This document shows, piece after piece, positions 1 to 28,521 of a DNA stretch of 28,521 nucleotides. Positions within the stretch are counted from its first letter, which is position 1. Each line of letters begins with the position of its first letter. Made by a program: the position numbers and the translations under genes. The DNA comes from a virus, in the IMG/VR virus record IMGVR_UViG_3300023176_002675, positions 1 to 28,521 of that record. The stretch is one strand, 5' to 3'. The notes beneath the pieces are model-generated. The model was not told where the DNA came from. It ran no database searches and worked only from the letters and a program-made list of their open reading frames with translations.

Positions 1-2
1 TG

Positions 3-329
3 AGAGTTGGTAAAGTGAAAGGCGGTTTTTGGATTGGTCGTGCAGGCAAAGCGTGGATCGATGACAGTGCAGCTGAGTTGGCCAAAACCCTAGCATCAAA
101 AACTGATCTAGGCAACAAAGATATAGAAGCACTGGCCAAAAAACAAGGTATGCCTACTCCTGCTGAACAAGCAGCACAAGCTATTGCATCAATACCAAAA
201 GATATCAGAGTAAAACTAATAGACTTTGACACACCCTATTCAGAATTAAAAGATATCATAGGAGATCAAGGACTAAGCAAAGAAGATCTCAAATCTTCAA
301 AGTTTCCAGACGGTAAAAGCTGGTTTTAA
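3..329 (+). CDS. C-terminal part of an unknown phage protein
   Basis: The reading frame is open from the left edge, so this is probably the 3' end of a longer gene. A GTG at 15 could start a 104-residue protein, but no Shine-Dalgarno sequence precedes it and the frame continues upstream. The visible part has a glycine-rich start (KGGFWIGRAGKAW), an Ala/Lys-rich helical middle and an acidic helical tail ending SKFPDGKSWF. There is no signal peptide, membrane segment or catalytic motif. I do not recognise the family. It is followed 50 nt later by two tightly packed small genes on the same strand, behind a late-type promoter-like motif. Confidence 0.6.
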   Translation, partial: RVGKVKGGFWIGRAGKAWIDDSAAELAKTLASKTDLGNKDIEALAKKQGMPTPAEQAAQAIASIPKDIRVKLIDFDTPYSELKDIIGDQGLSKEDLKSSKFPDGKSWF

Positions 330-339
330 TACACTTCCC

Positions 340-349
340 TACTAAATAG
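340..349 (+). promoter_or_regulatory. Late-type promoter-like motif TACTAAATAG
   Basis: TACTAAATAG lies 30 nt upstream of the small gene at 380. The same 10-mer recurs at 847-856, ahead of the riboswitch. It resembles the NATAAATA late promoter of T4-like marine phages with one or two changes. The repetition at both + strand gene starts supports a promoter role; function is inferred. Confidence 0.4.
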
Positions 350-379
350 CCTATAAAAAACCTTTAACCTTGGAGGGTT

Positions 380-526
380 ATGGCTAAGTTAGCAAAGACG
401 TATGTGCGTCACGTTAGAACACCTAAAAAGACCAGCCAATCTAGCAAGAAACGATCTTGCAAGATGAGTTCTATGAACAAGCACAAAAAACGTTCTCACA
501 AGTTCTATAGAGGACAGGGGAAGTAA
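380..526 (+). CDS. Small highly basic protein, 48 aa
   Basis: An ATG at 380 follows a strong Shine-Dalgarno sequence (TTGGAGGG) and opens a 48-residue frame starting MAKLAKTYVRHVRTPKK. The product is rich in Lys, Arg, Ser and His (KKRSCKMSSMNKHKKRSHKFYRGQGK), with almost no acidic residues, so it is probably a nucleic-acid or ribosome-binding peptide or a small virion component. The next gene starts directly after its stop codon (TAAATG), so the two are co-translated. From memory, short proteins of this style occur in T4-like cyanophages, but I cannot assign a function. Confidence 0.7.
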   Translation: MAKLAKTYVRHVRTPKKTSQSSKKRSCKMSSMNKHKKRSHKFYRGQGK

Positions 527-712
527 ATGGCCGTAAAAAAGAACAAAGGCATCCAAACTGTACATATTCCAAGAACACATGATGGCAGAGAAATCAAACC
601 TGTGCGTTATGTTCGTTTTGGAGGTGCCAGCATAATGGCTGGTGCTTACAAAGATACTGGTGATATGATTCTAGATAGTAATGGTAAAGTTATACCATTT
701 CACAACATCTAA
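527..712 (+). CDS. Small conserved phage protein, 61 aa
   Basis: ATG at 527 abuts the stop of the preceding gene and has the purine-rich AGGACAGGGG as ribosome-binding site. The protein begins MAVKKNKGIQTVHIPRTHDG and has a central RYVRFGGASIMAGAYKDTGDMIL, ending in IPFHNI. It has no membrane segment or cysteines and looks like a small beta-rich fold. The pattern fits short conserved hypothetical proteins of marine T4-like phages; the function is unknown. It is the second gene of a bicistronic unit; a 224-nt non-coding region follows. Confidence 0.7.
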   Translation: MAVKKNKGIQTVHIPRTHDGREIKPVRYVRFGGASIMAGAYKDTGDMILDSNGKVIPFHNI

Positions 713-733
713 AAACACAGTTTAAACGTCTTT

Positions 734-745
734 ATATGCGCATAT
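734..745. repeat. 12-bp perfect palindrome ATATGCGCATAT
   Basis: A perfect self-complementary 12-mer just downstream of the small conserved gene and about 120 nt before the riboswitch. It could be a dimeric-protein operator or part of a terminator, although no T-run follows. Nothing else assigns a role. Confidence 0.4.
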
Positions 746-797
746 TATAGTTCTGGCATCAAGTACTGCTCTGACTCTGTGATCACCGCTGTATGAC

Positions 798-828
798 GCT
801 TAAAATGCGTTTAAGACGGTGTTTAAGC
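798..828 (+). repeat. Alternative-hairpin inverted repeats upstream of riboswitch
   Basis: CTTAAA (799-804) can pair with TTTAAG at 810-815 (5-nt loop), and GCTTAAA (798-804) with TTTAAGC at 822-828. The three copies allow two mutually exclusive hairpins. They lie in the 713-936 gap, which otherwise holds only the palindrome, the promoter-like motif and the riboswitch. Weak terminator, RNA-processing site or operator are all possible. Confidence 0.4.
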
Positions 829-846
829 AGCATACTAGACTCTATA

Positions 847-856
847 TACTAAATAG
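847..856 (+). promoter_or_regulatory. Promoter-like motif before riboswitch
   Basis: TACTAAATAG is identical to 340-349 and ends 9 nt before the first riboswitch stem. It overlaps TATACT (845-850), which could also serve as a sigma70 -10 box, though the matching -35 region (TTTAAG) is poor. Either way transcription would begin close to the aptamer. Inference from position and repetition. Confidence 0.35.
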
Positions 857-863
857 TTTTATA

Positions 864-912
864 ATCGTTCAGCCATAAGGGCCGGAAGTAGGTAATACCG
901 AAGGAACGCACC
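864..912 (+). ncRNA. Glutamine riboswitch (glnA/Downstream-peptide type)
   Basis: The segment has the hallmarks of the glutamine aptamer family. P1 is CGTTC (866-870) pairing with GAACG (904-908). A short P2 is GCC (872-874) with GGC (880-882). The conserved CGGAAGTAGG follows, then a small P3 GGT-AAT-ACC (891-899), and CGAAGGAACG closes the structure. glnA and Downstream-peptide RNAs are known glutamine sensors, the latter ahead of short ORFs in cyanobacteria and marine phages. Here a 64-aa ORF starts 25 nt after the aptamer. CACCT (909-913) can pair with GGGTG (930-934) across the AAGGAGG ribosome-binding site, which suggests translational control; that last point is inferred. Confidence 0.85.
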
Positions 913-936
913 TAACTTTTAACTAAGGAGGGTGAC

Positions 937-1131
937 ATGGATAGACACTCATTTATGCTCAAACAATATTCTGAGCAACAAACTCGTAAAAAGAAGGAAA
1001 TGGAATTATGGAGAGCTCGTCAAGAGGTTGAAGTAAATGCCAATGGTACTTCTGGATACAAGATAAAAGAGGGTGCTAACAAGGATAGGATCCTTGCTCA
1101 TAACAGCATCAAGTCAACAAATAATTGGTAA
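937..1131 (+). CDS. Riboswitch-controlled small peptide, 64 aa
   Basis: ATG at 937 follows an excellent Shine-Dalgarno sequence (AAGGAGGGTGAC) immediately after the glutamine riboswitch. The 64-residue product is charged and helical at its N-terminus (MDRHSFMLKQYSEQQTRKKK then EMELWRARQEVEV), with a Gly/Asn-rich C-terminus ending NSIKSTNNW. There is no signal peptide or membrane segment. In cyanobacteria glutamine riboswitches control glutamine-synthetase inactivating factors, which are also small and basic. I see no convincing alignment to them, so a role in modulating host nitrogen metabolism is only a hypothesis from the regulator. It converges with the minus-strand gene ending at 1132. 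Confidence 0.75.
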   Translation: MDRHSFMLKQYSEQQTRKKKEMELWRARQEVEVNANGTSGYKIKEGANKDRILAHNSIKSTNNW

Positions 1132-1317
1132 TTATTTGAACGCTAGGTATGCTAGTAATGGAACTAGCCAAGGATATACCAAGTGTTCTATCAATTCGTA
1201 AATTACTAACAGCGTAAGTGCTATTGCCCATGCTCTACTAGATTTAGCTTTAGCACTTACGTAACCAAATGCTCTACTGTGTAGACTACCTATTTTTTGA
1301 ATCAGTGTTTGTTTCAT
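1132..1317 (-). CDS. Small membrane protein, 61 aa
   Basis: The protein has a basic N-terminal half (KIGSLHSRAFGYVSAKAKSS) and a hydrophobic C-terminal half (AWAIALTLLVIYELIEHLV then YPWLVPLLAYLAFK), consistent with one or two membrane segments. Its start lies 32 nt inside the preceding gene in another frame and has only a weak ribosome-binding site, so translational coupling is likely. There is no lipobox. An 11-bp inverted repeat lies inside the coding sequence. A small holin-like or envelope peptide is possible, but nothing specific shows this; the frame could also be spurious. Confidence 0.5.
   Translation of the reverse strand: MKQTLIQKIGSLHSRAFGYVSAKAKSSRAWAIALTLLVIYELIEHLVYPWLVPLLAYLAFK
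1151..1168 (-). repeat. Hairpin near convergent gene ends
   Basis: GCTAGT (1151-1156) and ACTAGC (1163-1168) form a 6-bp stem with a 6-nt loop, 20 nt inside the 3' end of the minus-strand membrane gene and just past the + strand peptide gene's stop. It could slow transcription in either direction, but lacks a T-run. Confidence 0.3.
1213..1261. repeat. 11-bp perfect inverted repeat inside membrane-protein gene
   Basis: CGTAAGTGCTA (1213-1223) is exactly complementary to TAGCACTTACG (1251-1261), with a 27-nt spacer. A direct repeat TGCTCTACT also occurs at 1231-1239 and 1270-1278. Part of the direct repeat is explained by the repeated peptide SRA(F/W); the inverted repeat is not explained by the coding sequence. 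Confidence 0.6.
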
Positions 1318-1612
1318 TTGGCTTTACTAGCGAGGATAATGCATCTGCTAGAGTTTGGAATAGATTGGAAACCTGTTCCTTGTTTTTGTTCAGTTGTGCC
1401 TTGCCGTCCGCCCAATTCTTTTCTTGAAATGTCTTGATATCATTCCACTCTGATTGAGCCCAGTCCTGTAATTTAAAATGTAAGGGTTTTGGTTCCGGAA
1501 TCGTTTGGTTAGTAGTTGCATCTGCCTTGCTCGCAGTTACTAGACCAAAAAACAGTCCCGCTAATAGTATTGTTATTACTATAACTGCTTTCTTGAATTG
1601 TTTTTCTATCAT
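1286..1612 (-). CDS. Membrane-anchored or exported helical protein, 108 aa
   Basis: The N-terminus has a basic lead (MIEKQFKKA) and one hydrophobic segment at about residues 9-27 (VIVITILLAGLFFGLVTA), followed by SKADA. The segment is either a signal peptide with possible cleavage after an A-x-A site or a signal anchor. The remaining 80 residues are hydrophilic and helical with several tryptophans (WAQSEWNDIKTFQEKNW), which could form a coiled coil in the periplasm. The gene follows the tRNA-Arg gene by 23 nt with an AAGG ribosome-binding site and is probably on the same transcript. The overlap with a downstream small membrane gene recalls spanin or holin pairs, but there is no lipoprotein partner. 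Function unknown. Confidence 0.7.
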   Translation of the reverse strand: MIEKQFKKAVIVITILLAGLFFGLVTASKADATTNQTIPEPKPLHFKLQDWAQSEWNDIKTFQEKNWADGKAQLNKNKEQVSNLFQTLADALSSLVKPNETNTDSKNR

Positions 1613-1635
1613 TGTTGCCTTTTTGTTATTGTTAT

Positions 1636-1712
1636 TGGCCTGCTTGGAAGGATTCGAACCTCCGGCCTTCAGTTCCGCAAACTGACGCTCTATCCAACTG
1701 AGCTACAAGCAG
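1636..1712 (-). tRNA. tRNA-Arg, anticodon GCG
   Basis: The 77-nt cloverleaf folds cleanly. The acceptor is CTGCTTG/CAAGCAG (7 bp), the D-stem GCTC/GAGC with A20 in the loop AGTTGGATA, the anticodon stem TCAGT/ACTGA, and the loop TTGCGGA with anticodon GCG. The variable loop is AGGCC, the T-arm GGAGG-TTCGAAT-CCTTC, the discriminator G73, and CCA is encoded. A20 is a known arginine identity element. GCG reads CGC and, by G-U wobble, CGU. A sigma70-like promoter lies directly upstream and two small membrane genes downstream. Confidence 0.95.
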
Positions 1713-1721
1713 ATACTTTTT

Positions 1722-1750
1722 ATATTATAATAATCAAGTAATTAAGTCAA
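1722..1750 (-). promoter_or_regulatory. Sigma70-like early promoter for tRNA-Arg unit
   Basis: On the minus strand TTGACT (1745-1750) is followed by TATAAT (1724-1729, 15-nt spacer) or TAATAT (1722-1727, 17-nt spacer). Transcription would start just before the tRNA 5' end at 1712. The -35 region shares a 16-bp block (1744-1759) with the promoter at 14074-14102. Confidence 0.65.
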
Positions 1751-1791
1751 GTATTATTTTTCCAGTATTGCAGTTTTGAGCAATAATAAAT

Positions 1792-1799
1792 CGTAAATA
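1792..1799 (+). promoter_or_regulatory. Late-type promoter-like motif CGTAAATA
   Basis: CGTAAATA lies 23 nt before the ATG at 1823 and differs from NATAAATA at one position. Position and similarity to the other late-type elements in the window are the only support. The ribosome-binding site between it and the gene is AGGAAT. Confidence 0.35.
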
Positions 1800-1822
1800 T
1801 ATTACAGGAATAGGAATTTTAT

Positions 1823-2176
1823 ATGACTCTAGAACAAATCGTTTTTGCCATTACTGGCTGGATAGTACTTACAAGTATAGTATACACGCACAGCGGATGG
1901 CGTAACATATTTAACTGTTATAAGATGTGGTTTACGAGAGAATATTGGACAGACTATAATATTATAGAAGCAGCAAGTTGGATAGCCAAAGCAATTATTA
2001 TTATACCTGCATTAATCTTTGGTATTAATATTTGGCAACTCTATTTTATTAGTCTTGCAACTTCGATGACATTGATTTGGGCTAGTAACAAAAAACTGCT
2101 GCCAACCCTAGTGGGATTTAACACACTTTGGATTTGGTTGAGTTTGATGGTTATATCACAACACGTCATTAACTAG
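1823..2176 (+). CDS. Multi-pass membrane protein, 117 aa
   Basis: The protein is strongly hydrophobic. Likely transmembrane segments lie at about residues 4-22 (EQIVFAITGWIVLTSIVY), 50-68 (SWIAKAIIIIPALIFGINI), 71-86 and 93-113, with a polar tryptophan-rich loop between the first two (HSGWRNIFNCYKMWFTREYW). The start is supported by AGGAAT upstream. The gene converges with the GNAT-like gene and overlaps its 3' end by 21 nt. No family is recognised; small multi-pass proteins of this size occur in marine phages without known function. Confidence 0.75.
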   Translation: MTLEQIVFAITGWIVLTSIVYTHSGWRNIFNCYKMWFTREYWTDYNIIEAASWIAKAIIIIPALIFGINIWQLYFISLATSMTLIWASNKKLLPTLVGFNTLWIWLSLMVISQHVIN

Positions 2177-2608
2177 CCGATAAGCATAGTTAACTGAGTC
2201 TTCATTCACTCTATATGTAGTTGCACCATTGCGAAGATGGAAGCGTTCTGCTGTTCTTGTTTTAGGACTTAATGTTACAATATTTTTGATGTGTGGTTTT
2301 TCATCTTGAATATGAGCAGATGCTAGTTGTACAAGATCTCTACCTGATCCTTTTACATAACTCCAAAGAGTATAGAACACAGCAGTATCTGCAGAGCTTG
2401 TAGAACGTTCTTGCATATCGCTGATATCTTCAGGTATACCTTGTGTGTATCTAACACAACAGACTGCACCTAGAGATTGTTCACTCCACAGTGCAAAAAT
2501 TTCTGCACTTTTGTTTATTCGGAACTCTGCGGATAGGTTAGGTCTAATAGGATCGTCGTTGATAATTTCTTGGATCCAGGTGTCGATTTGATTATAAACT
2601 TGAAGCAT
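2156..2608 (-). CDS. Putative GNAT-fold acetyltransferase
   Basis: The start ATG at 2608 (MLQVYNQIDTWIQEI) is preferred to the upstream GTG at 2620, because GAGGTGG sits 8 nt before it. The 150-residue protein has a central strand-helix pattern (LGAVCCVRYTQ, then AVFYTLWSYVKGSGRDLVQ) and a C-terminal TLSPKTRTAERFHLRNGA, where 'ARRFHLRNGA'-like ends are typical of GNAT acetyltransferases of marine phages. The classic Q/R-x-x-G-x-G/A acetyl-CoA loop is not clear, and the substrate is unknown. A late-type element (AATAAATA) stands upstream. Malonyl-CoA-decarboxylase-like or non-enzymatic GNAT folds are alternatives. Confidence 0.6.
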   Translation of the reverse strand: MLQVYNQIDTWIQEIINDDPIRPNLSAEFRINKSAEIFALWSEQSLGAVCCVRYTQGIPEDISDMQERSTSSADTAVFYTLWSYVKGSGRDLVQLASAHIQDEKPHIKNIVTLSPKTRTAERFHLRNGATTYRVNEDSVNYAYRLVNDVL

Positions 2609-2628
2609 TTGTGTTACCACCTCTATAG

Positions 2629-2636
2629 TATTTATT
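2629..2636 (-). promoter_or_regulatory. Late-type promoter AATAAATA
   Basis: The minus-strand AATAAATA matches NATAAATA and lies 20 nt upstream of the chosen GNAT-like start, partly inside the 3' end of the next upstream gene. Confidence 0.55.
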
Positions 2637-3240
2637 TGCCTTCATCTAGACTAGACCACATCTCGTGATCTATTATTTTAGGATTCCATGATGAGAACGC
2701 ACCTGGAACAGTTTCTTGCCATACAAAATTTTGCCAACACTTTTGAACATTGTGTGGACATGATTGAATATAACCATTTCCTTTTGTCCATGCATTATTA
2801 CTTGCCTCATTCATATAGTGTACCCATACGTCCCAGAAACCTCTAGATTTCTTTTTACGATTCTGCATGGTCATTATATAAACATCGTAATTATTAATTT
2901 CTTTTAACTTGTCAACTAGTATACATGATACTGTGAAACCTTGTAGCATTTCAGAAGGTTTCATTCTAAACTCTGGAAAGGTATATATTCTATTAAAGTG
3001 ACGTGCTACATTAGGAGGAAATCTTCCATCATTAAAAACTCCTCCCATTATGATCGGTTGGCCTGTGCTTTTTTTAAACAACACACCATAACCTGAATGG
3101 TCTTCTATTACTAGATTTTCTTTGGTATAATTTTCTTTAAGCCAGTTATCTTCTTTAAGACATTCGTGTCTGATCTCTTCGAATTCAGAATCAGATTCAA
3201 AAAATATTTTACATTCGATGTCGTTTAGATCATATTTCAT
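2632..3240 (-). CDS. Unknown conserved phage protein, 202 aa
   Basis: This soluble protein starts MKYDLNDIECKIFFESDSEF and is rich in aromatic residues in its second half (RGFWDVWVHYMNEASNNAW, then CWQNFVWQETVPGAF). The segment SGYGVLFKKSTGQPIIMGGVFNDGRF looks like adjacent beta strands of a GNAT-like fold, and the gene lies between GNAT-like and nucleotidyltransferase genes, but I cannot identify catalytic residues. The ending SSWNPKIIDHEMWSSLDEG is polar. A perfect TATAAATA late promoter lies 18 nt upstream, with a hairpin in place of a Shine-Dalgarno sequence. Function unknown; a role late in infection is inferred from the promoter. Confidence 0.75.
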   Translation of the reverse strand: MKYDLNDIECKIFFESDSEFEEIRHECLKEDNWLKENYTKENLVIEDHSGYGVLFKKSTGQPIIMGGVFNDGRFPPNVARHFNRIYTFPEFRMKPSEMLQGFTVSCILVDKLKEINNYDVYIMTMQNRKKKSRGFWDVWVHYMNEASNNAWTKGNGYIQSCPHNVQKCWQNFVWQETVPGAFSSWNPKIIDHEMWSSLDEGK

Positions 3241-3257
3241 AGCTGTTATATACAGCT
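3241..3257 (-). repeat. Hairpin in the ribosome-binding region
   Basis: AGCTGT (3241-3246) and ACAGCT (3252-3257) pair around TATAT directly before the ATG at 3240, where a ribosome-binding site would be expected. None is visible. It may be a translational control element or an operator at the late promoter. Confidence 0.5.
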
Positions 3258-3258
3258 A

Positions 3259-3266
3259 TATTTATA
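3259..3266 (-). promoter_or_regulatory. Late promoter TATAAATA
   Basis: An exact match to the T4 late promoter core on the minus strand, 18 nt upstream of the 202-residue protein gene and downstream of the nucleotidyltransferase stop codon. Confidence 0.75.
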
Positions 3267-3268
3267 GG

Positions 3269-3979
3269 CTAGTTTAGTACGGGAGCTTGTTCTAGGCTTA
3301 GTTCTTGGTCTTCAAGTTCTTTGATCTTTGAAGTTATCTTGTCGATAACACCTACATTTCTTAATAGTTTAAATGTAACATTTTCCGTAGACCATTCGCC
3401 TGCACGTTCTAATCCTGCTTTACGCATCTTTGTAATTTTTTCTTTTACTAATCTTAACTTAGTAACATCGTTAGAAAGTAAAGCAATTTCTATATCGTGC
3501 ATAATACTATTTTTCTTTGCTCTAATAGCAGCGTCATCAATTGACGGTTTAACTTTTTTTGGTTTCTCTAACCATTGATCTGCTACTATAGAATATACTC
3601 CTGTTGAATGATGTTCTTCATCTTCTCCTTGAACATAACACTCTACAGGAAGTCCTTTGATTGTGATATTGTGTTCTTCTGCCCATAATGCTTTCTTAGC
3701 GTTGAATAGTTCACGCTCTTTGTCATCTGGAATACCTTTAACAATAATATGAAGATCTAAATCAGAGTATTCAGTCCATGTGTAGTTTGCATTAGATCCT
3801 GTGATAGTATAATCTACTACATCAAGTTCGATACCTATGAACTCTTCAAACTTTTCTGCTATCTTAATTAGAGATGCTTTTATTTCAGGTTTGAGAGCAT
3901 CGTCTTTCCACAGTTTAGGATTTAATCTGCGATTGATAGAGACGAATTTTGATCTTTCTGTGACTTGTTTAATGCGCAT
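3269..3979 (-). CDS. Nucleotidyltransferase-fold protein, 236 aa
   Basis: Residues 60-80 hold the nucleotidyltransferase signature: TGSNANYTWTEYSDLDLHII, with the G61-S62 turn and the metal-binding D73-x-D75. A later acidic residue in PVECYVQ (about 113) would complete the triad. The C-terminal third is helical and basic (KLRLVKEKITKMRKAGLERA). This superfamily transfers nucleotides to nucleic acids, antibiotics or proteins; similar stand-alone NTases occur in T4-like marine phages with no established substrate. A CATAAATA element lies only 4 nt before the ATG, so the transcript would be leaderless or nearly so. It could act on RNA, as in tRNA repair, or as a toxin-type NTase. Confidence 0.8.
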   Translation of the reverse strand: MRIKQVTERSKFVSINRRLNPKLWKDDALKPEIKASLIKIAEKFEEFIGIELDVVDYTITGSNANYTWTEYSDLDLHIIVKGIPDDKERELFNAKKALWAEEHNITIKGLPVECYVQGEDEEHHSTGVYSIVADQWLEKPKKVKPSIDDAAIRAKKNSIMHDIEIALLSNDVTKLRLVKEKITKMRKAGLERAGEWSTENVTFKLLRNVGVIDKITSKIKELEDQELSLEQAPVLN

Positions 3980-3983
3980 ACTA

Positions 3984-3991
3984 TATTTATG
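3984..3991 (-). promoter_or_regulatory. Late-type promoter CATAAATA
   Basis: CATAAATA on the minus strand ends 4 nt before the nucleotidyltransferase ATG. In the T4 late geometry transcription would begin at or next to the start codon. Confidence 0.6.
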
Positions 3992-4588
3992 CTATCTATT
4001 AGCAATATGCGAAAGTGTTAGATTAAGTGCAATACTGTATCTATCTTGTGGTGTAGGCACCTGATCAATCCAGTGTAGTATCCAACTAGGAAATGCAATA
4101 AGTAAACCTGTTTTAGGATTAACAACCATGCGGTGCGAATTTAATATTGTATCGTGTGCAATTAAGTTAGAAGGAATTGCATATTCGATTATGCTGTTTG
4201 GATTCAACAAAACCAACGGAGCAGAATCTTCATCTGCTTCGGGATAGAACACAAAACTAATCCAGTGATTAGCATGAAAGTGTGGTTCTGTGTTAAAAGC
4301 ATTTTGTGGACCTTGACTATTTCTATTAATCCACATATCAGAAACAATAGGATCAGCATTTGTTTTTAAACCGTATGCTTCAGCAAAGTGAGGAATTTTG
4401 TTTCTAATATGATTAACTAATTCAGATAGTTCAGGTGTATTTAAATCTACACTCCCACTTTGCCATCCATTACTATGATATGACGGCCTTTGCTTTTCTA
4501 ATTCTTTACAGTAGTCTACAATTTTTTTACAGTCTATGTCTACTATTTCTTCTGCTAAAAAATTAGGAAAAATAAATTGTATGTTCAT
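3992..4588 (-). CDS. 2OG-Fe(II) oxygenase, 198 aa
   Basis: The protein matches the phage 2-oxoglutarate/Fe(II) dioxygenase family with the 'WINRNS...NxxHxHxN..S' core: SDMWINRNSQGPQNAFNTEP then HFHANHWISFVFYP, with H103 and H105 in the expected HxH. The distal FPSWILHWIDQ carries H172, and R183 in QDRYSIALNL is the expected 2-oxoglutarate carboxylate ligand. Such enzymes hydroxylate or demethylate proteins, nucleic acids or small molecules; the substrate is unknown. The start is 1 nt after the stop of the 80-residue ORF, placing it at the end of the primase-helicase operon. A second, unrelated-subtype oxygenase is encoded at 10428-10967. Confidence 0.85.
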   Translation of the reverse strand: MNIQFIFPNFLAEEIVDIDCKKIVDYCKELEKQRPSYHSNGWQSGSVDLNTPELSELVNHIRNKIPHFAEAYGLKTNADPIVSDMWINRNSQGPQNAFNTEPHFHANHWISFVFYPEADEDSAPLVLLNPNSIIEYAIPSNLIAHDTILNSHRMVVNPKTGLLIAFPSWILHWIDQVPTPQDRYSIALNLTLSHIANR

Positions 4589-4589
4589 A

Positions 4590-4832
4590 CTACGACCACA
4601 TCATTGCATATTTCTGTGCTATTCTACTATCATAGAATTCTGCAACTAAACTTTTGTTTCCTTTTGTATCAATTTCTAAACACAACTGACCTTGTTCTCT
4701 AGGAAGTTCCCATAGCCATTGTATTTGATCTTTTCCTATAGTGCGTTGCACTTTAGGCCAATCTATATCTAAAAATTCAAAAACGTCTGAGTCTTTATCA
4801 AACTTGTAGAGTGTTACTTTAGTATTCTTCAT
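4590..4832 (-). CDS. Small unknown protein in helicase operon, 80 aa
   Basis: A soluble 80-residue protein starting MKNTKVTLYKFDKDSDVFEF, with the middle QWLWELPREQGQLCLEI and ending IAQKYAMMWS. Its ATG overlaps the last 14 nt of the helicase gene in another frame, so translation is probably coupled. There are no motifs, cysteine clusters or membrane segments. Its place directly after gp41 suggests a helicase-associated or regulatory role, but that is inference only. Confidence 0.7.
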   Translation of the reverse strand: MKNTKVTLYKFDKDSDVFEFLDIDWPKVQRTIGKDQIQWLWELPREQGQLCLEIDTKGNKSLVAEFYDSRIAQKYAMMWS

Positions 4833-6246
4833 CGTTACCCATGTTATGCAAAATTTCTCTTAATTTTGTCGATTCGACTTTTCCTGCAACTTTTCCTACA
4901 GAAACTCCGTCAGTCGGATCATCACTGGGTTCACGTTGTACTTCAGTTTTTCTTTTGATAGAATCAATAATAGAACTAGATCCTCTATTAGATCCATTTG
5001 TTGATTCTTGTTCGTCTTCTGGTAAGTCTGTAATTCTTAAAGAATCTATATTAAATTCTAAATCTACTTTTTGTCCTACACCGCTCGAACTTCTTGTCTT
5101 CATTAACTGTATTTGATAACGTCCACGTTCACGCATAGCACGACTTGTAAAAATACCAAACACATTATCTGCTGTTTGAATTTTACTTAATCCCCCTGAA
5201 ATGTGTGAATGATCAAACTCGACTTCTTCAACCGCACCTCTGTTTAACTGTGATGCAGTTACAAAAACACATTGTAATTCCATTGCAAGGTTTCTTAGTT
5301 CTTCAGAAACATATTTGTCTTTAATAAACAAATCACTAGGAGCAATACGTCTACTAATTGGCATTAAAAGATCTAGATAGTCTACTAACAATACATCAAC
5401 TCGACGTCCTGTTTTAACTTCATACTCTTTTAGATATGCTCTAATGTCGTTAGCAGTCTTACCACTTGGCATATACTTGACCTGCATAGCACCAGACTTT
5501 TTACCAATCATTCTAACTTTCATTTCTACATCATCGATAGATTTGAAAATATCTCTAGTTGGCATTCCAGTTACCATACTATCTATACGCATACTAACCA
5601 ATGCTTCTGAAAGTTCAAGTGTTAAGTAAACTACATTCAATCCTTCTAATGCCCAGTTTACACCTAGGTTAGCAAGGAACAAAGATTTACCTGCACCTGA
5701 TCCACCTGCAAAAATATTAAGTTCGCCTCTGTTCATGCCTCCAAATAGTTTTCTATCTAGCGTTGACCAGCCTGTGCTAATTTGTCCGTTGTTATCTTTT
5801 AATAATGTTAATCTGCCTCTTGGATCAGCAAAATAATCTGTACCCATATCTTTTGCTAATCCTATTTGTACTGCTTCTTTAACTAGTCTTTCAACTTGTC
5901 CATATTCGTTCTTTTCAAGTAAGTCTGCTGAATTAATAATTGCTCTTTCTAATGCTTTATGTCTAGTAAAACTTTCAAATTCGTCCATTAACCATTCTAA
6001 GTGTCCATCTTTAAGTTCACCTGCAGGTTTTAAATCTGTTTTACAGTTTGCATTCACAGTATCAAAATCAGGAAGTACAGTATATTTTTTTGCATACTCG
6101 TTTACAAATTGAGCTGCGTCTTGCAACTTTCTGTCAAACAACGAATAGTCAAAAATACCTTGACATCTAACAAATGTCTCAGCATCACTTAGCATCATTT
6201 CTAGATACAGTTTTTGTACTTCATAATCATAATTTTTAGACGACAT
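4819..6246 (-). CDS. 41: Replicative DNA helicase, T4 gp41/DnaB-like
   Basis: This 475-residue protein is a RecA-fold hexameric helicase that unwinds DNA at the fork with the primase. The N-terminal about 140 residues form the helical DnaB-type region. The ATPase core has Walker A GGSGAGKS (181-188), the segment VVYLTLELS (205-213), Walker B VDVLLVDYLDLL (283-294), and a TASQLNRGA sensor loop, followed by GGLSKIQTADNVFGI and an arginine-rich strand QIQLMKTRSSSGVG. The length fits the T4 gp41 family. ATG at 6246 has AAAGGAAAG as ribosome-binding site. The acidic, polar tail (after about residue 420) could bind a partner protein. In T4 genes 61 and 41 are adjacent; here three genes separate them. 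Confidence 0.95.
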   Translation of the reverse strand: MSSKNYDYEVQKLYLEMMLSDAETFVRCQGIFDYSLFDRKLQDAAQFVNEYAKKYTVLPDFDTVNANCKTDLKPAGELKDGHLEWLMDEFESFTRHKALERAIINSADLLEKNEYGQVERLVKEAVQIGLAKDMGTDYFADPRGRLTLLKDNNGQISTGWSTLDRKLFGGMNRGELNIFAGGSGAGKSLFLANLGVNWALEGLNVVYLTLELSEALVSMRIDSMVTGMPTRDIFKSIDDVEMKVRMIGKKSGAMQVKYMPSGKTANDIRAYLKEYEVKTGRRVDVLLVDYLDLLMPISRRIAPSDLFIKDKYVSEELRNLAMELQCVFVTASQLNRGAVEEVEFDHSHISGGLSKIQTADNVFGIFTSRAMRERGRYQIQLMKTRSSSGVGQKVDLEFNIDSLRITDLPEDEQESTNGSNRGSSSIIDSIKRKTEVQREPSDDPTDGVSVGKVAGKVESTKLREILHNMGNDEEY

Positions 6247-6267
6247 TAATTCTTTCCTTTAATACTA

Positions 6268-7758
6268 TTAGTATACACTCACACCATACTTCCGAGCAAA
6301 CTTTTCTGCATCCTTTTTGTCATTTACCATAGGTTTTCCTTTAATGTTCAAACTAGTGTTTAATAACATAGGACACCCTGTCTTTACATACCATCTTTCC
6401 AAAAGTTCTCTTAAACCTGAATTATCACTTTTACTTACTGTTTGTACACGAGAAGTCTTGTCAACGTGACTAATAGCAGGATATTCTTCGTGTCTTCTAC
6501 AAATAGATGTATATTGCATATATGGTCCAACTGGTCCATAGAAAAACTCTTCTGCGTGTTCAGCAAGTATTACAGGAGCAAAAGGTCTATATCGTTGTCT
6601 CTTTTTAATCTTATTAACCTTGTCTTTCATATCCTTTCCTCTAGGATCTGCAAGTAAACTTCTGTTTCCTAATGCTCTAGGTCCAAATTCTGCTTTGCCA
6701 TTTGCTACACCTACTATCTTATTTGTTTTTAATTCTTTAAATAATTTGTCTACTGGATATTCTTGCTCTATGTCATATCCAAGATACGGCGTGTTCCAAT
6801 CTATATGTGTTCTTTGTTTAGCAAGAACAGCACCAATGCTTGACCCTGCATCTCCTGGATTAGGCATAATCCAAACTTTTTCGTAATGATTAAATGCACG
6901 ACTATTTGCTTTGCAATTAAGAGCACACCCACCCATTACAACTAAATTCTTACTCTTATATTTTTTATTACAATAATCAAGTATACCAGAAAACAATTCT
7001 TCGTATATTGTTTGAGTTGCGGCAGCGATATGTATTTTGTCAGTCCATTTATTATGAGATTCTCTCCACCATTTACAACCTCTATGTAAATTGTGTTTGA
7101 ATTTTATTTCAGGAAAAATCCAGTGACTATGAGGACCTAATTCAAAAAATTCTTCTCTCATTGAATCATAAAACTTTCTATAATCTCCATACGCTGACAT
7201 ACCCATTAAAATATATTCATCTTCGTTAGGAGTTAGTCCTATACGTTGTGTCATTGCACTATACCAAAGTCCTATGCTGTTAGGATACCCTTGAGAATAT
7301 ACTTTTGTAATTTCGTTTCCTTTACCTTCCCAAACAGTAAATGTTTCAAACTCTCCTATACTGTCGATACAAACTATAGTTGCATCTGAAAATCCGCTTG
7401 TGTAGTATCCTGCGGCTGCATGACTTTCATGATGGCTACTGTAACTAATGGGTGCATTAATGCCATATTGCTTTAAGTAGGTTTTAATATTATTAATATT
7501 CCAATTCCAACCTTGTCCAGCATATAATTGTCTTAGTGTTTTCTTAAAAGGTTTTTCATACCAAACTACTTCGTCAGGTTCTCCCCATTGCCTTGCATAA
7601 TCTAACAAAGATTTATTTAGGTGAGGATCATTTTTCAATCCGCTGAATCTCTCAGAATGACTTGCAAACAGTAATTCTAGTTTTGAAAAAATACTGTCCT
7701 TTTGAAACACTGCCAAAGAAGCATCGTGGCTGTTGGCACTAATTCCCCAAATTATCAT
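6268..7758 (-). CDS. Carbamoyltransferase, NodU/CmcH/TobZ family
   Basis: At 496 residues this is a near-complete O-carbamoyltransferase. The N-terminal Kae1-like domain opens with IIWGISANSHDASLAVF and carries the metal-binding histidines HHESHAAAGYY (109-118). A further ATP-binding region follows at VVMGGCALNCKANS. The C-terminal YrdC-like domain has FGPRALGNRSLLADPR and ends with MLLNTSLNIKGKP. These enzymes move a carbamoyl group from carbamoyl phosphate, through an adenylate, to a sugar hydroxyl. Probable substrates are sugars made by the GT islands or a nucleotide sugar. It stands between primase and helicase, 3 nt after the DUF2061 gene. Homologues are known in marine T4-like phages; the acceptor is not established. 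Confidence 0.93.
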   Translation of the reverse strand: MIIWGISANSHDASLAVFQKDSIFSKLELLFASHSERFSGLKNDPHLNKSLLDYARQWGEPDEVVWYEKPFKKTLRQLYAGQGWNWNINNIKTYLKQYGINAPISYSSHHESHAAAGYYTSGFSDATIVCIDSIGEFETFTVWEGKGNEITKVYSQGYPNSIGLWYSAMTQRIGLTPNEDEYILMGMSAYGDYRKFYDSMREEFFELGPHSHWIFPEIKFKHNLHRGCKWWRESHNKWTDKIHIAAATQTIYEELFSGILDYCNKKYKSKNLVVMGGCALNCKANSRAFNHYEKVWIMPNPGDAGSSIGAVLAKQRTHIDWNTPYLGYDIEQEYPVDKLFKELKTNKIVGVANGKAEFGPRALGNRSLLADPRGKDMKDKVNKIKKRQRYRPFAPVILAEHAEEFFYGPVGPYMQYTSICRRHEEYPAISHVDKTSRVQTVSKSDNSGLRELLERWYVKTGCPMLLNTSLNIKGKPMVNDKKDAEKFARKYGVSVY

Positions 7759-7761
7759 ATA

Positions 7762-7998
7762 CTAAACTCTATTATAATTTTTCCATGTTGTATGCAATAA
7801 GTAAAACCAAACGCCGTTTATTATAGGTTCTACAACTGCATCTATTGCGGCAAGATCCAAGTCAGCACCAGTTATTAATCTATTGCATAACATTGCAATT
7901 ACAATATGACCTAGTGTATATATAACCGCTAAGGTTAGACTCGAACCACCTATAATTCTTTTTAATAAATTATAGATGCCGATTTTAAATTCACTCAT
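7762..7998 (-). CDS. DUF2061-like small membrane protein
   Basis: This 78-residue protein resembles DUF2061. It has a basic amphipathic start (FKIGIYNLLKRIIGG), two likely membrane segments at about 18-36 (SSLTLAVIYTLGHIVIAML) and 48-68, and the typical ending WFYLLHTTWKN. AGGAAGAA is a clear ribosome-binding site. The family has no established function. It sits between a 33-residue basic ORF and the carbamoyltransferase in the primase transcript; whether it works with either is unknown. Confidence 0.75.
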   Translation of the reverse strand: MSEFKIGIYNLLKRIIGGSSLTLAVIYTLGHIVIAMLCNRLITGADLDLAAIDAVVEPIINGVWFYLLHTTWKNYNRV

Positions 7999-8006
7999 TA
8001 TTCTTC

Positions 8007-8108
8007 CTACTTGTATATGAACGGATCTTGTTTTCTCATTTTCTTAAGCCTTCTTTTAGTTAAGAAAGCATAGTACTTTCTTTTAATCCATCCTATTAAA
8101 CTACTCAT
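8007..8108 (-). CDS. Tiny basic ORF overlapping primase end, 33 aa
   Basis: ATG at 8108 lies 8 nt inside the end of the primase gene, with AAGGTAC as ribosome-binding site 7 nt upstream. The product MSSLIGWIKRKYYAFLTKRR continues KKMRKQDPFIYK, is very basic and may form an amphipathic helix that touches membrane or nucleic acid. The frame extends upstream to 8189, but that part lies within primase coding sequence and has no start signal. The FIYK ending recalls short conserved marine-phage ORFs. Function unknown. Confidence 0.6.
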   Translation of the reverse strand: MSSLIGWIKRKYYAFLTKRRLKKMRKQDPFIYK

Positions 8109-9117
8109 TCTCAAGTACCTTCTTTTCAAAATTCTTTTTAGCAACGCTGAGCTTAATGCTACCCGACATTGCTGTTTTAATTGCATCAACTGTTACAAAG
8201 AGCCTGCCGTATCTTTGAACAGCATCTGACACGTCTTTTATATCGCTTTCCCAATTAGGAAATGCAACACTCCAACCAAACTCTTCTGCTTTTTTAATCA
8301 AGTTAACGCCTGCTATATCTTGATCAGGAATAACAATAACTTCATGTCCCAACGATTGTATAATTCTATACTGTTGTTCTGCTATATTGTTGGTCAAAAG
8401 TGCAACACCGTTGATTGCTAGTGCATCGAACGGTCCTTCTGTTACAAATATATATCTCTGATTTTCTTCCTGTTGATCAACGTTGAACACAAAATGTGAG
8501 TGATGATCTGATATATATTTTGGTCTTCCTTCTGTTACTTTTCTTGCAGTATTACCTACAATTCTACCTTTGTAATAAAAAGGAATAATAACTCTTTCAG
8601 CATAACCGTCACTAGGAGACCAAAAGAAGTTTTTAGATAATGGATCGTAGCCTCTAGTATAAATGTATTCTACTACTTGTGCTAACTTTTGTTCTAATGG
8701 CTTATTATCGTTAAAATCAACATCTAACCATTCTGATATAGGTAAACTATGTTCCGGAAGTTTTTTATCTGTAAAAGATATTCTAACACTAGATTCTCTT
8801 GGTTTGTATTCTGGCGATTCAGTTTTTAATGCTTCAAAAATCATAGCATTAATTTCGTCTTCACTTCCACCTAACCATTTACATAAAGATTTAAATTTTT
8901 CGGAAAGTGGTCTACCAGGTTGCCAACTAGCTGTAAATTTACAGTTGAAGCAGTTATATATTACACCTGTATCAAAACGAATACCTGCACGTTTTCTTTT
9001 ATCTTGATTATGACCTCGATGATGACAGCAAGGAGCATTAAATGAAGTCCAACCGCTAGGACTTGTTTTTGCTCGTGGCGGCAGTAGATTACGAAATTTA
9101 TCTAGAACTAAAGTCAT
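8101..9117 (-). CDS. 61: DNA primase, T4 gp61-like
   Basis: The 338-residue protein fits a gp61/DnaG-type primase that makes RNA primers for lagging-strand synthesis and works with the gp41 helicase. The zinc-binding domain is at the N-terminus: CCHH (30-33) paired with CFNC (56-59). The Toprim catalytic core shows VTEGPFDALAI at about 224-234 and the metal-binding IPDQDIAG at about 263-270. The intervening region has YIYTRGYDPLSKNFFW and VIIPFYYKGRIVG, typical of the fold. The start codon lies exactly 6 nt after a perfect -10 box, which suggests a leaderless mRNA. The gene heads the operon that ends at 3992. Confidence 0.93.
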   Translation of the reverse strand: MTLVLDKFRNLLPPRAKTSPSGWTSFNAPCCHHRGHNQDKRKRAGIRFDTGVIYNCFNCKFTASWQPGRPLSEKFKSLCKWLGGSEDEINAMIFEALKTESPEYKPRESSVRISFTDKKLPEHSLPISEWLDVDFNDNKPLEQKLAQVVEYIYTRGYDPLSKNFFWSPSDGYAERVIIPFYYKGRIVGNTARKVTEGRPKYISDHHSHFVFNVDQQEENQRYIFVTEGPFDALAINGVALLTNNIAEQQYRIIQSLGHEVIVIPDQDIAGVNLIKKAEEFGWSVAFPNWESDIKDVSDAVQRYGRLFVTVDAIKTAMSGSIKLSVAKKNFEKKVLENE

Positions 9118-9123
9118 ACTAGC

Positions 9124-9152
9124 ATTATACTATCTGTATAATACTTTGTCAA
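9124..9152 (-). promoter_or_regulatory. Consensus sigma70 promoter for primase
   Basis: TTGACA (9147-9152), a 17-nt spacer and TATAAT (9124-9129) form a perfect host sigma70 promoter on the minus strand. It overlaps the 3' end of the structural-like gene. The predicted +1 coincides with the A of the primase ATG at 9117. Confidence 0.85.
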
Positions 9153-9939
9153 CTGTTCCTGTGTTATCTGTATCCGGAGTATGCTTGAATCTAAACCAAT
9201 TAAATTTACCAATTTGATTGTAAAAGAAATCGGAATCAGAAGTTGAAAGTGTCCAAGATTGTAAGTCAGTCCAATTTTCTTCAATTGGAGCAGCGCCTTT
9301 ATCTAAACTTCCTTGCAACACCAACTCTCCTGCATAACTGTTTAAATAGATTTGGAATGTATGTAAACTGTTTGGTGTTGTTAAATTTGGTCTACCATCA
9401 AACAATGAGCTTACATAAAACTCTTCATATCCTGTAGTAGGTGTGTGTCTTGCATAGTTTGGTCGAGGTGTATCAAATGGTGGTTCTGTGTTTGTATCAG
9501 TTCCACTATTAAAATTAATTACTTTGTTAAAACTTGTTACTTCAACAGTATCGTATGCTTCGCCTTGTACATCGCCAAACACTTCAATAGTTCCTAAACT
9601 ATCATATTGGCTATCTAAGTATGTGGTTGATGATGCTGTTACAGTATATCCACCTGCTGCATCATTAGTTCTAGTTTCTTTGGTAATAGAGTAATCATAT
9701 AACCCAGGCTCGAGATCAATAAGCTCTGATGCGGTAATTGTTACAAATGCTCTTCCAACTGTAGCGTCATCATAACTACAATCTTTCTGTAAAACAAGGT
9801 CTTTGTTTTCTCTAACTATTAAACGAAAAACTAAAACAGTTCCTGTTGTATTAATGGGTTTTTGATCTCCGTTTCTTACCTGGAAATCTATTCTATTATC
9901 TACACCCCTGTAGATTTTAACATTACGAGCATATACCAT
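9130..9939 (-). CDS. Probable virion structural protein, 269 aa
   Basis: The start at 9939 (MVYARNVKIYRGVDNRIDFQ) follows a clear GAGGAGAG ribosome-binding site. The frame is open 39 more codons upstream, with alternative starts up to 10056 that have no such site. The N-terminal 90 residues, with NVKIYRGVDNRIDFQVRNGD then INTTGTVLVFRLIVREN, look like the beta-sandwich domain found in baseplate and fibre-associated proteins of phages. The rest is Ser/Thr/Asn-rich and beta-prone with no enzymatic motif, ending in a tryptophan-rich domain (FNWFRFKHTPD). A late-type GATAAATA lies upstream. I infer a tail or baseplate accessory protein. Confidence 0.7.
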   Translation of the reverse strand: MVYARNVKIYRGVDNRIDFQVRNGDQKPINTTGTVLVFRLIVRENKDLVLQKDCSYDDATVGRAFVTITASELIDLEPGLYDYSITKETRTNDAAGGYTVTASSTTYLDSQYDSLGTIEVFGDVQGEAYDTVEVTSFNKVINFNSGTDTNTEPPFDTPRPNYARHTPTTGYEEFYVSSLFDGRPNLTTPNSLHTFQIYLNSYAGELVLQGSLDKGAAPIEENWTDLQSWTLSTSDSDFFYNQIGKFNWFRFKHTPDTDNTGTVDKVLYR

Positions 9940-10000
9940 TCTTGATCTCTCCTCGGTCCAAGATGATACCACATTTGGGTACACCGTGACCATATTTGGA

Positions 10001-10008
10001 TATAAATA
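10001..10008 (+). promoter_or_regulatory. Late promoter TATAAATA (+)
   Basis: An exact TATAAATA on the + strand, 48 nt before the ATG at 10057. A second possible -10 box TATAAT (10042-10047) lies only 9 nt before that ATG. On the opposite strand GATAAATA (10047-10054) faces the structural-like gene, so this intergenic region is divergent. Confidence 0.6.
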
Positions 10009-10046
10009 TATTGAGTTAATTTGCATGACTACAATTACCTTTATAA

Positions 10047-10054
10047 TATTTATC
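10047..10054 (-). promoter_or_regulatory. Late-type promoter GATAAATA (-)
   Basis: GATAAATA on the minus strand lies upstream of the structural-like gene, leaving a leader of about 100 nt to the preferred start at 9939. It overlaps the region directly before the divergent + gene. Confidence 0.5.
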
Positions 10055-10056
10055 AT

Positions 10057-10431
10057 ATGAGAATAACAGAGAATCTACAGCAGAACTTTCCATTTATAAG
10101 CATAATAGTGCATGGAGATAAAGAGTACGTGGGCATCATTATAAACCAAGATGCAAACGTTACCAGTTTCTATGATTATGAGCTTATACCTTCAGAAAAG
10201 GAAAGAAAACGCTTCTTAGATCTAGGCGATGTATGGTGGTGGGAAAGCAATAGACAAATACCTATTAATATTTTCCTAAAACCTGAGATTAATGACTTTA
10301 GATACGCTATACGTAACTATACCACAAAAGACGTTAAAGTAACAATGGGTCCTGTGACCAGTCTTAACAATATCATTATGAAAAGAATCAAGCGTAAATC
10401 AATTACGCTTGTTAGAAAGCCGTCTAGTTAG
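10057..10431 (+). CDS. Conserved T4-like phage protein, 124 aa
   Basis: ATG at 10057 gives MRITENLQQNFPFISIIVHG; an upstream TTG in frame (10021) has no support. The protein contains the distinctive EYVGIIINQDANVTSFYDYE, WWWESNRQIPINIFLK and a basic C-terminus (MKRIKRKSITLVRK). I recall similar proteins as conserved unknowns in T4-like marine phages. The triple tryptophan and the basic tail suggest a compact RNA- or protein-binding fold. There is no Shine-Dalgarno sequence. It is divergent from the structural gene and convergent, by 4 nt, with the oxygenase at 10428. Confidence 0.8.
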   Translation: MRITENLQQNFPFISIIVHGDKEYVGIIINQDANVTSFYDYELIPSEKERKRFLDLGDVWWWESNRQIPINIFLKPEINDFRYAIRNYTTKDVKVTMGPVTSLNNIIMKRIKRKSITLVRKPSS

Positions 10432-10967
10432 TAGACAAACCAGCCTGTCGCGATATATTTTTCGTGTGTAGGGCTTATCACACCCCTGTGTACCCAAGCA
10501 AAGTCCGCTGGCCAAATAACACTTAATCCTTTCTTTGCTTCAAGTGTAACTTCTTGATATTTCCATTCAGTGCCACCGTGCGGAACATCGTTAAGATATG
10601 TCATATAAACTAATTGTCTATTATCGTTTCCTCGATCACGTTCCCAATGCCAAACTTTAAATCCGCCGCCTGGTGGATAGTATTGGATCATGTTTACTTC
10701 ATAAGTATTCAAAGGAAGATGACTAATCTGATACCGTTCACAGTAGTCGTTGTAGCCTTTCTGCAAACAATCAAAATAATTTCGAATACGTGGATCTCTA
10801 CTGCTGTTGAAAAAGTTAACATCAACTGACTGTTTAACGTTGTGGTCTACAGATCCACCATAACCTGCTGCGCCTTCAAACTTATATTCTTTTTCTTCTT
10901 TGTGATATTCGATAAGTGCGTCACACACATTATCAGGCACAGTAAATGTATGAATAAAAGTTTCCAT
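10428..10967 (-). CDS. 2OG-Fe(II) oxygenase, prolyl-4-hydroxylase-like
   Basis: The 179-residue protein has the prolyl-4-hydroxylase-like layout of phage oxygenases: MIQYYPPGGGFKVWHWERD with H107 and E109 as a HxE variant of HxD, then QLVYMTYLNDVPHGGTEW, then GLSVIWPADFAWVHRGV with H160, and K170 in HEKYIATGWF in the place of the usual 2-oxoglutarate-binding Arg or Lys. It probably hydroxylates a protein or small molecule. It is the last gene of the nine-gene early operon, 1 nt after a membrane-protein gene. It differs in subtype from the oxygenase at 3992-4588, so the two probably have different substrates. Confidence 0.85.
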   Translation of the reverse strand: METFIHTFTVPDNVCDALIEYHKEEKEYKFEGAAGYGGSVDHNVKQSVDVNFFNSSRDPRIRNYFDCLQKGYNDYCERYQISHLPLNTYEVNMIQYYPPGGGFKVWHWERDRGNDNRQLVYMTYLNDVPHGGTEWKYQEVTLEAKKGLSVIWPADFAWVHRGVISPTHEKYIATGWFVY

Positions 10968-10968
10968 G

Positions 10969-11196
10969 TTATCTCATTAACCTATACTGTCTATATACAA
11001 CATAATCTATCAACAGAAAATTAAGAAGTAATCCTAATGCTGTAAGTTTAAATCCTAAAACCGCAGGAATTAATAAAAGAAAAATTCCTAACTTAATTAT
11101 ATAATCAAGAATCAAAAAATTAGGAACAGTCCAGAAAGGAAAACCATAAACTAATGGAGGTCTGGGTTGTCTATAATCGTTAAACTCATGCACCAT
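10969..11196 (-). CDS. Small membrane protein, 75 aa
   Basis: A 75-residue protein with a proline-rich, polar N-terminus (RQPRPPLVYGFPFW) and hydrophobic segments at about 25-46 (FLILDYIIKLGIFLLLIPAV) and 47-66 (LGFKLTALGLLLNFLLIDYV), ending basic (YRQYRLMR). The start overlaps the DnaE-like gene by 11 nt. Two-pass hairpin topology is likely. No family is recognised. Its place between a DNA-polymerase-like relic and an oxygenase gives no clear functional hint. Confidence 0.65.
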   Translation of the reverse strand: MVHEFNDYRQPRPPLVYGFPFWTVPNFLILDYIIKLGIFLLLIPAVLGFKLTALGLLLNFLLIDYVVYRQYRLMR

Positions 11197-11764
11197 TGCT
11201 TAGTTCCTCACATATCAAATTCATATGAACAACAACACCAATAGCATATGCAGTTGCGTGTGATTTTTTAAAATAATATGATCCGTCTTCAGGTTTCGTC
11301 CACACTTGTGTCATCACCGTGTCCCATGACTGACCAATCAAATGTCTCTTCGCGGGTCTTATCATTGCTAGTACGGCTGCTAGTTGTTCTATGCTCTGAG
11401 GCTTCATCGTTTCTAGGACGGTAGAGTGACCTGCGACGTGAAATAATTTGTCGCTGAAGTCGCTGTGCGTGAGTAATTCCCATAGTGGCTCCTTTGTCAT
11501 GAGTTGTTGTAGATGTTTTTCGTCTCTTACCCCTTGATACAGGGATACATTTAAGAAATCTATTTTAAAATACTTTTCAATATCTTCTGCTTCTTCGTAA
11601 GGTACCGCACATAAGTTTTCCTCAGCATTAAGAGGTACTTCGTGCATATACACACCTGTATTATGTTTAACAAGTTTATCGTCATCTATACGACTTGCTG
11701 TCACGTGCTTAAACAAATTTAATGCACGTTCTCTATCTGCAAAGTCTATATCTATATCAGGCAT
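11186..11764 (-). CDS. Miniature DnaE-like (Pol III alpha) protein
   Basis: Several landmarks of bacterial DNA polymerase III alpha appear in order in only 192 residues. MPDIDIDFADRERA (1-14) matches the palm motif with the catalytic pair (D3, D5). FKIDFLNV (66-73) matches the KFDFLGL strand with the third catalytic Asp (D69). ETMKPQSIEQLAAVLAMIRP (118-137) matches the conserved block before the fingers, and YFKKSHATAYAIGV (164-177) matches the NKSHAAAYA block. The PHP exonuclease, most fingers, beta-clamp and tau domains are missing. ATG at 11764 overlaps the preceding gene by 8 nt. It may be a degenerate relic, a primer-extension activity or a repurposed fold. Family resemblance is clear; activity is not. 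Confidence 0.8.
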   Translation of the reverse strand: MPDIDIDFADRERALNLFKHVTASRIDDDKLVKHNTGVYMHEVPLNAEENLCAVPYEEAEDIEKYFKIDFLNVSLYQGVRDEKHLQQLMTKEPLWELLTHSDFSDKLFHVAGHSTVLETMKPQSIEQLAAVLAMIRPAKRHLIGQSWDTVMTQVWTKPEDGSYYFKKSHATAYAIGVVVHMNLICEELSNGA

Positions 11765-11939
11765 TGACTACTAGTTTCCATTGTTTATAAAGTTCAAACG
11801 TTCCTGTTGAAACATATTCTTGACCTGTTTCCATATCTACTATTTTCCATTTCTCTGGACATTTAGTAATAATACTTAAATTTACAGGTTTGTCAAGTTC
11901 TTTTACAACCTTACCGTCTTTTAAAGTTCTCGTTTTCAT
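11757..11939 (-). CDS. Small unknown protein, 60 aa
   Basis: A soluble 60-residue protein starting MKTRTLKDGKVVKELDKPVN, with a beta-rich middle (KWKIVDMETGQEYVSTGTFE) and a basic end. It sits between the zinc-finger gene (1 nt away) and the DnaE-like gene (8-nt overlap), so it is translated from the same operon. It could be a small SH3- or OB-like fold, but no motif supports that. Similar short unknowns occur in marine T4-like phages. Confidence 0.65.
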   Translation of the reverse strand: MKTRTLKDGKVVKELDKPVNLSIITKCPEKWKIVDMETGQEYVSTGTFELYKQWKLVVNA

Positions 11940-11940
11940 G

Positions 11941-12627
11941 TTAGTCTATCTTCGCTTCTTTAATTACTTCTTTTACAAGCTCAACATCTGCTGGATGAGT
12001 CTTGAAATGTTTAATCCAAAATGTAGGATTAATAATCGGACTAACAATTTCTAATTGCTCATCATTCATATTTTTGAGCATATCTTTACCTGTAATACTG
12101 TTTAGTAAAACCCAAGGTGATATATGCCCTTCTTTTATATCGTGTGTTGCTCTATTTAAATTTACATATCTAAAATAGTGATTAAATTCTGCTTCTTTAT
12201 CTTGAGCCCAATCCATCATTGTTTTTACTGTTCGTTGTATTGCACCATCAGCAGGTTCTATTTTGATCAATTCTTGCAGATATGTATCGTACAATTCATC
12301 TCTACACCAGTGATCTAATTTAACTCCGCTCTTAATAACAAAGTCAATAAATTTTTCTGGATATAACGGATTAGCATTTGACATGAAACTACCAAATTTA
12401 ACAAATGCATTGTAGTAAGGGCTTGCCGCAAAGTCGTCAAATGTTTTTTTAGATTTATTTCCTTTTTGTTGGATATCATAAAAACGTTGATAGGTCATGA
12501 GAGCAAGTTGAACGTGCTTCTCAGTCTTTGACATATGTCTACGCTTTTGCTCGCATACGTGAACAATCAAAGTCTTTTCTTTAGCAAAAGACTTGTTGCA
12601 GTATTCACATTTATAATTTAATTCCAT
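11941..12627 (-). CDS. Zinc-finger-containing unknown protein, 228 aa
   Basis: Residues 5-31 form a C2H2/C2HC-type zinc finger: YKCEYCNKSFAKEKTLIVHV followed by CEQKRRH, with C7, C10, H23 and C25 or H31 as likely ligands. The remaining 200 residues are helical and include QLALMTYQRFYDIQQKGNKS and an Asp/Glu-rich C-terminus. Proteins with this N-terminal finger are conserved in T4-like cyanophages, with no function known to me. The start overlaps the possible clamp-loader gene by 17 nt. The finger points to DNA or RNA binding next to replication genes. Confidence 0.8.
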   Translation of the reverse strand: MELNYKCEYCNKSFAKEKTLIVHVCEQKRRHMSKTEKHVQLALMTYQRFYDIQQKGNKSKKTFDDFAASPYYNAFVKFGSFMSNANPLYPEKFIDFVIKSGVKLDHWCRDELYDTYLQELIKIEPADGAIQRTVKTMMDWAQDKEAEFNHYFRYVNLNRATHDIKEGHISPWVLLNSITGKDMLKNMNDEQLEIVSPIINPTFWIKHFKTHPADVELVKEVIKEAKID

Positions 12628-13075
12628 CGATCTGCTTTTTATCCCAACCTAGGTTTTTGCAATATTCTTTGACTTCTTTGTCTGTAGTAATATTTGCTAG
12701 TGTTTCAAGATCTGCTTTTTTCATATCAGGAAACAACTCGCCTAAAAATTCTTCTTTTTTGTTTTTGCTTTTATTAAGTTTTAACCACTCATGAAAATAA
12801 ATCTTTTTAGATTCATGTCCGCAACTACAAGCAAGTTGCCATAGTAGTTTTGGGTGTTTGTTTAGTAACAAAAACAAATTCTTATTAAAACGTTCATTTC
12901 CATTTAGTAGGAAATGTTCTTTATCTTCTCTAGTTCCGCCTTTGATATTACTAATATATCTATTCAGTGTAAAGAAAACAACACTCTTCCTTTGCTCTTC
13001 GGTCAGTTCGTCCCATACCTGTTTTGCATTAAGATCGACTGCTCCTAGAATATCTTTAAGTGCCAATTTACTCAT
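12611..13075 (-). CDS. Possible clamp-loader small subunit (gp62-like)
   Basis: The 154-residue protein has an N-terminal helix (KLALKDILGAVDLNAKQVWD), the segment ELTEEQRKSVVFFTLNRYIS, and the region NKNLFLLLNKHPKLLWQLAC. These features resemble gp62, the small subunit of the T4-type sliding-clamp loader, as found in marine T4-like phages. T4 gp62 is longer (187 residues). The partners gp44 and gp45 are not in the window, so the assignment rests on the motif pattern and the replication-gene neighbourhood. If right, it helps load the clamp onto primed DNA. An unrelated conserved unknown is the alternative. Confidence 0.5.
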   Translation of the reverse strand: MSKLALKDILGAVDLNAKQVWDELTEEQRKSVVFFTLNRYISNIKGGTREDKEHFLLNGNERFNKNLFLLLNKHPKLLWQLACSCGHESKKIYFHEWLKLNKSKNKKEEFLGELFPDMKKADLETLANITTDKEVKEYCKNLGWDKKQIDGIKL

Positions 13076-13298
13076 TATCAGTTCCTTTACTCAGATGATA
13101 TATTAGTTTAAGGCCTTTTAGTGATTTTTGCAAGCCTTTATTTCCCCGATTGGCTAAATGTTGTATTTCGGAAAAGTCATGATCGTCAATCCACCAATCT
13201 GGATATTCTTTCTTTAAAACAATAGTACGCTCACCAGTTTCCGTGTCTCTTTCAAAAACTGTTTCTCCTCCATCTGGTGACTCGTAAATCTTAACCAT
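13068..13298 (-). CDS. Small unknown protein, 76 aa
   Basis: A soluble 76-residue protein starting MVKIYESPDGGETVFERDTE, continuing with charged beta-like stretches and YPDWWIDDHDFSEIQHLANR, then a basic helical end. The overlap of 8 nt with both neighbours places it firmly in the operon. The DWWIDDHD segment is striking but does not match an active-site motif I know. Function unknown. Confidence 0.7.
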   Translation of the reverse strand: MVKIYESPDGGETVFERDTETGERTIVLKKEYPDWWIDDHDFSEIQHLANRGNKGLQKSLKGLKLIYHLSKGTDNE

Positions 13299-13845
13299 TC
13301 CTCTCCGCTAGTATTATAAGCTCTTTAACTGGCATTTCTTTTTTCAATTGTTTTGACCATTTTGTAAAATCCTTATAGTGATCAAATGTAATTTTAAATC
13401 CTGCTTTAGTGAATCTCTGTTTCCACCAATCTGGACTTTCTTGTATTAAATGAGCATTACGGCCGTCTGCCAATACTAGTTTTGCAGGCGCACAAGAAAT
13501 TAAATGATACGTGTATCTACAGTGTTCGTATATTTCTTTTAGTGTTTCGTCAATGCAAGAAGGTTCAACGTGTTCTAGTACATCTGTAGAAAAGATTAGA
13601 TCAACGTTTGGTAATGCAGTATTGAATTCGGGTACACATGGATCGTAACCGTGATATTTAATTTTTGGAAATACCTGTTGGAAAGTTTCTCGTAGACGTC
13701 CTTTTCCACAACCAAAATCTAAAACTGAAGTTGCTGATTTCTCTGCAATGTATTTGACCAGTTGCTTAGGTATCTTATTACGCTTACCGTAGTCGTCTAC
13801 AGAATGAGCCAGGCTCATTATTTTTCTGTAGTTTTCGGTAATCAT
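13291..13845 (-). CDS. Class I SAM-dependent methyltransferase
   Basis: The Rossmann-type methyltransferase core is visible: motif I VLDFGCGKG (41-49) binds SAM, with YHGYDPC as the acidic end of strand beta-2 and DLIFSTDVLEHVEPS as motif IV/post-II. The rest, including ESPDWWKQRFTKAGF, fits the Methyltransf_11/23 group. The 184-residue length is that of a bare catalytic domain. The substrate is unknown: small molecule, sugar or nucleic acid are possible. The ATG overlaps the stop of the upstream 65-residue gene by 1 nt, so it is the second gene of the early operon, before the replication genes. Confidence 0.87.
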   Translation of the reverse strand: MITENYRKIMSLAHSVDDYGKRNKIPKQLVKYIAEKSATSVLDFGCGKGRLRETFQQVFPKIKYHGYDPCVPEFNTALPNVDLIFSTDVLEHVEPSCIDETLKEIYEHCRYTYHLISCAPAKLVLADGRNAHLIQESPDWWKQRFTKAGFKITFDHYKDFTKWSKQLKKEMPVKELIILAERNG

Positions 13846-14042
13846 TACTTTTCATCCTTGGCCTTCGGATAAGGGCTTTTATCCTGAGACACAAGATAAC
13901 AGTCTGCTTGTATCTGTGCTATGAGGTTATCTATTTCTGCAAGAGAGCCTTTAGTATCGCCATATTTTATTTCACGAAGTTTATCAGCATCTTTTTTAAT
14001 AGAATCGATCTTGTCACAGAACTGACTAATTTTATGTAACAT
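13845..14042 (-). CDS. Small helical protein, first gene of early operon
   Basis: A 65-residue helical, coiled-coil-like protein starting MLHKISQFCDKIDSIKKDAD, with a single Cys near each half and a basic end. The ATG at 14042 follows a strong GAGGAGA ribosome-binding site and lies 32 nt after the -10 box of a sigma70 promoter, so it leads the nine-gene transcript. Early-gene position and small size suit a host-takeover or regulatory peptide, but there is no direct evidence. Confidence 0.7.
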   Translation of the reverse strand: MLHKISQFCDKIDSIKKDADKLREIKYGDTKGSLAEIDNLIAQIQADCYLVSQDKSPYPKAKDEK

Positions 14043-14068
14043 ATATTTCTCCTCTTTACTTCATAACT

Positions 14069-14083
14069 ACTTTATTGTAAAGT
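14069..14083 (-). repeat. Inverted repeat at early promoter
   Basis: ACTTTA-TTG-TAAAGT forms a 6-bp perfect hairpin or palindromic site overlapping the -10 box of the early promoter. It could be an operator for a dimeric regulator. Confidence 0.4.
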
Positions 14084-14102
14084 AAAACTCAAGTAAAGTC
14101 AA
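14074..14102 (-). promoter_or_regulatory. Sigma70 early promoter for nine-gene operon
   Basis: TTGACT (14097-14102), a 17-nt spacer and TACAAT (14074-14079) on the minus strand. The 16 bp at 14096-14111 are identical to 1744-1759 at the tRNA promoter. CTTGA occurs twice, once in the -35 box and once in the spacer. Confidence 0.75.
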
Positions 14103-14105
14103 GTA

Positions 14106-15077
14106 TTATTTAAAAAACTTTTTGACAAAGTTTTGAATAATATTTGATACAGCCCACTCAGCAACGTGACGTGAATCGGTTAACTTATTTCCCTTCTTAT
14201 CGGGTTTTGGATCACCACCAAAAGACTTCACATCCATATGTGCTGGAACCCATTTTGCAAGTTCAAAACTTGGCCAATAATACCAATTGTTAAAGTTTAA
14301 TTGATTGATCTGTTCTATAGCAACTCTTAAAATACTTTTAGACACACAGTCACTAACTACACAAGGTCTACCGACAAATGTAGCATTAAGTGGCACTGGA
14401 CTTAGAGTAAAGATAATTGGTTTATCTCCACAATGTTCTCTAATTAATTCAATAATTCTTTTCATGTTGTCATAGTTTTCTTCTACAGTACTAATAACAC
14501 ACTCATGTTTTTCTACATCAAACATTCCGTCTGGGACGCCTCTCCAAAATACACCTTTAGTATTTTTATCTCTCCAAACTTCTGATAGTCCAAAAGTTAT
14601 AACAAACCCGTCATATTGTTTAAATTTTTCTTTAATCTGTGATTGTTCTTCTTCGCTTTCCCACTTAAAAATTCCTTTGTCAGCAGCCTGATCGTACCAG
14701 TATGCATCACTACTTCTGTTACCAGTTAATGCCCATTCAATAAATTGCCTAACAGCAAAACTATTGTTTAATCCTTCCGGAACAAATACAGTATCACTAA
14801 CTTGTTGGTTTCGTTGCATCCACTCTCTAATTCTCATAGCGAAGCATGAACCCATTGTCATAATTCTTGATTGTTTTGTAAAGATAGGCTCTTTAGGACC
14901 AGATTGTTCGAATAGTTGTGTTACTACTCCATTCAAATTATTTTGACTCATAGCAGCCGTTGGCCAAAAATCTAATGATTCGCCTGTGTGCCATTTCAAG
15001 TTTTTAAAGTTGCTGTTCGCAATACTTTCTTCTACGTGTTTGACAGTTTGTATTTCTATATTCTTTAGTTTAGCCAT
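14106..15077 (-). CDS. GSCFA-domain protein (SGNH-hydrolase-like)
   Basis: The family signature GSCFA is present at 76-80 (RIMTMGSCFAMRIREW), with VITFGLSEVWRD and IIFTLSPVPLNATF downstream, which fit the later SGNH-like blocks of the GSCFA family. The 323-residue length is typical. GSCFA proteins are related to SGNH esterases and often lie in glycan loci, so acetylation or deacetylation of a sugar is a reasonable guess, but no substrate is established. The Ser of GSCFA and an Asp/His near the C-terminal TDSRHVAEWA are candidate catalytic residues. It follows the FkbM gene by 2 nt; its stop codon lies within the shared promoter block of the next operon. Confidence 0.85.
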   Translation of the reverse strand: MAKLKNIEIQTVKHVEESIANSNFKNLKWHTGESLDFWPTAAMSQNNLNGVVTQLFEQSGPKEPIFTKQSRIMTMGSCFAMRIREWMQRNQQVSDTVFVPEGLNNSFAVRQFIEWALTGNRSSDAYWYDQAADKGIFKWESEEEQSQIKEKFKQYDGFVITFGLSEVWRDKNTKGVFWRGVPDGMFDVEKHECVISTVEENYDNMKRIIELIREHCGDKPIIFTLSPVPLNATFVGRPCVVSDCVSKSILRVAIEQINQLNFNNWYYWPSFELAKWVPAHMDVKSFGGDPKPDKKGNKLTDSRHVAEWAVSNIIQNFVKKFFK

Positions 15078-15079
15078 TG

Positions 15080-15739
15080 TTATCTCACAAATATAATATC
15101 TATTTTTGTTGCTTGTTCTACCTTTTTATAACCTATAGATTCTAAAAATTCTACAGCGTCAGGCATATCTGTATTTTGCCTTTTTATGGTTTTTAGTTTA
15201 TGTTCCATAACAATTACAGGATTGTTAGTTTCAAAGAACTTTTTAGATCCTTGTAACAAGTAACCTTCGTGGCTGTCGACGTCGATCTTGATAAAGTCAA
15301 TATCTTGTAAATTAAAACTATCTAGTGTACGTGCTTCAACTTCTGCTTTAAAATGATGTTTAGGTTCATCATCTCTAGTATTGATCCACCCTGAAAAAGT
15401 TGACGGCCCGTTAAGTAAAATCTTTTTACCATCTGTATTGCTAAGTGCATAATTTTCTAATTTTACATTAGTAATATTCTGTCGTTGTAGGTTATTAACA
15501 CAACAATTGTATACATCGCTTCTAGCTTCAAACGCATATACATTTTTAAATTTTTCAGCAATAACTTTAACGCTATCGCCAATCCATGTTCCTATATCGA
15601 TAGCATTGTCATATTTCTTAACATACTTAAGAGCTTTTTCAATAGGCTCAATACAAGACCAAGATTCGTTTTCTACACGGGTAATCACTTCTGGAAAAGT
15701 TTCATAGTCCGGCAAAACCCAGTTACCAACAAGTTTCAT
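15080..15739 (-). CDS. FkbM-family methyltransferase (copy 1)
   Basis: The SAM-binding motif I NAIDIGTWIGDS (46-55) is followed by VYAFEA and the acidic NYALSNTDG. The FkbM hallmark LQDIDFIKIDVDSHEGYLLQ lies at about 144-163. At 219 residues this is a full single-domain enzyme. FkbM-type enzymes O-methylate sugars or other hydroxyls of polysaccharides, lipids or polyketides. The neighbours (GSCFA, divergent GT-like gene) fit glycan decoration. ATG at 15739 has AAAAGGA as ribosome-binding site and a CATAAATA late-type promoter 28 nt further upstream. Two more FkbM genes occur in the window with low mutual similarity. Confidence 0.9.
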   Translation of the reverse strand: MKLVGNWVLPDYETFPEVITRVENESWSCIEPIEKALKYVKKYDNAIDIGTWIGDSVKVIAEKFKNVYAFEARSDVYNCCVNNLQRQNITNVKLENYALSNTDGKKILLNGPSTFSGWINTRDDEPKHHFKAEVEARTLDSFNLQDIDFIKIDVDSHEGYLLQGSKKFFETNNPVIVMEHKLKTIKRQNTDMPDAVEFLESIGYKKVEQATKIDIIFVR

Positions 15740-15767
15740 TAGTGTTCCTTTTCTCCATTAACACTCA

Positions 15768-15775
15768 TATTTATG
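15768..15775 (-). promoter_or_regulatory. Late-type promoter CATAAATA (-)
   Basis: CATAAATA on the minus strand, 28 nt before the FkbM start. It faces the + strand TTAAATA at 15778-15784, giving divergent overlapping promoters. Confidence 0.6.
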
Positions 15776-15777
15776 TG

Positions 15778-15784
15778 TTAAATA
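15778..15784 (+). promoter_or_regulatory. Late-type promoter TTAAATA (+)
   Basis: TTAAATACTA on the + strand with only 7 nt between the motif and ATG 15792, so the transcript is predicted to have almost no leader. The same GTTAAATACTA lies on the minus strand at 22431-22441 ahead of another GT-like gene. Confidence 0.5.
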
Positions 15785-15791
15785 CTAGGTC

Positions 15792-16583
15792 ATGAAAAAA
15801 TATGCAATCTGCCCACAAGTAATAGAAAATAAGTCATCTAATTGGATACTGCAACCGTTTATCAGAGCCGGTGCTAAAACATTTAATACAGTACAAGAAA
15901 TACCAAATGATTATATTCTAATATCTGTACATCATCCTCCCTGGAGATCTCCATATAAAGAATGGATAGAAAAAGGTAATAAGCATATAGAAATTGATTA
16001 TGGCTATTGGGGTCTAAATATTCCAAGACGCAATACTCGACGTGTAACGTTTGGTGGTTCTCATAATTTAAATATGAGAGATGTGCCATATTCTAGATTA
16101 AAAACACTTGATCCAAAAGTTGAAGATTGGAAACAAAAAAGAGGTAATCAAATACTAGTAATTGAACCTCAACAAGGTATTATCCTAGAAAGAACAGGAG
16201 TTCCATTAGAAACATGGAAGAAGAATATGCTAGATACTATTCAAGAATTTTGGGATGGTCCTGTAAAATTTAGAAGGAAAGCAGGTGGAAAGAATCCTGC
16301 TCGTTGGCCTACTTTTTTAGAAGATCTACAAGCATCGACAGGAGTTATCGGTGAAAGAACAATGGCCTGTGTTGAAGCAGTTATACTAGGATACCCTGCA
16401 TATACTGTAGACTATAGTGCTGTAAGTTTAATTATGGGAACTGATATAAAGAAGATTTTAAATCCTGAGTTTCCTGATCGTACTAAGTGGCTAGAGCATA
16501 TTGCGTGGAGTCAGTTTACGCCTGAAGAGTTTGCTAACGGAACCTTTGTAGTTGACTGTTTAGAACAATATCAAATTATTTAA
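15792..16583 (+). CDS. GT-B-like glycosyltransferase paralogue 1
   Basis: The 263-residue protein shares a C-terminal pattern with four other proteins here. Near its C-terminus GERTMACVEAVILGYPAYTV matches the '(N/S)S-x-A-x-E-x-x-x-x-G-(V/I)-P-A' loop that binds the nucleotide-sugar in GT-B enzymes, followed by WLEHIAWSQFTPEEFANGTF. The segment HIEIDYGYWG matches the YIDTGYFG region of the copies at 26495 and 27595. No signal peptide or membrane segment is seen. Similar folds (capsule-export KpsS/KpsC or CDP-glycerol transferases) act on surface polysaccharides, but the donor sugar is unknown. The gene is on the + strand, convergent by 8 nt with the GT-A-like gene. Confidence 0.65.
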   Translation: MKKYAICPQVIENKSSNWILQPFIRAGAKTFNTVQEIPNDYILISVHHPPWRSPYKEWIEKGNKHIEIDYGYWGLNIPRRNTRRVTFGGSHNLNMRDVPYSRLKTLDPKVEDWKQKRGNQILVIEPQQGIILERTGVPLETWKKNMLDTIQEFWDGPVKFRRKAGGKNPARWPTFLEDLQASTGVIGERTMACVEAVILGYPAYTVDYSAVSLIMGTDIKKILNPEFPDRTKWLEHIAWSQFTPEEFANGTFVVDCLEQYQII

Positions 16584-17328
16584 GAGATTGTTTTGTCTTA
16601 AACTTATTAATCTTATAAGTTTTATCTTTACCCTTTGAATGATTAATATACGGTCCTACTAACGAAGCATGGATAGGATGTTTGCCTGATTGTCTAACAT
16701 TTAAATCATAAAAAGATTTAGGATCATTAAATTCGTTACGCATAAAATCAAATGTGTAACTATCATGAGTTTGCTTAAGATCAATAAACCTTCCGCTTAC
16801 AAAAAGATCTTCCCATGCTTTTAAAAATTCATGTGTTTTAGGATTATTTAAGTTAAAAGCCATAAAGCCACACTCACTATACTTGTGAGGTCTTCCTACA
16901 TAGGCTGCAATAATATTAGGTTTAAAAACAGTATCAGAAAAGTTTTGATCAAACTGTTTGTAAAAAATCGAATCGGCATCAAGCCATATCAACCAATCTG
17001 TTTTTGTTTTCTTCCAGGCTTGCCATATAGCAAATGTTTTATGAGAAAACTTAATAGCGTCCCATTTAAATCCTTCTGCTCCGTTTGCTCGAGGATTATC
17101 CTTCCAACGCTCTTTGAATTGTATAATTGCCGGACAGTCTTTGTAAAGATCTATCCATTCAACTCTAGAAGAAAACTGTTTCTTTGCATTCTCTAGAGTT
17201 GTATCGGATAACTCGTGATAGAACAGAAGTTTACTATTAGGATGCCAATTAGTATCTAATTCTTTAGTTGTTGTCGAAGTAATGTCAGTCCAATACTTCT
17301 CGTTAAAACTTGTAACGGCAGTATACAT
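16576..17328 (-). CDS. GT-A-like glycosyltransferase (copy 1), DxD motif
   Basis: The 250-residue protein has a GT-A fold pattern: KGF-like GAEGFKWDAIKFSHKTFAIW, then WLIWLDADSIF with D117-x-D119 as metal- and nucleotide-sugar-binding DxD. The later PHKYSECGFMAFNLNNP is matched closely by the + strand gene at 22848. The ending is a basic KTYKINKFKTKQSLK. It starts at MYTAVTSFNEKYW. It probably transfers a hexose to a glycan, but donor and acceptor are unknown. Downstream of the cupin gene by 0 nt (shared A), and convergent with GT-B-like paralogue 1. Confidence 0.8.
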   Translation of the reverse strand: MYTAVTSFNEKYWTDITSTTTKELDTNWHPNSKLLFYHELSDTTLENAKKQFSSRVEWIDLYKDCPAIIQFKERWKDNPRANGAEGFKWDAIKFSHKTFAIWQAWKKTKTDWLIWLDADSIFYKQFDQNFSDTVFKPNIIAAYVGRPHKYSECGFMAFNLNNPKTHEFLKAWEDLFVSGRFIDLKQTHDSYTFDFMRNEFNDPKSFYDLNVRQSGKHPIHASLVGPYINHSKGKDKTYKINKFKTKQSLK

Positions 17329-17684
17329 TATTTTTTAACTTTAGTACCAACAGTTCTTCTTACAATATCATCGTGGTTAAATTCAGCCCAGTATAGTTCA
17401 AATGCTACACCGTCTTCTACACCTTCGAACTGATGAATCTTTCCTGGTTTCACTTGTGTGAATTCGCCTGGACCGAGAATAGTTTCATCTACTAGTCCTT
17501 CTTGAGCACCATCTTGCCACACACGTACAATCATTTTTCCTGACTCTACGAAGAAGCCATTCCATTTATATTGATGTTCGTGTTCGCTGCATTTGAATCC
17601 TGCTTTGAATTCAATGCGGTGAAATTCTAACACACCATTGGCATGAATCAGTTCTGTTTGTCCCCAGATCTTACCTGCTTTCAT
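17328..17684 (-). CDS. Cupin-domain protein, 118 aa
   Basis: The start ATG at 17684 (MKAGKIWGQTELIHANGVLE) is preferred to the ATG at 17690, because AAAGGA sits 6 nt before it and would touch the first one. The protein is a single beta-barrel cupin. Motif 1 is CSEHEHQYKWNGFFVESGKM with H35, H37 and E47 (numbered from 17684), and motif 2 is KPGKIHQFEG with H84. These four residues bind the metal in this fold. Candidates are sugar isomerases, dioxygenases or auxiliary sugar-modifying enzymes; phage cupins of this size are usually unassigned. It shares its stop and the start region of the GT-A gene, suggesting a sugar-related role. Confidence 0.85.
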   Translation of the reverse strand: MKAGKIWGQTELIHANGVLEFHRIEFKAGFKCSEHEHQYKWNGFFVESGKMIVRVWQDGAQEGLVDETILGPGEFTQVKPGKIHQFEGVEDGVAFELYWAEFNHDDIVRRTVGTKVKK

Positions 17685-17726
17685 TGTCATTCCTTTCTTT
17701 CCTCTTTGTCTTAATATACATAATTA

Positions 17727-18236
17727 TCACATCAGCTTGGCTAATTCCAATACTTCTGATTGCCTACTAATTTCTTTTACAAAAAACGCACACGGTGGAT
17801 TTTCCTCATCGTGTAACGGTATTGATAGTAGTTGTCCATTCTTCATTTTAGGAAAATACCATCTTACATCTTGATATATGTTTATAATTTCTACAGGAGC
17901 CCAATCGTATCGATATCCTTTAATTGGATTCATAATAAATGCTTCAAATCCTCTTTCATTGATACTAGTTAATGGTAATACTTCTGGATCAGATAAACAT
18001 TCACTATCCCCTACTAGCATCGACCAATCTAACGGCATCTTTACTTCGTGTTCTCCTATTCTCATTAATATTGCTGGACTATTAAATGATTCTAAGAATA
18101 TAAGCGGCATGAAGAAAAAGTCAGGTTCTTTAGGGTCACTGTTATCAAGTACACTGAATCTAGCATCCTCTTCTACTTCTTCCGGTAATTCATTTAAATC
18201 AAATGAATAGTTGTTTAGTGTTAAAATTTTTGTCAT
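17727..18236 (-). CDS. Conserved T4-like phage protein, 169 aa
   Basis: A soluble acidic protein starting MTKILTLNNYSFDLNELPEE. It has EPDFFFMPLIFLESFNSPA, MRIGEHEVKMPLDWSMLVGD, VLPLTSINERGFEAFIMNP and IYQDVRWYFPKMKNGQLLSI, a set I recall from marine T4-like genomes, where it is an unknown conserved protein. No enzymatic motif is visible. Its ATG overlaps the FkbM stop by 4 nt (ATGA), making it the last gene of the UvsW operon. Link to UvsW or the recombination machinery is only suggested by this position. Confidence 0.8.
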   Translation of the reverse strand: MTKILTLNNYSFDLNELPEEVEEDARFSVLDNSDPKEPDFFFMPLIFLESFNSPAILMRIGEHEVKMPLDWSMLVGDSECLSDPEVLPLTSINERGFEAFIMNPIKGYRYDWAPVEIINIYQDVRWYFPKMKNGQLLSIPLHDEENPPCAFFVKEISRQSEVLELAKLM

Positions 18237-18889
18237 ACAATCTTCCTCATTACTACGTTACGTTGTAGATTATCCCACGCAGCAATTTCGTAGTTAAGTT
18301 CGTCTCGCAAGAAACTGATACCTGTTTCATCTCCGTTTTCAGCTTCTATGACTACTAGAGGAGAATATTTTCTAATTGTTTCTACACTACCTTCTAGTAC
18401 TCTTCTTTCGAACCCGTCCACATCAATTTTAATATAATCTATATTAGGTAGATTAAAGGAATCTAATGTATAGATAGTTTCCTCATACCAATCTTCCTTT
18501 TTACGTTTTCCTTCAGAGAACATACTTCCGCCACCACTAACTCTAATGACTTCGTGTTTGCTACCTAATCCACATCTAAAATGAGTCACTCTTTTTAAAT
18601 CAACATTTCTAGTAAAAAGTTTTCTGAATCTATAATCAAAACAGAATGTTCTAATAAAATGTTTGTGTAGATATCTAGTATATTCTCCGTCTCTACAACC
18701 AATGTCAATAGCATTTCTAAAACTATTAATATAAGGTTTACTTGCTACCCATGTGATCTTACAATGATGATCGGGGAATTCTTTTCTGCCGTCTTTGGAA
18801 ATGAAATAATCTCTATCATACCATTCCCATTGAAATCCTGTTGCAGGATTCACATTAAACTCAGTTGGATTAACTGGATATTTTTTCAT
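18233..18889 (-). CDS. FkbM-family methyltransferase (copy 2)
   Basis: Motif I NAIDIGCRDGEYTRYL lies at about 62-77, followed by FCFDYRFRKL, and the family hallmark LPNIDYIKIDVDGFERRVLE at about 147-166. The 218-residue length fits a bare FkbM domain. The N-terminus (MKKYPVNPTEFNVNPATGFQ) is an extension not seen in copy 1. The start overlaps the UvsW stop (TAATG), so this O-methyltransferase is made from the early UvsW operon, away from the two glycan islands. An early-made methyltransferase could act on host components or nucleotide sugars, but this is inference. Confidence 0.88.
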   Translation of the reverse strand: MKKYPVNPTEFNVNPATGFQWEWYDRDYFISKDGRKEFPDHHCKITWVASKPYINSFRNAIDIGCRDGEYTRYLHKHFIRTFCFDYRFRKLFTRNVDLKRVTHFRCGLGSKHEVIRVSGGGSMFSEGKRKKEDWYEETIYTLDSFNLPNIDYIKIDVDGFERRVLEGSVETIRKYSPLVVIEAENGDETGISFLRDELNYEIAAWDNLQRNVVMRKIV

Positions 18890-20352
18890 TATATGTCTAC
18901 CTTTGTTACTGTGAAAGGATATCTTGCTTCCTTATAATACTTCTTACGCTCTGTCAGATGACGTTTAGCGTATTTGCAGGTAGATGTAATATCCCATATT
19001 TGTACGAAGTCTTTATCTTCAGCCTTACGAATGCCTCTACCAATTGATTGAATTACTCTTACAAATGACTTGCCAGGCTCGATAAGGACGAGATTAAAAA
19101 TCCTAGGAATATTGATACCAACAGCAGCCACCCCATATGTTGCGATAATAATTTTTCCATCTGATGTTTTAATTTCATCGTACTGTTCTTTTCTTTCATC
19201 AAGTTTCACATCTCCCTTGATAAATGTAGCGTCTGGTAAGTTATCTAATAATTTCTTACCTGTGTCTATTCTGTTAACTAGTACAAGTGTATTTCCGTTT
19301 TTTGCAACTGTCTTAATATGATTACTGATGTAATTTAATCTATTAGAATTAGTTACTAACCAGGAATATTCTTCTTGATAATTTCTAAATTCTTCAACAT
19401 CTTTGGTTTGTAAGATCTGTATATCTAATTTTGCTAATACGTTTTTTTCTTGTAAGTCATGTGCCGACACTTGATTAATTACTGGTCCTATACCAGCCAG
19501 GATACCTTGAAATTCCCATTTTTCTTTTGGAACTGTTCCTGTTAATCCCCAACGTATTGGTGCGTTGCGGAAATTCTGTGTAAGTAATTTTTTAAGTACT
19601 TCTGCTTTTGCTTGATGTACTTCGTCAATAATAACAGCATTTACACCTTCTGTAAATTCTGCAAGTGTTAATGTATCTCCATCATATTTTTTCTTATCTA
19701 ATACATTTAAACTTTGCCAAGTGCATACTGTATGTGTGTGATTTAATTCTTTACGATCACCAAAATAAACACCAACATCTAGTCCTAAATTTTTGTAATC
19801 TTCTTCAGTTTGTACAACAAGACTTTTGTTTGGAACAATGACCATTGTGCGGCCATAAGGCTCACATAAATGTGAAAGGGTAGCAGTTGTAATAGTTTTT
19901 CCTGCACCTGTTGCAACTTCCTGTAATGATTGTGGATGTTCTAAAAATTTGTTTACTACGTCATATTGATAATCACGTAGTACAATTGGCTGTCCTTCTA
20001 GTTGATGTCCCTTAGGCCAAGTCTTTCCTTTATCCGCCCAATAATTTTCTGTAATTTGTTCAAAATTAAATCTATGATGTAGTCTTTGATCTTGTACTTC
20101 AATGTCGTAACCATCGTTTTCAATAATAGGTAAAATTGTTTCTAAATGTGCTAAAAAGCCAGTACCTCCAATACCAAAAAAACTAACAGTTCCATCCCAT
20201 CTTCCTAATTTAAATGCCGGCATATGTCTTGCATACGGAAGATCAAATTTTAATTTGTTAGCGATCTTTCTTCTGGTTTCAACCGCAAGTCCTTCTACTT
20301 TAATATTGACTTCGTCTTTTATAACTAATTTACAATTCGACAATTTTTTCAC
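18889..20352 (-). CDS. uvsW: UvsW-type SF2 helicase
   Basis: The 487-residue protein has the full superfamily-2 set: an N-terminal DNA-binding region (LPYARHMPAFKLGRWDGTVS), Walker A QEVATGAGKT (144-153), motif II IIDEVHQ (DEVH, 243-246), motif III LTGTVP (270-275), and motif VI QSIGRGIRKAE near 436. UvsW in T4 unwinds R-loops and branched DNA and turns origin replication into recombination-dependent replication. The start at 20352 is GTG (MKKLSNCKLVIKDEVNIKVE) and lies 23 nt inside the preceding gene; TTG alternatives exist a few codons on. It is the second gene of the operon from the promoter at 21530-21558. Confidence 0.95.
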   Translation of the reverse strand: MKKLSNCKLVIKDEVNIKVEGLAVETRRKIANKLKFDLPYARHMPAFKLGRWDGTVSFFGIGGTGFLAHLETILPIIENDGYDIEVQDQRLHHRFNFEQITENYWADKGKTWPKGHQLEGQPIVLRDYQYDVVNKFLEHPQSLQEVATGAGKTITTATLSHLCEPYGRTMVIVPNKSLVVQTEEDYKNLGLDVGVYFGDRKELNHTHTVCTWQSLNVLDKKKYDGDTLTLAEFTEGVNAVIIDEVHQAKAEVLKKLLTQNFRNAPIRWGLTGTVPKEKWEFQGILAGIGPVINQVSAHDLQEKNVLAKLDIQILQTKDVEEFRNYQEEYSWLVTNSNRLNYISNHIKTVAKNGNTLVLVNRIDTGKKLLDNLPDATFIKGDVKLDERKEQYDEIKTSDGKIIIATYGVAAVGINIPRIFNLVLIEPGKSFVRVIQSIGRGIRKAEDKDFVQIWDITSTCKYAKRHLTERKKYYKEARYPFTVTKVDI

Positions 20353-21523
20353 CTTTATTCACTGTTCTAGTCAACTCTGTAGGTCTTATATTACCCACAT
20401 ACAACACACAAGGATGATGATTAATCATGTTACGTGTCATTGTCGTAGCAACAGGAGTTACGTAATTTGTAACTAACATTGTAACATCGTTTTCTTTTTT
20501 TAGCAACCACTTATGAGGTTTATGTTGGAAAATCAAAAACTTAGCACTGTCAATTTTACCACCAAACCCATTTTCGCTAACCCATTCATTAAATTCTGGG
20601 TCGTCTTTGTTAGATGCTCTAAAACAAACCCGCCATAATGATTTGTCTTTTTTCATAATTTCTAATGTTTGATTAAGTTCTTGCACCCATTCAAAAACAT
20701 CAGATGCTCTGTCTAATATTATAACAACTTTCTTAGGAGATTTTTCAACAAGAGAAACCATTTCGTGCATCTCTTTTACCCAAAATCTATTTGTTGTTTC
20801 TCTACATATCTTTTGTATACTGTTAGTAGGGTCGCCTGAATAGATATAGCCCATGTTCTTAGCCAGTATCAAGTTAGCATCATTATCATCTACAGCATTA
20901 TTACTAAAATATTCTAAAGCACTATCCGATGCATTCTTTAATTTTACTTTGTTATCTTCGATAAACGAATACGGAATATATCTGTGTGCCTGATGCCATA
21001 TTAATTCAATTTCATCTTTTGTTTCGATAAATGATTTATCGATTTCAAAATTATGTGTTTTACAGAACTCGTAAATGTTCATGACATTCTGTTCGTGTAA
21101 TGCCATGTACCTTACCTTTTTCTCTCTATCCCAATAGGTAAATTTACCATACTGACCGCTGAACGCTTCATCGTATGTGTCTTTGAAAGAATATGGAAAT
21201 CTAAAACCAATCGCTATTATTCCGTCTAGGATCTTTTCAATCCAAACTTGTTTCGATTGATCTAAAACTCTAAAAGGTTGTTTCCAAACAGGTAATTCGA
21301 TAAGTGCTTCATAGTCAATATGAGGTTTACAAACGTTTCTATACTTGTTCAAAAGTTTTAGAACATAGGCACCTTGCTTTTCTGTAAAAGACCTGCCATC
21401 TAATATATTTTGATAGAAACTATAGGCAGCACTCCTATCTTGATACTGCATACCAAGGTGGTTACTCTCTATGGTATCAACCATAGCAATGAAAATATCT
21501 TCGATGTATCTTGACGTAAGCAT
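20330..21523 (-). CDS. Unknown conserved protein coupled to UvsW, 397 aa
   Basis: The protein starts MLTSRYIEDIFIAMVDTIES at an ATG only 6 nt after a consensus -10 box, so its mRNA is predicted to be leaderless; an internal ATG at residue 14 is possible. The N-terminal region LGMQYQDRSAAYSFYQNILD looks helical and nucleic-acid-binding, the central part is polar and aromatic, and the C-terminal part has alternating strands and helices (KKVVIILDRASDVFEW, VTMLVTNYVTPVATTMTRNM) as in a degenerate RecA or SF2 domain without a Walker A motif. The 23-nt overlap with uvsW suggests coupled translation. I do not recognise a family; a UvsW partner is a reasonable hypothesis. Confidence 0.75.
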   Translation of the reverse strand: MLTSRYIEDIFIAMVDTIESNHLGMQYQDRSAAYSFYQNILDGRSFTEKQGAYVLKLLNKYRNVCKPHIDYEALIELPVWKQPFRVLDQSKQVWIEKILDGIIAIGFRFPYSFKDTYDEAFSGQYGKFTYWDREKKVRYMALHEQNVMNIYEFCKTHNFEIDKSFIETKDEIELIWHQAHRYIPYSFIEDNKVKLKNASDSALEYFSNNAVDDNDANLILAKNMGYIYSGDPTNSIQKICRETTNRFWVKEMHEMVSLVEKSPKKVVIILDRASDVFEWVQELNQTLEIMKKDKSLWRVCFRASNKDDPEFNEWVSENGFGGKIDSAKFLIFQHKPHKWLLKKENDVTMLVTNYVTPVATTMTRNMINHHPCVLYVGNIRPTELTRTVNKGEKIVEL

Positions 21524-21529
21524 AACTGT

Positions 21530-21558
21530 ATTATATTTTCTCTAGACAATAAAATCAA
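21530..21558 (-). promoter_or_regulatory. Sigma70 promoter for the UvsW operon
   Basis: TTGATT (21553-21558), a 17-nt spacer and TATAAT (21530-21535) on the minus strand. The predicted +1 is the A of ATG 21523, with the same geometry as the primase promoter. Confidence 0.8.
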
Positions 21559-22412
21559 GAATTAATTTGCTTTAATATAATATTTTCTAACCTTTTGATA
21601 GGAATACCTTGAGCTATTTCTTCGACAGTCCATTCGCAATGAGTTATTCTAGCAAACCATTCTTCCCTATCTGGAAGTTCAGGAGATTCAACTTTTTCAA
21701 TTGTTGTCGATACAGGGTAAGCAAGACTTGATGCATCTGTAATGACAGGAGTACCTTCAATTGCTGCCAATATTGGAGGTCCACTGTTATGATTAACTAC
21801 ACAATGATAGTTGTATGATATATTAAAATCGTCATAGGTGTTTAATACCCTTTGAGGATCCTGGCGTGTTACATTTTTAAATTCATGCTCTATACCTGGC
21901 ATTGGTGATCTTGGATGAGGTCTTATATGAATAGGCCTGTCAGTATATTTTCGTATTTCTTCAATCATCGATATGGTCCACGCCGACATAGATGGCATTC
22001 CTTCCCACTGTAAACTTTTTTGATGTTGGGTTGCAATTAAAATACTTTTATTTCTGTTATGATTAACTGGCTTTAGTTCAAGACCTAGTTTTTTAGGCCT
22101 ATCATAATCTAAATCAACATCATTACCGAACTCACCTAATCCATTAATATGATTAAGACATATTCTCCATGTCGAGTTACGCAATAGATTTCCTACTTCA
22201 ATGATTATAATAGGTTTATTCTTGATTTTACAGTTTTGATATATGGCTTTGTTTCCAGCCATACGTCCATTCCATAGCACTGACCATATCACTGCTACAT
22301 CTTCGTTGTCATTGACTATTTCGTGTCCTAACGCTTTTAAGCCTTGTTCGAAATAGTTAAATATTGGTGGGCTGTTAAGAGCTCCGTTTTCACGATGTAA
22401 TTTAAAACGCAT
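21555..22412 (-). CDS. GT-B-like glycosyltransferase paralogue 2
   Basis: The 285-residue protein shares the family C-terminus: VVNHNSGPPILAAIEGTPVI matches the '(N)S-x(5)-(A/S)-x-x-x-G-(V/T)-P' loop, followed by ELPDREEWFARITHCEWTVE and EIAQGIPIKR. The middle has PIHIRPHPRSPMPGIEHEF, a typical GT-B/KpsS-like segment that would contact the acceptor or donor phosphate. The N-terminus RFKLHRENGALNSPPIFNYF differs from the other copies. No signal peptide. A donor sugar cannot be named. A TTAAATA element lies 21 nt upstream, divergent from a CATAAATA element serving the + strand pair of genes. Confidence 0.7.
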   Translation of the reverse strand: MRFKLHRENGALNSPPIFNYFEQGLKALGHEIVNDNEDVAVIWSVLWNGRMAGNKAIYQNCKIKNKPIIIIEVGNLLRNSTWRICLNHINGLGEFGNDVDLDYDRPKKLGLELKPVNHNRNKSILIATQHQKSLQWEGMPSMSAWTISMIEEIRKYTDRPIHIRPHPRSPMPGIEHEFKNVTRQDPQRVLNTYDDFNISYNYHCVVNHNSGPPILAAIEGTPVITDASSLAYPVSTTIEKVESPELPDREEWFARITHCEWTVEEIAQGIPIKRLENIILKQINS

Positions 22413-22419
22413 ATTCTAC

Positions 22420-22427
22420 CATAAATA
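22420..22427 (+). promoter_or_regulatory. Late-type promoter CATAAATA (+)
   Basis: CATAAATA on the + strand, 22 nt before ATG 22450. It faces the minus-strand GTTAAATA at 22434-22441, in the same layout as at 15768-15784. Confidence 0.6.
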
Positions 22428-22433
22428 TAGTAG

Positions 22434-22441
22434 TATTTAAC
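22434..22441 (-). promoter_or_regulatory. Late-type promoter GTTAAATA (-)
   Basis: The minus-strand GTTAAATACTA lies 21 nt before the GT-like gene start at 22412 and repeats the + strand motif at 15777-15787. Confidence 0.5.
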
Positions 22442-22449
22442 GGTTTTCC

Positions 22450-22851
22450 ATGAGTAAGATTAAAAAAAGAATTACCAAAATTTTAAGAAAAGAGCCCAAA
22501 GACGCTTTAGTGATCGGGAATGGCGATTACATCTTACCAGTGTTGCTTGATATGTTCAACACTGTATTCATATGGAGCAAAACAACTGTTGATATTAAAG
22601 CACCTAACATAGTTATTAAGAAAGAATTAGATACAACATTTCATATGCCTGATATAAATGCAGTCTTTATAGACAGAGATTATGTGAAGTCATTAGACTA
22701 CATGAGTGCATTACTGGCCAAACCAAGTCCAGATGTTTTTATTGAAGGCAATGATGTAATTCCAAGGGAACAAACAACAAATCTATATAGACATAATTAC
22801 AACTGTACTGCACAAGCAGGAAGTTTTCATATTTGGACGAGAGTAAAATGA
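22450..22851 (+). CDS. Unknown protein ahead of GT-A gene, 133 aa
   Basis: A soluble 133-residue protein with a very basic N-terminus (MSKIKKRITKILRKEPKDAL) and a Rossmann-like start of the core (ALVIGNGDYILPVLLDMFNT then VFIWSKTTVDIKAPN). The C-terminal half has GNDVIPREQTTNLYRHNYNC. The glycine-rich loop and acidic follow-up look like a nucleotide-binding fold of about 110 residues, but no SAM or NAD motif is complete. The stop overlaps the ATG of the next gene (ATGA), so the two are co-translated. I would place it with the glycan pathway without naming a function. Confidence 0.65.
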   Translation: MSKIKKRITKILRKEPKDALVIGNGDYILPVLLDMFNTVFIWSKTTVDIKAPNIVIKKELDTTFHMPDINAVFIDRDYVKSLDYMSALLAKPSPDVFIEGNDVIPREQTTNLYRHNYNCTAQAGSFHIWTRVK

Positions 22852-23696
22852 CAATTAGCGTAGTGACAACATTTCATAAAAAAGGTTATGAAGATTATGG
22901 CAAAAGAATGATAAAAACATTCTTAGAAAATTGGCCAAGTGAAATAAAGTTATATGTATATGCTGAAGATTGTGAAGTAACTGAAACAGCACCTAATCTT
23001 ATTGTTAAAGATTTACATCAAGCCAGTCCAGATCTAGTAAAATTTAAAACAAAATGGAAAAATGTACCAAAAGCAAACGGCGACGTTAGTGACGATCCAA
23101 TAAGAAGTAAAAGAAGAGATAGCGGAAAAGGTTTTAAATGGCACGCCATACGTTTTGCACACAAAGTTTATTCAATTTTTGCCTGTGCAAAAGAATGTAA
23201 TACAGATTATTTAATGTGGATGGATGCTGACACAGTTTGTCATTCACCGATTAGCAAAAAAGCGTTTAATACCTTGTTTCCAGTAGATGCTGAATTAATG
23301 TATCTTGGAAGAAAAGGCAAATATTCAGAGTGTGGATTGTATTCTATGAAACTAGGTGCAGAAAATGTTCAAAAATTTCTAAGTGAGTTTCAACGTGTAT
23401 ACGATGAAGCAGAGAATGGAATATTTTTAATGGCTGAATGGCATGACAGTTTTGTTTTCGATGAAGTTAGACGTAAATTTCCTCATATGAGACAACATAA
23501 CTGGGCTGGCCACTTAACTGACCTAAGACCGAGACCTGGATACTCATCTGGAGAGGGGCACCCTTTGATAAATTGTGAGTGGGGAGCATACCTTGATCAC
23601 TTGAAAGGTGATAGAAAACGTGCAGGCGTTAGTAAGCGAGAAGATTTAAAGGTTATGAGAACCGAACCCTACTGGGTAAATCAACTAAAATCATAA
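22848..23696 (+). CDS. GT-A-like glycosyltransferase (copy 2), DxD motif
   Basis: ATG at 22848 shares four bases with the preceding stop (ATGA); an upstream TTG at 22833 would add five residues without support. The 282-residue protein mirrors the one at 16576-17328: KGFKWHAIRFAHKVYSIF, LMWMDADTVCH with D126-x-D128, and GKYSECGLYSMKLGAENVQ. The rest, including EWHDSFVFDEVRRKF and the Gly/Pro-rich PRPGYSSGEGHPLINCE, is typical of a GT-A domain with a lid region. It probably transfers a sugar from an NDP donor; acceptor and linkage are unknown. The gene converges with the radical-SAM gene by 6 nt. Confidence 0.82.
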   Translation: MTISVVTTFHKKGYEDYGKRMIKTFLENWPSEIKLYVYAEDCEVTETAPNLIVKDLHQASPDLVKFKTKWKNVPKANGDVSDDPIRSKRRDSGKGFKWHAIRFAHKVYSIFACAKECNTDYLMWMDADTVCHSPISKKAFNTLFPVDAELMYLGRKGKYSECGLYSMKLGAENVQKFLSEFQRVYDEAENGIFLMAEWHDSFVFDEVRRKFPHMRQHNWAGHLTDLRPRPGYSSGEGHPLINCEWGAYLDHLKGDRKRAGVSKREDLKVMRTEPYWVNQLKS

Positions 23697-24824
23697 AATT
23701 ATATGACCAACGTCAAGTTTGTTAATAGCAGTTGGTCCTTTCCAGTCGTGTTTCCAATAAACAAAGTCACTATTTGATACTTCACGGTATTGATACCTAG
23801 TAGGACAATGATCTAACATAGGTAATCCGTTGTTAATGAACGCATCTCGAGTAATTGTTTGATGAACGAAGTTAGTTATAGGTCCATCATAGAACTGACA
23901 CCACGGACCTGTGGCTAATTCTTCCATATCGATATTTGTTTTATCGGGCCATTGAATTAAGCGAAGTACTATGTTGCCCCAAGACACCATAATATGATAA
24001 GGATTGTCATCTCCCCATACTAATTCGGAATGAATTTTAATATCATCGCCTAAAATACTTTTTATTTTCTTAAATAACGCACTCAAGTAACTTCTATGCT
24101 TGTCTAAACTTCTACCAATGAAACTTCCGCAGCGTAATCTAAAATGATTTATGTGCTGGCTACTTAATCTTTGAATTTCTTCAAGAATAAATGGAACTTC
24201 ATCTAAACTTTCCATTGTATATCCAACATATGCGATATAATAGTCTTGTTCTTTTAAATTTTGTATTGCATCTAGCTGTTTGTTATGAACAATTTCGCCT
24301 TGATAGTTAGGATGATTAAGTCCAACGCATAAATGTCGCAATCCTGCCTCATAAACGTTTTTTGTAAATTGTTTTGATGCAAATCTAAGCCCATTAGTAA
24401 GCAAACTTATATTAGGATGTTGTAGTTCGCTTAGTTTAGCACAAAATTCTACAAAATCAGGTCGCAGTGTTGGCTCAGCTCCAGCAATCATAGGAGTACA
24501 ATCAGCGGGAAATTGTTTTACTCGTTGTAGAATCTCATCAATTGGTTTATCTTGAATTTTATTGTCTGGTAAATGGTAACAATGCGGACAATTCAACTGA
24601 CATCTGTCAGATGCTTCAAACAATATATGTTTTAGTTCAGGAATGTATCTTCTATGTTCTAAAGAATAATAAAATTCAGGATCTATTTCAACAATACTGT
24701 GTTGTTCTCCGTGCTCATGGCATTTTTTATACATTTTAATCATGCCTTCGTGTTCATATACTATTGCAGGTATATGTCTATAACACTCATCGCAAAGACT
24801 AACTGTATCGTGAATATGCAGCAT
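23691..24824 (-). CDS. Radical-SAM enzyme with N-terminal Cys-His domain
   Basis: The [4Fe-4S] motif C75-x3-C79-x2-C82 (RCQLNCPHCYH) is intact, followed by the GGEP-like AGAEPTLRPD (about 114-123), which contacts SAM, and SLLTNG. A separate N-terminal metal-like module has C11-x2-C14 and C35-x2-H38-G (KKCHEHG); this 'lC..C......C.eHG' start is found in MJ0619-like enzymes, the group of archaeal lipid-crosslinking radical-SAM enzymes. Late WCQF and HCPTRY cysteines could bind another cluster. At 377 residues it is a complete enzyme that generates a 5'-deoxyadenosyl radical. The 11-nt gap after an FkbM gene puts it at the end of a glycan operon; the substrate is unknown. Confidence 0.88.
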   Translation of the reverse strand: MLHIHDTVSLCDECYRHIPAIVYEHEGMIKMYKKCHEHGEQHSIVEIDPEFYYSLEHRRYIPELKHILFEASDRCQLNCPHCYHLPDNKIQDKPIDEILQRVKQFPADCTPMIAGAEPTLRPDFVEFCAKLSELQHPNISLLTNGLRFASKQFTKNVYEAGLRHLCVGLNHPNYQGEIVHNKQLDAIQNLKEQDYYIAYVGYTMESLDEVPFILEEIQRLSSQHINHFRLRCGSFIGRSLDKHRSYLSALFKKIKSILGDDIKIHSELVWGDDNPYHIMVSWGNIVLRLIQWPDKTNIDMEELATGPWCQFYDGPITNFVHQTITRDAFINNGLPMLDHCPTRYQYREVSNSDFVYWKHDWKGPTAINKLDVGHIIL

Positions 24825-24835
24825 ACTATTTTACC

Positions 24836-25582
24836 TTACCCGTGACGTTTTTTTGCAATTTCTTGTTTATCTTCTGGCAGTAAAGTGATATATGGTCCAG
24901 GTCCCAGTCTTCTGCCAAATGCTGATGATTTTTTAGGTGCATTTTTTCCTGATTTAGGAGCCATGATAAACATTCTTTTACTTTTAACATCTATCATATC
25001 ATAATTTCTATCTTCTAAGAACTTAACTATAACATCTACGTCAGCACTTACTTCAAATGCTATCCAAGGACTTTGATTTTCAATAATATTTTTCGCACCT
25101 TGTATAACTTGCCATTCATATCCTTGTACATCAATTTTTATTAAACTACAATTAGTGATATCTTGATCATCTAGTTTAACAACGTCAACATTATACAAAC
25201 CTGGAAGTTTTTCTTCACTCCATAACTTACTATTTCCACAATTTTTTATTTCGTCATGAAATTCAGAAGTTCCATTAAAGTCACTACACGCATAAGGTCT
25301 AATTTCACCTCTACCATTTAGGTTTTTTTCTAAACATTCTCTATTTCTAATACTAGGTTCAAAAGATAAAACATTTTTAAAGTGAGGTAACATAGGAATG
25401 CTCCAAACTCCTACATTTGCACCAACGTCAACAAATGTTTCTTTAGATGACATTTCTGATAGACATACATCTCTTTGTTTATTTTCGTATTGAGGATTTT
25501 CAGGTGACTTATCAACTTCGATATGCCTAGTCATTTTAGTATCACCTTCTGGTATGTACCATCCGTTATCTAGTTTTCTCAT
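24836..25582 (-). CDS. FkbM-family methyltransferase (copy 3)
   Basis: Motif I TFVDVGANVGVWSIPML (about 49-65) is a textbook FkbM SAM-binding loop; LSFEPS follows, and the FkbM hallmark CSLIKIDVQGYEWQVIQGA lies at about 144-162. The 248-residue length includes a basic C-terminal tail (KKSSAFGRRLGPGPYIT) absent from copies 1 and 2. The start at 25582 has AGGAGAT as ribosome-binding site and overlaps the upstream GT-like gene stop by 4 nt. Sequence outside the core differs from the other two, so they are likely separate acquisitions with different acceptors. Confidence 0.9.
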   Translation of the reverse strand: MRKLDNGWYIPEGDTKMTRHIEVDKSPENPQYENKQRDVCLSEMSSKETFVDVGANVGVWSIPMLPHFKNVLSFEPSIRNRECLEKNLNGRGEIRPYACSDFNGTSEFHDEIKNCGNSKLWSEEKLPGLYNVDVVKLDDQDITNCSLIKIDVQGYEWQVIQGAKNIIENQSPWIAFEVSADVDVIVKFLEDRNYDMIDVKSKRMFIMAPKSGKNAPKKSSAFGRRLGPGPYITLLPEDKQEIAKKRHG

Positions 25583-26502
25583 ATGTATCTCCTAATGAAC
25601 TGCCAAGCTTCTCCCGACCTTAATTCATCGAAGTTCCAGTGGCTCATAGATATTTTTTCGACCCAATGCTGTCTTTCAAACATCTTCGGATCTTCTATTC
25701 TTTTTAAATTTGTATTGCATACACCATTTACTTGACTATATGAAGGATCAGGATCAGTTACAAAAACAGGTACGCCTTCAATTAGACTTGCCACACTAGG
25801 AGAACTATTAAAAACTACTGTAGCCCATGCTGTTGCTAAATCTATTTTAATATTTGGTGCATTAGATAGACTTACATTTTTATGATTTATTCTTAGATAT
25901 TGTCTAACTTTTTTATCACCGGGATGCGCTCTAACTACTATAGGACGGTCGGTAAAATTTTTAATAGTTAAAATAGTTTTATCTAACCACTCTTGTACAG
26001 GCATTCCCTTCATACTCCAACCGCCATTACGCTGTAAACATAATAAAATATGTCGACCTGTTTTACGATAATCTTTTAAACTTAAATTTAAATTTTTACT
26101 AATTTTTTGCCAGCGTATTGGATCTATATCAGTATCAAAATAGAATCCTGTATTAGGAAACACTCCGTCAAAACTATATCTTAAATATCTTTTTGTGTTT
26201 CCTGGATCTGCATAAAGGAACAAATTACTATCTACAATAAGACTACGTTTGCCGACAGCTTTTTGCTTTTCCACAGCATTCTTCCTCAACATTAAATGAG
26301 GCGCAGACTTTCCGTGTTCATGAACAAAACCTTGTATAAATGCAACATCGCAATCAAGCAACGACATTTCTTTATGAGCAATGCCTGTATCTCCAGAAGC
26401 ATTTACACCTGCAATAAAGTTATCAAGAATTAGTGGTTTTTCTGGATTATTATTACTAGGCGGAATTCCCCTGTAGTATGCAACTGCTGTTAGATTAGAC
26501 AT
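25579..26502 (-). CDS. GT-B-like glycosyltransferase paralogue 3
   Basis: The 307-residue protein has the shared C-terminal pattern: VVFNSSPSVASLIEGVPVFV, then DPKMFERQHWVEKISMSHWN and FDELRSGEAWQFIRRY. The middle PIVVRAHPGDKKVRQYLRI resembles the HIRPHP region of paralogue 2. The N-terminus, AVAYYRGIPPSNNNPEKPL, is unlike the other copies, which suggests a different acceptor. No membrane segment or signal. The start overlaps the upstream GT-like gene by 8 nt. Fold is inferred from the pattern; KpsS/KpsC-like or CDP-glycerol-transferase-like activity is possible. Confidence 0.72.
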   Translation of the reverse strand: MSNLTAVAYYRGIPPSNNNPEKPLILDNFIAGVNASGDTGIAHKEMSLLDCDVAFIQGFVHEHGKSAPHLMLRKNAVEKQKAVGKRSLIVDSNLFLYADPGNTKRYLRYSFDGVFPNTGFYFDTDIDPIRWQKISKNLNLSLKDYRKTGRHILLCLQRNGGWSMKGMPVQEWLDKTILTIKNFTDRPIVVRAHPGDKKVRQYLRINHKNVSLSNAPNIKIDLATAWATVVFNSSPSVASLIEGVPVFVTDPDPSYSQVNGVCNTNLKRIEDPKMFERQHWVEKISMSHWNFDELRSGEAWQFIRRYI

Positions 26503-27598
26503 GATATTTCTTCACTAATTTAATTGCAGTTCCGCTAAGTAATTCTTCTTTTGTAAACTGAGAATAACTTAACATACATAACCAGCTTCCTAAGTTTCCG
26601 TAGAACAAGTCATTAACTTCAGAAAGTTTACTTTTTGTTACAGGATTAGTTATATGTCTATCTAAAGTAATAGCAGGTATACCAGCCCATATTGATTCAG
26701 TTGCTGCATTAGAATTAATACTTACTACACAGTAATAATTGTCATCAAGCAATTCTTGATGTAAATTAGTTCTTTCACGTTTAGGTGCTTTTTCTCTAAA
26801 TTTAATTTTTTTATCTGTATATTGTCTTAATTCTTTTTCAACATCGTACTTCCATGTTTTAAGGTCACAATGAAATATACTTGCTGCAAAAGGACCGGGT
26901 TCGATAACATAAATTATGTCGCCATCTTTTCTCCATGGCTTAGGAAATTCTTTAAAATTTCCTAATCTATCTGCAGGTGCATCAAAAAACTTGCCGTAGT
27001 GTAAATGATTTCTAACTATTCTATGCCATTTTTTATTTGGTTCTGTAAAGTTTGTATAACCACTATCAATGAACCACATAGGATAGTTTTTATCGATCTT
27101 AGTAACTAGTAATTCTTCATTACCTACAGTATTTCTAATTAAACAATCTTCTTCATAGTTATTGAATTCTTTTCTGCGAACCATTTGTGCAGAACGATCA
27201 ATAGTTAGTCCGGTACCTTTTACAAAGTTTTTATATTTAGATTTTTTATATAAAGAAAGCAATTCATCTTTGCCTATCTTTTTTATAAAATATTCAATGT
27301 TTTTATGAATCTTATCAAAATATGCTGCATATACATTATGCTTCTCTGCATTAATGATACTGATCCATTCATCTAAATCTCTTCTTACGGCTTTAAACAG
27401 TTTATCCTTAAATTTTTTCTTTTCTTCATCTTTAAGTTCTCTGTCAGGATCAGACCATTTAGATTTTTTACTTAACCAGTCGTTGACATACATCGCGAGC
27501 CACTTTTCATTAAAAGGAATTTCGTGTAGCTCTTTCGGAACAGGCATACAGGATAATAAAAAATTTGCAAGTTCCTTGTCATTGATTAATAATTTCAT
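26495..27598 (-). CDS. GT-B-like glycosyltransferase paralogue 4, N-extended
   Basis: At 367 residues this is the longest family member. About 120 extra N-terminal residues are highly charged and helical (DWLSKKSKWSDPDRELKDEE). Beyond these, MWFIDSGYTNF and KKWHRIVRNH match paralogue 5 closely (YWYIDTGYFGNF, KKWHRVVKNE), so the two are probably a tandem duplication. The donor-loop pattern VVSINSNAATESIWAGIPAI and SYSQFTKEELLSGTAIKLVK ends the protein. ATG at 27598 follows AGAGGT and overlaps the upstream gene by 4 nt. The extra domain could bind a partner or carrier. Donor and acceptor are unknown. Confidence 0.72.
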   Translation of the reverse strand: MKLLINDKELANFLLSCMPVPKELHEIPFNEKWLAMYVNDWLSKKSKWSDPDRELKDEEKKKFKDKLFKAVRRDLDEWISIINAEKHNVYAAYFDKIHKNIEYFIKKIGKDELLSLYKKSKYKNFVKGTGLTIDRSAQMVRRKEFNNYEEDCLIRNTVGNEELLVTKIDKNYPMWFIDSGYTNFTEPNKKWHRIVRNHLHYGKFFDAPADRLGNFKEFPKPWRKDGDIIYVIEPGPFAASIFHCDLKTWKYDVEKELRQYTDKKIKFREKAPKRERTNLHQELLDDNYYCVVSINSNAATESIWAGIPAITLDRHITNPVTKSKLSEVNDLFYGNLGSWLCMLSYSQFTKEELLSGTAIKLVKKYHV

Positions 27599-28377
27599 TG
27601 GTACCTCTCTACTAGTTTATATGCCTTGCCATCTAGTATTTCAGGAACTGTAAATTGACTATATGCAAGTGAATGACAATGTGTAAGTATTGTATCTAAA
27701 TTAGGTTTGTATGGATTAGAAAGTTGGCTTAAATCACTACTGGATAACGGGCCGCCTGCACTAGGAACTGATACAAATGCGGGAACACCGTACAATACAG
27801 ATTCTAATGCTGCCATACTATTCATTGCCACCGTAGCATAAACACCACTATCAAATGCATCATATATAGAATATTCTTTGTTTCGATATTGTCTACTACC
27901 TTTAATTCTAACTTCAATAGGTAAATCGCAATATTTTTTAATTTGTTTTTTAGTTTTTTGTACCCATCCATTATAATCAATATTATACCAAATACACGCT
28001 TTAGGATTAGGCATTACTAATAGTATTTTTTTATCGTAGTTTTTCCAACCCTTCCATTCTAAGCGAGGATCATCTTTGACCATTTGATTCCATCTATCTG
28101 AAGGTACACCTGGAATAAGTTTTGAAAGTTGGTTTTCGTTTTTAACAACTCTATGCCATTTCTTTTGTCCTTTGCCATTGCCAGGACTAGGAAAGTTTCC
28201 AAAGTATCCTGTATCGATATACCAATAATCTCTACCTATAGCGATACAGCGATTAGCGTGATCTTTTTTGATTACTCCTCTAATAACTTGAGGCTTAGTT
28301 GTATCTTGGCTATCGAGAGTAAGCCTGCCTTTGCTTCCTCTAACAAGACACTCTTCTAATGAGATGTTTTCATCCAT
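27595..28377 (-). CDS. GT-B-like glycosyltransferase paralogue 5
   Basis: The 260-residue protein has the diagnostic YWYIDTGYFGNF region, GQKKWHRVVKNE, and ends with VAMNSMAALESVLYGVPAFV and AYSQFTVPEILDGKAYKLVE. It is closest to the neighbouring paralogue 4 but lacks its N-terminal extension. The start ATG at 28377 overlaps the stop of the upstream glycosyltransferase fragment by 8 nt, so the whole run from 28521 to 24836 is one translationally coupled unit. KpsS-like sugar transfer is inferred only. Confidence 0.72.
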   Translation of the reverse strand: MDENISLEECLVRGSKGRLTLDSQDTTKPQVIRGVIKKDHANRCIAIGRDYWYIDTGYFGNFPSPGNGKGQKKWHRVVKNENQLSKLIPGVPSDRWNQMVKDDPRLEWKGWKNYDKKILLVMPNPKACIWYNIDYNGWVQKTKKQIKKYCDLPIEVRIKGSRQYRNKEYSIYDAFDSGVYATVAMNSMAALESVLYGVPAFVSVPSAGGPLSSSDLSQLSNPYKPNLDTILTHCHSLAYSQFTVPEILDGKAYKLVERYQ

Positions 28378-28521
28378 TCATCATTTCCTGTAATTCAGTT
28401 TTCCATAAATCTGAAAATTCACAATATCTATAGTTTTCAAACCAAGGACCGCCTTCTGTGTAGTGTATTAGTTTAGGAGTTTCAATATCATTGTATACGC
28501 CAACAAGATAATTCCATGTAT
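28370..28521 (-). CDS. C-terminal end of a glycosyltransferase (partial)
   Basis: The frame is open to the right edge and ends at the TGA at 28370-28372. The 49 visible residues read TWNYLVGVYNDIETPKLIHY then TEGGPWFENYRYCEFSDLWK and TELQEMMNG. The 'PKLIHYTxGGPWFxxY' ending is characteristic of glycogenin/GT8-like enzymes in marine phages, whose nucleotide-sugar site is closed by this His-Tyr-Thr loop. The start lies outside the window. It is the first visible gene of the second glycan operon. Confidence 0.75.
   Translation of the reverse strand, partial: TWNYLVGVYNDIETPKLIHYTEGGPWFENYRYCEFSDLWKTELQEMMNG

Follow-up and report, generated by a model that had tools for sequence, protein, structure and literature searches.

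The window, that is, the whole stretch of DNA analyzed here, is a virus record of 28,521 bases (IMG/VR IMGVR_UViG_3300023176_002675), and the features of the locus under study are listed in Table 1. A search of the whole window against Rfam 15 (cmscan) returned two matches above cut-off, the first to the glutamine-I riboswitch family RF01739 (E 5.4e-10; model positions 1–53) and the second a tRNA, and a separate search of the same record gave E 1.3e-13 for RF01739. Helices P1, P2 and P3 are all present together with the conserved J2/3, no broken pairs are marked in the alignment, and C909 is also present. By covariance model, this segment is a glutamine-I aptamer, and it is predicted to bind glutamine. 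A sequence-only reading of this DNA had described, at 864–1131, a phage glutamine riboswitch with an essentially complete core and, after it, a gene for a small peptide whose ribosome-binding site is strong, and all of this is borne out: the aptamer scores well above the family cut-off over the full model, AAGGAGG precedes the 64-residue ORF, and the coordinates are correct. Its suggested check against the Downstream-peptide family gave a different outcome, RF01704 not being among the two above-cut-off matches in the window. The same record encodes a Nol-like carbamoyltransferase and a radical-SAM protein (6268–7758, 23691–24824), along with DnaB-like helicase, primase and UvsW-like helicase genes.

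Table 1. Features of the riboswitch-peptide locus (positions within the window).
Feature	Position	Strand	Basis
Presumed T4-late-type promoter box ACTAAATA	848..855	+	Last base 10 bases before first aptamer pair (866)
Glutamine-I riboswitch aptamer	864..912	+	RF01739, 56 bits, gathering score 35
Aptamer P1, then P2 and P3	866-870/904-908	+	
Predicted anti-Shine-Dalgarno hairpin	909..934	+	CACCU 909-913 with GGGUG 930-934, plus inner stem
Shine-Dalgarno sequence	925..931	+	Sequence
64-residue peptide gene, family A (phrog_32989)	937..1131	+	ATG start, AAGGAGG upstream, conserved family

The box upstream of the aptamer, which we take to be a late promoter element of the T4 type, occupies a narrow range of positions. 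TAAATA ends 6–10 bases 5' of the aptamer in all 68 loci of the peptide family in which the aptamer was found by pattern (redundant loci included), and in a non-redundant set, made up of the viral loci collected by then and filtered slightly differently, it occurs at the same spacing in 61 of 63 loci versus 32 of 4792 background positions. Within the window the pattern WNTAAATA is depleted (15 observed vs 38 expected); one copy, at 341–348, precedes a gene at 380, and the copy in Table 1 precedes the aptamer. The spacing of T4 late promoters would place the start of transcription 1–5 bases 5' of the aptamer, and since the box ends so close to the first paired base, a late mRNA probably starts at the aptamer itself. 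A sigma-70-like match at 836–865 (10/12) was set aside as the promoter of the peptide gene, as the predicted start lies inside the aptamer, which would remove the 5' strand of P1, and the region holds four such matches where 2.0 are expected by chance. A study of pelagimyophages reported riboswitches as absent and its late-promoter prediction as unsuccessful (PMC7029224).

The sequence after P1 points to a translational expression platform. The hairpin at 909–934 folds at −9.5 kcal/mol (z −2.93), and the complete leader (862–960) is of ordinary stability (z −0.89). A helix of at least 5 bp between the post-P1 tail and the region toward the start codon can be formed in 80 of 107 viral loci, versus 54.7 ± 2.6 (maximum 65) when tails are permuted among loci (1000 permutations, a null in which relatedness among loci remains), and at a threshold of at least 4 bp the count is 81 of 107 (permuted mean 61.2, maximum 70). 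The 107 are the non-redundant aptamer loci with a usable start codon among those collected by then, leaving out 19 first members of tandem pairs, four loci without a recognized start and three that were truncated; 24 of them have no tail helix by the strict test. The helix partners covary (CACCU/GGGUG, CACCU/AGGUG, CACUU/GAGUG and CACCC/GGGUG), and longer covarying helices are also found (CAUCU.../...AGAUG and CACUC.../...GAGUG). RF01739 is thus found in a 5' leader with a predicted anti-Shine-Dalgarno platform.

In the solved glutamine-I aptamer, glutamine inserts G23 into P1, where it pairs with C60 (PMC11477058), and this long-range pair is also described in PMC6698751. C909 is the positional counterpart of C60, would form the linchpin pair with J2/3, and is at the same time the first base of the anti-Shine-Dalgarno arm. 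Competition of the glutamine-bound and anti-Shine-Dalgarno states for this base suggests an ON switch, as published for the cyanobacterial members (PMC6316151, PMC6698751), and the element appears to be a translational ON switch. A late promoter would yield an mRNA starting at the aptamer; without glutamine the C909–U913 tail would pair with the last part of the Shine-Dalgarno region, keeping translation low, while in the presence of glutamine C909 would be drawn into P1, weakening the hairpin, so that the 64-residue peptide would be made. Against this account, C909 directly contests just one outer pair of the hairpin, and the ON direction is drawn from distant relatives, which leaves room for the same peptide to be governed by an OFF switch, or by action on transcription or mRNA stability. 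We regard such an arrangement as quite unlikely: no terminator-like sites were found between 700 and 1300, the covarying helix covers the Shine-Dalgarno region, and the published members are ON switches.

The peptide matches phrog_32989 (E 7.6e-12 over residues 7–52), a PHROGs family annotated as of unknown function. It carries a net charge of +5, and the conserved core of the family, here called family A, is the C-terminal part around NGT..Y..K.G.N. In four of five comparisons dN/dS was 0.08–0.14, one of the four, with dS 3.7, being close to saturation; no value was obtained from the fifth. A match to solved structures was found only at chance level (E 4.2), and the AlphaFold model is poor (pLDDT 64.5).

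A wide scan found relatives of the peptide encoded at 442 viral loci, from which the best 80 were kept, many being repeats of contigs already in the set; 75 of these have at least 140 bases upstream. The aptamer lies upstream of the gene in 68 of the 75 by pattern and in another three (L217, L250 and L251) with an enlarged P3, giving 71/75, while it is absent at L230, L233, L253 and L254. These four loci could be taken as a sign that the aptamer is a functionless fossil or a chance match, but the significance of the match in the window, the presence of the aptamer in nearly all relatives, its narrow spacing from the promoter and the covarying platform make this highly improbable. In a first set of 41 fetched viral records carrying peptide relatives, 29 have RF01739; among the other 12, four (L033, L039, L041, L042) start inside the gene, seven (L043–L049) are more distant homologues, 45–52% identical, and L034 has a sub-cut-off aptamer at 2869–2978 (30 bits) with a P3 region of 70 bases. 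By eye the P3 hairpin of L034 resembles a tRNA T-arm; ARAGORN gave no tRNA there. In L217, L250 and L251 (aptamer starts at 1827, 1839 and 1839, respectively) the P3 loop holds a reading frame of 30–33 codons, both versions of which start MFNIYEK, so that the riboswitch appears to contain a nested gene.

Relatives in a phage collection (E up to 1) all belong to Pelagibacter phages, 17 records out of 17. Plasmids gave no relative at E 0.1. The host of the window phage is probably SAR11. The closest relatives of its UvsW-type helicase, at about 55% identity, are in jumbo phages, Phosso and Atu_ph07 among them, and the window phage is therefore not established as close kin of the isolated pelagiphages. 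In HTVC008M the homologue (L002 2451–2617) is unannotated, lies between the gene for a DNA end protector and baseplate genes, and has a reading frame that appears to be interrupted.

Homologues of the peptide are also encoded by the bacteria. Six SAR11 contigs were found in a scan of genome contigs, and a profile search of 197 genomes, taken from the family of one of these contigs, found family A in 151, some homologues being on contigs of over 1.3 Mb. By sequence the family A peptide and a small protein encoded on SAR11 chromosomes are homologues; a direction of gene transfer between phage and host is something we infer. RF01739 was found in three of the 197 host genomes, each time directly before the family A gene and in one case at 777 kb of the contig, with search filters that lose some weak matches.

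The neighborhood was read at 116 host loci (six from the contig scan, 30 from the profile search and 80 further profile matches; L255 and L265 are the same place), neighbors being recognized by short sequence motifs. A sufA-like gene lies 6–83 bases upstream on the same strand in 62 of them, which makes co-transcription likely, and a convergent glnA lies downstream in 58, all of which have sufA upstream. The distance to glnA is within 13 bases in 36 of these loci and 254–798 bases in the other 22. Four loci have sufA and no glnA, and for two of them the stretch is no longer than 3,000 bases. Gene order is in general conserved in SAR11, a point that counts against reading much into the glnA neighbor. 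GlnA was confirmed by profile in one example, L379 (TIGR00653, 648.9 bits, cut-off 429), and the best match of a 40-residue sufA fragment was to TIGR01997 at 32.5 bits, below cut-off. The arrangement with sufA raises the alternative that the peptide serves the Suf iron-sulfur pathway and that the glnA neighbor is incidental. This we consider improbable, as it leaves the glutamine riboswitch in phages and in three host genomes unexplained, and no sufA was found beside the gene in the other 54 of the 116 loci.

All 51 host loci without sufA or RF01739, which comprise 37 distinct leaders, fit the pattern of a tandem pseudoknot. One example, L268 1422–1474, and the 36 other distinct SAR11 leaders have a predicted RNA with two consecutive H-type pseudoknots before small-peptide genes. 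Pseudoknot 1 has at least three pairs in 37/37 leaders and at least four in 22 (at least three pairs in permuted sequences: mean 17.8, maximum 27), and pseudoknot 2 has at least four pairs in 37/37 (permuted, at least three pairs: mean 13.7, maximum 25). In an alignment of 14 sequences (A4), 98% of cells pair, compared to 21–31% in slid controls. Seven of the 18 pairs change on both sides, a number reached by 21 of 500 shuffles, and the covariation score was reached by none of the 500; the number of further pair types was not above that of shuffles (496/500 as high). A covariance model built from the leader gave matches in 21 of 118 host genomes under strict filters (E 0.01); 14 of the matches precede family A, six precede another peptide and one (G064, E 0.004) neither, and no match was obtained in the phage sequences tried (the window, L009, L170 and L174). 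A known Rfam family for this leader was sought and discarded: in L255–L260 the leader had no match up to E 5, and at a further six loci the ten listed matches all fall elsewhere. A survey of RNAs in Pelagibacter published in 2009 lists motifs other than this one (PMC2704228). At loci with their own leader, neighbors were read by eye and no nitrogen gene was recognized adjoining family A.

A second host peptide (host family B), the one that follows six of the tandem pseudoknots, is encoded by seven of the 197 genomes, none of which bears family A; the seventh, G111, is a weak match (E 1e-4) with no leader seen. In a single profile comparison it matched the family B peptide of Pelagibacter phage Mosig with probability 90.3 and E 1.4e-6 (34% identity over 41 columns), and the corresponding value for family A against family B was 1.2. 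A profile search with phage family B found nothing in the 197 host genomes, nor did tblastn of the host peptide find a relative in phages, and the kinship of phage and host family B, judged from these sequence profiles, is held with moderate confidence. In podophages, A (HTVC019P) and B (HTVC103P) precede one common downstream gene that is 80% identical, and RF01739 is absent from both settings. In three settings, then, families A and B appear to be interchangeable. Most simply read, the two would have a single role in common, and the signal sensed by the tandem pseudoknot would be that of the glutamine aptamer. Since A and B are each preceded by RF01739 in phages and by the tandem pseudoknot in hosts (for B given only moderate homology), and since family A stands under RF01739 in three host genomes, it can be speculated that SAR11 runs its glutamine economy through small peptides of families A and B, that many of these are controlled on the chromosome by the tandem pseudoknot as a third glutamine riboswitch class, and that phages carry the same peptides under glutamine-I at a late promoter to seize control of nitrogen; as a whole we consider this rather unlikely. 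A response of SAR11 to nitrogen limitation without PII has been reported.

The glutamine signal, the glnA neighbor and the way A and B stand in for each other together point to a role in glutamine economy. The reading we prefer, although we give it slightly less than an even chance, is that a late-promoter mRNA with a glutamine ON switch delivers a SAR11-type peptide of glutamine economy, most likely one restraining glutamine synthetase. The peptide would be the phage relative of the SAR11 small protein and would restrain the enzyme, or act beside it, when glutamine is plentiful late in infection. Taken separately, glutamine synthetase is the target we favor, though tentatively and well short of an even chance. 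Here glnA is convergent and lies outside the operon, the family A gene reading as the last after sufA, and the peptide has no sequence kinship to known inhibitors; both points weigh against such a role. Counting against the preferred account more generally, seven known pelagiphage records (HTVC008M and six others) carry the peptide with no RF01739 at the locus or in the whole record. During infection by HTVC022P and HTVC027P, host glnA, gltB, gltD and amt mRNAs rise (PMC12753301), and HTVC027P encodes a relative of the window peptide, so it is not evident that glutamine synthesis is simply shut down.

The sequence-only reading had regarded the peptide as a possible nitrogen-metabolism effector by analogy with the cyanobacterial glutamine-synthetase inactivating factors. 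The link to nitrogen is upheld, indirectly, by the leaders and by host homologues beside glnA, while kinship with IF7/IF17 is not: the peptide had no Pfam match up to E 10, no NCBIfam match up to E 0.1 and no BLASTP match up to E 100 to an IF7 sequence. DUF4278, the Pfam family that covers the N-terminal part of IF17 (PMC6316151), is thus likewise without a match. Both the inactivating factors and the window peptide are small and positively charged, and IF17 is glutamine-switched, but they have no detectable sequence relation and the conserved core of family A is C-terminal; they serve as a working analogy only.

A further possibility is that the switch works as described and the peptide is a late factor for morphogenesis, packaging or lysis, with glutamine as a timing signal. 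The late-type promoter box is in keeping with this, as is the placing of the gene in several podophages among small genes before the DNA maturase, and lysis timing has been speculated upon for the riboswitch of Melnitz, a Methylophilales phage (PMC9004378). The chromosomal homologues of 151/197 SAR11 genomes are difficult to reconcile with a function in the virion or in lysis, however, and we hold this explanation to be unlikely, if worth keeping in mind. The preferred account, a peptide of glutamine economy, suggests that phage and SAR11 host share a nitrogen regulator so far unnoticed. SAR11 bacteria rank among the ocean's most abundant cells. A literature search, in which few subscription journals and preprints were covered, found neither the peptide nor its homologue in hosts nor the tandem pseudoknot described. 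A small protein that adjoins glnA and stands under a phage glutamine switch and a second host RNA would make the control of glutamine synthetase in SAR11 directly testable with few purified parts.

Compared to cyanobacterial RF01739 elements, such as the gifB leader, the window switch has the same aptamer core and three-way junction in a 5' leader with a small protein downstream, and ON behavior is assumed to be common to both. It differs in lying in a phage, the kin of whose peptide point to SAR11, beside a late-type box, and in that its peptide is not related by sequence to DUF4278/IF17. Downstream-peptide (glutamine-II) RNAs also precede very short conserved ORFs, of 17–100 residues (PMC2864571), but are a different RNA class with other peptides. 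Glutamine riboswitches of phages were known before, being already in print in PMC9004378 and in cyanophage papers; the peptide system described here was not found in the literature.

A pattern scan of viral contigs for the aptamer found at least 120 stretches, and at 116 of 127 aptamer sites surveyed among the collected loci the aptamer precedes a predicted ORF with a Shine-Dalgarno-like sequence. These 116 ORFs are all of 78 residues or fewer, six being frames of 15–16 residues between tandem aptamer copies, and their clusters include one of the window type, with 35 members, as well as YRG/DUF4278-like peptides and basic peptides some 30 residues long; the clusters were built by short-peptide BLAST, so the family numbers are rough. 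One YRG-type phage peptide that was scanned matched DUF4278 at E 0.00098 (19.9 bits, below the cut-off of 25.3). At L052, L055, L069, L074 and others, viral contigs carry glutamine aptamers in tandem ahead of short ORFs. Nine phage records were scanned, and RF01739 is present in Mosig and Melnitz and absent from the other seven. These two phages of streamlined marine bacteria have the same RNA family as the window phage and differ from it in the gene that follows, which in Mosig is Mosig_00116 (51 residues, family B). In Melnitz the aptamer (L170 2505–2553) is followed by an ORF of 32 residues that has a ribosome-binding site; the ORF (aptamer and ORF together, 2505–2674) is unannotated, the record having an opposite-strand CDS there, and the annotated SsrA gene overlaps the aptamer. 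The Melnitz riboswitch was assigned to the tmRNA (PMC9004378), an assignment that the ORF after the aptamer puts in question.
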